Origin: Branchiostoma floridae
Lineage: Eukaryota > Chordata > Leptocardii > Amphioxiformes > Branchiostomatidae
Assembly (NCBI RefSeq): GCF_000003815.2
Contig: NC_049991.1
Coordinates: 2,424,877 to 2,488,876 of the forward strand
Reading direction: 5' to 3'
DNA: 64,000 bases
Below are positions 1-64,000 of the stretch, piece by piece (within the stretch, counting starts at the first letter, position 1; each line of letters opens with the position of its first letter). Under the pieces are notes generated by a model. The model ran no database searches. It was not told the DNA's origin and saw only the letters and a list, made by a program, of their open reading frames with translations. A program made the translations under genes and the position numbers.

Positions 1-1015
1 CTCATATCTTTTACGGCATGAAAGGCCAGGTCACCCCGTACGTGAGCAGCGCTGTACCCCGATACCCTTGTAGCGGTAATACTACAGGACATTTTCGACC
101 ATCCGTATAATATTACACCAGTCGAAACGATCAACCACAATATCTTCTACGGATGAGAGCCCAGGTCGTCCCTTACGCGAGAAGTGGCATGCCCCGATAC
201 CCTTGTAGCGGCAAGACCTACTACAATACTACACTACTACAGGGCATTTTAGTCCTTCCGTATAATGTCACACAAGTCGAAACGGCCAACCACAATATCT
301 TCTACGGCTGAAAGGCCAGGTAGTCCCGTACACCAGCAGTGGCGTGCCCCGTTACCCTCGTAGCGGCAAGACCTACTACAATACTACACTACTACAGGGC
401 ATTTTAGTCCTTCCGTATAATGTCACACCAGTCGAAACGGCCAACCACAATATCTTTTACGGCTGAAAGCCCAGGTCGTCCCGTACATGAGAAGTGACAT
501 GCCCCGCTTCCCTCGAAGCGGCAAGATCTACTACAATACTACAATACTACAGGGCATTTTAGTCCTTCCGTATAATGTCACACCAGTCGAAACGGCCAAC
601 CACAATATCTTTTACGGCTGAATGCCCAGGTTGTCCCGTACACGAGAAGTGACATGCCCCGCTACCCTCGTAGCGGCAAGACCTACTACAATACTACAAT
701 ACTACAGGGCATTTTAGTCCTTCCGTATAATGTCACACCAGTCGAAACGATCAACCACAATATCTTCTACGGCTAAAAGCCCAGGTCGTCCCGTACACGA
801 GAAGTGACATGCCCCGCTACCCTCGAAGCGGCAAGATCTACTACAATACTACAATACTACAGGGCATTTTAGCTTTCCGTATAATGTCACACCAGTCGAA
901 ACGGCCAACCACAATATCTTTTACGGCTGAAAGCCCAGGTCGTCCCGTACACGAGAAGTGACATGCCCTGCTACCCTCGTAGCGGCAAGACCTACTACAA
1001 TACTACAATACGCTT
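1..1015. repeat. Tandem satellite, 155-bp unit, about 6.5 copies
   Basis: The string agggcatttt recurs at about 241, 396, 551, 706 and 861, an exact 155-bp step, with a diverged copy (aggacatttt) near 86. Units differ by a few substitutions, and copies alternate between tagcggcaagacc and aagcggcaagatc variants. There is no credible reading frame. The array probably continues to the left of the window. Confidence 0.95.
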
Positions 1016-1345
1016 CCCAACAATTTCGTGACGTTATCGACACGTACATCGTGATGATGCAGCGTACACATGGATGGCGCGATCGGGCACGGGCCCCGAC
1101 AGGCCCCCGTATCCCTGGCTGCGCTTGCCGACAATATCATGACGTTGTCGACGCGTACATCGTGATGATGCAGCGTACACATGGACGGCGCTATCGGGCA
1201 CGGGCCCCGACAGGCCCCCGTATCCCTGGCTGCGCTTGCCGACAATATCATGACGTTATCGACGCTTACATCGTGATGATGTAGCGTACACATGGACGGC
1301 GCGATCGGGTATCGACCCCGACAGACCCCCGCAAGCCTGGCTGCG
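1016..1345. repeat. Tandem repeat, 111-bp GC-rich unit, about 3 copies
   Basis: The string gacgttatcgacrc recurs at 1030, 1141 and 1252, an exact 111-bp step. It directly abuts the 155-bp satellite. Because 111 is divisible by 3, both strands give short open frames (958-1284 + and 1003-1293 -); these look like by-products of the repeat rather than genes. Confidence 0.93.
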
Positions 1346-1434
1346 CTTGCCGGCGATTTCGTGATGTCTTACATGAAACATCTGCCAATTTTGTTGACAT
1401 TTTCAGCAAGTTGATCTACACACACCATTCTGAC

Positions 1435-1690
1435 AACTAAAGGTGCACGCTCACTGCACTTGCGTCAAGCTTGCGTCACTGCGAGCTTCGTTCACTGCGT
1501 CACTGTTTTGTTATTTTCTCGGCTTTTTTAATGATTTAGATATTGCGTAATACGTAAAAGTATGACTTAGAAGACGACAAAATACACAAAGAGAAAAGTC
1601 GTTCTTCCTCTCTGAATATCATTGAGTATATTTCGAAGCCCGCAGTGACGCAAGCAGGACGCAAGCGCAGTGAGAGTGCACCTTATGGCC
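1435..1690. mobile_element. MITE, AAGGTGC-ended family, copy 1
   Basis: Long terminal inverted repeats: the left end aaggtgcacgctcactgc mirrors the right end gcagtgagagtgcacctt. The AT-rich centre includes gacttagaagacgacaaaa. A second copy in the opposite orientation is at 15605-15861, and a related element with different tips is at 3188-3422. No coding sequence; a non-autonomous DNA transposon. Confidence 0.85.
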
Positions 1691-3187
1691 CTAGTCTTCT
1701 TTTATATAAACCCGTCTTTATTTCATTATATAAGGTTATTATGTGTGTGGTGAGGGGTTAATTTTTGGGTGAACAGTTTGTTAAAATAACTGACTTTTTT
1801 CCAAGAAGTTGCTCTTCTTGCAATTGTGCTTGAGCGCGTAGTAAGGCAGTTAGCTGCCCTGCCTCTGGAACTAGAAGCCGAGAGTTTTGATTCCATCTGT
1901 TTCGCTCACCCGACATGCACGCTAGCAGAAAGAGTTGCAGTTCTTAGGACAGGACGTTAAGCCGTGGTCCACTGTTCATTGTGCTTGTCGAAAAGACACT
2001 GTTCATTGTGCTTGTCAAATTTTCACTAGTACAATAAAGCTGTAAATGCTGTATATAGCATCTGTCCTCTCTGTCACAGACAAGATAGAATAGCTCTTCA
2101 GTGGAATATATTGAATCGAGATCTCTTTTCTTCCCTTACCCATTCTCGAAAAATTGCATTTTTGGCATTTCTTCACACACGCTTCTTCCAACATACAGGG
2201 CCTAACTCCCTCTCAGACAAACCCTAGTTTATATTGGTATAGGGGGACTAGGAGGATTTTGTAAAGATTTTCGACAGTTCGCTAAATTGGCGTCCTTTCT
2301 CAATATTTTCTCTCTGATATTCCTACACAAACCCCTCGCCATTGTATCTATACAGCCCCTTATCAACTCTTTTCAGAAACTCTGAACCGGTTAACCCTGT
2401 AATTTTGTGTTCTTACTAGCGAAGGGCGTTCTTTTATCAACCGGTCTGAAAAGTAAGACCCAGCCCGACAAGGCAACACCTAACCCGCCAACAAAACCGG
2501 GTATGTCCGGTATAACGTCCTTGATCCGGCTAAATATCGAACTCAGTTCTACCCGTATACATTGCACAGAAATCCTAAACTCTAAAGTTAGAAAAGAGAA
2601 GTAGTTCGGACGATCAGGGAAAAATATAAGTTGACGTCTAAACAGGAGTAGAAGTACGTAGTAAAATTTTCATTGTCCTAAACTGAAGTTCCTAAAGATA
2701 AAAACTGAAGCTTAACTCCGACACTGGGCTTTCTATCGATATATTAGCAAGATAAGTAGAAAAGGGATTTTCAAGGGAAGGGTAGCTTTAAAATGTACTC
2801 TAGATTTGTAACGGAGGGGGCCCAAAATTCGCCACTTTTTCCCTTAAACCATATTTTTCAAAGGTGAAATAAAAAAGGCAAGATGTCAAAATAGGTGTAA
2901 TATAAATAATATTGCTTTGATAAAGGATGCAAAGCACCTTTTCATCAATTGTTTAATTAGTTGGTAGTATAAATAAATAAATAAAGGTAAATGAAAAAAG
3001 AGAGTTTGTGATGTTGTCGTCCAGTCATTTTCATTTTCCCGCCTTGCGTCGGACACAGATCGTACCATTTCCAATTCGCGGTTATATCAGGTTATTCTAT
3101 TACTAACACAAGTCATGATGTGAAAAATTCAACAAGACTGTTCGAGATATTCTGTATTTTGGTGCACTGTTGTACTTTTTACTTGGG
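1691..3187. other. Intergenic, nothing recognised
   Basis: AT-rich sequence with stops in all frames apart from short open runs (for example 2407-2604 +) with no recognisable protein features. A local duplication cactgttcattgtgcttgtc occurs at about 1970-2010. No RNA gene or element could be supported. Confidence 0.5.
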
Positions 3188-3422
3188 CCTCCTTTCCACT
3201 AGACGGCGATCGCGCTGCGCTCTTACTGTGACCTAAATAGGACATGTCAAACCTTCACTTTAACACTGGGTATATCATACAAAACGTGAAAGTGTGACTG
3301 AGAAGACAACAAAACACACAAAGTGTAAAAAGTTTCTTTTCTATACACTTCGTTGAGCGATATGTCAAATCAAAGGTCGCAGAGAGAGCCCGGTGAGAGC
3401 GCCGTCCTAGTGGAAAGGGGGT
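3188..3422. mobile_element. MITE related to the AAGGTGC-ended family
   Basis: Terminal inverted repeats cctcctttccactagacggcg (left) and cgccgtcctagtggaaaggggg (right). The interior gtgactgagaagacaacaaa matches the interior of the MITEs at 1435 and 15605, so it belongs to the same broad family with diverged ends. Confidence 0.82.
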
Positions 3423-3850
3423 ATTACGAGTGTCGACAACACATGCTTGACCTTAGATGTCTTCTGATTATTATCCTTTAAAAGTTCCTGATTGGTGCAG
3501 AGTTAAACCCATGTATTATGAGATTAGTCTCGGTATCTGCACTATAGCCTTCATTGCACACGTGTAGATGAACCGGTTTTCGGTATGTCTTATCATGTTT
3601 TCCCCGATAGAGGGGATATATTGTTTTTGCCGGTATTCTTCTTCTTCTTTCCGTTTTGCTGTAGGACGACAAAACAAAAATAGTAAAGACCTTACCTTAC
3701 AATAGTAAAGACCTCTGCTTAGAGATTTTCATTGTCATGACGTATGCAAAAGCGCATTGTTTTGTGACAACAAATTTGTCCATTAGTAAAATTTCCGTGT
3801 TTGTTTTGTTTCTGCATTTTCTTGGCGGTGTCTAGTCATTCCAAAATATA
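3423..3850. other. Intergenic, nothing recognised
   Basis: No gene-like frame; the open run on the minus strand at 3478-3672 has no recognisable domain. Confidence 0.4.
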
Positions 3851-4735
3851 ACATGCATTGGCATAATACCGGTCATAAGCCTTATACCGGTCGATTAAAA
3901 ATAGTGGAACTTAAAGAGATCTACACATGCAACAATAGTTATTTCTGAGGTATGCACACTTCAGACATCTAGGTGTCCAATACATAATTTACAAAGCATC
4001 GATAACAATGCATTCGAAGACAACAAGGACAAAAGTTTTCAGGTCATTTTCGGGGCAGGCGAGCTCGTCGTGGGACAAATACACTGTCACGTTCATCGCC
4101 AGATTTGTAGATAATAATCACATGTGCTCACGGCACAAGACGAGCATGATTCAATAGCAATCTTGAATTTCTTTTGGTGACCTACAACTCGTGTAAAAGT
4201 GTGAGGAACCGTTGCATTATCGCCCGGATCTACGGCTGAATGGGTCAAATTGAACGTACGCCGCCATTTTCCCGCCATTTTTAATGCTATAGCCAGCAGT
4301 AAAGTTTTACGTCATAGCGGTTGTGACGGACCAAAATTAAATGAAAATTCTTGTCAGTATACGCCCATTTTCTCATGACTTTTTGTATGCTCATGCAGAT
4401 TTTTGTTTTGTGCAACTACTAACAGGAAAGAAAGGAACAACAGAGGATGTATAAAGGTACATAGCGGCAGTTAATTGTGCCGTGTTTCGTTCGGCCGGTA
4501 TAGTGCACCCCATTCCAACCACGCGCCCGTTCTCCGTGCAATTCCGCGGTGTGTTCCAATTACGATATTATGTTTTTAGGAGGACCAGAGAGACAAAATA
4601 ATTTACACAGAAGAAGTGGCAAAGGTAAGCTGTAACAGCAACATGTAACTGGAGAAAATGATGCGTTGATCATTTGCCAAATTAGCATTGCTTGAGAAAT
4701 TGCAGTAAACCGACCGGTATTATGCCAATGGATGT
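3851..4735. mobile_element. TA-flanked DNA transposon, 885-bp copy
   Basis: Ends are acatgcattggcataatacc (left) and, inverted, acatccattggcataatacc (right), each bordered by TA, consistent with a TA target duplication. The left half (to about 4340) is the reverse complement of 27100-27591 and the right half the reverse complement of 22835-23244. This copy is therefore the short form of the 4.76 kb element at 22835-27591. It contains a 61-codon open frame at 4093-4278 (-), also present in the long copy. No transposase recognised. Confidence 0.88.
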
Positions 4736-5505
4736 TAATTGGGTCACTAATCATACACATACATGTAGTTCTGTGTATCTGTATACCAGGTATATAAACC
4801 CTTCAGCGTAACACATCAGCTTCGCAAGCATGCGGCGAAGCACTACACTGAACGACCTGTCACACCTAACCTTTGCACATCTAACTATTAGCGTTCTTTA
4901 AATCTCTCTTTATACGAGGATACTCCTATAGTATTCGATGCCAAATAGTTGCCGTCTACGATAGTGCTAACGAAAAACGAATTTTGAACACCTTTTTCTG
5001 AAAACCGTTTCTTCGTCTTAAGCGAACAGACTCTTCCACTTGCGGTGAGAAATACGTTAAACTGATGAGGAAGGGTTTGTGTATACCTGATATCTACCAA
5101 GGCCTTGGAGTTGTTTACGTCCTAGATTGTCTATCTCGTGCCTGGCACCGCCCAGTACGTTTTGTTACAGGTGTTGGATTCGTGACACCCTTAGGCGCTT
5201 GTAATTGTGCCATCTCTAGATGTCTCTAGATGTTAATCACCGATGTGTCATGCTTGCCCTTGTCAAATATCCCCTGAGGCAACAAGGTTGCAGCAAGTGG
5301 GCGAAACGGTGCAGAAGCACCACTAGCGGAATTTGCGCGAACTCCAAGCTTTGTTGTTTGAGATATACGTGTCCATGTTCAATCGGGGTAGATGTTTATT
5401 TCACGTCATTGGATAATTTATGACAAGCCCCACGGGTATTGAAGGGAGTATGAATGCCAAGGATGTGATGAACGAATCATAAATTACATGTGTCTGTGTG
5501 TCACG

Positions 5506-5560
<55 letters not shown>

Positions 5561-6082
5561 GACGTGTGCCGACCGTTCGCAAAAAAATCGATATCTATTT
5601 TTCAATCACGAACACACACACACGCGCGCGCGTGCGTAAGTACCTACGTACATAGTTATTTTGTAAGCCACGTAACATCCTGAAACAATCTTACTACAAA
5701 GAAGAAACCCAGTCGAACATTTTGTGTCCTCGCGTTTACTAAAAATACACTATGACGTCCGTGACTGTTTGAAACACAAGCCAAAACCCATTATGTGAAG
5801 CCCCGAATTGTACACTTGTTTTTAATGTCAACAAGGCCCTCAGTATGATTGATGACCTTGTCATATTCAATGACGTCTGCCACGTATTAAAATGCCATCA
5901 CAATAAGGTCAGCCTTTTTATTACTTTGAATCAGTCCTGTATATTTGACGCCACGTCACTTAGAAGCTGTATACGATGTGTTTGTAGTAAAACATTTTGT
6001 TTGTAGCTAGTGTCCTCAGTGTGCACTAGTGATAATTCGTTTGTGACGACTGACTTATTTTTGGTGTCGCCCCACCCTCTAG
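4736..6082. other. Intergenic, upstream of the zinc-finger gene
   Basis: A short relic at about 4775-4835 (cttcagcgtaacacatcagcttcg) resembles the right end of the repeat at 52125-52562. A GT microsatellite lies at 5507-5557 and a CA/CG run at about 5611-5634. The bases just before 6083 (cgccccaccctctag) look like a 3' splice site, so a 5' exon may lie in this stretch, but none was identified. Confidence 0.45.
5507..5557. repeat. (GT)n microsatellite
   Basis: About 25 nearly uninterrupted GT units. Confidence 0.95.
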
Positions 6083-9000
6083 ATGACTTCTCGTCTGAGG
6101 TACCGTTGCAGTGGGTGTGGTTACACCACGCTTCAGAGGAAACGTATCGGTGACCACGTCGACGGCCACCGACGAGACGTGGAGAGACAGGCGGGCCAGC
6201 ACGACGCCGGCGCCGAGAGGGAACGCGTCGACTCTTCGGTGGACCAAGTCCGTATCTTAATACAGATAGAAGAAAAGGAACACAGACCGAGGAGGCCTCA
6301 ACAAGCCAGGCGCAGGCGGAGGTGTTGGACGGACGATTTGTTCGACATTGAGGTGAATGAACCCGAAGTTGGTCAACAGCAAAAAACGTCGTCTGACAAC
6401 TCTGACTGCCTGCCTGTTGAAAGATCAGTGCTCCCCCGAGGCAGTTACCTACCAGCGGATGAGAATAGATCAGGAAAAGGTCAACAGGCTCTGAAGATCG
6501 CACCGTTTAACCAATTATCTAATGATAGGGAGTGTGTGGGCCAAGAGGGGGTGAGAAAACAGGGTGCAGGGAAACAGCCTAACGAGTTACAAAAGGGCGA
6601 GGCAGTCCCGAGGGGCGCTCAAACGTTGACGGATCAAGTACAGCGGCAAGTCGGGAGAAAGGACACCTGTCGCCGCCGAGACATAGCTGTAAGTAACGCT
6701 CACCTATGTACGAACTCAGGCGGCGATACGACAACAGTCTACGACCGTAACAGTGCCGTAAGGTTGCCTCCCCTTCGGGGAATGGTAGGTTCCGATTCGC
6801 AGAAGCCGATAGAAGTTTCAGCTCTGCCGCTCGCCCCACTGCCCTGTGCAGAAAAGAGCTCGAATCCGCAACAGGTGATCCTTACCACCTCGCCACTCAT
6901 CAGAATGGAAGATGGGACAAGTTTGACATCCAAGACGATCCCATTTTCAGAGACTACGGACAGAGAACATTGTAGAAGAGCTGAGGACTGTTGCACAGAA
7001 AGGCAAGGTGACGGGACGCCCGTCGTCATGGACGTGTTTTCGCTCTCGGACCAGGCGACGACAAACAAGTCACAACCGGATAATTTTCCCGGGTTCTACG
7101 TGACTAATACCGCACGCCGTATGTCCCTATCTCACCTTAGCCTTGACGGTTTGGAGAGTTCGAACAAGGCCATTCCTCCCCAGAGGGAGATCCAGTCCGC
7201 CCCTCCAGCTCTCCAAACAAGAGGCGCAAGTCTTTCTCTCACCCCTTCTCCAGTCTGTAATTTGCCAGTTTCCAACGCAAGTGAGAACTCTGAAATCGCC
7301 ATTCAGTCTAAGTTTCTACACCAGGCAAACCACGAGGTTTCAAGTGACCTGCACGGAATGCAGAAATACGTAGAGACAAGGGGTGACTCACAAAACGGCC
7401 TTACTAATGACGGCTATCATCGTAAGAGAGATCTCCGTACAAAAGATCAAGGGTCACCAGAGAACACCGACGGGTTGGTCTACAGCAATCACTCGGCTAC
7501 AGACGCAAGGGTCCCCGTACAAGAGGGAGTCGATCTGACGGTAACGTCGTGGAAAACGCTGCCGTTTACGTCGTACGGGAATGTGACGTGTTCGGCCGCT
7601 AATGCACCTGGTATGTCAAAATTTCGGACTATAGCTCCCAAACCGTCTATTGATGAGATCCGCCCGTACTACGTAGGGGAGTCTAGAGTCTTTCGTTGTT
7701 TTCAGTGTCAGTTCATGTGCCTGGATAAGAAGCTTCTCCTTGTGCACATGCGGGAGGAACAGTGTTATGCGGGGCTTGTGCAACGAAAGAGCGCCATGGA
7801 AGCACTGAGGATGCTTAAGGAGGGACACACAGCGAAAGACACGTCGCAACTGCAAGCAAGCAACGAGACATGCCACGGTGGAACTCCAACAATCATGGCG
7901 GAGAAATCGGTGCCCTCGCCCGCCGCAAACATAGAGATATCATCGGGCGATGCCACTCCCGAGGAGGGCACAAACACAGTGTCGTATGAAGCACCTGTAC
8001 CAACGGACAACAACAACGTCAAAACGAGTGGCTCTGTGGGCAGCAGGGTGAAAGATCTTGAGCGTAAAAAGATGGACCCCTTAGACGATGTTATACCCAT
8101 AGGTACGACGTTTCCCAAGGAAGTCAAATTTGCGGCCTTCAAGCGACCAATCACGATCAGGAACCAACACCAGGCCGATAAATTGCGGGAAATTCTGCAA
8201 CACGAGCATCTGAAAGCCAGGTTCATGCACATGCTCAAGGTGAGGCTGAAACGAGCCCTAACGGTGGTGAACGAGAAAAGGTTGGGCACTACTACTACTA
8301 CTAAAGACACTGAAAGCAACGGAGGTCAGAAATCACAGACAGTATCTAAAAATGCGAATGTCAAGGATGCGAATGCCACGACAGGTTTACGTTGCAACAC
8401 CCATGCAAAGGCCAGCATTAGCCCAACCCTGTCGCCAATATTGGAGGTCAACATAAAGAAAGAACAAGCGGAAAAGTTTGCTTCTTGTTGCAGCGACGAA
8501 AAGAAGCAAGATAACCAGGGAGTGATACCGTTACCAGCGACACAAAGTAAAAGCATGCGAAGTGAAGAAACGTCTACTACTACTAAGCGGCAAACAAAAC
8601 GTATGTCACCGTCGAATGTGCCCACCGCTAGGCCGGCACATCAGAAAGGCGAGTCAATGGAAGAAGACGATTTAGTCGTCTATGTTGGACAAGACTGTGA
8701 AGTGCAACGTGGGAGAAGAGAACCACAAATCCCAGCCCCAGGCAAACTTCACACTGCAGTGGAAGCCTTAAGAAAAAAGGTTGAGGTAAAAGAAGACACA
8801 CCTTTCCCTACCGTTGATAACAAGACTCAGAGCGTCACACCATGTAATGCCTTGCAAGTCCCACAAACGCCGAGCCCACTGTCCCCATCGCCGCTACTCC
8901 AACTGACCAGGCTCACCCATGAAAACCCCTACCTTACCAGTAAGCCTCGAGACATCGTTAGAGTAACAGAAGTGGCTACTACAGAGGACTGTGTCCATCA

Positions 9001-9952
9001 AAAACAGTCTATTGCGATGCCACACACCGATAAAAACAGGGGAGCGGCAAGTCCAGACCTCCGACACCCTACCAAAAGGGTTGCCCACAACGACCCAGAC
9101 GTTATAGAGTGCACCCCGCCAAAATGCCAAGCCGTACAGCAGAAAAACATTTCATTCGAAGAATTCCAACAGCTCATGCGTCGGCATGGTGATGGTAGGA
9201 ACGTTGCCATGACAACGAACGAGATTTACCCGCCACAAACCCAGGGGATAGACCCAAGGCTACCTCTACGCCCATTGGTCAGTCCTGCATGTAACACTCA
9301 AAACTACAGTGCTGCTATTGGACAGAATCAGTCAAACACAGGACAATACCCATTCCAACAGCAGTTAGGGAGATATAACGACACAGTAGATCAACCTATG
9401 GCATACATGTACTGCAATGGCGCCACAGACCAAGACAGGCATGTGCAGCAACCAAGCAGAACCTGGCCACCTAGCAGAAGCCCTATGAACTCCACCTCAC
9501 CGTTAGACTTCCATACAGACAGCGGCAAGCACCCAGGCTACCGAGTCGGACCAATACCCCCACCACTATACAACGGAGCACCACGATTTAGTCAACCGTT
9601 TGCCACACACGACACCGGCGACAGATACATACAGACCAACAACCTTCAGGATACAGGGTTTAAAGAAGACGACATAAGTCCAGAACCGATGGACCTACGG
9701 GTGAGGAAACGTAGGCCGTCACCACCGCCTCTGATTCGGATCGAACCGTCATATCATCCGCAAGCAACCGTCACATCTTCGGCGGGACCTCCCATCACCC
9801 ACGACGGCTGGACCAGACGCGAGCAGAGGTTCGGGTTCAACGGGACACCGAAGTCACATATGAACCCTCGCGAGAGGTTGGACGTTATTCTAAACGAGAT
9901 CGAGACTACCGTTTGCAGTGACTATGCCGCGCAGATGACGTCACTATCATGA
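6083..9952 (+). CDS. Large zinc-finger protein, possible transcriptional corepressor-type regulator
   Basis: One uninterrupted 1289-codon frame, exceptional in this window. A classical C2H2 finger sits at the extreme N terminus (C9, C12, H25, H29). A second finger at about residues 539-561 has spacing C-X2-C-X12-H-X5-C. A basic, probably helical block lies at about 697-730 (core ADKLREILQ...LKARF), and a PMDLR motif at about 1202-1206 is followed by RVRKRRP. The rest is low-complexity, polar and proline-rich, probably disordered. The second finger, helical block, PxDLR motif and a short C-terminal helix recur in the same order in the minus-strand gene at 20875-22104, so the two are paralogues. 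PxDLS/R is the known CtBP-docking motif, so a nuclear repressor role is plausible but inferred. The start is uncertain: the ATG follows an in-frame TAG that could be a splice acceptor (ccctctag), so an upstream coding exon is possible. I do not recognise a named orthologue. Confidence 0.85.
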   Translation: MTSRLRYRCSGCGYTTLQRKRIGDHVDGHRRDVERQAGQHDAGAERERVDSSVDQVRILIQIEEKEHRPRRPQQARRRRRCWTDDLFDIEVNEPEVGQQQKTSSDNSDCLPVERSVLPRGSYLPADENRSGKGQQALKIAPFNQLSNDRECVGQEGVRKQGAGKQPNELQKGEAVPRGAQTLTDQVQRQVGRKDTCRRRDIAVSNAHLCTNSGGDTTTVYDRNSAVRLPPLRGMVGSDSQKPIEVSALPLAPLPCAEKSSNPQQVILTTSPLIRMEDGTSLTSKTIPFSETTDREHCRRAEDCCTERQGDGTPVVMDVFSLSDQATTNKSQPDNFPGFYVTNTARRMSLSHLSLDGLESSNKAIPPQREIQSAPPALQTRGASLSLTPSPVCNLPVSNASENSEIAIQSKFLHQANHEVSSDLHGMQKYVETRGDSQNGLTNDGYHRKRDLRTKDQGSPENTDGLVYSNHSATDARVPVQEGVDLTVTSWKTLPFTSYGNVTCSAANAPGMSKFRTIAPKPSIDEIRPYYVGESRVFRCFQCQFMCLDKKLLLVHMREEQCYAGLVQRKSAMEALRMLKEGHTAKDTSQLQASNETCHGGTPTIMAEKSVPSPAANIEISSGDATPEEGTNTVSYEAPVPTDNNNVKTSGSVGSRVKDLERKKMDPLDDVIPIGTTFPKEVKFAAFKRPITIRNQHQADKLREILQHEHLKARFMHMLKVRLKRALTVVNEKRLGTTTTTKDTESNGGQKSQTVSKNANVKDANATTGLRCNTHAKASISPTLSPILEVNIKKEQAEKFASCCSDEKKQDNQGVIPLPATQSKSMRSEETSTTTKRQTKRMSPSNVPTARPAHQKGESMEEDDLVVYVGQDCEVQRGRREPQIPAPGKLHTAVEALRKKVEVKEDTPFPTVDNKTQSVTPCNALQVPQTPSPLSPSPLLQLTRLTHENPYLTSKPRDIVRVTEVATTEDCVHQKQSIAMPHTDKNRGAASPDLRHPTKRVAHNDPDVIECTPPKCQAVQQKNISFEEFQQLMRRHGDGRNVAMTTNEIYPPQTQGIDPRLPLRPLVSPACNTQNYSAAIGQNQSNTGQYPFQQQLGRYNDTVDQPMAYMYCNGATDQDRHVQQPSRTWPPSRSPMNSTSPLDFHTDSGKHPGYRVGPIPPPLYNGAPRFSQPFATHDTGDRYIQTNNLQDTGFKEDDISPEPMDLRVRKRRPSPPPLIRIEPSYHPQATVTSSAGPPITHDGWTRREQRFGFNGTPKSHMNPRERLDVILNEIETTVCSDYAAQMTSLS

Positions 9953-10496
9953 GATGAACTATTTGCGGATGACGTCATGTTCGATTTTACACACTTCAGA
10001 GAAAAATCACTGCGCTGACTTTGGTCAAGAAAGGACAATTCAGCAACTCTATGACAGGACATTTCTTGTACAGCAGATAATCTAACTTTTCAACAAGGTA
10101 TGTCATGTACATTGCCATGCAACGTGAATATAATAATATTAAGATATAGGCAAAATGAAAGTGTAAAAATGTAAAAAAATATACTTATATATGTAGATGC
10201 AGAATTTCGGCTTATATCTTGTCACGCTAATTGCTAAGGCTAAGAAAAATGTCACTGCACATGTACTAATCTGTTAAAGTTAAATAGAAAGGCTTCGAAA
10301 CTCAATGTAGTGTTGACTTCATAATTTTTTCAAGCCTTGTATCGTAGCTTTGAGGAAAGTGCAACTTTGAATAATTTCTAAACAAGCCGTTGTGCTTGCA
10401 TACATCGTGCCATTGGAGGCCATTTCAAAACACTCTTAATCAGAATTGTACAGGTTTGTGTGCTAGCTATGATATAATGTGTATTTTGCCTGAACT

Positions 10497-10502
10497 AATA
10501 AA
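10497..10502 (+). terminator. Candidate polyadenylation signal (proximal)
   Basis: AATAAA about 545 bases after the stop codon at 9952. A second hexamer is at 10874-10879. Which is used cannot be told from sequence. Confidence 0.4.
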
Positions 10503-10873
10503 TGTCATGGTGACTCTTAGCTTTGGCGGATGCATGCCATGTTTTGGACATAATATAACCAGAATGTTGCAATGATTACTTTAATTCACATATAAAACCT
10601 CACAAGTCACTTGGATTGTTTTAGTCAAGTTGTGTATAATTCAGGAGGCTATAGGTATGATGACCTCCTTGGTGAAATTGTTTGGTTAGAATATTTCTTT
10701 GACGGGATTTGAGTCCTATCTTGAATTGATGTTGAAAATATTTTTTTCTGAATCTGGCTGGAGTTACCATACCAGAGATTTGTTTCTGATTTGTTTGTCT
10801 TTTTCTTTTCAAATTTTTTCTCTGATTTGTTGTCATGTGAACTATGCGCCATTCATGTAGAGGTGGGGAGAGG

Positions 10874-10879
10874 AATAAA
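10874..10879 (+). terminator. Candidate polyadenylation signal (distal)
   Basis: AATAAA about 920 bases after the stop of the 6083-9952 frame, just before repeat-rich DNA begins. Confidence 0.4.
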
Positions 10880-10924
10880 AGATTATTAACGTCAAATGTC
10901 TATTATTTTTCATGTAATTCAACA

Positions 10925-11640
10925 CCATGATAGGCTATCATCCATGGCAAAGTAGGTGTGTTGATTAGTCAAAGTAGGTGTATTGAGCAGGCAAAAGAGT
11001 AGCCTCCATAGCAGGCTTTCTGGGGCCTTTTTTTGGCTCATAATACACTTTTGCTGTCCATTTCTATTTGTACTCGGTCGCTGATTGCTGGCGTTTTCTG
11101 ATTGCCGGCCTCCGAAAGGAATCAGAAAACGCCAACAATGGCCAGCAAAAGTGTATTATGAGCCAAAAAAAGGCACCAGAAAGCCTGATATGGAGGTTAG
11201 CAAAAGAGCTGTGTTGAGCAGGCAAAAGAGCTGTGTTGAGCAGCAAAAGACTGTGTTGAGCAGGCAAAAGACTGTGTTGAGCAGCAAAAAAAGCTGTGTT
11301 GAGTAGCAAAAGAGCTGTGTTGAGCAGCAAAAGACTGTGTTGAGCAGCAAAAAGAAGCTGTGTTGAGTAGCAAAAGAGCTGTGTTGAGCAGCAAAAGACT
11401 GTTGAGCAGGCAAAAGACTGTGTTGAGCAGCAAAAAAAAGCTGTGTTGAGTAGCAAAAGAGCTGTGTTGAGCAGCAAAAGACTGTGTTGAGTAGGCAAAA
11501 GACTGTGTTGAGCAGCAAAAAAAGCTGTGTTGAGTAGCAAAAGACTGTGTTGAGCAGGCAAAAGAGCTGTATTGAGCAACAAAAGAGATGCTTTAAGCAG
11601 GCAAACTTGGTGTGTTGAGCAGTAAACAGGTACAGTGTAT
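10925..11640. repeat. Minisatellite, about 19-23-bp unit, interrupted by the foldback element
   Basis: Some 20 copies of variants of gtgttgagcagcaaaagact, with and without gca/ggca and poly-A insertions. Diverged units on the left (about 10950-10999) show that the foldback element inserted into the array. Minus-strand frames rich in LLLNT/CSTQ are translation artefacts of the repeat. Confidence 0.93.
11000..11199. mobile_element. Foldback element with 9-bp target duplication (TA...TA group), copy 1
   Basis: The left arm (tagcctccat...ggctttctgg) mirrors the right arm (ccagaaagcc...tggaggtta); the arms include ggctcataatacacttttgc and its complement. It is flanked on both sides by gcaaaagag (10991-10999 and 11200-11208). 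Because the host DNA is a minisatellite rich in gcaaaagag, this duplication alone is weaker evidence than in the other copies. Confidence 0.8.
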
Positions 11641-12950
11641 TGCTCATTGTACTTGTCGGCCACGGTAAGTGGGAGTCGAGTTTCAATGTAAAGTCAACAG
11701 GATTTAGTATAAGGACGTTAAATATTATGAGTAAACTCGATCAGAAACGAACGAACGAACGGACGATCAGAAAGGTTCCGTCTGTGTGAAAATACCCTTC
11801 AAAACGTGACATTTGACCCGTGAGCTGTCTGTAACAAAGGTCAAAGTATCGTGGAAAAGTGGAAATGTTCGCAGCGGTTTTATGTTCGCGGTTTTCGTGG
11901 CAACCACAACGTAAAACCAGTGCGAATATTTCTACGTTTTACAGTAAACAATGCATGGCAGTTTCAACTGATATAATCCCCGGGAACATATTTTCCCCAC
12001 CGAGAAATTACATCATCGTGAACATTTGTCCTTTTACGGTACCTTTGCCACTACCTTGTGACAGTGATACAATAACTGGCTTTAATCTGTTACAAATATA
12101 AAGCACGCCATTCACTTAAGCTGTATATCACTTTAGTTTAACGAAACTCGATTGACGATGGATAGAACGATTTCAATTTTCAATTACACAGTTCTGAAAT
12201 AAAATGTGCATTTCTATGTTAAATCCACACCGGCCTAGAACTAGAAGGTTATTTTTTTGGTAGCGTTTGTATATGTGCAATATGTATGAGTATATTTGTG
12301 GATGAAAAGCATAACTCGAGAACACCTGAATGGCTTGTGCTGCTATTTGGGCAGGTCTTGGTCAGACCTTGAAATGATTAGCTTGTAAGCCCCCTAGTGG
12401 CTTGCTAGTACTGCAGCGGAATTGATTCCTCGGACATGATATGCAGTATGCTAGTTCTGGGCACGCCATAGCCGTGAGTTTTAGATGAATCTTGGGGCAG
12501 AGAGTAAGTGGTGTAGGTTTGGCCTCCTAGCAGCTTTTTTCTAACTGCAAGGAGCCGGTTTTGTTGTATTGATGTCTCATCGAAAAATTCTTCAAAGTCT
12601 AAACATCAAGAGTGATCAACAAACACTAGAAGGATGCCCAAAACTTTCACAAAGAAATAACGCAACCCTATCTTTGTAGTTTGTTGTGTGCTTGTCTTTG
12701 TAACAACAGATCAAACTGCAAAGGTCAAAGTATCAGGGCTTTATCCATGGCCCTTTGTTGTGGATCCTTGATTTTTATCTTTTAAATCTTTGAAATGTTT
12801 GTGAAACTGTGAGGAAAGGATTAGGATTTTAGGCGCGTGTGCTATCGATTATATTTCGATGTTCATATTTTAGTAGCTCAGGCAGTTTTTGTCCACCTAG
12901 GTGTAGTGAGATCTTTTACATGACATAAACATATATAACTTACATTTATA
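11641..12950. other. Intergenic with one MITE relic
   Basis: At about 11855-11947 a relic of the CTGTAAATGC-ended MITE is visible (gaaatgttcgcagcggtttt ... acgttttacagta). Otherwise no gene-like frames, and nothing recognised in 11950-12950. Confidence 0.5.
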
Positions 12951-12954
12951 AAGT

Positions 12955-13485
12955 GGAAAAGCTCCCATGAGTGGAAATAGCAAAGGTCAAAATATTACGG
13001 CGCCATCATTGTGTTAACTGACAATTTGCCATGTGATGTCATTTCAGGACACAGGGATGACATTTTTGTGGGAGGGGGGCGGTGTACTAAATTTTCCTAC
13101 TAGTATTTTGATACCGATTGCAAATTTTTGTCCAATAGTTAAACGCAAAGGTAAAAACAATCACAGCGCTATCAATGTGTCAATTTGCCATCAAGTCATT
13201 TCAGGACACACAGGGGCAACGTTTTTGTGGGAGGGGGGCAGTGCACTAAATTTGCCTACTTTTGATAGTAGTATTTTCATAACGATTGCAAATTTTAGTC
13301 CAATAGTAACGCAAAGGTCAAAATATCACGGCGCTATCAATGTATTTGTTGACAATTTACCATGTGAAGAAATTTCAGTACACGGGGACAACATTTCTGG
13401 GGGAGGGGGCGATGGAGGACCGGATTTCCATATTTTGATAACAATTGCAATTTTTGTGTGAGTTTTGTCCAATAGTAACGCTATT
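12955..13485. repeat. Diverged tandem repeat, about 157-173-bp unit, 3 copies
   Basis: The block acacaggg(g)...acattttttgtgggaggggg...gattgcaaattt...gtccaatagt recurs near 13048, 13205 and 13378. The open frame at 13033-13461 (+) runs through it and has no recognisable domain. Confidence 0.85.
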
Positions 13486-14108
13486 ACAAGATGATTTTAA
13501 CGTGATATCCATCATTTTGGTCACCACCATGTCGCACAAAATGTCGTCTTAAATTGTAGGCCAACACCCAAACATAGAATTTTAACCCCCAGGCGTTATT
13601 GCCAAACAGTTATATCCAAGCTGTGTCTTTTCTTCTCTAATTCACTTTTACCCTTCGGAAAACAAAGCTTTGAGCCAAGATTTAACAAAATGTACGGTTC
13701 TTTTTATATTGTTTCCTAAAAGGTGGTCAAAGGGAGAGAGGGGAAGCCATTATTGTTTACTTCTGAGCCAGTTTAGAACGTTTTAACCCCTTGAAGGTCA
13801 GTGATCTACTTGATAGTGTCACATAATGACCTCGAGACGAAATACCAGAAATATGCCTGGGGTAAAAATTTAGTTCTTTGTGCTCTTTTCACCGCTTGGA
13901 TAACGTTATATCCACAGTACTTGAAGCAAGAAGAGTACAACAATAACAAGAACATCAATGACAAAAGGCTGGCATTTTTAGTTGTATTTTTTATTGGCGG
14001 AGGGATTTATTTACGATGCTCGGAGTAAACAAGGTGTGACATTTCCAAATGGTTTATGTAGTTCATGACCTATCGCTGTAGGCTGCACATATTTTTCAGG
14101 TGATTTAT
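13486..14108. other. Intergenic, nothing recognised
   Basis: Short open frame at 13801-14028 without domain features; no repeats or RNA genes supported. Confidence 0.4.
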
Positions 14109-14240
14109 TATTGAATGAATGAATGAAGACCTTTATTGTACAGATTTGCCCAACCGAGATTTAAAGTACAGGTCACAATAAGTCAAAACATGTATATACA
14201 TATATATACGTATAAAATTATCATAAATCTAGTCTAACAC
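14109..14240 (-). mobile_element. Possible LINE 3' end with short tandem tail
   Basis: Read on the minus strand, the segment ends acaataaaggtcttcattcattcattc, a polyadenylation-like signal followed by an ATTC repeat as at the 3' ends of many CR1/L2-type LINEs. No coding part remains; tentative. Confidence 0.35.
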
Positions 14241-14399
14241 AGAATTTCGGCTTCTTCTCGCTTCTTGGTAATGGTGAATATGTAGGACTGTATGGGTTTA
14301 GCTATGGTTGGTTTGTCAAAACTCATAAGGAATATAAACTTGTCAGATTATTGCCCTTCTCTTTGCTGACGCAACCAAGTCTAGTGTCACTCCGGTTAG

Positions 14400-15604
14400 G
14401 TATTGTTTATTATCTCCCTGAAAAATGGAGATATAGTTTTGGGTGTGTCTGTGTGTCTGTGTGAACGACGACTTCCCGGTGGTATGGTCACCAGGCTACA
14501 GACGATACCTCTGTGGCAGATTAATTTTTGTGGCAAATCATTAAACGTATTTGTCCAATTTCTAATCAAATTTGTGTATCTTTCCTCGGCTGACAACTCA
14601 TTGACACTGGCAGATAGTAAGGACCCCGTCACAACTGTCGTACTATCGTCGTGCGATTGCATATATCTCATCCGTAGACTTGTCGTATAAACTGTCAGAT
14701 GTACGTTAAAGTCTGTCTCAGATTCTTTCGGTGGTTGGTTCTGTCACAGTCTGCTTGACAGTACTAGTAATACGACATGAAAATCGTACGACAAATGTTA
14801 CCGCGCCAAAAGGGGTGGGTGGTGGGTGGAGCATCTCAAACTTTGTGAGAATGTTGTCAGGGACGTCTCAGCCGCTCAGTTCGTAGGTGACATAGGCTGG
14901 GTTTACACACGTCGCGTTTACTTGTGTGCGAATACACGCTCAGGTCAGGGTTCATATGAATAGGACTGAAGGCACATGGCGCAATGTTTTTTTTTGTTTA
15001 CTTTCTATGTCATAAGTTTTCGTTATCTGATAAACATTTTGGGCGCCTTGTCGTGCAACTTGGTAATAACGTTAACTCAAAGCCGGCTTCACATCTCTGT
15101 CAGCTTTTGATACTGTAGGATCTGCTTGGAGATTTAATTCCAAGTCACTTCGCGACCCCGCGTGTAAACCGGACGCTCTGAGAAAGTCTTAGATGTACGT
15201 GACATTTCCAAACCAGTTATGATAATATACACGAATAATGCCCACGACTATTATCTTTACACCTTGTGTAGTTTTATGTCTTTTATATCATACTTTTCGT
15301 TCCACCAGTTATGTCCGAGGCCCTTTCCTATGTTCTACCTCGAAACACCACTATGCCCCTTCAACAACAATTTATTCTGCTTAGGCAAGCGTAATGACTT
15401 TTCAATCCCGCTACCGTCACCTGACAGGCGAATACAATGGCGACACAAGCCACGGCAGTTATATAATGTTCAACTCTCTGAGATAACCCAGCGATGTGGC
15501 ATGATGATGTGGGTATTTTTACGCACTAGTTATTCCTCTTCATTAAAGATTATGCACTCAGTATAATTAAGGCCACCACTCGAGGTCATCGCTACACAAT
15601 GCTA
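14400..15604. other. Intergenic with repeat fragments
   Basis: 14415-14465 (tctccctgaaaaatggagata, then GTGTCT repeats) looks like a dispersed-repeat fragment. At 15105-15137 a solo end (gtaggatctgcttggagatt) matches the arms of the foldback pair at 41629-41913. Open frames here lack domain features. Confidence 0.5.
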
Positions 15605-15861
15605 GTCACTAAAGGTGCGCTCCCACCGCACTTGTGTCAAGCTTGCGTCACTGTGGGGTTCGAAAGATACTCAACGAATTTCAGAGATAGATTTTTTCTT
15701 TCTTTTTGTGTATTTTGTCGTCTTCTAAGTCATACTTTTAAGTATTACGCAATATCTAAGTTATAAAAAATCGGAGAAAATAACAAAACAGTGACGCAGT
15801 GAACGAACCCCGCAGTGACGCAAGCTTGACACAAGTGCGGTGAGAGCGCACCTTTAGTGAC
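15605..15861. mobile_element. MITE, AAGGTGC-ended family, copy 2
   Basis: Nearly perfect inverted repeats about 60 bp long: gtcactaaaggtgcgctc (left) and its complement gagcgcacctttagtgac (right). The interior is the reverse complement of the interior of the copy at 1435-1690. Confidence 0.9.
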
Positions 15862-17436
15862 CTTATAGTACCTTTTAGTCACCTTAGTTGAACCCTTTGG
15901 GATGACCTTCACTGTTCAATATTTGATAAGGTCACAGCAAATACATAAACTTTATGGATGGTACACAGTGCTCTGCAGACCACAAATTTGATGAGACAGC
16001 GCGAAGAAAAGAAGATGTTTGAAGAAAAGCAAAATAGCTAGATTTTCAAAACAGACACCATTAACTTTGTAAGAATAAATGAAACGACAAAACATGTTGA
16101 ATCTGTATACCATACGTACACAAAATGACATTTGTGTGGTAGATTGACATCACGCACCAAGTTGATAAATACAGTCATGGTTATATGACATTGGTGCCCC
16201 TTTTAATATCGAACTAGGTAGTTTCAATTCTACAACTATGGTCATGGCTACATGTGCCTTACTCGACTGTAAAAGTGCAATCAAGGCTACCACACAAAAC
16301 ATTTTCCAATTTGGCATATTCTTTTCATTTTGACCATCTTCGAATGGGAAAAATGTCTTTTCTTATTTCAAAAAAAGGTGAAAATTAATGAACTCGCTGA
16401 TGTCATCCATGAAATTAACTTGCCAGGCCTGAGCTAAAACCTTTGAGGACACCATATCTGTTCAATACAAGCTAATTGATAGAGATTCCTGGTGTTGCTA
16501 TTTGTGTACTGTGAACAACAAGGACGTCCTTGGAACAATAGTGCTGTTTCAAAGGATAGACGTACGCGTTTTGTAACGAAACAATTATGTCACAACAACA
16601 TATCATCACGTGCAAAAGGTCAAATTGCTGTGTGTGAACGAGTCCTGTCGTGTATTCACACAGTCTCACTGCTACTGGGGAGGGGGGCGCTCAAAGTTAG
16701 ACCGCACCACTTGTTGGTTTTATGTAGGGGGCAATGATTCTATTTTTGGAAGTCTACAAACTGTTCAGTGGAAGTTTTACTAACCTCCGTTTAGGTTCAT
16801 AATGGATATTACCTCAATCGTCATACAATTTTTGGTCAAAGAAAGTACTAAAATCTCACACCATGAAAACCACACTAACACTGTAAGGAGAATGTTTGAG
16901 GAGATTCTATTTTTCGGTAGGGGAAAAATGGAGTTTTCGTTGTGGCTTTAAGTTCGCGGTTGAGACTGCCATTTGTAAAAATATAAGTGTTCGCGGTGGT
17001 TTTAAGTTCGCGATAAGTAAAGAAGGCAGTCCCCGCAGAAATGGCGAAAATAAAACATTTCCCTTTTTTACAGTCTTCTCTTACAAAAGGCATACGCAAA
17101 ATACACACAAAAAATGAACTAATATTTCAAGTCTCATAACATCCAATTCAGAATAAATTCTGAAGAACACTGCTCACCTGGTTGACATTAGATTTTATGT
17201 CAAGTTTTTTTTTACTTATGTAACGTACCCTTAAGTGTTTTTGGACGATGTAACAATGCGCATAATTAAACACAGTCTGCTTAATCATTGCTATTCTTGT
17301 CTTCTGACATTTCACAGAGGAGACACCTCAGACCGAGTGAGATGTCAACAGCCATTGTTCTCAGTTATCCCCCAAAGGTCTTCTTCTGCTTGACTTCTTT
17401 CCCCGGCCTGTCTTTAAAAAGACAGACGGTGGCTCT
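15862..17436. other. Intergenic with a MITE relic
   Basis: A degenerate relic of the CTGTAAATGC-ended MITE family (ttcgcggttgag, gttcgcggtggttttaag) is visible at about 16870-17060. No genes recognised. Confidence 0.5.
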
Positions 17437-17445
17437 GTCAAACTG

Positions 17446-17665
17446 TACTCTCCAAGCAGAGGTTAGACTCCGGCTGTTTTTTTAACGTTTTTTTAGTCGT
17501 TTTTATCGGGCTTTCTATTTTGTCATATTTTTTTAAGTACGCCAGCCAAACGTTACGTTTTGACACAGCAGGATAAAATACAAAATAGAAAGCCCGATAA
17601 AAACGACTGAAAAAACGTTTGAAAAAAAAAAAAAAAGCTGGAGCCTAACCTCAGCTTGGAGATTA
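17446..17665. mobile_element. MITE with 9-bp target duplication (TA...TA group), copy 2
   Basis: Starts tactctccaagcagaggtta and ends in the inverted equivalent. Inner arms (gtcgtttttatcgggctttc and complement) enclose a short loop. Flanked by the exact 9-bp repeat gtcaaactg at 17437-17445 and 17666-17674. A sister copy is at 22361-22590. A 9-bp duplication is typical of Mutator-like (MULE) elements; the superfamily assignment is inferred. Confidence 0.88.
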
Positions 17666-17674
17666 GTCAAACTG

Positions 17675-18240
17675 GGCTTCCTTTGTTTACCTGCAGTCAT
17701 CCAGACGGCCAAAGGGGATAGAACGTGTGCTACCTGGAAAGACAGGAAAGGTATTGTGGGGACGTCTTTGGGCCATGTTGATTTGATTATAAGGATGACA
17801 TCCTCTGGGAACCCCAAAACTGATGCGAGCGTGAGAATAATTAAGAAATGTCAAGAAATGTTATGAAATCTAAGTGGTCAGGAAGGATGCACAAATGACT
17901 AACACAGAATATGGTATACAGAAGATTCTTAATTTTTGTTCTTGAAATCTTCCTCTTCGAATTTGAAATTGACTTTGGCGTCTTACGACATCGGTATCCG
18001 TTTTTCCTATATTTTGCGCAACGTATGTCATATAGAGAAATCTTTATTTGCATGTTCATGCCCACATGGGCTAAATGCCGTGATTCAATACTATTGCATG
18101 GAATACTGAAGACTAGATATGTAGTGCTACAATCAAACAATTGGATAAAAAATATCTAGAGCTATGATATTACTATAACTATTGTTTACATGCCTCTTCC
18201 CTCTTTTTAAAACAAGCATATACAAACTCAGAGTTTTTGT
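17675..18240. other. Intergenic, possibly 3' part of a LINE relic
   Basis: Lies downstream, on the minus strand, of the LINE-like fragment at 18250-18528. No domain was recognised in the overlapping open frames at 17841-18159. Confidence 0.35.
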
Positions 18241-18249
18241 TGTACAGTG

Positions 18250-18528
18250 TTATCTCTGGCTGTCATTATACACAAATAGTTCGTCTTTGGTTAACTGTTT
18301 GCATCGGGTGTCTATATTGAGAACACTGTTAAAAGAATTGCTCATATCACTGTATTTGGGACACTCTACTAGAAAATGGATTTCATTTTCTATGTGGTTG
18401 GAGTCACAAAGTGTACAGAGTCTGTCATTCGGAGGACTCAGTTTGCAGCTGCTTTGTGCAGTTTGCTGTATGGTCGGAAAACTTTGTTTTGGAAACGAAC
18501 GAAAATTGGTGGCGCGCGCTGATATCAT
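18250..18528 (-). pseudogene. LINE ORF2 C-terminal cysteine-rich fragment
   Basis: Minus-strand frame containing RLCTLCDSNHIENEIHFLVE, then CPKY. This is the C-X2-C...H...C arrangement found after the reverse transcriptase in many non-LTR retrotransposon ORF2 proteins (cf. 'EIHFL.ECP'). No RT or endonuclease is present and the frame opens without a start context, so it is a retrotransposon relic. Confidence is moderate because only one short motif is visible. Confidence 0.55.
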
Positions 18529-20874
18529 CCAATGGATATAATCAAGTTAACATAGCCTGAGTGTAATTCGGCATATCTACGGAAGAAAATGTTACTCGAT
18601 GTCAATTTTACGCTTCAAATTCGTTCCCACGATATTACTGATATAATCTACTGTGATGTAAAAAGAATCTTCATTCAAAACTATTGGACCGTGTTCCACG
18701 TGTACATACACGAGATACCATCAACTGTAAAATTGAAAATGTTCGCAATTCACGAGAACCTCTTCACTGTGAACTTACAACCACCGCAAACATTTTCTCT
18801 TTTGCAATAAAACCCCGTATTTCCAACCACCCCTTTTTGTTCTTTTTGCGAAATCAAATCCCCCCGAATATTTCCGCTTTTACAGTATTCTGGATATTTG
18901 CATATATAAACTATGTGTCGATGAATCAGACACTGACGAACATTCAGTGTACATGTAAGTTACTATTGCGTAAAACACCGATCCCATATCTGCACCCACT
19001 TCCGTCAATACTAAGAAATGCAAAAAAAATTACCCGCAAGCAGCTACTTTCTCATTGGCTAAAGTGCTAATTGCCATTCTCTCATTGGTTGAAGTACTAA
19101 TCAAGATGGACAGTCTGTCTATTACAAAGTGACGTCAAAAGAACTTGAGTGTACTGTGTTCGTAGAGGTACCTAATCTTTTATGACGCGCGAGTTTTTCG
19201 TCCGTACGTCAAAGATGACCTTTTCGATATGGAACAAATAGCCCATTTTGAAACGTTTTATCAATTTGAAATCTTTTAACTAAGATTTTAAATCAAAAAG
19301 AGCTTTCCTTCTTGTGACATTCTTTCATGGCAGTCACATGAATCAAGACCGTAAGTGTTCTATTTTAGACCCTGTACGTTGGAATTAGTAGTTTGCCTTG
19401 AGGCTTGGTTTGGGTGGATCCGTCCAGGTGATTTGTAACGTTAGACCTTTGCTCTTGGCCTGTAGCAAGATCAATTGAAGAGTTACCATTCTATAAAAAA
19501 ACTACCCAAGCCCCGTACCATTCTAAACTTTACTATACACCAGTTAAGACCATACTATAAGAACAATGTCTGAGAAAAGTTCCATTCAGGTTAAAAGCTG
19601 CTTCAGATTTGTTGTACCACCTATTAGAGCAGGTAGCTTACACGAAAGGTCAAATGACTACATAATAACTAGCGTTCAGTCAGGTGTAGTGTAGGCATGC
19701 CCCGTCGACCTTGATACAGCTTTGCCACTGTCTTTCCATTGTGGATACTGAATGGTTTGCTCCTTGAGGGCAGTTTTCAGTATACCCTATACAATTCCTT
19801 GCCTTATTCTTATAGTACTAGTATCTATTGAACTTAAGCCTAGTTTGCACCAACTTGAATTGAATACTACGGATATTTCATGTCAGCCTTATGTTAGTCT
19901 ATTGCGTTGGGTGCGTTACATAGCCTATCTACATGTATGTGTGCAATTAATTTATCTATTGCGCCACCTTTTTTTCTGTGTCCAATCTTATCCTATAGGT
20001 ACATTGTAGTGTGCCCAGTCTTATCATGACATTTCTATTTGAAAAGTGACTCCACGAATCATCGTCAATGTTTTGAATGCCATGGGTATGTAACCCAAAC
20101 TTTACACGGGAGCAAAATCCCTAGAAGCGACGCCTGTCGTAGCAGGTGTGAACGGCATGCTGTCGGACATAATCACAGGCACACCATGATACCACTTTAT
20201 GTCATTAAGTAGATACATTACGTAACTATCGCCATACATCTGCTTATGAATGATTGACCTAAAGCTTTCTATATTGCTCTGTACAGGTAATAATAATCTC
20301 GAGTTAGAATAGACACACAAAAAGTACAACGGTTTTTAAAACATGGTTACCATGTTTTAAATATTGTACAGACATCCTGTTAATATCAATAATTGATAAG
20401 ATAAATTGAAAAGAACTTTTGATCTAGATGAGTATATGTTCAAGCCCTTGCTAGTAAAGATATCTTCATATTTCCAAAATATTGTTTTCCCTGTGTTTGT
20501 GCAATGACGTCTACCTAAGCAAGGAAAAGGTGCATAACTCAAATGCCGTAGCATAATCGTCATTAAGTATACATTTGGCATGACGTCTTCGAAGATTTCA
20601 TGATATGAGGAACACGACCCACACAGCTCTGATCACAATACACCATTGCTTTTTCTCACCACTTAATGGAATGTAATAAAGAAACGACTATAAAGTTTTG
20701 AAATTTGGTGTAACGTTGTATTGAAAGACTTCATACTATGTAATTATCCCCCGAAATTTGAGTTGTGCATCTTATTTCTTGGTAAAACTAAAAACGTATT
20801 GATCATCCTTTGTTTATAATGTCCATGTATAATGACCTTGGGTAGTCTGTTCGTGTCCTTTTAACCCTTTGTCA
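18529..20874. other. Intergenic, one MITE relic
   Basis: A diverged CTGTAAATGC-type MITE relic lies at about 18724-18890 (aactgtaaaattgaaaatgttcgc ... ccgcttttacagta). The remainder, including open frames at 19752-20009 and 20102-20581, shows no recognisable domain. The 3' UTR of the minus-strand gene probably occupies part of 20600-20874. Confidence 0.45.
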
Positions 20875-22104
20875 TCACTGATTGGTTAAACGTCGAGATT
20901 GGGTCTCGCGCCTAAGTTCTGCGTGACATCGATCGATAGTCTGAACTCCAGTGAGAAACACAGGGCGACAGTCCCGACAAAGGCACCTCTCGACCTCCCT
21001 CAGTGCCTGGCTCAAACTCCTTTGACGAACGTACTTTATATTGTTCATATCATGATGACCAGAATGTTGTGTCCTACCGGTTTCTGCACGATTGGGTAAA
21101 CTTGGAGGTCGCATCCGATGGAGGTCAAGTTCTTCATGTCTTGTCGTGGTGGATGATTGTGTGGTTGTGCGTTTGACGCGGAGGTCAATGGGTACGGAAG
21201 AGGAAACGGTACCGTTTCCTTGCGGGAATGATGGTCTACGGTGGCCCATAGCGTCTTCCTCTGCGGTCGCTGGACGTTTGCTACCGAAGCCGTGGACACC
21301 TGTCGCGTTGTGTTGATCACGGGCTGTGATATGTATGGACCCATGTGGCAACACCTGTTGCTTTTCAGGAATTTCCAATTGCTTCTTTTTCTCTTCAACT
21401 GCCAGTTTTCGTTTCTTTACCACAACTGGAGATTGTTTTGTTATCCCCAACTCCATAAGCTTCTTTCTCATCTTTATTCTTAGCATGCTTGTAAATCTAT
21501 CTCTGATTCCTTGTTGTTGTAAGACTCTTCGTAGCTTGTCGGCATGCCTAGCGTTCACGGTCAATCTTTGCGTCTTGGATGTAGGCATAGGAGTCATTTG
21601 GGGGATGTTTGTGCCCTCAGAAGCCACATTTCCACCACACAAATTTTGTTTGCAGCGCTCGTATACTACTTTACACTTCGTTGGATTTGATGTTCCAACT
21701 GCGTCCTTACCTATATTTATGTACCTTTCGTTTGCCTGCTTCTCAGTCACTCTATGGTTTGTACCAATTGTTTTACTAGTGACACTTGGGGTCCTCCCAA
21801 TGCGACATGCCATGCTGCTATAAAAGAGTTGGGCTGTATCCTTCACTGTGTATTCCTCTCTAAGGGTCTTCAACTTGTCTCTGTCAGAAACATTTCCCTC
21901 AATGCCTAAGTAACATTGCACATCTCTCATGTGAAGATGAAGATCGTTCTTGTCAGAACACTCGAATGAGCACTGGAAGCATTTGAATGTCTTTCTCTCC
22001 GATGTTGTATCTTCAGAACGCCGTGTATCCTTGGCCATGTTTGAAGCCATTTTCGATGCCGTTCCAGCCTCGTGATCTAGGTCTCTTGGTAGAACTGTGA
22101 ACAT
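20875..22104 (-). CDS. Zinc-finger protein, paralogue of the 6083-9952 gene
   Basis: A single 409-codon minus-strand frame. A finger at residues 42-64 (C42, C45, H58, C64; C-X2-C-X12-H-X5-C) is followed by a stretch matching the larger paralogue (LREEYTVKDTAQL here, LKEGHTAKDTSQL there). A basic helical block comes next (HADKLRRVLQ...IRDRFTSML), then PIDLRVKR at about residue 310 and a short C-terminal block (LREVERCLC). It lacks the N-terminal C2H2 finger and about 500 residues present in the other copy. The nominal start lies in atgttcacag, which could be a splice acceptor, so the true N terminus may be encoded upstream (above 22104). The frame is intact with conserved motifs, arguing against a pseudogene. 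Function unknown; a nuclear role is inferred. Confidence 0.8.
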   Translation of the reverse strand: MFTVLPRDLDHEAGTASKMASNMAKDTRRSEDTTSERKTFKCFQCSFECSDKNDLHLHMRDVQCYLGIEGNVSDRDKLKTLREEYTVKDTAQLFYSSMACRIGRTPSVTSKTIGTNHRVTEKQANERYINIGKDAVGTSNPTKCKVVYERCKQNLCGGNVASEGTNIPQMTPMPTSKTQRLTVNARHADKLRRVLQQQGIRDRFTSMLRIKMRKKLMELGITKQSPVVVKKRKLAVEEKKKQLEIPEKQQVLPHGSIHITARDQHNATGVHGFGSKRPATAEEDAMGHRRPSFPQGNGTVSSSVPIDLRVKRTTTQSSTTTRHEELDLHRMRPPSLPNRAETGRTQHSGHHDMNNIKYVRQRSLSQALREVERCLCRDCRPVFLTGVQTIDRCHAELRRETQSRRLTNQ

Positions 22105-22765
22105 GAATACATTTTAGATACAGGTACAGTAGTTTAGGTACGGGTCCGGAACTGTACATATACCTAAACAAGTTTGATCAATTAACTGTAATAGCCAACA
22201 GCCCATTTCAGTGATGAATTATCATTTTTGAATTACATACTTGAATCTCAAAACAATTCTTATGAATTTTCGAAACCCGAAAATTATCACAATAGCCATC
22301 ATTGCTTAGGGATTCACTTACCTGAAGTCTTGAAAAGTTGTGTCCAATAGTGTTTTAGTTTACTCTCCAAGCAGACGTTAGGCTCCGGCTGTTTTTTTAA
22401 CGTTTTTTTAGTCGTTTTTATCGGGCTTTCTATTTTGTCATTTTTCTTGAAGTACGTATACGCCAGCCAGTTAGGTTTTGATACAGCAAGATATATAAAA
22501 AAAAAAGAAATAGAAAGCCCGATAAAAACGACTAAAAAAAATTAAAAAAAAAAAAAAAACAGCCGGAGCATAACCTCTGCTTGGAGAGTAGTTTTAGTTT
22601 GCTTAGGTACAGATACAGGTACACAAGATGGTTAGGTCCGGACCTGTACCCAAACAATTTATAGGTACATATACAAGTTTATATATATCAAGGTTTAATT
22701 TTAGGTACACAGCTCTGGTATCGTTGTTGATATCCTATATGAATGTAGTGAGATTACGAAATTGC
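22105..22765. mobile_element. Repeat of the TAGGTACAGG-rich family, interrupted by a MITE
   Basis: tagatacaggtacag ... aggtccggacctgtacc ... taggtacacagctc matches 52125-52562, which lacks the 230-bp MITE found here at 22361-22590. No coding sequence. Confidence 0.75.
22361..22590. mobile_element. MITE with 9-bp target duplication (TA...TA group), copy 3
   Basis: Starts tactctccaagcag, ends ctgcttggagagta, sister to 17446-17665. Exact 9-bp flanks gttttagtt at 22352-22360 and 22591-22599. The related repeat at 52125-52562 provides an empty site (gtgctttagttagtttagg) without the element. Confidence 0.9.
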
Positions 22766-23339
22766 GTCAGTCTCCCTGTTTTAGACATTAACACATAGTT
22801 GAGAAAACAAAAACAAATGGACTCTCAAACTGTAACATCCATTGGCATAATACCGGTCGGTTTACTGCAATTTCTCAAGCAATGCTAATTTGGCAAATGA
22901 TCAACGCATCATTTTCTCCAGTTACATGTTGCTGTTACAGCTTACCTTTGCCACTTCTTCTGTGTAAATTATTTTGTCTCTCTGGTCCTGCTAAAAACAT
23001 AATATCGTAATTGGAACACACCGCGGAATTGCACGGAGAACGGGCGCGTGGTTGGAAGGGGGTGCAATATACCGGTCGAACGAAACACGGCACAATTAAC
23101 TGCCGCTATGTACCTTTATACATCCTCTGTTGTTCCTTTCTTTCCTGTAACGTCCTTGCTGTTAGTAGTTGCACAAAACAAAAATCTGCATGAGCATACA
23201 AAAAGTCATGAGAAAATGGGCGTATACTGACAAGAATTTTCATTATATTTCAGCCATACATAGTATGGTGAAATATATTGTATTCGTAATGTTTCTTTCT
23301 TTCTTTCTTCTTTCTCCTGTCAAATCTTCAAAGTGATTC

Positions 23340-24065
23340 ATCTCTGCCGTTCCTGGACCGAATGACCTGAAATTTGGCACAGGGGTAGAATGGGCCAATA
23401 CCTTGATGCTTTTTTCTCAGTTTTTTTCATATCTGCCTCTAAAATGATTTTATTGAGATTTTTTTGGTCAATTTTAGACCAAAACTGTATATTTTGGCCC
23501 CTGTACCCTGGTATTACAACCAAATGAGCTGAAATTTGACAGAGATGTGCCTTGATAATGCCCCCATATAAATTCGATAACACTTTTGGTGTACAGTACA
23601 ACAAAATGCTTATTTTTGCGATTTTTTGACCAATTTTTGACCAAAAAAGGACACTTTTGGCCCCTGTACCCTGGTATTACAACCAAATGAGCTGAAATTT
23701 GACAGAGATGTGCCTTGATAATGCCCCCATATAAATTCAATAACACTTTTGGTGTACAGTACAACAAAATGCTTATTTTTGCGATTTTTTTACCAATTTT
23801 TGACCAAAAAAGGACACTTTTGGCTCCTGTACCTTGGTATTACAACCGAATGAGCTGAAATTTGACACAGATGTGCCTTGATAATACCTTCATATAAATT
23901 CAATAACACTTTTGGTGTACAGTGCAACAAAATGCTTATTTTTGCGATTTTTGGCCAATTTTTGACCAAAAAAGGACACTTTTGGCTCCTGTACCCTGGT
24001 ATTACAATTAAATGTCCTGAAATTTGGTATAGATAGGCATTAGATACTTGGTAACAAGATTCAAG
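23340..24065. repeat. Tandem repeat, about 163-bp unit, 5 copies
   Basis: The string gagctgaaatttgac recurs at 23526, 23689 and 23852, with diverged first (about 23365) and last (about 24012) units. Each carries cccctgtaccctggtattac. Confidence 0.93.
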
Positions 24066-25340
24066 TCAAATTTTTGACATAAACAACTTTAAAATGATTA
24101 ATTTTGGCACTTTTCTGAGGGGAAATTTGTTTTCTTTTGGCCTCCTGACGTGACCTTCCGTGACCCCGCACAGAGCCACACCTGTGCGCGTCAGCCGGAG
24201 AGTTGATTGAATCAAAGACCTAGCCAATCAGCGAAGAGGAGGCCAAAGGCTAATTAATATTCATAAGCGGGGCCTCATGATCCCGTATATAGCAGTGTTC
24301 CCGCCAGGGGGAGCGAAGCCCGCCTAAGGCTCTCGCATTTTACACTATTTAGAAGGCTTTATATTGTATCAGTTCTTAGGGGCATATCTATGATAATCGC
24401 AGCAGTCAACTTCTCTTCAGGAGTTTAGCGTAACACTATTTCAGGTCAAACCGTCAAAGGCAACTAAAAACAAACTTTAATGTTACTGAGTTCAACAGTA
24501 CTTATAACTTGTTATCCGGAGTTGAAACGCTAGCGATGGTATTTTCGCTGCGCTGTTAGCTCCGTGCGACTGTTGTTGACGGTCTTATAACGGTATATTT
24601 TGCACCCCTGTACCCTGGTATGAGTAACATTTGGTATAGATAGGCATAAGATAGTTGGTAAAATGATCCAAGTAAAATTTTTGGCTTAAAGTACTGTAAA
24701 AGGCTTAATTACAGCACTTTTGTTTTAGGGGAAATTGGTTTTCTTTCGTTCTCCATGCCATGATCTTTCGGACGTTCACCCCACAGAGCCGACATCTGCA
24801 CCTGCGTCTAGCCGGCAGGAAGAGTTAATTCAATTCATGGTTCAGCCAATCAGCGAAGAGGAAAGCGAAGGCTAATTAATATTCATAAGCGGGACCACAC
24901 AATACGTTAACTTGAAGACTCAGGCCGTACAGACTTCTCGCCAGGATTTTTTCAAAGCGTCGGACAGGGGTCCGGGGGCCGCCGAATGTCCCTGGCGGGG
25001 TCCAGGGGCAGGGCCACTGTGGGGGGGGGGGGGGGGGGACCCAGGTGGGCGAAGCCCCCCCGGAAGCTCTTGCATTTTAGACTATTGAGAAGGCTTCTTT
25101 TATCAGTTTTTTTAGGGCCATATCTACGATAATCGTAGCAGTCACTTACTTCTCTTCAGCAGTTTGACTTTAAAATATTTCGGGTCAAAGCTTCAAAGAC
25201 AACTAAAACCTCATAAACAACAAACTTTACTTAGCTCAACAGTATACAAAAATATTGTACGGGTTGCCATCCTTAGTTGAAGCGCTTATTTATAGCGCTA
25301 GTATCTTCGATGCGACGTTAGCCGCCGTGCGACTTTTGTT
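24030..25340. repeat. Imperfect large tandem duplication, about 0.6 kb
   Basis: Blocks ccaatcagcgaagagg, ctaattaatattcataagcg, gcattttacactattgagaaggct and gttgacggtc occur in the same order in both halves (about 24060-24590 and 24640-25350). The second half has an extra GC-rich stretch (24940-25060) with an 18-base G run. Confidence 0.8.
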
Positions 25341-25951
25341 GACGGTCTGATATCCCTACGTCGCCGCCTCGCTGATATTCCCACGAACATGTTTCAAGAA
25401 AAATACCCAGCAAAAAACGCTGTTCTGCGTCAAATTCTATTCTATAAAACATGTGGGACTCAGTGTTACAGTCTAAATATTTTGTAGAAGCACCGCTGTA
25501 GGAAAGAAGGTCCAAGCAATGTAAAACATCACGTAGCATGAAGTTCGCTGTCAACTGGCACACAGCACATGGCTGTTTGAAACTCTAAGTCTAATCAACA
25601 GCCGTGTTTGATTGATAGCCGGCGGTCCTTTGATGAAGTCGGGGAAAGGTGCGTTAGTTAGAAAATCTGCGTTTAGTTTTGATACGTAATTATAAGTTAG
25701 ACAGTGGCGAGAATGATTATTTTCTCATCTATATTTCTCTTCAGAATTATTTGAACTTAATTGTACATCTAAACAATTGGCTTACCTGTGCAATGTTTAT
25801 ATGATTAATGATCATGTGTAACGTATGGCTCCTAGTCAATAGATCAGCATTTTCTCTATAGTGACCACCTGTCTATAGTGGCCACATTTCCTAGTGCTGT
25901 TGTTGTTTGACATAAACTTTGAAGTTGAACATTTAAATTGTAAGTAACTTT

Positions 25952-26075
25952 AAACTGCCAGAGTTTCAGCCCAATAAAACACTCTCAGTGCCAGCCTCGA
26001 GGGTATGAACAGACTGACCAGACAGACGAAAATAAATCCTCGAACAAGTTTCAATCGTATCTTCCGGGTCTGGCA
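25952..26075. mobile_element. Solo end of the ACCCTTAAACTGCCA-type MITE
   Basis: ttaaactgccagagtttcag and the following bases resemble the left end of the element at 53041-53275; a right end (gtctggcag) is weakly visible. Confidence 0.45.
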
Positions 26076-26327
26076 GGAAGTTGTTAAACTAAAATAAGAA
26101 TAGGCTCGATGGCTGATTGCATACAAAGTAAAACAGTTTAACAGTTTTACAGCTTGAAGAAAACAAACGCTCCTACAGTACCTGCACCTGCTTGATAATT
26201 ATTAAATCGTATGCCCTACTTGAATAAAAAAAAGTTCACTGCAATAATAAATGTACCCACATCACAAGGAGCTTATACTTTTTTAAACTTACACCTAGTT
26301 ATCGTACTGAAAATTGTTAATGACATT

Positions 26328-26826
26328 CATCATCATCATCATCATCGGTCGACGTGATCACACATGTTCGCACATGTTTACACACGACGGGGTGATACCG
26401 CCCCTTACGGGGTGACATACCCTTTCGCTGGCTAATTACAAGACGGGGATGCGCCAGGTCTCCCGTCTGGGTGAATGATGTAAATCACCGTGTGGCTGAT
26501 ACGGTATGGAGGTTCGCCAGGCCTACAACCGGGTGATTTGAAGTGAATCACCAACTCCGGACAGAGGGGTTTGCTCCAACCACACCGCACCATCGCACGT
26601 GTGGGGGTTCTTTAACGTGCATGGGGTGTGACTCTCCCCATACACGGGACCTCCATTTAACGTCCTATCCGAGGGACGACTCATTTTTCACTTGAGTAAA
26701 GTGAGGAAATTCGTGTAAAGTGCCTTTCCCAAGGGCACAAGACCGGCAACACGGCAGTCGGATTCGAACCGGCGACCTCTCGGTTACGGGCCGAATACAC
26801 TACCACTGTGCTACGCGGCCCCACTA
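26328..26826 (-). mobile_element. tRNA-derived SINE, apparently full length
   Basis: Read on the minus strand, it starts with a tRNA-like head: an A-box-like tagcacagtggtagtg (about 26800-26816), then a B box ggttcgaatcc (26760-26770). A body of about 400 bases follows, containing cacgttaaagaacccccaca, and it ends in a (GAT)n tail at 26328-26345. It is flanked by direct repeats aatgacatt at 26319-26327 and 26827-26835. The acceptor arms do not pair, so this is not a functional tRNA gene. A partial copy lies at about 39690-39968. Confidence 0.85.
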
Positions 26827-27163
26827 AATGACATTACATGAAGTCATTCAACAATTTTCAGTCATGATGAAAATTTTCTGAATGGAAGGTGTGATTATTG
26901 TCATTTTCTGAAAAATAGAAGCAAGCTCTGTTTTTACCTGGAATCAATTCACAATACCAGTCCACTTTGGGGGATAATGTACTGTTAAGAGGATGTTCCA
27001 TTTTTGCGCAGGGGTGATTTGGAACAGTCCAATGTTGCGTGGGAAGGGGTATGGCTGAAATATGCTGTATTTGCTCTTAAGCAAATGTCGGCCTTTCTAG
27101 TTTAATTTTGGTCCGTCACAACCGCTATGACGTAAAACTTTACTGCTGGCCGTAGCATTAAAA

Positions 27164-27349
27164 ATGGCGGGAAAATGGCGGCGTACGTTCAATTTGACCC
27201 ATTCAGCCGTAGATCCGGGCGATAATGCAACGGTTCCTCACACTTTTACACGAGTTGTAGGTCACCAACAGAAATTCAAGATTGCTGTTGAATCATGTTC
27301 GTCTTGTTTCGTGAGCACATGTGATTATTATCTACAAATCTGGCGATGA
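27164..27349 (+). other. 61-codon open frame shared by both copies of the TA-flanked element
   Basis: Starts MAGKWRRTFNLTHS and ends CDYYLQIWR; the counterpart is 4093-4278 (-). The two differ at a few residues, mostly by replacement changes, giving no sign of protein-level constraint. No domain recognised. Confidence 0.3.
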
Positions 27350-27591
27350 ACGTGACAGTGCGTTTGTCCCACGACGAGCTCGCCTGCCCCGAAAATGACC
27401 TGAAAACGTTTGGCCTTGTTGTCTTCGAATGCATTGTTATCGATGCTTTGTAAATTATGTATTGGACACCTAGATGTCTGAAGTGTGCATACCTCAGAAA
27501 TAACTATTGTTGCATGTGTAGATCTCTTTAAGTTCCACTATTTTTAATCGACCGGTATAAGGCTTATGACCGGTATTATGCCAATGCATGT

Positions 27592-27800
27592 TACCTTACC
27601 GTTCGTGAAGATGGGCTTCAAAGTAGGACTTCCGGAAAGTCGAGGCTGAGACGATTTCAAATGCACAACTTTTCAAGGCCTATGCCGTGTCTTGAAAAAT
27701 ACAAAATGACCAGCCCCTCCATGCCATATCCCCACCATGCTCTTAGGTTTGGCGCGTAATCTTAAGAAGAAGAAGAAGACAAACTAAAATTCTCTTCTAG
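27592..27800. other. Intron 3' part upstream of the RING exon
   Basis: Ends in the acceptor ttctcttctag at 27790-27800. An ATG at about 27610 (MGFKVGLPES) is followed quickly by a stop and does not supply the missing cysteines. Confidence 0.5.
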
Positions 27801-28038
27801 GTGCGTGATGGAAGACCCGCAGGAGTGTCCGTGTGGCCACGTCTTCTGTAAGGACTGCATCCAGCAGTGGCTGCGGTCGCACAGCACCTGCCCTAACTGT
27901 CGCAAACACTGCCACATGATCAAGCCTGTGTTACCCATGGTCCGTAACCTGATCAGCCACCTCACCATACGCTGTGAGAACCACCAGGCAGGCTGTGAGA
28001 AGAGGGTTCAGCTGGAGTACTATGACAACCATAAGCAG
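27801..28038 (+). CDS. RING / TRAF-type zinc-finger protein, exon with most of the RING domain
   Basis: Acceptor ttctcttctag precedes 27801 and donor CAG|GTAGGT follows 28038. The exon opens one base into a codon and ends at a codon boundary. It encodes CVMEDPQECPCGHVFCKDC, then CPNCR: RING ligands C-G-H, C-X2-C and C-X2-C of the cross-brace. A TRAF-type zinc-finger start follows (CENHQAGCEKRVQLEYYDNH). The first C-X2-C of the RING must lie in an upstream exon, which I could not find; the 4.76-kb transposon lies between here and any such exon. RING proteins of this type (NRDP1/RNF41, RNF151, PDZRN) are E3 ubiquitin ligases that recruit an E2. By architecture this is a member of that group; exact orthology is unresolved. 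Confidence 0.9.
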
Positions 28039-28258
28039 GTAGGTACTTATATAGAATACAACATGGTATGCTCCATATCACCAGAGGTATCAGCCATACT
28101 GTGGGTAGGGTCGCCCAACTACCATGAGAGGGCTGGGAAAAAGGTGGAGACACCGTGTAGCCTTTTGTTATGATCTCAAACTCAAATAAAAAACACACTT
28201 TCTATTGTAGAATGCGCATTCTATTCTCAAACAAAATTGTAAGAACAATTCCATTGTC

Positions 28259-28850
28259 CAGGGGTGCCTAACCATTTGCATGAACCCTATGAAATTCGTA
28301 CAAATATTATGAGATACGCACGAATCACTATGCGAAAACGCACGAACCTTATGAAAATCACAGGAATCACTATGCGAAAATGCACGAATATTATGAAATT
28401 CGCACGAATCACTATGTGATACACACGAACCTTATGAGATTTGCACGAACCTTATGCAAGAAGGGTGGCCAAGGAGAAGGCATGATTTTGAGCGTTTATA
28501 CCGTGATATTTATATTTCAAAGTACGGAATAGACATTTACCGTCACAAAGACGTATTTGTTAGCCTATGAGCTACTGTTTTGCTTCATTTCGGCGTGTTA
28601 CATCGTATTTTCCGTCGCCGCCGATCGAAGCCATCATCTTGAAAATCCCACTCCATCTGTCACGTGACCCCGGCAGTGGTTGCGCAATTTTGCATAAGGT
28701 TCGTGCAAATCTCATAAGGTTCGTGTGTATCACATATATTGATTCGTGCGAATTTCATAATATTCGTGCGTTTTCGCATAGTGATTTGTGCGTATCACAT
28801 AATATTTGTACGAATTTTATAGGGTTCGTGCAAATGCTTAGGCACCCCTG
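28259..28850. mobile_element. Foldback transposon in a RING-gene intron (CAGGGGTGCC ends)
   Basis: Starts caggggtgccta, ends taggcacccctg. Each arm of about 190 bp is built from short variants such as cacgaatcactatgcgaaaa and cacgaaccttatgaga, and the right arm mirrors the left. CAGGGG...CCCCTG tips resemble hAT elements, but no clean 8-bp duplication was seen. A diverged relative is at about 46883-47094. Confidence 0.82.
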
Positions 28851-29425
28851 ATGTCTGAATCGGGTATTCAAGTCAATAACAACAGCACACTTGGCGCATT
28901 CAAAATGCTTTTGAATTACTCTATGGCAGCCAGTGAGATGGTAGATACCCATCTGATAACCCAGGTTAGCACTAGCCTGGGTACCATCCGGATAGTTTGT
29001 TTGCTCCAACATATTTTTTGTAGGCTATATACAGTCGCTTACCTGCTATTCCATCTGGGAACCTTGACATCTCTAATGTCTGAAATTGTCCAAATTTTGA
29101 ATGAGGGCATTGATTGGTGTGAATTAAGGAAAGGGTTCAAGCGCTCATTCGAACAGTGTTCCAACACCCCAAACACCCTCTGTCCGCTTGCGGGATGGCC
29201 TGTAGTCATCGAACCAGCGCTCTAGAACCCTTGTCTCGCTCATTAACTGAAGTCACCACCAAAAGATTTGAATATGCAGTTCCTCAGTCGGGTAGCAAAA
29301 GCAAACATAGGAGCAAACTACTACCTGGATGATACCCAGGCTAAGTTTTCACCTGGGCTGGACTCTGTATTGTGGCCCAGATATGGCATAAGTGAATATT
29401 AAATGAAATATTTTTCTGTCCCCAG

Positions 29426-29618
29426 ACCTGTGACTATGCCTCGGTGCCCTGTCCCAATGAAGGGTGCGACATACAAGTTCTAAGAATAAACATGGACGAC
29501 CATCGCGGTGTGTGTGACTACCACAGGGAAACCTGTCTGAAGGGATGTGGCATCTCCATACTCAGGAAGGAACAGGCTGGACACAGCTGTATTCTGGAGT
29601 TGAAGAAGAAACTAGAAG
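29426..29618 (+). CDS. RING / TRAF-type zinc-finger protein, TRAF-finger exon
   Basis: Acceptor tctgtccccag before 29426, donor AG|GTAGTG after 29618; phase 0 in, phase 1 out, matching its neighbours. Encodes TCDYASVPCPNEGCDIQVLR, then HRGVCDYHRETCLKGCG and HSCILELKKKLE: cysteine/histidine pairs of TRAF-type zinc fingers running into the start of a coiled coil. Together with the preceding exon this gives RING - TRAF finger - coiled coil. Confidence 0.9.
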
Positions 29619-29814
29619 GTAGTGTACAAACTAATAGATGTTTTATGCTGTACATGTATAACTAGGGTAAAGAGAATAGTGTTCAGTTTTGTGTGGACTA
29701 GTGCATCTTTCCTTCTTAGACCAGACCTTCTTAGAGTTAGATCAGTCAATATATAGTCAAGCAGCTGAATACTGGTGTGTGTACATTGCATGTGCGCATC
29801 TGAGTATGTGTGCA

Positions 29815-30162
29815 TGTCTTTGTGTGTATCACTCGTGTGTGTGTGTTTGTGTGTGCATCTGTGTATGTGTATGTGTGTGTGTCTTTGTGTGTATCACTCT
29901 GTGTGTGTGTGTGTATGTGTGTGTGTGTGTGTGTGCATCTGTGTATGTGTGTGTGTCTCTGTGTGTATCACTCTGTGTTTGTGTGTGTGTGTGTACTACT
30001 GTAAATGCATTTAAGTTCGCGGGGATTTAATTTCGAGGTAGTGGGAAAAAGGACTTTTCACGGTGGTCTCTTACTGCCATGGAAAAATGTGGAAAACCAT
30101 GAACATTTCTGCATTTACAGTATTATGCATTTGGGCTATTGTATACTACGTATTTGTGTGTT

Positions 30163-30208
<46 letters not shown>
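29815..30208. repeat. GT-rich microsatellites in an intron
   Basis: Imperfect (GT)n with GTAT/CTGT interruptions at about 29815-29994 and a purer run at 30158-30208. The open frames here are repeat artefacts. Confidence 0.9.
29999..30120. mobile_element. MITE, CTGTAAATGC-ended, copy in RING-gene intron
   Basis: ctgtaaatgcatttaagttc (left) and tttctgcatttacag (right), bordered by TA on both sides. Same family as 34181-34388. Confidence 0.85.
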
Positions 30209-30211
<3 letters not shown>

Positions 30212-30328
30212 CCTGTTCTGCCTTTGCTAAGCTCTACAAAAAAGTCTTTTTCCAAAACCAATTTTGAGACTTTGCTCTTAATCCATCAGTTTTTCTCTAA
30301 ATCTTTCCATTTTCTATCTTGCTCATAG

Positions 30329-32495
30329 AACAAGAACGGGAGAAGCGTTCTCTCCAACAGCAAAATGCAGAGTTACAAACCAGAGTGGACAACCTGAAGT
30401 TCCTGTGCTGGAGGAGCAGAAACTACCTGAAGAAGAACATGAACACCGAAACACCCGGAACCCTTCACAACCTGTGCGTCGATCTCGAAAACGCAACAGG
30501 ACTGGCTCCTGACAACACCGAGGGGCACAGAGATGCGGCCATTCCGCAAGCATCAAGGCAATTACACTGGTCAGAGTCCGACAGTTCAGATATTGAAAAT
30601 ATCCCACCTGAAACGTCGCCTGAAAGTAGCCTATTCCAACCCACAGCTGAAAGTTCCCCATATCAACCCTCACCGGCAAATAGCCCACCTCGCCCCATTG
30701 ACTTACTAGTACCTAATGAATACCAACCCTCACCGGCAAATAGTCTGCCACGTCCGATTGGCTCACTTAGCCTGTACCATATTGACTCACCGGATGAATA
30801 CCAACCCTCACCTGCAAATAGCCCACCTCGCCCCATTGACTCACCTGATCAATACCAACCCTCACCTGCAAATAGCCCACCTCACACTATTGACTCACCT
30901 AATGAATACCAACCCTCACCGGCAAATAGTCCGCCACGTCCGATTGGCTCACTTAGCCTGTACCATATTGACTCACCTGATGAATACCAACCCTCACCTG
31001 CAAATAGCCCATCACATCACATTCCCTCAGATGGAGAAGATGAAAATGAGGAAGGAGGACAAGGTAACACACACAGTGATGCTGGGATCGCTACTAACAC
31101 TGCTGAAACAAATGCAGAAGAGAGCAATGCGGACAGGGGAGAAGTACAGCCTCAAGAAAGAACCAGGGCGGAAGGAATGGAACATCGCACTCAGGGCTCC
31201 ACACAAGCCAACAGTAGAGGTACAGAAAGCGAACGCTTCTCTGAAGACGAAGAATCTAGAGGTACAGAAAGCGAAACCTTCTCTGAAGATGAAGAATCTA
31301 GAGGTACCGAAAGCGAAACCTTCTCTGAAGATGAAGAATCTAGAAGTAGAGAAAATGAAACTGTCTCTGAAGATGAAGAATCTACTATTGAATCAGACTC
31401 CTCTGAGGAGGCAGAATCGTCATCAGACCACTCTGAAAACCTACGGTACCTACTGGCGTCCGATTCCGATCTGACATATGATGAAGACTCTCCCTCAGAA
31501 TCGGAAACTGCTCCAACAGACCAGAACGTTAACAGACGGAGCACGAACGTACATGTAGAATCTGGATCGTCTCAGCAAAACAGCCAGCATGATCGGTCTG
31601 AAACAACAGGAGGCACTCAGAGGGCAACAACATCGACATCCAACTCTAGAAGGTTAAGTTATGGTGGAGGGCTTGGTCCGTATTCTTCCAGAAGTGGAAC
31701 ATCCAACTCTAGATCTGGAAGGTTAAGTTATGGTGGAGGGCTTTCATTGCCTCTGTATTCTCCCATAAGTGGAACATCCAACTCTAGATCTAAAAGGTTA
31801 AGACATGGTGGAGGGCTTGCAGTTGGTCTGGATTCTTCCAGAAGTGGAACAGTACAAAACAGCACTACCTCGACACAGCAAAACAGCCAGAATAGTTCCG
31901 AAAGAACAGCAGATCAGAGGGCACCAGCAGCATCGACCTCTGACACTAGAATGGTAAGACAACGTAGAGGGCTACATTATGAACCGGATTCTCCCAGAAG
32001 TGGAACAGTACAAAACAGCACTACTTCGACACAGCAAAACAGCCAGAATCGTTCCGAAACAGCATTAAATCAGAGGGCACCAATATCTACCTCTGTCACC
32101 AGAATGGTAAGATTTCGTAGAGGGCTACATTATGAACCGGATTCTCCCAGAAGTGGAACAGAACAAGACAGCACGGCTGGCTCAACACAGCAAAACAGCC
32201 AGAACCGTTCCGAAAGAACAGCAACAGATCAGAGGGCACCAGTATCGACATCTAACACCAGAATGTTAAGACGTCGTAGAGGGCTTGCTTTTGAGCCAGA
32301 TCCTCCCAATAATGACACAGTACAAAGCAGCACTACTTCGACACAGCAAAACAGCCAGAATCGTTCTAAAACAACAGTTGAGAGCGAACAGGTGAGATCT
32401 CGTCAGGAAAATGCCTGCCCAGCTTCTAACAGACTGGAGGACACTGTGCTTGTGGAAGACAGTGAGGAAGTGGGTGACAATGCAGATGGGCCTAG
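30329..32495 (+). CDS. RING / TRAF-type zinc-finger protein, long repeat-rich exon
   Basis: Acceptor gctcatag before 30329 and donor AG|GTGAGA after 32495; phases 1 in, 2 out. It begins with a coiled-coil stretch (EREKRSLQQQNAELQTRVD). Then come three repeat blocks: a proline-rich series around YQPSPANSPPRP (about 30655-31020, five or six units); four exact-length 42-bp units encoding RGTESETFSEDEES variants (31216-31383); and a 156-bp (52-residue) series with STTSTQQNSQNRSE and RRGLHYEPDSPRSGT (about 31640-32400, step 156 at 31876, 32032, 32188, 32344). The composition predicts a long disordered tail. Near the end DTVLVEDSEEVGD resembles a SUMO-interaction motif. Repeat number is likely to vary between alleles. 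Confidence 0.9.
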
Positions 32496-32667
32496 GTGAG
32501 AGATACATCAGTTTTGATTCAATACAATTTTGTCCAAAAGCAAATACTTGAATATTGCAGAGCTAGAACATCACTTGTGAATTTGCTTGATCATGAAAAG
32601 AACTGGAATTTGAACAATGTGTGTGAAGTGAACTCAATGATTAAGACTTATGTTATCTCTTGTGCAG

Positions 32668-32742
32668 TGTTGTAGACGAAGGAAGGACAACCAATGCTCG
32701 GCAGCCGACACGTCAGGAAGGCATTTCTCGACCCCAGGACAG
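32668..32742 (+). CDS. RING / TRAF-type zinc-finger protein, small exon
   Basis: A 75-bp exon between acceptor tctcttgtgcag and donor AG|GTATGT. Phase 2 on both sides, so skipping it keeps the frame. Encodes SVVDEGRTTNARQPTRQEGI plus seven more residues. Support is the exact phase match with flanking exons and good splice signals. Confidence 0.8.
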
Positions 32743-32859
32743 GTATGTTTGTTCTATTGTTATTGTGTTTGGAATAGAATTATTTTTAAAGATGTGTATT
32801 TGGGTGTTTGTATGTAATTACCTCACTTTAACCAGGTGAAAATTAGAGAGACTATCTAG

Positions 32860-33065
32860 CTTCTGTTAAAAACATCCCTTTGGTATTATGTTAACTGGAG
32901 ATTCCATGTTTGAGGAGAGCCAAGCATGTTAAAGAACCCACCACACTTATCAAAAAGAGGTACATGACTGTATGAGTGGATCAAAACCATTTTGGATCTA
33001 GATTGGGGAGGGAATCTCCCAAGCACCTTTCGTAAACCCTGCTTCTCTTATTGGGTCAGTTAGTC
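32860..33065. mobile_element. Degenerate SINE-body relic
   Basis: gttaaagaacccaccacac preceded by gagagccaagca resembles the cacgttaaagaacccccaca core of the SINE at 26328-26826. No head visible. Confidence 0.45.
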
Positions 33066-33385
33066 CTCGAATCATAGTGAGTTTAGCATGTCTCATCATA
33101 ATGTTTCTGACTTTGGAAGAAGAGATGCTGTTTCAGTCCTACTCATATAGCGCATAGCCTTGAAGTTGCTTTCTAGTGAAACAAACAAACAAACAAAAAC
33201 ATTTTTGAGGTACATTTGTAGTACAAATGTTTCACTTTGTTTGATTTAAAATTGACATTGCCAGAGGGAAAATGGGCATAAACACTTGTTTATGTGTAAA
33301 GATCTTTGATATCCAGGGATTTACCATTATTAATACTATGAATGGTCCATTTGATTTACCCTGTACATATGTTTCCACCATCCAG

Positions 33386-34037
33386 GTCCATAATTCGTGT
33401 CAGGGGAACACCTCTGGTCATCAGGAATTCCAGAAACAGGCAAACAGGTCAAAGGTCACAGAGGTCAAGGACAAACCAAGTTCAAGGGAGCACTAGAAAC
33501 AGAGGTGCGCCCAGACCACAAGGTTCGGCCAGGTCTCAGTGCTCATTCGCTAGGCAAAGGGCAGCGGAGAGGAGAAGCCAGCGCAATAACGCGACGCCGC
33601 CCGTCATCACGATAGGCAGCAGCGACGGCAATCAGTCATCCAATCAGCAAAGAGATGACGCAGTGGCCAATCGCACACAAAGAGAGGGAGGGGAGTCGCA
33701 ACAGCAGGGGGGCTCTGCACAACAGACTCAAACAAATCGGAGCTCTACGAGAGAAATTGTGGAAATCGACATCTCCGGGGCCGAGGAAGTCACGGCGAGG
33801 GAATCACGGAGAAGACGAAGAGTAACCGTAATGATGCAAATTGCGGCAGGGGCAAACGAGAGAAGTGCAACCGCACAGAGGAGAGTTGCACCCGCACAGG
33901 GGAGACCTCCAACTGCAACTCGGAGTAGAAGAAGGCTGGGCGCGAATTCGATGCTGTTGGACAGCGGGGAAAGCGAATCGGAGGCCGCTCCCACCGTGCC
34001 CAAGCGTCCTCGCCGTCACAATGGTGGAAAAAAATGA
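33386..34037 (+). CDS. RING / TRAF-type zinc-finger protein, last exon
   Basis: Acceptor ttccaccatccag before 33386; phase 2 in; stop at 34035-34037. Encodes an Arg/Gln/Ser-rich tail with PVITIGSSDGN and REIVEIDISGAEEV, two hydrophobic runs next to acidic/serine residues resembling SUMO-interaction motifs. Basic clusters (SRRRRRVTV, KRPRRHNGGKK) that could be nuclear localisation signals follow. A polyadenylation hexamer is at 34519-34524. Confidence 0.85.
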
Positions 34038-34180
34038 TCACACAGATAGGAGCTTTTCTGACAACTTACAAAAATTGTAATATTTGATATTAAAAATTGT
34101 TGAGCTGTAAGTAACACACTTCTCACTTAAAGTTTAAACCCTAACGGGAATGCAGTAAGTTTCTATGAACCAATGATATA

Positions 34181-34388
34181 CTGTAAATGCAGAAATGTTC
34201 GCGGTGGATTAATGTTCGCGGTTTTCGCGGCGACCACTTTACCGCGAACTTAAATCCACTGCGAACATTTTTCTGTAAAGGTATTAGATCGCAGTCGATG
34301 GTGTTACCGCAAAATTAAATCCACCGCGAAAAGTCATTATCCCCGCTACCGCGAAATTAGATCCCCGCGAACTTAAATGCATTTACAG
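34181..34388. mobile_element. MITE, CTGTAAATGC-ended, 208-bp copy
   Basis: ctgtaaatgcagaaatgttc (left) mirrors ...gcatttacag (right), bordered by TA on both sides. Rich in ttcgcggt / accgcgaa motifs. Sits in the probable 3' UTR of the RING gene. Confidence 0.9.
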
Positions 34389-34518
34389 TAGCCTCCTTGT
34401 ATGAACCAAGGAAAATGGTGGGAGAGAGCATTTCTGGTCAGATTTTTCTTTCCTTGATTAGATGTCCCACTTGATTCCCAGGTTTTTAAAAACATTTTCA
34501 AAAGACAGGAGTTAGATC

Positions 34519-34524
34519 AATAAA
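34519..34524 (+). terminator. Candidate polyadenylation signal for the RING gene
   Basis: AATAAA about 480 bases after the stop codon at 34037. Confidence 0.4.
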
Positions 34525-35640
34525 TCTATATTTAACCTACATTTCGTACACCCCTTTAGATGTTAACATTGCCAAAGGCATAATCACAACAGTCTTCACA
34601 TTTAAGTTGGACCATTTTGCCTTTGTCAATCCCAGGTTAGTAGTATAAGATAAGAGATGTGTAATGAATTAGATAGATATAAAGTTAACAAAAGGAGAAT
34701 GTATTTTCTGTGTCTCTGTAATGTTAAAGTAGTCTCACCAATGCTATATGTTTTATTACCTTATGTGTCATATTTAATGTTACAACCATTCCGAAGCATG
34801 TTGTATCCTCGATTGGACATGTTGTTATTGATCTAACCCATATGTTTTGTCAGGGTAAGATTAATGAAAACATTGTTATGAAATGGAATTGTCCAATAGT
34901 TTTCTAGCCATCTGTTAAGATGGAAGAATCTATGAATTTATATAAAAAAAATACATTAGGAATCTTCACAAAGTTATTTTGCAATCTATCATGTTATAAT
35001 GAATGAAGATACCGGTATAACTTTACATATGTACATGACCAATACTTAAAAATATTAGGACTTACTCGAAATTCCACTGCAGACACTTATCATGGCCCAA
35101 AAGTAGCTGCAGTATATTGGTCCATTCCACGACCATTTTGGTGCCAATTTTTCTCAGTGTTGGTCAGGTAAACTAACGTTTTCATTCCTAACGTCTTTAC
35201 CAACATGGAATACCTGTATGATGAACTTTCATACTAATATTATACTTTATTTAAGTGCTCATATGTTGAAGTATTTATTTTACCTATTTATGTTTATCAA
35301 AAATAAAGTGTTGAAAACCAGTTTCTTTGATGATTTTGTTACTGTTGCTATTTGGTAACATACTTTTGAATTTGGTTGAGTACCGGTACAATGCTGACAT
35401 GTGTGAATGAGAACCCATATGACTAGTTTATGCAGTACTTCAGTGAAATGCCAGGTGGCATTCCTGACATGCTGAACTCTAATAGGTAGGTACAATGGAA
35501 TGATCTGATAGACAAGCATTACTAACTTGAAGCTGGACTCAAGGGCCGACATTCCATATACTGAGAATTTCAATATACTGGCTGTCCTACAGTTGAGTTA
35601 ATACAAAATAACACCTTACGAGGACGTCGAGTTTTGTAAC
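34525..35640. other. Intergenic, nothing recognised
   Basis: AT-rich with no domain-bearing frames or clear elements. The minus-strand run at 35280-35573 has no recognisable features. Confidence 0.4.
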
Positions 35641-35930
35641 ATTACAGCCCTGGGTTTGAGTCCCCTGATATGCTCTGTGTACCCCTGGGAAAGGCATTTA
35701 ATGCAACTTTGAAACTTCACTCCGGTGCCANNNNNNNNNNNNNNNNNNNNNNNNNNNNNNNNNNNNNNNNNNNNNNNNNNNNNNNNNNNNNNNNNNNNNN
35801 NNNNNNNNNNNNNNNNNNNNNNNNNNNNNNAATCCACCACATTTGTAGAAAAGAGTAGAGGTTCTTCCAGTGTGAGTGGATCAACTACATCTGTCTGTAC
35901 TGGGTCAATACAAACCTGGTGTTTTCTGCC
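35641..35930. mobile_element. SINE-like relic spanning an assembly gap
   Basis: gggtttgagtcccc (B-box-like) followed by acccctgggaaaggcattta resembles the tRNA-like head and adjoining body of the SINE at 26328-26826. Positions 35731-35830 are 100 N (a scaffold gap of unknown true size). After it comes gagtggatcaactac, seen also in the relic at 32860. Confidence 0.5.
35731..35830. other. Assembly gap (100 N)
   Basis: Exactly 100 undetermined bases, the usual placeholder for a gap of unknown length. Confidence 0.99.
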
Positions 35931-36337
35931 ATAAAGCGGTTTACCAGGAATGCAATACAAACAAACGTTACACAAATAATTCCTTTCTTCATACATTTAT
36001 TCCTGGTCTCAGCAGTCTGTATGTATCATTGGAAATTTACGTGACCATTCCCAGTGGAGAGGGACCCTCCATAGAAACCTGCCAGACTTGGATGTCATCC
36101 AAAACTAATATTGACCTGCCCTTGTGCAACTCAATCAGTCTTACAGTATGTTTGAATTATAGCAAAAGGAAAACCAAGAACAGGAAAAAAGGCACAGTAT
36201 AATATATTGATTGAACACTTTGCCCAGGCTGTTATCGGGTTATTTCCAGTGACCTGAGTATTTAGGAAGCAGGCGACTAGGAGACAGTTTGTCAATGCAC
36301 AAGGACAATACGTTATGATTCAATGCAATGTAGATGT

Positions 36338-36565
36338 AACGTTAGTTCACCTTTATCCGTAGGGTAACCTTTATCCGTTCTTTTTAAGAACCGTATTTAG
36401 GGAAAGCAAATCGACAGATGATGGTTTCAAACTGCAATATTTTGAAAATAGTAACTGAAGTTACGATTTGAAACTACCGTCTATCGACTTAATATCCCTG
36501 GATACCCTGTTTAGCAACACAACGGATATAGGTTACCCCGCGGATAAAGGTGAACTAACGTTAGT
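36338..36565. mobile_element. MITE, AACGTTAGTTCACC-ended, copy 1
   Basis: aacgttagttcacctttatc (left) and ggataaaggtgaactaacgtt (right), with inner inverted ggtaacc/ggttacc blocks. Four more copies at 37373, 42920, 45879 and 57235. Confidence 0.9.
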
Positions 36566-36585
36566 TGGCTAGGACATATTTGCAT

Positions 36586-37102
36586 TACCCTGGAAACCAG
36601 ACTTAAACCAGGGCCGGCTGGCCGTTGACTACATGTAGCTTAGGCCACACCAATTTAATTTCTTGGTTCATGGATTCGCTCGCTCCTATTTTTTGGGAAA
36701 AAAAATAAAAATTACCACTCAGCAAATTTTCACCATAAATGAAACCATTCACCAACTTTCTGGTGTAGCAAATTGGCCTTTATATTATAAGCTCCTTAAA
36801 GTGTGGGTACAGGTGCTGTTACTGTACAAAAATAGTGTTTTTGTACTTTTATCAAGCTGAAAACTTTTTTTCTTTATGTTTTGGATTTAGCCATTACCTT
36901 TACCCCAACCATTTTACAATTTTTATTTTTATTTCGCCCTCTCGCTCCATATTCTTTATGAAAAAATCCGTGAACCAAGAAATTAAATTGGTGTGGCCTT
37001 AGGCCGGCAAACTCTCCCCGAATGACAAATCCCTGGAGTGCTTATCTAAGGTCCTCGGGAAGACCTGCCTTGGCCTAAGCTAAAAGTCTGGTTTCCAGGG
37101 TA
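36586..37102. mobile_element. Element with 9-bp target duplication (TA...TA group), copy 4, carrying a nested MITE
   Basis: Starts taccctggaaaccagactt, ends aagtctggtttccagggta. Exact 9-bp flanks tatttgcat at 36577-36585 and 37103-37111. Its interior is interrupted by the TTA-flanked element at 36643-36998. Confidence 0.9.
36643..36998. mobile_element. TTA-flanked MITE (PIF/Harbinger-like), nested
   Basis: ggccacaccaatttaatttc (left) mirrors gaaattaaattggtgtggcc (right), with TTA on both sides (36640-36642 and 36999-37001). A TWA target and GG-initial inverted repeats are typical of PIF/Harbinger. A second copy is at 45309-45562. Confidence 0.88.
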
Positions 37103-37372
37103 TATTTGCATGTGAGTGTGTGTTGTACATGTGCTCAAACGATGTTGTAACACAGACTTTTTTAATGGCTTATTTGGTTGTTAGGTTTGCTTTCTGGCCC
37201 ATGCTAAAGGTGATAGAGTGATCATACCACACATTAAATATGGAATGATATACTGTAGATGGCTTTAATTTGCCTTAGGGGGAAAATTGAATGTTGAAGC
37301 AAAAGAAGTACTACAGACAAATGATGGGAACTGGTTGCTTCATGGACAGCCATTCAGAAATCAAGATACTGG

Positions 37373-37591
37373 TAACGCTAGTTTACCTTTATTCAAAGGG
37401 TAACCTGTATCCGTTGTACATAAAAACAGGGTATTTAGGGATATTACGTTGATAAGCGATGGTTATAAATTGCATTTGTTTCAATATAATGCAGTTTGAG
37501 ACCACCGTCCGTCGACTTGATATCCCGAAATACCCTGGTGCTAAATACAATGAATAAAGGTTACCCCGCGAATAAAAGTGAACTAGCGTTA
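37373..37591. mobile_element. MITE, AACGTTAGTTCACC-ended, copy 2
   Basis: taacgctagtttacctttat (left) and aataaaagtgaactagcgtta (right). Confidence 0.88.
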
Positions 37592-37691
37592 GTGCACAGC
37601 CTCATGTCTACAGATTATATACAAGCAACTTGGCAAGGCCGCTATAAATGTATAGAGCAGTCGTTTTGACAGTGCTGGGCTTATCAATATA

Positions 37692-37869
37692 CAGTCAAAC
37701 CTGTATTAGGGGCCACCTCTACAGAGGGGCCACCTGTCCATAGTGGCCACTTTTTGTCGGTCCCTTGGGTATTTTATCTACAAGTTACCACCTCTATACA
37801 GAGGCCACCTGTCTATAGTGGCCAAATTTGTCCGGTCCCTTGAGTGGCCGCTATAGACAGGTTTGACTG
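37692..37869. mobile_element. CAGTCAAACCTG-ended MITE (Tc1/mariner-pogo-like), short copy
   Basis: cagtcaaacctg (left) and caggtttgactg (right), bordered by TA. The interior repeats gaggccacctgtctatagtg. A solo piece of the same sequence lies at about 25850-25900. Confidence 0.88.
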
Positions 37870-38308
37870 TACTGCTAATACAGCACAGTAACTGTAAATA
37901 TGTATTCAAATGTATGAATATCGGGTTTGCTTTCAATTGTGCCTAAGTGTATTTGTGCATATTCAATGTAACAGGTGTCTCCAAAACAATACCAACACAT
38001 TAATACAGTAACTGTATAATGTACAGTAGTTATGATTATATGCATTGCTTAGACAAGGGAGAGGGTCAGCAGACAGAACAAGAATTTTTGCGATGGTTTA
38101 AGTTTGTAGTAAAGAGGTTTGTTTGGTCAAAGCAAACATAAACACTGTGAAAATTTCAACCTGGTGCAGATTTTGCAAATCGTTGGTTTCAGAGGAGTAG
38201 CTTGCCTTCTTTTTTTCAATGGGAGGGATAACGTTATATAAGCTGATGATAAGTTTCAGTTCCATGACCAGCTGGGTTCTGTGCTGTTGTGAGGAAAGTA
38301 CACAAGTA
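37870..38308. other. Intergenic, nothing recognised
   Basis: Short AT-rich segment between two CAGTCAAACCTG elements; no gene-like frame. Confidence 0.4.
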
Positions 38309-38796
38309 CAGTCAAACCTGCCCGAGCGACCACCTCTTCTCAGCGACCACCTGGCCATTTCGACCGCTTTTTCTCGGTCCCGATTTATTTTCCCATTGAC
38401 GTAAGCAGCATTAAGCGACCTTTTCTCAACGACCACCTGGCCAACGCGACCGCGACTGGCCCAAATTGGGACCCATAACGACCGCATCATTTTCAAAATT
38501 GAGGTTTTCATCGATCTTTGATGATAACTAGCTCGATTTTGTGCCGAAATCGGCCGGTTTGCGTCGGATTTTGGGGTTAAATTTACAGTTTACAGTGTGC
38601 GTGTTGTATTTGACATTAAAGACCTCGCTTCCTTGCGTGCGTGCAGTGTGCTTGCTATTTGCCATTAAACACAACGGAAACCATTTATACTTTGCATCGG
38701 GCATGTTTTGAGTCGATACTCTTCTCAGCGACCACCTGTCCAAATCGACCGCTTTTTCCCGGTCCCCCGGGTGGTCGTCTTGGGCAGGTTTGACTG
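38309..38796. mobile_element. CAGTCAAACCTG-ended MITE, 488-bp copy
   Basis: cagtcaaacctgcccgagcg (left) and ggcaggtttgactg (right), TA on both sides. Repeated cagcgaccacctg near both ends. Frames at 38098-38743 (-) overlap it and have no recognised domain. Confidence 0.9.
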
Positions 38797-39143
38797 TAAT
38801 ACTGATGACAAATTGTAACTACAGATGATCCATTGAGCTCTCATCTATGAGGAGCCCCCAAGTAGGAAAACACTTGCCATATTTCCAGCGATTACTTTTG
38901 ACACATCTTCTATTAGTCAAATCCCAGCTTTATGTCGAAAGGGAAAGTAATGGAACAGCTGAGAAACCTCTGACCTACTTCCAAGGTCTTATAAGAAATG
39001 CAGCGTGCATCTTCATCTTATTTTACACACCTTGCGGAAACACGTGGGTTGGTTTTCTTTGATGTGGGGTATTTAGGGCAAGGTTCAGCTGCTGCCTCTT
39101 TGTAAGGTGTTCACTGTGGGAGCTGATACTCCATGCTAAGTAA

Positions 39144-39210
39144 GGCCACACAGATTTAATTTTATGGATGGCATCCTCTGGAGACCCCAAAACTAATCTG
39201 TGAGGGAAAA
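39144..39210 (+). mobile_element. Left end of a GGCCACACAG-type element
   Basis: taa followed by ggccacacagatttaatttt and atggatggcatcc. An inverted, diverged equivalent (ggatgtcatccataagatta ... gtgtggcc) lies at 41382-41416. The two may be ends of one element containing the SINE and LINE between them. A similar single end occurs near 17776. Confidence 0.45.
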
Positions 39211-39569
39211 AAAAAATTCAGCAAGTAAAATGCGTCTATAAAAACACAGGTCTATTAAATATTCAGTCCATTCTTTCCTATGCTTGGTTTGCTTTGAAGT
39301 GTCACATTTTAATCATTCCGAATGAGATTGGTTTTATTATTGACATAGATATATATTTACTTGAGGGTGTGTAGATCCACACTTCTAAATTGTAAAGTTT
39401 AGTGGAAATTGTGATTGTGAAAGTATAATTAGATTAATGCACTTAGGCAGGACATTCCATTGTTATACTCCTAAGCACCAGCCTCTCTTGTACACTGTAC
39501 GAGGCAATTTAGTCCTCGGACTATAATCTTGTACCTGACATTGTGTGTTTAAATAAATAAACCAGTTCT

Positions 39570-39588
39570 CTCTCTCTCTCTCTCTCTT
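39570..39588. repeat. (CT)n microsatellite
   Basis: Short pure run of TCTC. Confidence 0.9.
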
Positions 39589-39689
39589 GTCTTACGTTTA
39601 CCTCTAGTATTAGACTGTGAGTCTTAAGAGACAATTGTCACCATTTCAATAATGCTTTTGTTGGGATCTGTGGCCCCATACCCTGACCA

Positions 39690-39968
39690 TGTGCCCACTT
39701 ATCCTGGAGAGCAGTTTCTCTGGCAAGTATAAGATCCTGTGGAGGTCCCGTGTATGGGGAGAGTCACACCCCATGCACGTTAAAGAACCCCCACACGTGC
39801 AATGGTGCGGTGTGAGATGGAGCAAACCCTTCTGTCTGGAGTTGGTGATTCACTTCAAATCACCCGGACGGGAGACCTGGCGCATCCCCGTCTTGTAATT
39901 AGCCAGCAAAAGGGTATGTCAGCCCGTAAGGGGCGTTATAACCCCGCCGTGCGTAAACATGTGCGAAG
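39690..39968 (+). mobile_element. Partial SINE, body only
   Basis: ggaggtcccgtgtatgggga, cacgttaaagaacccccaca and gcgtaaacatgtgcgaa match, in order, the minus strand of the SINE at 26328-26826. The tRNA head is missing or unrecognisable, and the 3' tail is cut off exactly where the LINE fragment begins. Confidence 0.75.
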
Positions 39969-41370
39969 GCAAAAATCAATGTGACAATCCTAGACAGAGG
40001 TGGGCAGGTCGATATGCTTTTCTTGGACTTTGCCAAGGCGTTCGACTCGGTTCCACACTCCCGCCTGCTCCACAAGCTACAGATGTATGGGTTTAACGGT
40101 AAACTGCTGTCATGGTTTAACTCATACCTTACTGACCGAAAGCAGCGAGTGGTGGTTGAAGGCAGTCACTCAGAGTGGCTACCCGTTACTTCCGGTGTAC
40201 CTCAGGGCTCAATTCTAGGCCCAATGTTATTCTTACTGTACATTAATGACTTACCTAGCACTGCAAAGAACTCCATTGTAGCGTTGTTTGCTGACGATTC
40301 GAAATGCTATAGAGAGATTCGCAACCTAGATGACTGTCATAAACTACAGGCCGATATTTCGTCTATGTATGATTGGAGCCTTCGGTGGGGTATGTCATTC
40401 CACCCCTCGAAGTGCAAGGTGCTCCGTTTGACTCGCTCCAAGAGCCCAATAACATTTACATACCATATGTCTGACATTGCACTGTCCACAGTCAGTAGTA
40501 TGAATGACCTGGGAGTTCTTGCCCAGTCTGACCTGTTGTGGAACAGCCATATTGTGAACATTGTAAAGAAAGCCAATTCTATGATAGGATTTATCATACG
40601 CACAGTAGGCTTCGATTCCAGCCTGGAGGTGCGCAAGGCACTGTATGTTTCACTTGTTAGATCAGTACTTGAATATTGTTGCCCTGTGTGGTCTCCACTG
40701 TCACGTAATCTCATGTGTCTGTTGGAAGGCGTGCAGAGACGGGTGACTAAGTTCATTCTGCGTGCCAATGACAATGTAAATGCCGGTGATCTTGACTATA
40801 GAGATAGATTACTGTGTCTCAACATGTTACCTCTCTCATACAGGAGAGAGATCGCCGATATCATGCTATTTGTTAAGTCCCTAGCCAACATGAATGATCT
40901 GGACCTGTCTAACTATGTATCATTTTCTGCCAGACCAACAAGGAGTAGTCGGTCGTTCATGCTGATGCCATGTCGCTGTAAAACATCTACATTTGCTATG
41001 TCATACGTACCACGGTTAGTTACCGAATGGAACAAGCTTGATGTCACAGTTCGCAGCATAGGAGCTGTGTCGTCGCACCAGTCCGACCTATTGTCTTTCA
41101 AACAGCTACTTGTGAAATCTACTGTTGATAGATTCAGAAGCCACTTTGTAACCGATAACCTCTGTACCTGGTCTACTGCATGTAAGTGCGCCTCCTGCCA
41201 GGACTTAAGGGCTCGTTAGTCTGATCGATTATTAATGTCGTTTTGTATCAATCTTATCTGCGTTATCTATTGTATTTTTATGTCGGGGCGAGGGCCAGCA
41301 AAGGTGTCACCACCTGTTCCCCCGCCCCTTCCACTTGTGTGGGGAATTTTAATAAACAAATAAACAAAAA
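39969..41370 (+). mobile_element. 5'-truncated non-LTR retrotransposon (LINE)
   Basis: Contains the ORF2 fragment at 39981-41219 and a short 3' UTR ending in an (AATAAAC)n-like tail (41352-41372). The 5' truncation inside the reverse transcriptase is typical of incomplete LINE insertion. It abuts a SINE fragment at its 5' edge. Confidence 0.88.
39981..41219 (+). CDS. LINE reverse transcriptase, N-terminally truncated
   Basis: The 412-codon frame has RT motif A FLDFAKAFDSV, motif B GVPQGSILGPMLFLLYINDL and catalytic motif C FADD (the FADD variant of F/YxDD). Thumb/connection sequence follows, ending with YVPRLVTEWNKLD, the conserved ORF2 C-terminal 'NxWNxLP'-type segment. The endonuclease, RT motifs 0-2 and ORF1 are missing, so it is not autonomous. 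The remaining frame is intact, suggesting a fairly recent insertion. It belongs to the Jockey/CR1-like branch of non-LTR elements by general resemblance; the exact clade is not resolved. Confidence 0.9.
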   Translation: MTILDRGGQVDMLFLDFAKAFDSVPHSRLLHKLQMYGFNGKLLSWFNSYLTDRKQRVVVEGSHSEWLPVTSGVPQGSILGPMLFLLYINDLPSTAKNSIVALFADDSKCYREIRNLDDCHKLQADISSMYDWSLRWGMSFHPSKCKVLRLTRSKSPITFTYHMSDIALSTVSSMNDLGVLAQSDLLWNSHIVNIVKKANSMIGFIIRTVGFDSSLEVRKALYVSLVRSVLEYCCPVWSPLSRNLMCLLEGVQRRVTKFILRANDNVNAGDLDYRDRLLCLNMLPLSYRREIADIMLFVKSLANMNDLDLSNYVSFSARPTRSSRSFMLMPCRCKTSTFAMSYVPRLVTEWNKLDVTVRSIGAVSSHQSDLLSFKQLLVKSTVDRFRSHFVTDNLCTWSTACKCASCQDLRAR

Positions 41371-41628
41371 AATGTGCTCATGGATGTCATCCATAAGATT
41401 AAGGCAGTGTGGCCCATGTGGGAAAAGGGATCATGTGTGTGGGAGGAAGAGTTGAAACAGTCCTTTCTTCCAGGTAAATTTTGTTATTCCGGATGTGTTT
41501 CTCAGGAGGCTTAGACCATACTTAGTCTAGTTACATCTACCTTTACAGGAGGTTGTTTCTTCCTCTCCTTCTTCCCTTCCAAACAAATAAAGTCAATGAT
41601 CTGGACCAGAGAGCTGTCACCAAGATGG

Positions 41629-41765
41629 TAATCTCAAACCAGATCCATGGTGCATAATGTATAGTATCAAACTTCTCCGGTGCCCGTTTGACTCTGTTGG
41701 CCGGCTACACTCCTTGGCCAGCTTTGATACTATCTTATGGCACCGTAGGATCTGCTTGGAGATTA
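41629..41765 (+). mobile_element. Element with 9-bp target duplication (TA...TA group), copy 5
   Basis: 137 bp, starts taatctcaaacc, ends ggagatta. Exact 9-bp flanks ccaagatgg at 41620-41628 and 41766-41774. Same sequence as copy 6 in reverse. Confidence 0.9.
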
Positions 41766-41781
41766 CCAAGATGGTAAAAGT

Positions 41782-41913
41782 TAATCTCCAAGCAGATCCT
41801 ACAGTGCCATAAGATAGTTTCAAAGCTGCGACCAAGGAGTGTAGCTGGCCAAGGGAGTCAAACGGGCAGGTTTGATACTATACATTATGCACCGTGGATC
41901 TGGTTCGAGATTA
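41782..41913 (-). mobile_element. Element with 9-bp target duplication (TA...TA group), copy 6
   Basis: 132 bp, starts taatctccaagcagatcc, ends cgagatta. Exact 9-bp flanks ggtaaaagt at 41773-41781 and 41914-41922. It is the reverse complement of copy 5, so together they look like one long hairpin, but each has its own target duplication. Confidence 0.9.
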
Positions 41914-41922
41914 GGTAAAAGT

Positions 41923-42919
41923 AGCCGACACCTTGTGGTTTTCAATCGCATTATGTAACAAGTGGCAGGACAAAGCTGAAGGGGCTGGTCACTAAACACA
42001 AAAGCATGTATATTATACATACAGTGTATGTGTGTGTTTGAAGAAGAAATGGTAGTTAATAGGCTAGACCAATTGTGAAGCTTAACATTATAAATCTTAC
42101 ACATGCTTGAAAACACCATCCTAAATGTAAAAGACCATTGCAGACGTAACTCGTTTGTGTGCATCTTTATTGCAGGATAACTAAAATAGCAAAGTTTGTC
42201 CAACAGTACTGTGCTCTTTTCATCATCATTAAATGTTGTAAGATCTTCTAAATTTACAAACACTTTCCAAAGAAATACAGTCATGTAGATCCACAATATA
42301 ATTATGTTTCTTCAAATCTTGACCTTTTTTCTGAAATACGCTCTCCTCACTTTTGTGATATAACAAATGAATGAAGCAAATGATTTGTGAATATAATTTT
42401 ATGTCAAACTTTTTTAGTCTCTGTCACTTCGTGAAAGAATCTTGACAAAATTGTCAGCTTCTCACCGTACAGAATATCTAAGTACACATTTCTTTACAGT
42501 ACTAGTCAGTGAAAAACAATAAGTACTCATCTCAATTTTTCAAAGATGTTGGTATCTTCCAACTAGATGTCCCTTTTGTGAAAACACTGCCAGCAAAAGA
42601 CATAAGCTTTCTCTGGTTTGGTAAAATGTATGACTCACCAGATGTATTTACATATTCCGTAGCATTTAGCACACAAAAAAAGACATCTATCGTGGTAGTG
42701 TTAGACTGCAATGCCATTACATACAGTACTAGTATTGAACAAAGTACAATACATAGAAAGTGGTATACATACTAAATTTATATTTGGATGAATATTAAGT
42801 TCATACTGTATGGCATGACACAGAAGTACACTACTGAGTCAAAGTTTTCCTACAAGACAAGTGACTTGGTTTCTTCATAATTACATTCAATATGTATCCG
42901 TTACTTTAAAGGCTGTATC
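41923..42919. other. Intergenic, nothing recognised
   Basis: Open frames at 41820-42296 (-) and 42509-42775 (+) have no recognisable domains; no repeats supported. Confidence 0.4.
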
Positions 42920-43138
42920 TAACGCTGGTTCCCCTTTATCCGAGGGTAACCTATATTCGTTGATTGTAACAAAAAAATATATTTAGGGATATGAACGCAT
43001 ATATGGTGGTTTCAAATTGGAACAGTTTGAAATATTGCAAATTTGAAACCACTGTCAGCAGACTTAATACTCCTAAATGTGCTGTTTTTAAAGACAATGG
43101 ATAAAGGTCACCCCACGGATAAAGGTGAACTAGCGTTA
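42920..43138. mobile_element. MITE, AACGTTAGTTCACC-ended, copy 3
   Basis: taacgctggttcccctttat (left) and ggataaaggtgaactagcgtta (right). Confidence 0.87.
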
Positions 43139-45308
43139 TACCAAATAGTACATTACTGTGTTGTTGCATTTGAGAATGGATATGATGAGAATTGTGGTTC
43201 TCTTAATATGCAGAGTCACTATTTCTTTTTCTATCTATTTAAGTTCAAAACCTCTTCTTGCATTTCTGTGTGCTTTCTGCAGGGCATTTGCTTGATGAAG
43301 AATGTCAATGACTGAAAACATCCGTTTGATATGACATCACCATGTAAAGTTATGATTGAAGATGAAACAAAAGACTTGCACAAACATGATAATATTTTCT
43401 ACAATAACTATATTCCGCAAAGTGCTGCAATATGGTTTGACTGAACTATGCATATTTCACAAATATTTCAGAACAGTCTCTATTGTATAAAGAAAGTATA
43501 AGACTGTATCTCTTCAAAAGTGACACATGCATTCAAGAATCTTCAGAATCTTAACCAACAATATCTACATGTTTCTATTTGTATTATAATATTTGCCATA
43601 CTTTTCTTTTAAGGGAAAGTTAAAGATGTAAACCCACAAGAGGCACTTACATAATAATTGCTTTTATTGTCAAAACGCAGTTTGATAAAAGACTTTGCAA
43701 AGACAGCTGGTTATGAATCATTCGTAATAATATCATTCTATAGCATCAGTATACATATGATCATGAGAAATGTAAAGTAGATTCGTATGTGCAACGATAG
43801 CCTATCAGTTATGATTAAAAATTAATATCTTGATAAAAGCTCACAAGACATTCCTGATACAGATTTTGTACACATAAAGGCAATTTAGTGATAAACAATT
43901 GAATTTTTAAACAGCTCATAATCAAGATTGTAGGTGTGGCTTTAAAAGTTAATTCTTTATAATGTTATACTTTGATTTTTCCATATGACAATACCACTTG
44001 TGTGACCAAAAAACAATTTTAATGAAAATGCACAAAGTCTGTAGTCCTTTTTCTTAAAATTGCACAATAGATATTAGTTGTTTGAAATGTACAAACATTT
44101 ATAGATACAAACTGGAATGCAAGAAGTATATATACCAATCTGTCTATATACCGTTTCTGTGTTCAGATATACGGTCAAAATTACCAAAATGGCAAAGAAA
44201 AGCTTTTACGTTTCAAAAACGTCGTGACTGGGTTAGTCTGATGAAGAGAATTGTAGCCTTTAATGTGATTGTCATTCTTCAAAAGAGATGATCAAATATA
44301 GGTAGAGGGACAGTAAAACTGATAAATCTTAGGTTGCAGAGCAAAGGACAAGGCTTGATCTCGTTATCAAACTACCAATCACATGATAATTCCATTTTAG
44401 TCCCCTGGGATGTTACCAAAAATACAATTTCAGAGTCCATGGGACTATAGTATGATTTTGACTTTAGGCCAGAGCAAGTAAATTTTATGGATGACATCAG
44501 AGTTCATTAATTTTGGCCTGACTTCATAAAAAAACATTAGAATTATTTTCCTCCTCGGGGATGGTCAGATAGACCAAATTAGGCAAACATGTTGTGTTGT
44601 AGCCTAATAATGATACAGAAGTGACACTAGGGAGGGAGCCATGAATATACTGTTGCAGAAGTGAAACTTGTACAGTAACTGTTGTAAAAGTGCCACCAAT
44701 ATGGAAGCCATAACTGTAGTTGCCAGCTTGGCAAGTGATACCAGTGTACCACACTAGTATCACTTTTACTTCACTTACCGGTAGTTAACTGCTTTAATAC
44801 AGGAATAAATGCCTTGTTAGCTGTGATGCCACGTTTTGTCACTTCAAATCTTGTTACAATGTTTATGGTGACTATTTTAAAGATTTAGCCATCTTGTTTT
44901 TTCACCCATCTTGTTTTTGTTTGCGCTATCTCATTATTTTTGCAGGGATGCCAACCAATAGATTTACTTGCTGTGGCCTTATTGAGCGTTGAGAAGTTGA
45001 TATAGGGGTAGGGCTACATTGTTAATGCATAGTTTGGCCATCTTTTTTGATAGCACTACTAGGATAAACTTGATTGCGGCATCTTTTAGACATAATCAGA
45101 GTAAAACATCACAGTCTGCTGGGACAATATATGCTGTATTATTGCAATAAATATATCCACAAAAATAATCAAAATCAAAAGTTAAAACACTGCACATCTG
45201 TATTTACAATATTTACAATGATGCTGTTTCAACAGTTGCTTTTAAGAAAAAAAAGCAACTGTGCTTTTTATTTCAAATTCTGATTGTTAATCAGCAAAAC
45301 AATTTTTA
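43139..45308. other. AT-rich stretch, 3' of the exchanger gene
   Basis: No domain-bearing frames. TTTATT (AATAAA on the minus strand) occurs at several places, so part of it could be exchanger 3' UTR; none can be assigned. 44463-44530 has a weak inverted pair (taggccagagcaagtaaatt ... attttggcct). Confidence 0.4.
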
Positions 45309-45562
45309 GGCCGCACCAATTTTGTTTTCTTGGTTTTCGTCTTTTGCATGAAAGTGATGGACTCAAATACCGTTACCAGAGCAACTTTGATGATTGAGAT
45401 TTTAACAAAAAGGGCAGACAATTTCTAAAACTCGAAATATGAGCAATATGCCAAAATAAGTAGTTGACATGTATCCTACTTTGATTTGTAAATGATAGTT
45501 TCTGATTTTTGGCCTTTAATCAAAGTAAATATTGTAACCAAGAAGTATAAATTGATGTGGTC
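45309..45562. mobile_element. TTA-flanked MITE (PIF/Harbinger-like), copy 2
   Basis: ggccgcaccaattttg (left) and aaattgatgtggtc (right), TTA on both sides (45306-45308 and 45563-45565). Diverged relative of 36643-36998. Confidence 0.82.
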
Positions 45563-45878
45563 TTAGGATTATGTGTAACTCAAGACTTACATTTTTTTGT
45601 ATTTACCTACATATACAATTTGTAATGGAAACACACAATAAAATATTAATGTAGTACTTAGTAGTTCAATAAATTTCATGCTTTGAACACATCTCTGTAT
45701 ACATGATAAAATTATGTACAATCTAATGAAACACACGGCAACACACAATATCATGCCTTAAAGTAAAATAGATTGGTAATATTCTTGGCTTTATATTAAG
45801 ATAAGTCTTTCATGTGATTATGTATCCTTAACAACTTACAATAATGAAATATTGACTTATAGAGAAATTGTCATCAGA

Positions 45879-46070
45879 TAACGCAGATAGCAGGATAATC
45901 TATATCCATTATCTTTTTAAAACAGGACGTTTAGGAACATTAAGTTGAAGTTAACGTTTCAAGTTTCAATATTTAAGATATTGCTGTAGACTTGATATCC
46001 CCAAATACCCTCAGCTGTTTTTCAAAAACAATGGATATAGGTTACCCACAGATAAAGGTGAACTAGCATT
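45879..46070. mobile_element. MITE, AACGTTAGTTCACC-ended, copy 4 (diverged)
   Basis: Left end taacgcagatagcaggataa is worn; right end gataaaggtgaactagcatt is clear. Confidence 0.75.
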
Positions 46071-46298
46071 CTAAAATATTGTTCTGAGAAAGTTTGAAAA
46101 TCATGACAGAAATACTTCTGGAATATCAGTTATATCTTCCTCCAAAATTGACATTTTAAAGAAAGTACAAAAGGCGAATGATAAAAACATGATTGTTCTA
46201 TGCTTTAAAGTTTACATATTATTAATTAGCAGTGCCAGGAGATATGAAAAGATTATGAAAAACATAATCATAAATTATGTAGATTTCAAATAATATTT

Positions 46299-46541
46299 CT
46301 ACAAGGGAACAACGATAACTTTTTTGGTTTCTAGAATAGCTAAGACGATATACAAAACCCACAGCGACGCCATTAACCCCGAGGAAACGTATTTGAGACT
46401 TGGCGTTCCTCCGAGTTCCGCCCTTCCGAAGGCGGGAACGATCCTGCGAATGACCAGGATGATGATGCACAGGATCGCACAGATGGAGTACGCCATCACG
46501 CTGAACGCGAGGGAACCCGCGGGAACCGCAAACTTTTCCCC
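46299..46541 (-). CDS. SLC8A (NCX): Sodium/calcium exchanger, last exon with stop
   Basis: Acceptor attcttttag before 46541, phase 0, stop TAG at 46301-46299. It encodes GEKFAVPAGSLAFSVMAYSI, a hydrophobic segment ending CIIILVIRRI, a short loop and a final hydrophobic segment (SSGLMASLWVLYIVLAIL) before a short tail (ETKKVIVVPL). These are the last two membrane helices of NCX; the 'G(T/S)LAFSV' entry is characteristic of the family. The length (80 residues) matches the expected end of NCX. Confidence 0.92.
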   Translation of the reverse strand, partial: GEKFAVPAGSLAFSVMAYSICAILCIIILVIRRIVPAFGRAELGGTPSLKYVSSGLMASLWVLYIVLAILETKKVIVVPL

Positions 46542-46882
46542 CTAAAAGAATATGGAGAGAAAACATCACATTACAACATGTACTAAGACATTATTGACCT
46601 CACAAGCTCAGTCATACAGTAGACACATACTGGGGCACTTTTCTATTGTGGTTCCAATGTATGACTGAAGGATACACAGCTAAAACATAGCTAATCTCCA
46701 TGACCAATTGCTCCACCCACAGAAACACAAGGACCTGCCAGCCTGCTGTCTGCTATGCTCTCCTCCTAGGAGTGATTGATTACCATGAAACTCATGAGAA
46801 ACACATAGGAATCACAGTCTCTAATTGGCAATAAGGAAACCTTTCAGATATATATCCTCCAAAGCTGATTTTAGACACTGTC

Positions 46883-47094
46883 AGAGGTGCCTATTACTAG
46901 TATTAGACGCATTTGTACAAATTTTATGACAAAGGCACAAATCACAAAGCAAAAACATGCAAATCTTATGGGATGTGCACAAATCACTATAGAAGGAAGG
47001 AAAAAGACTACATATCCCATAAGATTTGTCTGTTTTCTCATGTATGAATTTTTACAAATTTCATAAACCTTGTGCTAATGCTTAGGCACCCCTA
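46883..47094. mobile_element. Diverged relative of the CAGGGGTGCC foldback element, in NCX intron
   Basis: aggtgcctattac (left) and gcttaggcacccct (right), with interior gcacaaatcac and cttatggga motifs like those of 28259-28850. Confidence 0.6.
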
Positions 47095-47324
47095 AGATGA
47101 ATGTAAGTGATTGCACTAGGATTCAAGAATGTGGGTGCTGTTTTTATGAGGTTTTTGCTACCTTTGTAAAGGATATAGCAAAATTTTGATATCAAGACCT
47201 ATCCCTAAGTATGCTCTCTTGCCCTTTCTTTTGTTCTGCAATGCTTTATGCACCAGTAGATATACTGTACATCAGAAGGTAATTGATTTTCTTAGCACTG
47301 TTGAACTTGACAACATGACTTACA

Positions 47325-47666
47325 CAGGGCTCGAAATACTGGGTGCATGTGCACCCAGGTGCATCCAAAATTGGAGATGTGCACCCAATCTTTTGGTGCA
47401 CCCAAATATGTTCTTAGGTTTGTGTATGTAAAGATATCAAAGTATACTAAGTCTTATATATCATATTCTTGACATCTAAGTGTTAGAAAGATAATAAAGA
47501 TGTCTATCACTGTACTTGTATAAGAATTTGATGGCTTGTAACTAAGTTTTATCACTAGTTTATAACTTAAATTTAAGTGGTGCACCCAAAAATTTGTTGG
47601 TGCACCCAATTTTTTTAAGCTGGGTGCACCAGTGCACCTAATCCCAAAAATGAATTTCGAGCCCTG
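47325..47666. mobile_element. CAGGGCTCGAAAT-ended element, in NCX intron
   Basis: cagggctcgaaatactgggtgc (left) mirrors gaatttcgagccctg (right). Inner repeated ggtgcaccca blocks on both sides. CAGGG...CCCTG tips suggest hAT; the flanking 8 bp are not an exact repeat. Confidence 0.72.
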
Positions 47667-49421
47667 CTAACACCTTGCAAACCTGTTACACTAGACTTTC
47701 CATTTTTTGCACACATTTTTCTACAAATATTATCATACTTTACTTGCGGCCAGGCTATCCACAGTAGAATCAAACATCATTCTACAGCATGTTTGACACT
47801 TTACTTTATGTTACTAATTTAGGGCTCTGATCTTGGTATCAGCAGTAGCTTAATGTTTCCAAAGAATGAATTTGACAGTCTGTATGTACATATATATGCT
47901 TGGCATTTGTACCAGCAGCTGTGAACAAATGTTCCCTTCACAGGAAAGGCTATCAAAATCCCTTTCTAACATCACAAAGTGCCTTCTTTGATCATTCAGT
48001 CAAAAATAACCAGCTTCGACTACACAACTGTGTGCATGGGTATATATTAGATAGGACTCGGCATCAATGCGATGAGAAGTGTGTTTTCCATTTGTGAGTG
48101 AGCCATACAAAATAGGCTTTAATGTTAGCATTGGGATAAAATGTGAAGCATTTTGGTGAGTGTAGCAGCTGAGAGTCATTTTGGTGGGATGAAAGTCCAT
48201 AGCAACAGTGCCAAACAGCATTCTGCATGATTTGTTGAAGCTTTTTAAGAACTCTATGGCTCAGAGCTACATAAGACTGTCTAAAACGTGTCTCACTTTT
48301 CACTGCTGCTCCAAAATTACCTTCAAAGTGCAAGATTATAACTTTGTATTCAACAGGTAATGTTTTTGAGCTGCTTGTAACAGCATTTAAAAGCCGTCTT
48401 TACAAATGAGCTTGTTGCTATGCAAAAACAGCCCATCAGCTTTCTTGTGAGTCACACGTGTTGACATTTGTATGACTCACAACAAAATTGGTTGCAGTAA
48501 AATATATAATCATGTTTTAATCATCATAAAAGCCTCTCTGTCTGCAATCCATAAGTCTTCTTGGAGATGACGCTAGCAGTTTATCATATAGCCCCACCCA
48601 ATTCCATCTTCTTTGTGTAGAACGATCATTCTTCGATCGTCGTAAAGCTTTTTATGCGCATTTTGCACGTCAACATGCAACAAAACCGATGCAATTACGC
48701 TGGGAGTAGTGGAAGTGAATGATGTGATGGTCCTCTGTCATTCAATTTTGTATCTTATAGGGTGAGGCCAGGTTGTCAGAAATAGCGTTATCTTTTCATC
48801 ATCATGAATTCTTTATGAGACTTGGGTCGGCCCAAGATTAGTTTCACCAAGATGACTGGGCATTAATTGCAGGGGACAATTGGATCTATTTCTAGATATA
48901 GTTAAGCCTATAGTATTGTGTTTTTTTACAAAGGAATTCTCGTCATTTATCTTCGAGCATTTTCATTTCAATGTTAAAATTGTGATATGATAAAGGCAGA
49001 CCTTCATGTAGACCGCAAATAATCATTGCAATGAGAGCTGTATAAAACGTTTTTACTCTCAGCCATGTTCTTTCTTCTCACAGTGTCTTTTTTCCATTCA
49101 ATTTTATTTACACATATATATCTTTCAATTGATTGTTAAGGTTGTTTTTCGTCATTCCTATATTTTTTTTTTGCTAAAAAAAGTGCTGATATTTTAGTTG
49201 TTACATTGAAGTATACAACGGGAAGCTTCCTGGCAGCTAAAGGGGATGATTTCTGTTTGCCAGGGTCCTCCTGTTAGCCTGGATACCGTCCTTCATAGTA
49301 ATAGCTGCCTCAGTCTTTATGCTTGCTATCCATGGGACTTTGCAAGCAAAAATTTTGAGCCAGTAGTTTCTATGGAGGATGGCACCCAGGCTACCTTCCC
49401 GTGGGAGTGTTGAATCATAAC
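47667..49421. other. NCX intron, nothing recognised
   Basis: Part of the 4.1-kb last intron. Open frames at 47900-48333 lack domains; no clear repeats. Confidence 0.45.
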
Positions 49422-49857
49422 TAGGGCTAGGTACCGGTTCGGTGTACCGGTACAAAACCGTTTTTTCTTATTGGACCGGTCCGGAAAAAACAGACCTAAA
49501 AAAATTTGGTGGACTGGATGTTGGAACAATTGGAAAATGAACAGAATCTGATGATATGATCAGGAATTCACATGTTTTAGAGCTTACCTGTTGAAGAAAA
49601 TAACAAGAGAGTAGAGCCTATTGTCATTTCTACCAAGTTTTACTGTCAATCGTGCAGGAGCAGTTAGCCTTGTAGGATTGTAAAATCCCAGTGGAAGTCG
49701 AATACCCCACAAAACAGATTTATTTGTAGCAAAATGGACAATTGTTTTGAGTATCGCCCATGTTTTCACATACTGAATCAGGTTCAGGTCCAGGCCTGGA
49801 CCTGATCCTCTGAACCTGAACCGGACCTGAATTTTCTGTGCCGGTACCCACCCCTAA
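49422..49857. mobile_element. TAGGGCTRGGTACCGG-type repeat, copy 1, in NCX intron
   Basis: Starts ctagggctaggtaccggttc, ends tgccggtacccacccctaat. The reverse complement of a related copy lies at 59607-60038. Includes palindromic ggtccaggcctggacc. Confidence 0.8.
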
Positions 49858-49879
49858 TCATAACAAAGTTAGCCATTCC

Positions 49880-50660
49880 CTTGGCCAACCAGAGCCATTC
49901 CCCACACCTAACCTTTGCACATATAGCTGCAAGCGTTACTGTGTATTTTTTATACCCTGAATCTGATTCTATAGTCTGATTTAGATAATATGTACTTGCC
50001 TCGACTTAGGTTGATACATGTATGACAGTATGAACATCTTGTGGCTTATCGACTGTCTAAGCGATGGTAAGAAGGAAGGCTGCTTACCTGAGCTAACCCT
50101 TGCACATATAGCTGTAAGCATTACTGTGTATTTTTTATACCCTGAATCTGATCCTATAGTCTGATTTAGATGATATGTACTAGCCTCACCTTAGGTTGAT
50201 AAATGCAAGACAGTATGAACATCTTGTGGCTTATCGACTGTCTAGGCGATGGTAAGAAGGAAGGCTGCTTACCTGAGCTAACCTTTGCACATCTAGCCGC
50301 AAGTATTACTGTGTATTTTCTATGCCCTGAATCTAATTCTATAGTCTGATTTAGATGGTATGTACTAGCCTCACCTTAGGTTGATACATGTATGACAGTA
50401 TGAACATCTTGTGGCTTATCAACTGTCTGGACGATGGTAAGAAGGAAGGCTGCTTACCTGAGCTAACCGTTGCAAATCTAGCTGCACGCATTACTGTGTA
50501 TTTTTTAGGCCTTGAATTGGCTTGTATAATCTGATTTAGATGGTATGTACATGCCTCGCCTTAGGTTGATACATGTATGACAGTATGAACATCTTGTGGC
50601 TTATCAACTGTCTAGAGGATGGTAAGAAGGAAGGCTGCATACCTGAGCTTCCCAGTAGAT
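49880..50660. repeat. Tandem array, about 175-185-bp unit, overlapping an NCX exon end
   Basis: The string tgcttacctgagct recurs at 50091, 50266 and 50451, and as tgcatacctgagct at 50636 (steps 175, 185, 185). On the minus strand each unit carries AGCTCAG|GTAAGC; the last unit is the actual end and donor of the exon at 50643-50765 (AGCTCAG|GTATGC). Confidence 0.92.
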
Positions 50661-50765
50661 ACTGGCGATCAGCCATGGCAGGCCCAGACCCAGGAACACG
50701 TTGACTGAGTTACTGCCAGTCACGTTTCCAATGGAGGCATCCGCATACTTCTCTGCTCGAGCAGC
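50643..50765 (-). CDS. SLC8A (NCX): Sodium/calcium exchanger, second half of alpha-2 repeat
   Basis: Acceptor gtataacag before 50765, donor CAG|GTATGC after 50643; 123 bp, phase 0 on both sides. Encodes [20 protein letters not shown] and continues [23 protein letters not shown] is the ion-binding signature of the NCX alpha-2 repeat. It is exactly 41 codons and was found from homology plus splice phase. Confidence 0.95.
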
Positions 50766-51551
50766 CTGTTATACAAGTGGGGGAAAATGAAACATTCTTC
50801 AGTCATGAAATACGAGATTTGAGCCCATAACACTGAGGAAGCCACACGGTGAAACATGTTTGTTGTGTGTCGGTTCGAATAAAGTTCCTAAACGGGGAAC
50901 ATATGGCTCCAGCGTATTTTCTGAAGATGTGGCGTAAGTGTGAACGGTTGGCTTGAGGTTGTCTTTCTCCACACTCTTCAGTCATGAAATACATTCAGCA
51001 AGCAAAAAAATACACATTCAAAGAACTTTCGACAGAAATGTAATTTGGACACTTCGTCATTTTTGGGGACTTGTCTGTCTCAGAATTCTATCTTTTCTAT
51101 CATATAAAGCCTCATTAGACTAAGCGTTATACCAATTTGATTTTTTGTTTCTCAGATTTTTAAATTGAAAATATAGCAAGAGCCCTGGGACATCAAAAAG
51201 CTAGAGGGTAGGGAGGATATGACATATGAGATGATATGTATTCATTTGAATATGGTACCGTTACATTCACCACATAAAACTGAGTGCACCTAGGCACAAA
51301 CTTGGTCCTAAGCCTTCATTATCATTAGGTTTTTACCACAGTTAACTTTGCTCATGATTGGTTGATTGATTGATAACCAGTATTCTTTGCATGACTGTGA
51401 TTGGTCAGTTCTGTTTGACCTGTCCTTGGTGCTGATTGGCTGGTGCTGATACAGCTATCCACAACTTCAGTTATCCCTGTCTTCAATCTTAACCAACAAA
51501 CTCTATCACATCCAAAACATTTTGCCCTACAAGTTACATGGATTAGCATAC
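50766..51551. other. NCX intron, nothing recognised
   Basis: Short introns with no clear element; a GATT repeat at about 51357-51372. Confidence 0.5.
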
Positions 51552-51761
51552 CGTTCTGCTGGCAAAAAGATCCGGTAAACTTGTTCCCATGGCAACTAGT
51601 GTAATGGCGGTGATGTTGTCCTCCAGCTCGATCAGACAGCCAAATGTGGTGGCCAGGTCACTGATGATGACAGTCAGGAGGAAAATGAAGCCCATCAAGG
51701 ACACAATGAAGGTCAACCAGCCACCCAAGAAGTTGACTGGTGGAGTCAGGGCAAACATGAC
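51552..51761 (-). CDS. SLC8A (NCX): Sodium/calcium exchanger, transmembrane exon with first half of alpha-2 repeat
   Basis: Acceptor ctccccccag before 51761, donor ACG|GTATGC after 51552; 210 bp, phase 0 on both sides. Encodes VMFALTPPVNFLGGWLTFIV, a further hydrophobic helix, then SDLATTFGC and AMGTSLPDLFAS. The last is the NCX alpha-2 'GTSxPDxFAS' core, keeping the acidic D. Many family members have T where this has L after PD. Confidence 0.95.
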
Positions 51762-51904
51762 CTGGGGGGAGGGGGGCACAGAAAATGGTCATTACTACAG
51801 ACAATACTCTGTTGCATCATGTTTATCTTTACCTCAGAAATGCATCGTCTTACTTTCCAACTTGCAACCATCCTGTCATCCAATTGTATATAGATAATTC
51901 CTTA

Positions 51905-52110
51905 TAGGTGCCAGTGTGGTGTAACAGCTAGAGTGTTGGGTTCATAACCAAGAGATTATGAAAGGCACTTTATTTCCCTGATGATGGAGTGATTCCCACC
52001 CAGTTTGTACTGGTAGACTAAATCGTCAAAAATGTGCCAAAAGTACACTCAGATTTGGTGTGCCATCATTTTTGAGCCAACATTTACAACCAAGAGCCAT
52101 GAATATTTTT
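51905..52110 (+). mobile_element. tRNA-like SINE head relic in NCX intron
   Basis: gccagtgtggtgtaacagct (A-box-like), then gttgggttcataaccaaga, an anticodon-arm-like hairpin with CAT in the loop. No intact B box, so not a tRNA gene. Confidence 0.5.
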
Positions 52111-52124
52111 ATTCCTTATAACTA

Positions 52125-52562
52125 GAGCTGTGTACCTAAATAAATTTTAGATACAGGTACAGGTACACAGGTTTAGGTACAGGTCCGGACCTGAACATGT
52201 ACCCAAACAAGTTTGATCAATCATCTGTAAGTTATAGATAAAGCCTGACATTTGTAAAACATGTAGATTGTCATATTTAAATGAAGAATTACATAATGTA
52301 AGCCTCAAAACTAAGTTTCCTTGATTTTCAACTGCAATATTATGACAATTGTCAAAGTTGATTCTGGATTTGCCTGTCTGTAATCTTAAAAAGTGGTGTC
52401 CACTAGTGCTTTAGTTAGTTTAGGTACACAGATGTTTAGGTCCGGACCTGTACCTAAACAATTTTGCAGGTACGGGTATCTGTATCTGTATCTATATAGC
52501 TGGTATAACCACCCTTTGGCATAACACACCAGCTTCGGGTATTTAGGTACTACACAGCCCTA
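52125..52562. mobile_element. TAGGTACAGG-rich repeat in NCX intron
   Basis: agctgtgtacctaaat (left) and atttaggtactacacagccc (right) form inverted ends. The inner aggtccggacctg is itself palindromic. Related to 22105-22765; here the MITE insertion is absent. Confidence 0.78.
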
Positions 52563-52745
52563 CTTATAACCTGTTGTTCCCTGGAAAATGCACACTCACA
52601 GCTCTATAGGAAACTTGCAAGTAGTTGTCCGTGCAATACTGCAATGCTACAAAAATTCCAAATCACTCAGACTTCTCTGTCACATACAGAACATCCCACT
52701 GTGTCACACTTTATTCAGCGGAAAGATAAAAAATGTCTTTTGTAC

Positions 52746-52924
52746 CTTCCATCCAAAGGTCAGGAAATGCATGACGTAGTCCATGGTGGTGGCGTTCTCC
52801 ACGTCTCCACCGTTCACGTTCATGGCGTCCCTGAACTGTCCCCCCCACGTGGAGGAGGCCAGTTGCAAGTGGTCCATGTTCACGTTCACAATGGTCAGGA
52901 CACGGTCAACTAGGCCATTATATT
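52746..52924 (-). CDS. SLC8A (NCX): Sodium/calcium exchanger, end of cytosolic loop
   Basis: Acceptor ctattcaccacag before 52924, donor AAG|GTACAA after 52746; phase 1 in, 0 out. Encodes [20 protein letters not shown], then [11 protein letters not shown] and [23 protein letters not shown] is the family-typical sequence just before the C-terminal membrane block, and 'WxxQFxxA' matches the segment before it. Confidence 0.93.
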
Positions 52925-53040
52925 CTGTGGTGAATAGAAAAGACAGTTTCTGTTAGAGGACAAGAAAAAACTTTTGTTTTTGTCTGAATGGAAGACAGGA
53001 AAAAAATTCTGTTAGAATGGACAGGGTATGTGTAGCCTTA

Positions 53041-53275
53041 ACCCTTAAACTGCCACAGTTCCAGCCCTATAAAATGCTATTAGTTCCAGGGTTGGCCGCT
53101 GACCTCCGAAAACAGACCCCCGAACAAGGCCAAAGTCCCTAACTTCCGGGGTTCGTTCGCTACACGCGCGCAAAGCTGCTACTTTGGGGAAATACGCTAT
53201 CCCGGTTATAACCGGGCACGGCACACAGGGCATGTATATGTGTGCCAGATATATCCGGATTTGGCAGTTTAGGGT
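53041..53275. mobile_element. ACCCTTAAACTGCCA-ended MITE, in NCX intron
   Basis: acccttaaactgcca (left) and tggcagtttagggt (right), TA on both sides. A solo end occurs at 25952-26075. Confidence 0.85.
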
Positions 53276-53650
53276 TAAGAATGTGAGTTTCTATACAGTT
53301 GAAATTCTGTGGACTGATAGTACATAGAGAAGGTCTTCAAACTACAAAGTTAATAAGGTAACAAATATGCTGTTATATCATTTTGGAGATCTGCATGTGT
53401 CCTTGAATAGAAAATGGTACAGAAAACCATTTTTAGAGGCATGGAGGCAACTACTGTTAATCTTCAAACTTTCCCAGTGGTTTTATTTTCAATTTATACA
53501 GTGACTTGCATGACCTCAAAATGTACAATACAATTGTTTCAACCCCGAAGTCAAAACTACAAAAACATCCCTTTTCCTGAGGACCTATTGTGAAATCCAA
53601 GCAACGCAAAAGCAAATGAATTTACAGTAAATAGGAAGATGGCTACTTAC
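53276..53650. other. NCX intron, nothing recognised
   Basis: No elements or frames of note. Confidence 0.5.
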
Positions 53651-53830
53651 CATCATCGTTGACAATCGTGACAACTGTCCTCCTCTGCCTGCCAATCATA
53701 GCCCCGCCCGCAGCATCCGACAGCTCCACCATAAAGTCCTCATCCTTCTCAAAGTCCTTGTCATCGAAGATCTGAATGTCAATGTTCTTCTCTGTCTCCC
53801 CATGCTGAAACTCCAACACCCCCTCTCCAC
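53651..53830 (-). CDS. SLC8A (NCX): Sodium/calcium exchanger, second Calx-beta domain (second half)
   Basis: Acceptor ctttattacag before 53830, donor ATG|GTAAGT after 53651; phase 1 on both sides. Encodes GEGVLEFQHGETEKNIDIQI, then FDDKDFEKDEDF, VELSDAAGG and TVVTIVNDD. The 'DDxxxEkdEdF' and terminal 'I.NDD' acidic clusters are the Calx-beta calcium ligands. Too short to stand out as an open frame; supported by splice phase and domain match. Confidence 0.93.
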
Positions 53831-54154
53831 CTGTAATAAAGATTCAATAAAGATAGGTTATTATGTTATCCCAAAGGAGAAAACATACTGTTTTTGCTGT
53901 GTTCCTTTTCTTTCTTCCTCCTAGCAGAAAAGGTTTACGGAAAAGGCTGGGCTGTGCATCAGGCCTGGCTACCTGGCTGTTTATCACTTCAGGCTACTCA
54001 CATCCCCCATTCATAGCCTTGATTCTTTTTTTTTCACTCGCACACACTACTTTGTGGTGAGCCTAATGGTATAGTATTGTATGTGAGTAGCTTGACGCAA
54101 GGCTAGAGGGAAACACATTCTGCATTTTTGCAAAAATGTTGCCTTTCTAGTTGC

Positions 54155-54530
54155 TGGTTGGTTTATTGGATATCCTTTTGCCCTATCAGGATTGCCCTAA
54201 CCCTCCAGCGTTCAAACAAGTATACAAAATCAATGCACAAATACTGAAACACTATAGTACAAATTACAAGCTTAAAAGAAATATAAATAACCATCGCATA
54301 ACAGGTACAGATAAAAAACAAAACTATTAACTTGAAAACAAATGGTGGATTGCTTTTTTAGTCTGAAAAACTGGACAAAGATTATAGAACTTTAGATTTG
54401 ATGTTTGTTGGTAGGGTGTTCCATAGATTGACAACACGGTAGAGAAAGGCTCGCTTTTCGGTTTTTTGTTTTTGGTGCAGGCAGTTTAAGGCTGTTGGAT
54501 ACGGAATATGTGTAAGATGACTGAATGGTA
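54155..54530 (-). pseudogene. LINE ORF2 C-terminal relic in NCX intron
   Basis: Minus-strand reading ends KRAFLYRVVNLWNTLPTNIK, then SKVL and stop TAA at 54384-54382. 'FxxRVVNxWNxLP' is the conserved C-terminal segment of Jockey/CR1-type ORF2. A 3' tail with aataaacc follows towards 54155. Only about 45 codons remain. Confidence 0.7.
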
Positions 54531-54920
54531 ACGATGGAACTGTAAATGTTTTTTGGGTTCATATGATTGTGTTCTTTTATTACACATTCTGGTGTAATTA
54601 TTTGACAAGTGCTTTAAAACTGATATAAAACATGATCCAGTCATAAAAGAAAGTGCCGGAGGGCAACACTGACAAACAATGTTGATTATCCCATTTCCTC
54701 CTCCACATGACATGTACATGGAAGAGAGGATTTATGATGCAATTGAGGGATATGACAACAGATCTAGAGACATGTTCAAAGCCAAAATCCAGATGGCATT
54801 GTTTATAATTAGGTGATGGCGTGAGCTGTGTAAATGTGCAAGTGCAGTTAGAAATAGACTTGTGCTTTCTCCCTCCGGAAGTATATATGTCGTCCTGGAC
54901 AACGTCTACAATAACAAATA

Positions 54921-55224
54921 TACATTCCAAGTATAAACCCCAGCGACTGATTTTATTGTATCACATTAACTTCATATGAAAAGATTAATAACACTGAAGC
55001 AATCTGTATGGACATAAAAAAAACTTCCCTCTGTTTCGATAAGAAAGACTTCTTTTGAATTTCACTTTATTCGTATACATTCCAAGTATAAACCCCAGCT
55101 AATGATTTTATTGTATCACATTGACTTCACACGAAATGCTCAATAACAACGAAGCAATCTGTATGGACATAAAAAAACTTCCCTCTGTTTAGATAAGGTA
55201 GACTTCTTTTGAATTTCACTTTAT
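54921..55224. repeat. Tandem duplication, about 153-bp unit, 2 copies
   Basis: acattccaagtataaacccc ... gaatttcactttattcgt occurs twice in a row with a few substitutions, inside an NCX intron. Confidence 0.9.
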
Positions 55225-55254
55225 TCGTGTTACAGAGTTCAAAAAGAGTTCAAG

Positions 55255-55490
55255 TTACTCTTGCCAAAATGGTGCATTGGGTGGCACCCATCTCCGTTTC
55301 AGTACCCCTGGGCCACACAACTTTTTGCAATCACTACAGCAGGGGACTAGTTCACTGGTCATGGTGAGTGTGCAACTACCATACTCTCAAATGCTGAGTG
55401 CTAAGCAGAGAAAGCGACATGTACCATTCGGTATGACTTGGGAATCAAACTCAAAACCTACTCAACACCTTACCCACTAAGCCATTGCAC
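55255..55490. mobile_element. Possible SINE relic in NCX intron
   Basis: acccctgggccacacaac and ccactaagccattgcacag resemble worn tRNA-like and body parts of the local SINEs. Low confidence. Confidence 0.3.
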
Positions 55491-55517
55491 AGGGTTTATT
55501 ACCAACATAGTCCTTAC

Positions 55518-55676
55518 CAACATAGTCCCTTCCATTCACAGCCCTCATGTCCTTAGTCTTCCACTTGACCGAGATGACCCCATCTGACCCCTTGGTCCTC
55601 TGTACGGGGACGCTGGCAATCCCCGCAGACTCCTTGAAGATGAAACTGGGCTTGGTGAAGTCCAGGACACCAGGAT
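55518..55676 (-). CDS. SLC8A (NCX): Sodium/calcium exchanger, second Calx-beta domain (first half)
   Basis: Acceptor tgtaattag before 55676, donor TTG|GTAAGG after 55518; phase 1 on both sides. Encodes DPGVLDFTKPSFIFKESAGI, then VPVQRTKGSDGVISVKWKT and AVNGRDYVG, the beta strands and 'GxDY' turn of a Calx-beta domain. A second donor (TTG|GTAATA) lies 15 bases downstream and would add GKDYV in frame. The first 45 bases of this exon with its acceptor are repeated four more times in the adjoining intron. Confidence 0.93.
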
Positions 55677-56225
55677 CTAATTACAACCAAATAAGGCAAT
55701 ATGTTAATATCCTGCTAATGATTGGTTGAGGAGTCACATGCCTTGAAGATGAAACTGGGCTTGGAGAAGTCCAGGACACCAGGATCTAATTACAACCAAA
55801 TAAGGCAATGTGTTAATATCCTGCTACTGATTGGTTGAGGAGTCACATGCCTTGAAGATGAAACTGGGCTTGGTGAAGTCCAGGACACCAGGATCTAATT
55901 ACAACCAAATAAGGCAATATGTTAATATCCTGCTACTGATTGGTTGAGGAGTCACATGCCTTGAAGATGAAACTGGGCTTGGAGAAGTCCAGGACACCAG
56001 GATCTAATTACAACCAAATAAGGCAATATGTTAATATCCTGCTACTTATGCAACAATCAATGTCACTGATTGGTTGAGGAGCCACATGCCTTGAAGATGA
56101 CACTGGGCTTGGAGAAGTCCATGACACCAGGATCTAATTACAACCAAATAAGGCAATATGTTAATGTCCTGCTACTTATGCAACATCCAATGTCACTGAT
56201 TGGTTGAGGCGTCACATGATTTTCA
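55632..56225. repeat. Tandem array, 109-bp unit (one of 130), containing an NCX exon start
   Basis: caggatctaattac recurs at 55671, 55780, 55889, 55998 and 56128. On the minus strand each unit has taattag|ATCCTGGTG..., the acceptor and first 45 bases of the exon at 55518-55676, followed by 64 bases of intron. Only the first copy continues into a full exon. Confidence 0.95.
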
Positions 56226-56661
56226 GAATGACTGGCCAATCAGAATACAGCCATTTCTTGTCAACAGTGCTAGTTCAGCATGTAATCTGTCCTTGGTGCT
56301 GAATGGGCAATCATTCTGTTGTTTTTGTTAACCGGGTGAAAAAATATATGTATCTATAGTACTGATTAGTATGGTAGCATAATGTGCTTGTTACTAATTC
56401 AGTAACTTGATTTAATTACCAATAGCTCTGTCCTTGGTGCTGATTGGCTAGCCATTTGCCAGTAAAGCTCTGATTGGCTCCTAGACCAAGGTTCCTCACA
56501 GCCCAAAAGTCCTGTATCTGCAACTCTGATTGGCCAATAGTTTCTGTTTTCATCAGTCTGCTGAATGGCTAGTTTTTCTATCGATGGTTCTCATTGGTCG
56601 ACTAGGTTGCTTCCTATGGTTCTGATTGGTCATCTCCTAATACAAGTAGAATTGCTCTTAC

Positions 56662-56891
56662 CATCATCATTTATGATGGTAATCTCATTGATGCTCTTCC
56701 GTCCCAGAACAGCGCCGCTGTCGGGATCCACCGACAGCTTCACGAAGAAGGTCTCGTCGGTCTCCCATTGGTTGTCGTCCACGATGACGATCTTGATGTT
56801 CTTCATGCTCTCTCCTGGTTCGAAGACCAGAACATCCTTCTGTGGGATGTAGTCTGAGCCTGCTTCGGCTGTGCCATCAATGGTTTCATAC
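56662..56891 (-). CDS. SLC8A (NCX): Sodium/calcium exchanger, first Calx-beta domain (second half)
   Basis: Acceptor tatatgtcacag before 56891, donor ATG|GTAAGA after 56662; phase 2 in, 1 out. Encodes YETIDGTAEAGSDYIPQKDV, then IVDDNQWETDETFFVKLS and EITIINDD. 'DGTAxAGxDY' is a Calx-beta hallmark; the DD/E cluster and the terminal NDD contribute to the calcium-sensing site of CBD1. Confidence 0.95.
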
Positions 56892-57826
56892 CTGTGACAT
56901 ATAACAGACAAAAGCTTCCATCAATATTTCATCATTGCCATTCAAAGTCTTGAACTTACTACCTGTAGGAAGGTACATTGTCAGATAATTCTCTACCTAC
57001 AGCCATATTACAACTATAGACCTTTTTCAACCATAGTTAGTAATAACATGATATTGCTCAGAGACCATTCCCACAGTTTTCTGTTAATCGTTCCAGACCC
57101 CTTTTACCATGGATTCACAGATTGAGACGGACACATGTGAAACTTCAATAATGTGTATTCAATGACCCTTCATACCTAGCCTAGCTAGTGCACATGCACG
57201 AGAGTATGATAGCAATGGCAGGTGATCTAACACCTAACGCTAGTTGACCTTTATCCGTTGGGTAACCTGTATTCGTTGTTTTAAAAGCAGATATTTAGTT
57301 CTATCATGCCGATGAAATGTGAGTTCAAACTGCTCTATTTTGAAAATATTACAACTTGAAACAACCGTCCGTCGACTCGATATCCCTAAATGTGCTGTTT
57401 TGAAAAACTGTTACAACGGATATAGGTCACCTCATGGATAAAGGTAAAGTAGCATTACCTATCCCTAAATCCCTTTCAGTCAAAATTGTTTATAAAGATC
57501 AGACTGACAAAAGGGCAAATGCCTTCAGCTGCACTCTTATTGGCTAAACTGTTTTTGATTGACAACCTAATTGATATTGAAAGATACTCAGCGTAGAATT
57601 CAGCATAGAAGGAAAGAACCCTCGTGGTTGACCTCGAAAGAGATGGACGGACAACACAAGGGAAGACATACACCTCCTCAACCTACACAGTGTCAACCCA
57701 AATGATAGAGGATGCTGGAGAGCTGCCATCTAGCCCCCTCTTCTACGTGCAAGCACGTCTAACCCCCACAGGATGGGGAACAACAGACGATAAACAGGAG
57801 AGTGAGTGAGTGACTGACTGACTGAC
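56892..57826. other. NCX intron with one MITE
   Basis: Contains the MITE at 57235-57458; the rest is unremarkable apart from a GAGT/GACT run at about 57800-57824 next to the exon donor. Confidence 0.5.
57235..57458. mobile_element. MITE, AACGTTAGTTCACC-ended, copy 5, in NCX intron
   Basis: taacgctagttgacctttat (left) and ggataaaggtaaagtagcatta (right). Confidence 0.85.
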
Positions 57827-58014
57827 CTGAAAGGCACCCTGGTGTTTGTCCTGCCCGAGCGCAGCACAGACACCTCCACCGTGCCCTGGCTTTCCATCAC
57901 GGCGCAGGACGACGCGGAAAACTCCACGACGGAAAACGTCCCGCCCTGGGACAGGTCCGACGCTGAGTCGATAATCAGCGGCACCTCGTCCTTATTCTTG
58001 GCCTTGTCATAAAC
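57827..58014 (-). CDS. SLC8A (NCX): Sodium/calcium exchanger, first Calx-beta domain (first half)
   Basis: Acceptor cactttctag before 58014, donor CAG|GTCAGT after 57827; phase 0 in, 2 out. Encodes VYDKAKNKDEVPLIID, then FSVVEFSASSCAVMESQGTV and SVLRSGRTNTRVPF. This is the start of CBD1, joining in frame to YETIDGTA of the next exon. Confidence 0.93.
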
Positions 58015-59606
58015 CTAGAAAGTGTCCAATTGTGTACCATTACTTGGTAGTCTTACCAAGCCTGTGTTTCTTCAGAAATCAAAATATATAAATTCGGAAA
58101 GACAGTATAAATCCCCCCCCCCCCCAAAAAGATTGTTTTCTAAGTTGACAATAACCAAATGAATTCAGTACAAATGTATGATGTAATATGGAAAGATTTG
58201 CAGAATTCTTTCCAGAATCCAGAGAAAGTCAGCCAGAATTCTGCAGAATTTTCTCCAGAATCCTGAGAAAGTCAGCCAGAATTCTGCAGAATTTTATCCA
58301 GAATCCTAAGAAAGTCAGTCAAAATTCTGCAGAATTCTGGGAACCTCAGAATTTTGGTAAACTGTCGTAGATTATATTAGAATAAAAGATGTTTTACTTT
58401 AGTTATTGGTACAATGTATTTTGATAACATCATCAGTATTAGATAATGTTATCGTCAATCCAAAAAGAGCGTAAGGTTCTTAACACTTCCCAGAATTAGA
58501 CTGTCATTCTGAATTTATGGTGTCGCCTTGATTAAAAACACTATATCATCGCATATCTCTCCAGCACCAACACCACATGTACAAGGGTGAACACCACTGG
58601 TGACAACTTTAAACTGTGCATGCAAACACAATCCAAACAGTGGGACACGGGTCCTGGGAACAAATATACACACAAGACTGTAACGTTGTGAAGACATCTG
58701 CGATTTCAGTAAGAAAATGTACAAGTTATAGACAAGAATACAGTGGGTAGCTAGGTGATACAATAAACAGTTTTCAAGTGCTTATGTTACGAATGACAAG
58801 AACTTATAGTTCCGGATTACAAGCAAACGTCAGCTTGTGTTATTCAGTGGTACAAAATAATTGCACCCTTCTGATGTTATTGAATATCGAATCTTACTAA
58901 TCAATCATATTTCTGGTTCTTAATTCCTGCTGCCAGGCAATCAAGATAATTTGCTCCGGTAACGTCCCAGTTAATACATCTGTATAATAGCCAATTTGGA
59001 ACCTGGTACTGCGACTTTCTTCTGAGAGTGCATAATCATTGTAGTCATCATACAGTACAAGAACTGCAAGTTTTCATGATGTTTACTTTTCTGCTTTGAA
59101 AGAATATTTCTTTTGTGAGTCACAGTGTCAGGTTCCAAATCGGCTGCCATGTTTACTATGACATCATGGGCGGAAATTAACTTGATTACATGGCAGCAGG
59201 AATAAGATATGCAAGTGAGCGAGATGTTCAATAAAGTTAGGGTACACATGAATTTTTAATGTAAAATATTCATTGAATATTGTTATGCTTGATTGTAATT
59301 AGGAAATGTTGAATTTTGGTGACATAGGCACTTTAATAAGGAATATAATCCAGAACACCATAAACATCACATTAATTTTGTGATAACATTTTCAGTGCAT
59401 CCACAGTTGATGAAAACTTATGCTGAAGAGAACAAATGAATTTCTAAGGGACAGATATAGAAATTTAGTCATTGTGATGATGCAAAAGATAAAGCTTTTC
59501 ATATCATCAACCATGCCAGAGACGTAACAATGTTCACACATCCTGTGAAGACAAGTTACAGCATTCCACAGATAGACACAGGGGTCTCAAGATGTAACAA
59601 GATTAG
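58015..59606. other. NCX intron
   Basis: Contains a C run at about 58107-58122 and the tandem repeat at 58195-58355. Nothing else recognised. Confidence 0.5.
58195..58355. repeat. Tandem repeat, about 54-bp unit, 3 copies
   Basis: agaaagtcagccagaattct / gcagaattttctccagaatc alternates three times. Confidence 0.88.
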
Positions 59607-60038
59607 GGCTGGGTACCGGTACTGAAAATTCAGGTCCAGGTCCGGTTCAGGTCCAGAGGATCAGGTCCAGGTCCGGACCTGAACCTGGACCTGATTCAGT
59701 ATGACTCATACCAATGGTCCATTTCACTACAAAGAAATCTGTTTGGTGGAGTATTAGACTTACACTGGTGTTTTAAAATCCTACAACGCTGTTTGCACCT
59801 GTGCGATTGGCTGTAAAACTTAGTAGAAATTACTATAAACTCTACTCTACTTCACTCTTGTTATTTTCTTCCACCTGCATGCGCCAAAACGTGTGAATGC
59901 CTGATAAAATAATCTGTTAATTTTCTAATCGGTCCAACATCCGGTCCACCTAATTTTTTCAGGTCCGGTTTTTCTGGACCGGTCCAATAAGAAAAACCGG
60001 TTTTGTACCGGTACGCTGTACCGATACCCAGCCCTAAA
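59607..60038. mobile_element. TAGGGCTRGGTACCGG-type repeat, copy 2, in NCX intron
   Basis: Starts ttagggctgggtaccggtac, ends taccgatacccagccctaa. It is the reverse complement of the family copy at 49422-49857 and rich in aggtccggacctg palindromes. Confidence 0.82.
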
Positions 60039-62846
60039 CAAGATCATGTAAGAGAAAGAAATCTTACCCAGGCAGACAGACAGACACATCAGGAGGAAAA
60101 GTGGAAGAGAATTCCAGACAGACAGATTCAGGGAGGACAACAGTACAAGGAAAGATAGACCAAGACAGTCAAAACCTGATAATTATGAAACATCACACAC
60201 ACACAAAATCTTTAAGAGTACTAAGTCTTGTTCTAACTTGTTTGCTGGGGATGTCTAATACCAAACAGTAAGACTTAGTTATTCAATTTCATACAATTAA
60301 GAGGATGAATATGGCAGCACATATGTTAGTTGTTTTTATTTGAAAAAGTAGTAGACTAATTTTTTCCCAGCAAACAAGTATAAAAAACATACTATAGGTG
60401 GTTTGACAGGACTTACACAACAGTGTTTTGAGTTAAAACGGTATTGTGACATTAAGAGAACACCAATTTTAGACAAACTTTCACAGATTTCCATAGCAGT
60501 GTGAACAGTGTCATGCAGGACAAAAATACAATGTACACCATACCAATATTTTAAACTACAACAACCATACAATGTGATCTAGTCACACCCCAAATCCTCA
60601 TCACTAATCTATTAAACAGATTCACATGCCCCTTTAATCACACCACGCTAATCTCTACCACAAGATCAGACCACTGACAACACGTCACAATCACCACATG
60701 ACAACACCACATCTCGCACATTGCACCTGAAACATCTGCCTACGAATGGTGAGCTGTTGTCACTACTGATGCAATACAAATACAATGTGAAGTAGAGCAG
60801 GAAATGTCTTTGAAAGGGGAAAGTTACACTGACACATTTTCAAATATGTCCTTTTTTCTGGACCTTTTCGAGATATTCTAGGTTCATTCTAGGTTGCATT
60901 ATGTCTTTGCAAGGTCTTTTTTGAGGAAGACTTGCTAATTTTGTCTTCTCATCAATTGTTCTTAAAATGTCTCTTAGACGTTTTGAGAAAAACTCCTTAC
61001 AGCTTTATTAAAAAAAAACAATTTTTCTACACAAATGACGGTCTCTGATTGGAGCCCAATCATGTGTGTGAAGAAAAGATTAAAACTACTACTGTAACAC
61101 ACAAATTGTCTCTTACCAGATAACAATATCTAGATTTCAGGTAATGTGTTTTACACATTTCCCGCATTTCCTTCTTTGTTCATCAGAATTGTCTACGAAT
61201 GTCTGTGTAACATCCCTAAGACATATTCAGCTCTACCGGTGAAAGAGCACAGATTATTCGAAAAGAGAAGTGCATTTAGTGGGTTAGTTCAGTCAAGAAG
61301 CACACCGAGTAAGTAAAACATGTGGGCACAAACCTGAGACCCTTCCAGTTTCTAGCATGCATGGTGCATTGAAAGACAAAACAAACAAAGTGCATGGTGA
61401 AACAAAAGTGTTAAAAAACAACGTAAAGGAAAATCATAGACATGTTCGGTTCAGCATCTGAGGGTGACATGATGTTGAAATGGCCAAACCTTTTCCTATA
61501 GTGCAATAGGAAAAACAGAGCTTCTCAGGATTTGTCTAGGTTACTTTGAGAGAGCATACAATGGTTCTGAGATGCACTGACTAGTGGAGATACTGGAGTA
61601 GCATACATGTAGTATAACACCCATAGGTCCATATTTTCTTGCAAAAGTTTTCTCATTATAGAAGGACATGCTGCAACACCACAGTTTGGCAATAGAAAGG
61701 GCCCTTGCTTGAGGAGATCCATAGGTCTATATTTTCTTGCAAAAGTTTTTTTCTTGACACATGCTGCAACACCACAGTTTGGCCATAGAAAGGATCATTG
61801 TTTGAGGAGACATAGAAAAGTTTTTGCAATATGAAAGCGCTTTGCTGTCAGGATTTAGGTATGAAGACAAGAAGATTTCAACCTTCTTCAGTTAACATAC
61901 TATTAATAGTTAACGTTACAACCGTACTTAACAAATAAAAAATAACCCACTAGAATCCGTAATACAGTGTACATCATCAAAAGTAATCATCTTAATTTTG
62001 TCAAAAGAATTTCAAATAATCATCACTCCAATTTTCACCTGTGAGGTACAAAGAATGAATATTTTATATTTTATATAATATTTGAAAAGCATCATTTTCA
62101 AACTTGAAAGAAAATATCCGATTGGTGTTATGATGATGATGATGACCAAAGAAATCTTTTTTGTATTTGCCAGTAGAAATATTGTCCATATCTGTCAAGT
62201 CTGATCTTAAATTGTTGACCAATACTATCCCACTCCAGCATTCCTAACTAACCATTGCATCTCTACTCAAATCTTTTTAAATGATACCTCAGACTATCAT
62301 TAGAAACAAATTCAAGAATGTGTGCATATAACTAATTGTTAGTAGCAAATACAGAATACATGTACAATGAAATCATCACTCTATCTTGAAGCTGTTTAAC
62401 TAATATGAAGCATTACAAACTATATTTTGCATTTATCCCAGCACACATACAAATGAATTCTTTAATATTATTGTATGGATGGATTTAGAAAACCATCAGA
62501 AGCTAAAGAGGCAACTTGACTTGCTTGACTTTACACCACATCACACACACTCATGACACACATTCCCAATATTTCATCCAAAATATTTCCTTGAATTTAG
62601 ACACTAGATACAAGATGTCAGTACTAGTATAGATATGAAGAACCTTGTATCTATTAAGTTAAGGAATATACAAATTGAATATAATTTATGCCTCTGACCT
62701 GTTAAAAGCCGGTGACAAATATCTAATAATCAAGAAGTGTGTCCAATGTGTTTGGAAAACTTTTAATTATTGTATTTGTTATATTTCTATTACATGGAAA
62801 TTTCCATCTCATCCCCCCCCCCCTCCAAAGCCGTTAGGATACTCAC
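60039..62846. other. NCX intron, mostly unique
   Basis: Part of the 4.8-kb intron between 58015 and 62846. Holds the duplication at 61610-61815 and a C run at 62812-62822. No domain-bearing frames. Confidence 0.5.
61610..61815. repeat. Tandem duplication, about 100-bp unit, 2 copies
   Basis: tccatattttcttgcaaaagttt ... atgctgcaacaccacagttt ... cttgaggaga occurs twice. Confidence 0.8.
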
Positions 62847-63124
62847 TTCCTTGAGGCTATTGTTCACGTTCACGGAAACTTTCCGCCCTCCCACCAGCCA
62901 TCGCGTAGCGTTCACGCGGTACCAGCTCCTGTCGTGCTTCTCATTCTCCTGAATCTTCAGGGCCGCGTGCTTCTCATTCTCCTGAATCTTCAGGGCCGCC
63001 AGTTTGGCCGCCTCCTCGGGAGACAGCTTGCCTCCGGAGTACTTGCTGATCTCCTTGACGAACTCGGACACGGACTGCTTGTTCACATGGCCGGGCTTCA
63101 GTTCAGCAGCCATGCCTGCATACT
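62847..63124 (-). CDS. SLC8A (NCX): Sodium/calcium exchanger, cytosolic-loop exon before CBD1
   Basis: Donor GAA|GTGAGT after 62847 (phase 0). Encodes GMAAELKPGHVNKQSVSEFV, then AALKIQENEKH twice in a row and WYRVNATRWLVGGRKV. 'YRVNATR' matches the loop segment just before CBD1 in NCX proteins. The 5' edge is uncertain: acceptors cccag|AG and cccagag|TATG are two bases apart (first exon base 63124 or 63122), and tatgcag|GCATGG a little further on is also possible. Upstream exons (N-terminal membrane block, XIP region) lie outside the window. Confidence 0.85.
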
Positions 63125-63440
63125 CTGGGATGGAGAGCAATCATTGGTCAATATTCTGGGAAGGACAGCAATCATTGGTCAATACTCTGGGAAGGAGAGC
63201 AATCATTGGTCAATACTCTGGGAAGGACAGCAATCATTGGTCAATACTCTGGGAAGGAGAGCAATCATTGGTCAATACTCTGGGAAGGAGAGCAATCATT
63301 GGTCACTACAGAAACCCAAATACTCTGGGAAGGAGAGCAATGGTTGGTTACTACAGAAACCCAAATACTCTGGGAAGGAGAGCAATGGTTGGCTACTACA
63401 GAAACCTGAATACACTTGGAAGGAAAGCAATCATTGGTCA
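63112..63440. repeat. Tandem array, 31-bp core unit, about 9 copies, abutting an NCX exon
   Basis: tactctgggaaggagagcaa with tcattggtcaa repeats in steps of 31 from 63121 to about 63300. It then continues with an added cactacagaaacccaaa spacer (about 48-bp step). On the minus strand every unit reads ttgctctccttcccag|agta, a pyrimidine tract plus AG like the exon's own acceptor. Confidence 0.93.
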
Positions 63441-64000
63441 CAGGTGGATGGTTTCAATGTGAAAGTGTCATCTTATAGAGGTAAATGTTGTAAATATTGC
63501 TGTGCAGTTCCAGAGCAAGCTGCTAGGGGCACAAAACCAAAACCACTTGATTGAAAAAAACAAGTTCTATTGCAGTACCAAGGTCAGACATAAGGGGATC
63601 TAAATTGACCATGAAGTTTGTCTTCCCAAACCCAAAACCTATCCACATGTCAAAGACCACCACTATCCATCCAGAGGTTGTAAGGTCATTATGACCACAA
63701 ATATCCGGAAGCACACAAACACAGACATGCATACCAAAAACAATACCTACATTTTCATGAAGGTAATACATGTCATCAAGGAGGTCATTGAGCTTATCAG
63801 ACATGATCTTGTGACAAAAATCACCAAATTATCATGATATATTGAAGCCATATAGTACATAACCAAGAAATTGCATTTTCAGCACCATGGACAGTACTAA
63901 TTTCCATCAAAAGAATTATACAAATTTATATAAGCCAATTAACAACGCCAAAATGAGCCACAACCAAATTTTCTTACTTCCGAGAAGCCTACTGGAACTA
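63441..64000. other. Presumed NCX intron, nothing recognised
   Basis: The minus-strand open frame at 63523-63804 has no NCX similarity or other domain that I can see. Confidence 0.4.

Follow-up and report, generated by a model that had tools for sequence, protein, structure and literature searches.

In the sodium/calcium exchanger (NCX, SLC8) gene of Branchiostoma floridae, the start of one exon, here called exon D, is repeated together with its 3′ splice site in five tandem copies, and we propose that the array is probably a neutral, self-homogenising minisatellite of the mirage type, tolerated as exon definition picks the exon-proximal site. Mirages are tandem duplications of exon-intron boundaries described in amphioxus for Adh3 and for the globins BflGb6 and BflGb9 (PMC3087553), and troponin C and PGBD5 are also listed among the genes that carry them (PMC3902484). 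The analysis covers 64,000 nucleotides of contig NC_049991.1 (hereafter the window), to whose first letter all positions refer.

Based on frame and homology, the NCX gene lies on the minus strand of the window, and homology places its 5′ portion outside, past the edge. The peptide joined from exons A to G contains two Calx-beta domains and, after them, transmembrane segments of the exchanger. Its best match in the PDB is sodium/calcium exchanger 1 (NCX1, E 3.2e-60), in an alignment that spans CBD1, CBD2 and a transmembrane part, and among the 17 distinct PDB sequences found at E <= 0.001, 16 are NCX or CALX and one is integrin beta-4. The Pfam Calx-beta family was found in two stretches (169 bits, E 4.8e-50), and Na_Ca_ex reached 23.2 bits, short of the 24.9 cut-off, for a query that left out exons G2 and H. 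Exon borders (Table 1) were set by frame, homology and splice consensus, not by transcripts. Intron length ranges from 726 to 4832 nt among the eight measured. Exon D has phase 1 introns at both ends, of 985 nt upstream (the C-D intron, which holds the array) and 1687 nt downstream (D-E), and its start aligns with the CBD1-CBD2 linker of NCX1, 501-HAGIFT-506 (PMC9820601), and the residues after it.

Table 1. Exons of the NCX gene and tandem duplications at their boundaries, in window positions
Feature	Position	Strand	Basis or remark
NCX exon A	63124-62847	minus	frame, homology, splice consensus
NCX exon B	58014-57827	minus	frame, homology, splice consensus
NCX exon C, second part of CBD1, upstream neighbour of exon D	56891-56662	minus	frame, homology, splice consensus
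NCX exon D, CBD1-CBD2 linker region and start of CBD2, 159 nt	55676-55518	minus	NCX1 alignment
NCX exon E, rest of CBD2, downstream neighbour of exon D	53830-53651	minus	frame, homology, splice consensus
NCX exon F	52924-52746	minus	frame, homology, splice consensus
NCX exon G	51761-51552	minus	frame, homology, splice consensus
NCX exon G2	50765-50643	minus	frame, homology, splice consensus
NCX exon H	from 46541	minus	frame, homology, splice consensus
Exon D array, unit 1, 109 bp	55632-55740	minus	real acceptor, exon edge 55676; 45 exonic and 64 intronic bases
Exon D array, unit 2, 109 bp	55741-55849	minus	decoy acceptor, exon edge 55785
Exon D array, unit 3, 109 bp	55850-55958	minus	decoy acceptor, exon edge 55894
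Exon D array, unit 4, 130 bp	55959-56088	minus	decoy acceptor, exon edge 56003
Exon D array, unit 5, 130 bp	56089-56218	minus	decoy acceptor, exon edge 56133; most diverged copy
Perfect 15-bp tandem duplication across exon D donor	55499-55528	minus	
Exon A acceptor array, 31- and 45-bp units	63120-63441	minus	real edge 63124 and seven decoys at 63155-63369
Exon G2 donor array, 185 bp x 4	49908-50649	minus	real donor 50643; decoys 50458, 50273, 50088

Within the gene, exon A also holds a 33-bp perfect coding duplication (62933-62999, minus strand), which gives ALKIQENEKHA twice in part directly before the NCX1-aligned segment, and the exon B donor, CAG/GTCAGT (57800-57830, minus strand; the slash marks the splice site here and below), opens a CAGT-CACT tetranucleotide run and lies within this short simple repeat. 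Elsewhere in the window, the plus strand carries an open frame of 420 aa that is LINE reverse transcriptase-like by eye (39957-41219), one of 732 aa with several coding tandem repeats (30301-32499), upstream of which lies a frame that looks RING-like by eye (27766-28173), and one of 1289 aa (6083-9952).

The exon D array (55632-56218, minus strand) consists of five units joined head to tail, 109 bp long in three cases and 130 bp in two. Both TRF and find_repeats detect it. TRF gives two overlapping entries, 55632-56046 with period 109 (score 802, 3.8 copies, 98% matches) and 55935-56218 with period 130, and a score so far above the threshold of 50 is beyond a chance match. Every unit comprises the first 45 bases of exon D and adjoining intron, which amounts to 85 bases (21 extra) in the two exon-distal units and to 64 in the other three. 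The acceptor reads CCTTATTTGGTTGTAATTAG/ATC in all five units, and a branch-point-like TTAAC motif with its A at -28 is present in each. Over -20..+3 the five acceptors are letter-identical; each decoy departs from the real acceptor at 1-3 bases over -43..+12, and over -43..+45 each of the five units is distinct. Because of the identity over -20..+3, local acceptor strength cannot tell the five acceptors apart, and any acceptor model confined to these 23 bases rates them alike. An earlier note on this DNA had described a five-fold duplication of exon start and acceptor in an NCX intron, with extra acceptors essentially identical to the real one, and both points are borne out, with exon edges exactly at the positions it gave (Table 1). 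Its unit of 109 bp with 45 coding and 64 intronic bases holds for the coding part and for three units, but the other two are 130 bp long with 85 intronic bases; likewise, its span of 55518..56225 contains the array, but 55518 is the 3′ end of exon D and not an array edge. Nor is a single acceptor intrinsically much stronger than the others, one of the findings that the note had named as speaking against its reading.

The differences among copies bear on the history of the array. Units 1-4 differ among themselves at 1-3 of 109 shared positions and unit 5 is the outlier, with 5-6 differences to each other copy over the same length; at the edges of this cluster of five copies, the outer unit has drifted and the exon-side unit 1 has not. 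Any two copies differ at 0-3 of the 45 exonic bases and at 1-3 of the 64 intronic bases that all copies share, which are small counts. Selection on the coding parts of the decoys is unsupported, as the three exonic positions that vary among copies all change the residue. The real copy and decoy copy 3 carry an A (Thr) where copies 2, 4 and 5 carry a T (Ser). A variant common to the functional exon start and one decoy suggests that the real start of exon D is itself involved in exchange among the copies. Such exchange would explain intact decoy acceptors without selection and, if it does occur, would make the array a source of Thr/Ser variation at the beginning of CBD2. In the rest of the intron (56219-56656), a search for decayed older copies gave a resemblance to the unit of 22 against a shuffle mean of 22.6, with 174 of 300 shuffles scoring at least as high, and intron gain through old, decayed copies is unsupported, the intron remainder being no closer to the unit than shuffles are. 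The same remainder has other internal repeats, with a best 24-mer self match of 21/24 that none of 200 shuffles reached. The array-bearing intron (55677-56656, minus strand) further contains 14 CCAAT/ATTGG pentamers, 8 of them as CCAATCAG on the gene strand or its complement. Their density is 18 per kb in the intron outside the array versus 2.4 per kb across the window, a cluster-size test was marginal (7 versus a 95% random maximum of 6), and we take these CCAAT boxes to resemble NF-Y sites.

The reading frame sets the real acceptor apart from the decoys. In agreement with the earlier note, the frame through exon D stays open only from the exon-proximal acceptor, and read-through from each of the four decoys ends at a stop after 23 codons. 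The note had all decoys end in NQ and a stop; this is so for three of the four, and the one at 55785 ends in NH and a stop. The exon would measure 159 nt from the real acceptor versus 268, 377, 486 and 616 nt from the decoys. Splice sites were scored with textbook vertebrate position frequencies, and the weight is put on three points that do not depend on this matrix: acceptor identity over -20..+3 for exon D, GTAAGC versus GTATGC in U1 pairing for G2 and, for exon A, a single T to A substitution within the real acceptor's pyrimidine tract. By this textbook vertebrate matrix the exon D acceptor is weak for the gene (5.13, the second lowest of nine, only that of exon B being lower at 4.85). A scan of 71 AG sites in its intron found 5 that outscore it, three of which are AAG/GC at unit junctions. 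At the other end of exon D, the duplicated donors are both in frame and 15 nt apart, GTAAGG after 55518 and GTAATA after 55503; the downstream one would insert five residues, KDYVG, into CBD2, and the NCX1-aligned peptide took the upstream one.

The exon D array is not the single oddity for which the earlier note took it: it fits a published class, and there are further boundary duplications in the same gene, which has three arrays (exon D and exon A acceptors, G2 donor) and a small fourth at the exon D donor. Units at exon A each have a pyrimidine tract and CCCAG/AGTAT (AATAT in one), their decoy acceptors reading TTGCTCTCCTTCCCAG or TTGCTGTCCTTCCCAG, and a diverged eighth decoy lies at 63414. 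All seven unit decoys outscore the real exon A acceptor, which has an A within its pyrimidine tract, and the diverged one falls below it (textbook vertebrate matrix). Each of the seven meets an in-frame stop, five of them directly after the first full codon. At G2, the real donor CAG/GTATGC scores 8.35 versus 11.33 for the three downstream decoys CAG/GTAAGC by the same textbook vertebrate matrix, which also gives 11.12 for two further donor-like AAG/GTGAGG sites in the array (50375 and 50190); GTAAGC has the better U1 pairing, and reading on to the decoy donors leads to a stop. Frame and homology point to the exon-proximal site at all three arrays. This pattern is to be expected, as arrays grown into exons would mostly harm the protein, and does not establish a mechanism. 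Enrichment of arrays at splice sites, assessed for the NCX gene with 27 array intervals hand-merged from 39 TRF rows, is not significant: 4 of 17 splice sites lie in tandem arrays against 2.1-2.2 expected (P 0.17 by all circular shifts, 0.15 by random placement), and among the 11 arrays located within the gene, 4 include a splice site against 1.7 expected (P 0.057). The exon H acceptor is about 1 kb away from the nearest array.

Taken together, these observations suggest a neutral history. A tandem duplication may have happened to span an intron-exon boundary, after which the array would have grown by unequal exchange or slippage and been homogenised through exchange among its copies, the functional one included, so that decoy acceptors would be kept perfect by mutual copying and not by selection. 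Splicing most likely ignores the decoys, and use of a decoy with read-through would lead to a stop and presumably to decay of the message. Since exon D lies between long introns, the acceptor that partners the 55518 donor over the length of the exon should be favoured, and the real site, which gives the shortest exon, would win on a rule of cross-exon proximity. For human genes, introns over 250 nt are treated as subject to exon definition, with the nearest partner across the exon preferred (Carranza et al., PMC9225289), and all eight measured NCX introns belong to this class. In human minigenes described there, whose introns were 365 nt long and whose two strong donors were identical, splicing used the exon-shortening donor only. 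For published mirages, normal splicing reportedly appears undisturbed, going by Adh3 data and by RT-PCR on globins (PMC3087553), and we see no sign in the sequence that decoys modulate inclusion of this calcium-sensor exon, one of the two options given in the earlier note. The same report states that some mirage copies could serve as cryptic sites, terms the origin of mirages unclear and describes length differences between haplotypes.

Identical acceptors, stops at all four decoys, an anatomy like that of published mirages, the drifted unit 5 and the A (Thr) shared with decoy copy 3 count in favour of the neutral account. Against it, upstream acceptors win across an intron (Reed and Maniatis, as cited in PMC9225289), a preference that would favour the exon D decoys, and for 3′ sites under exon definition this upstream preference is described as significantly reduced, not plainly reversed (PMC9225289, human). 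Weakened sites caused exon skipping in larger minigene exons according to the same source (human), and the exon D acceptor is weak; five intron AG sites score above it. The stronger 5′ site was dominant in 86% of events there (PMC9225289, human), and all three G2 decoys, like all seven exon A unit decoys, outscore the real sites by the textbook matrix. The undrifted exon-side unit and the lack of significant array enrichment at NCX splice sites likewise count against the neutral account.

Decoys used at some rate would give the array a function, with stop-bearing message destroyed and array length tuning NCX output, by a route in which the upstream acceptors, made first in transcription, capture the upstream donor. 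Acceptors that are the same over -20..+3 and share a branch-point-like motif are consistent with this idea, as are the stops after 23 codons at four of four exon D decoys, the stops after one full codon at five of seven exon A unit decoys and the success of intron-proximal acceptors in classical experiments (summarised in PMC9225289). We nevertheless consider it unlikely, given that published mirages reportedly leave splicing undisturbed (PMC3087553, PMC3902484), that chance often places a stop shortly after an intronic junction, to be copied thereafter with the unit, and that the array has no sign of conservation. Quite unlikely, in our estimate, is a heritable and possibly somatic dial, in which 14 decoys (four at the exon D acceptor, seven at the exon A acceptor and three at the G2 donor), equal to or, by the textbook matrix, stronger than the three real sites, would let length-variable arrays shift the share of NCX messages that carry a stop or a repeated linker.

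The decoys might also be included as small in-frame exons, each included copy lengthening the linker of the calcium sensor by 16 residues. From all four exon D decoys a 48-nt piece is open up to a GT (CAT/GTGACT in three, CAT/GTGGCT in one), keeps the phase and is stop-free even with all four pieces included, and by the textbook vertebrate matrix its donor scores 4.88 in three of the four and 2.32 in the fourth, compared with 3.68 for the real exon F donor. Moreover, CBD2 of NCX1, NCX3 and CALX is described as varied through alternative splicing (PMC9820601). We regard such exons as highly improbable: the introns between them would be just 61 nt long (82 nt for the outermost), the donors are without G at -1, a second copy of the linker and CBD2 segment would probably upset the fold, phase-keeping is a one-in-three coincidence that would be copied with the unit, and the exonic variants among copies all change residues. 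GC donors at the unit junctions (AAG/GCATGT, 2.84 by the same textbook matrix) would instead end 44-nt pieces that break the frame. It is very unlikely that the repeat number in the window is an assembly artefact, absent from the genome. Assemblies do fail at tandem arrays, and the copy number of BflGb6 and PGBD5 differed between haplotypes or assemblies (PMC3087553, PMC3902484), but the copies here differ coherently: all five units are distinct and a 21-bp block is present in the outer two, which is not what a single read placed twice would give. In addition, four separate boundary repeats lie within one gene, and the PGBD5 repeats are reported as confirmed by new sequence data (PMC3902484).

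The NCX arrays, with decoys equal to or stronger than the real site, offer a natural experiment on exon-centred proximity versus splice-site strength. A gene with several arrays also bears on the proposal that mirage arrays seed new introns, as put forward in PMC3087553. Mirages are thinly reported in the literature searched, and among the matches listed we found no earlier report on amphioxus NCX.

Minisatellites with a splice site occur outside amphioxus as well: in the human interferon-induced 6-16 gene the unit carries a splice donor, so that several donors are offered. Both that repeat and the exon D array are minisatellites with a splice site, 6-16 having a donor unit in a vertebrate gene and NCX exon D an acceptor unit. 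In placing equal splice sites in series before one partner, the NCX arrays resemble the constructs of Reed and Maniatis and of Carranza et al. as described in PMC9225289, although those were engineered with two sites and the arrays are natural with up to eight. Among mirages, PGBD5 shares with NCX the presence of tandem repeats on splice sites of one gene; its repeats, of 60 and 108 bp, differ in copy number between assemblies, are described as imperfect, unlike those of NCX exon D, and were made into an exon by one gene prediction, a feature of PGBD5 and not of NCX (PMC3902484). Adh3 mirages are, like the exon D array, minisatellites across an exon-intron boundary with cryptic splice signals, but their units are 10-72 bp long as against 109/130 bp, and the length instability, somatic too, is one reported for Adh3 (Canestro et al. 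2002, as cited in PMC3087553). The globin BflGb6 is similar in that its mirage comprises the 3′ end of an intron and the 5′ part of an exon, several of its units having splice signals. An outer unit of BflGb6 stayed outside homogenisation, and the drifted unit 5 gives the NCX array a similar copy history at one edge. The BflGb6 mirage has units of 150-160 bp in 6 and 3 copies in two haplotypes and was followed by RT-PCR (PMC3087553), compared with 109/130 bp in five copies in one sequence for NCX exon D, and the exon-side NCX unit has not drifted, contrary to the prediction from BflGb6. All five exon D units contain exonic and adjoining intronic sequence with an acceptor, and their length of 109/130 bp stands beside published values of 10-72, 60, 108, 150-160 and 157 bp. 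By this anatomy, the exon D array looks like a further member of the published mirage class, not a new kind.
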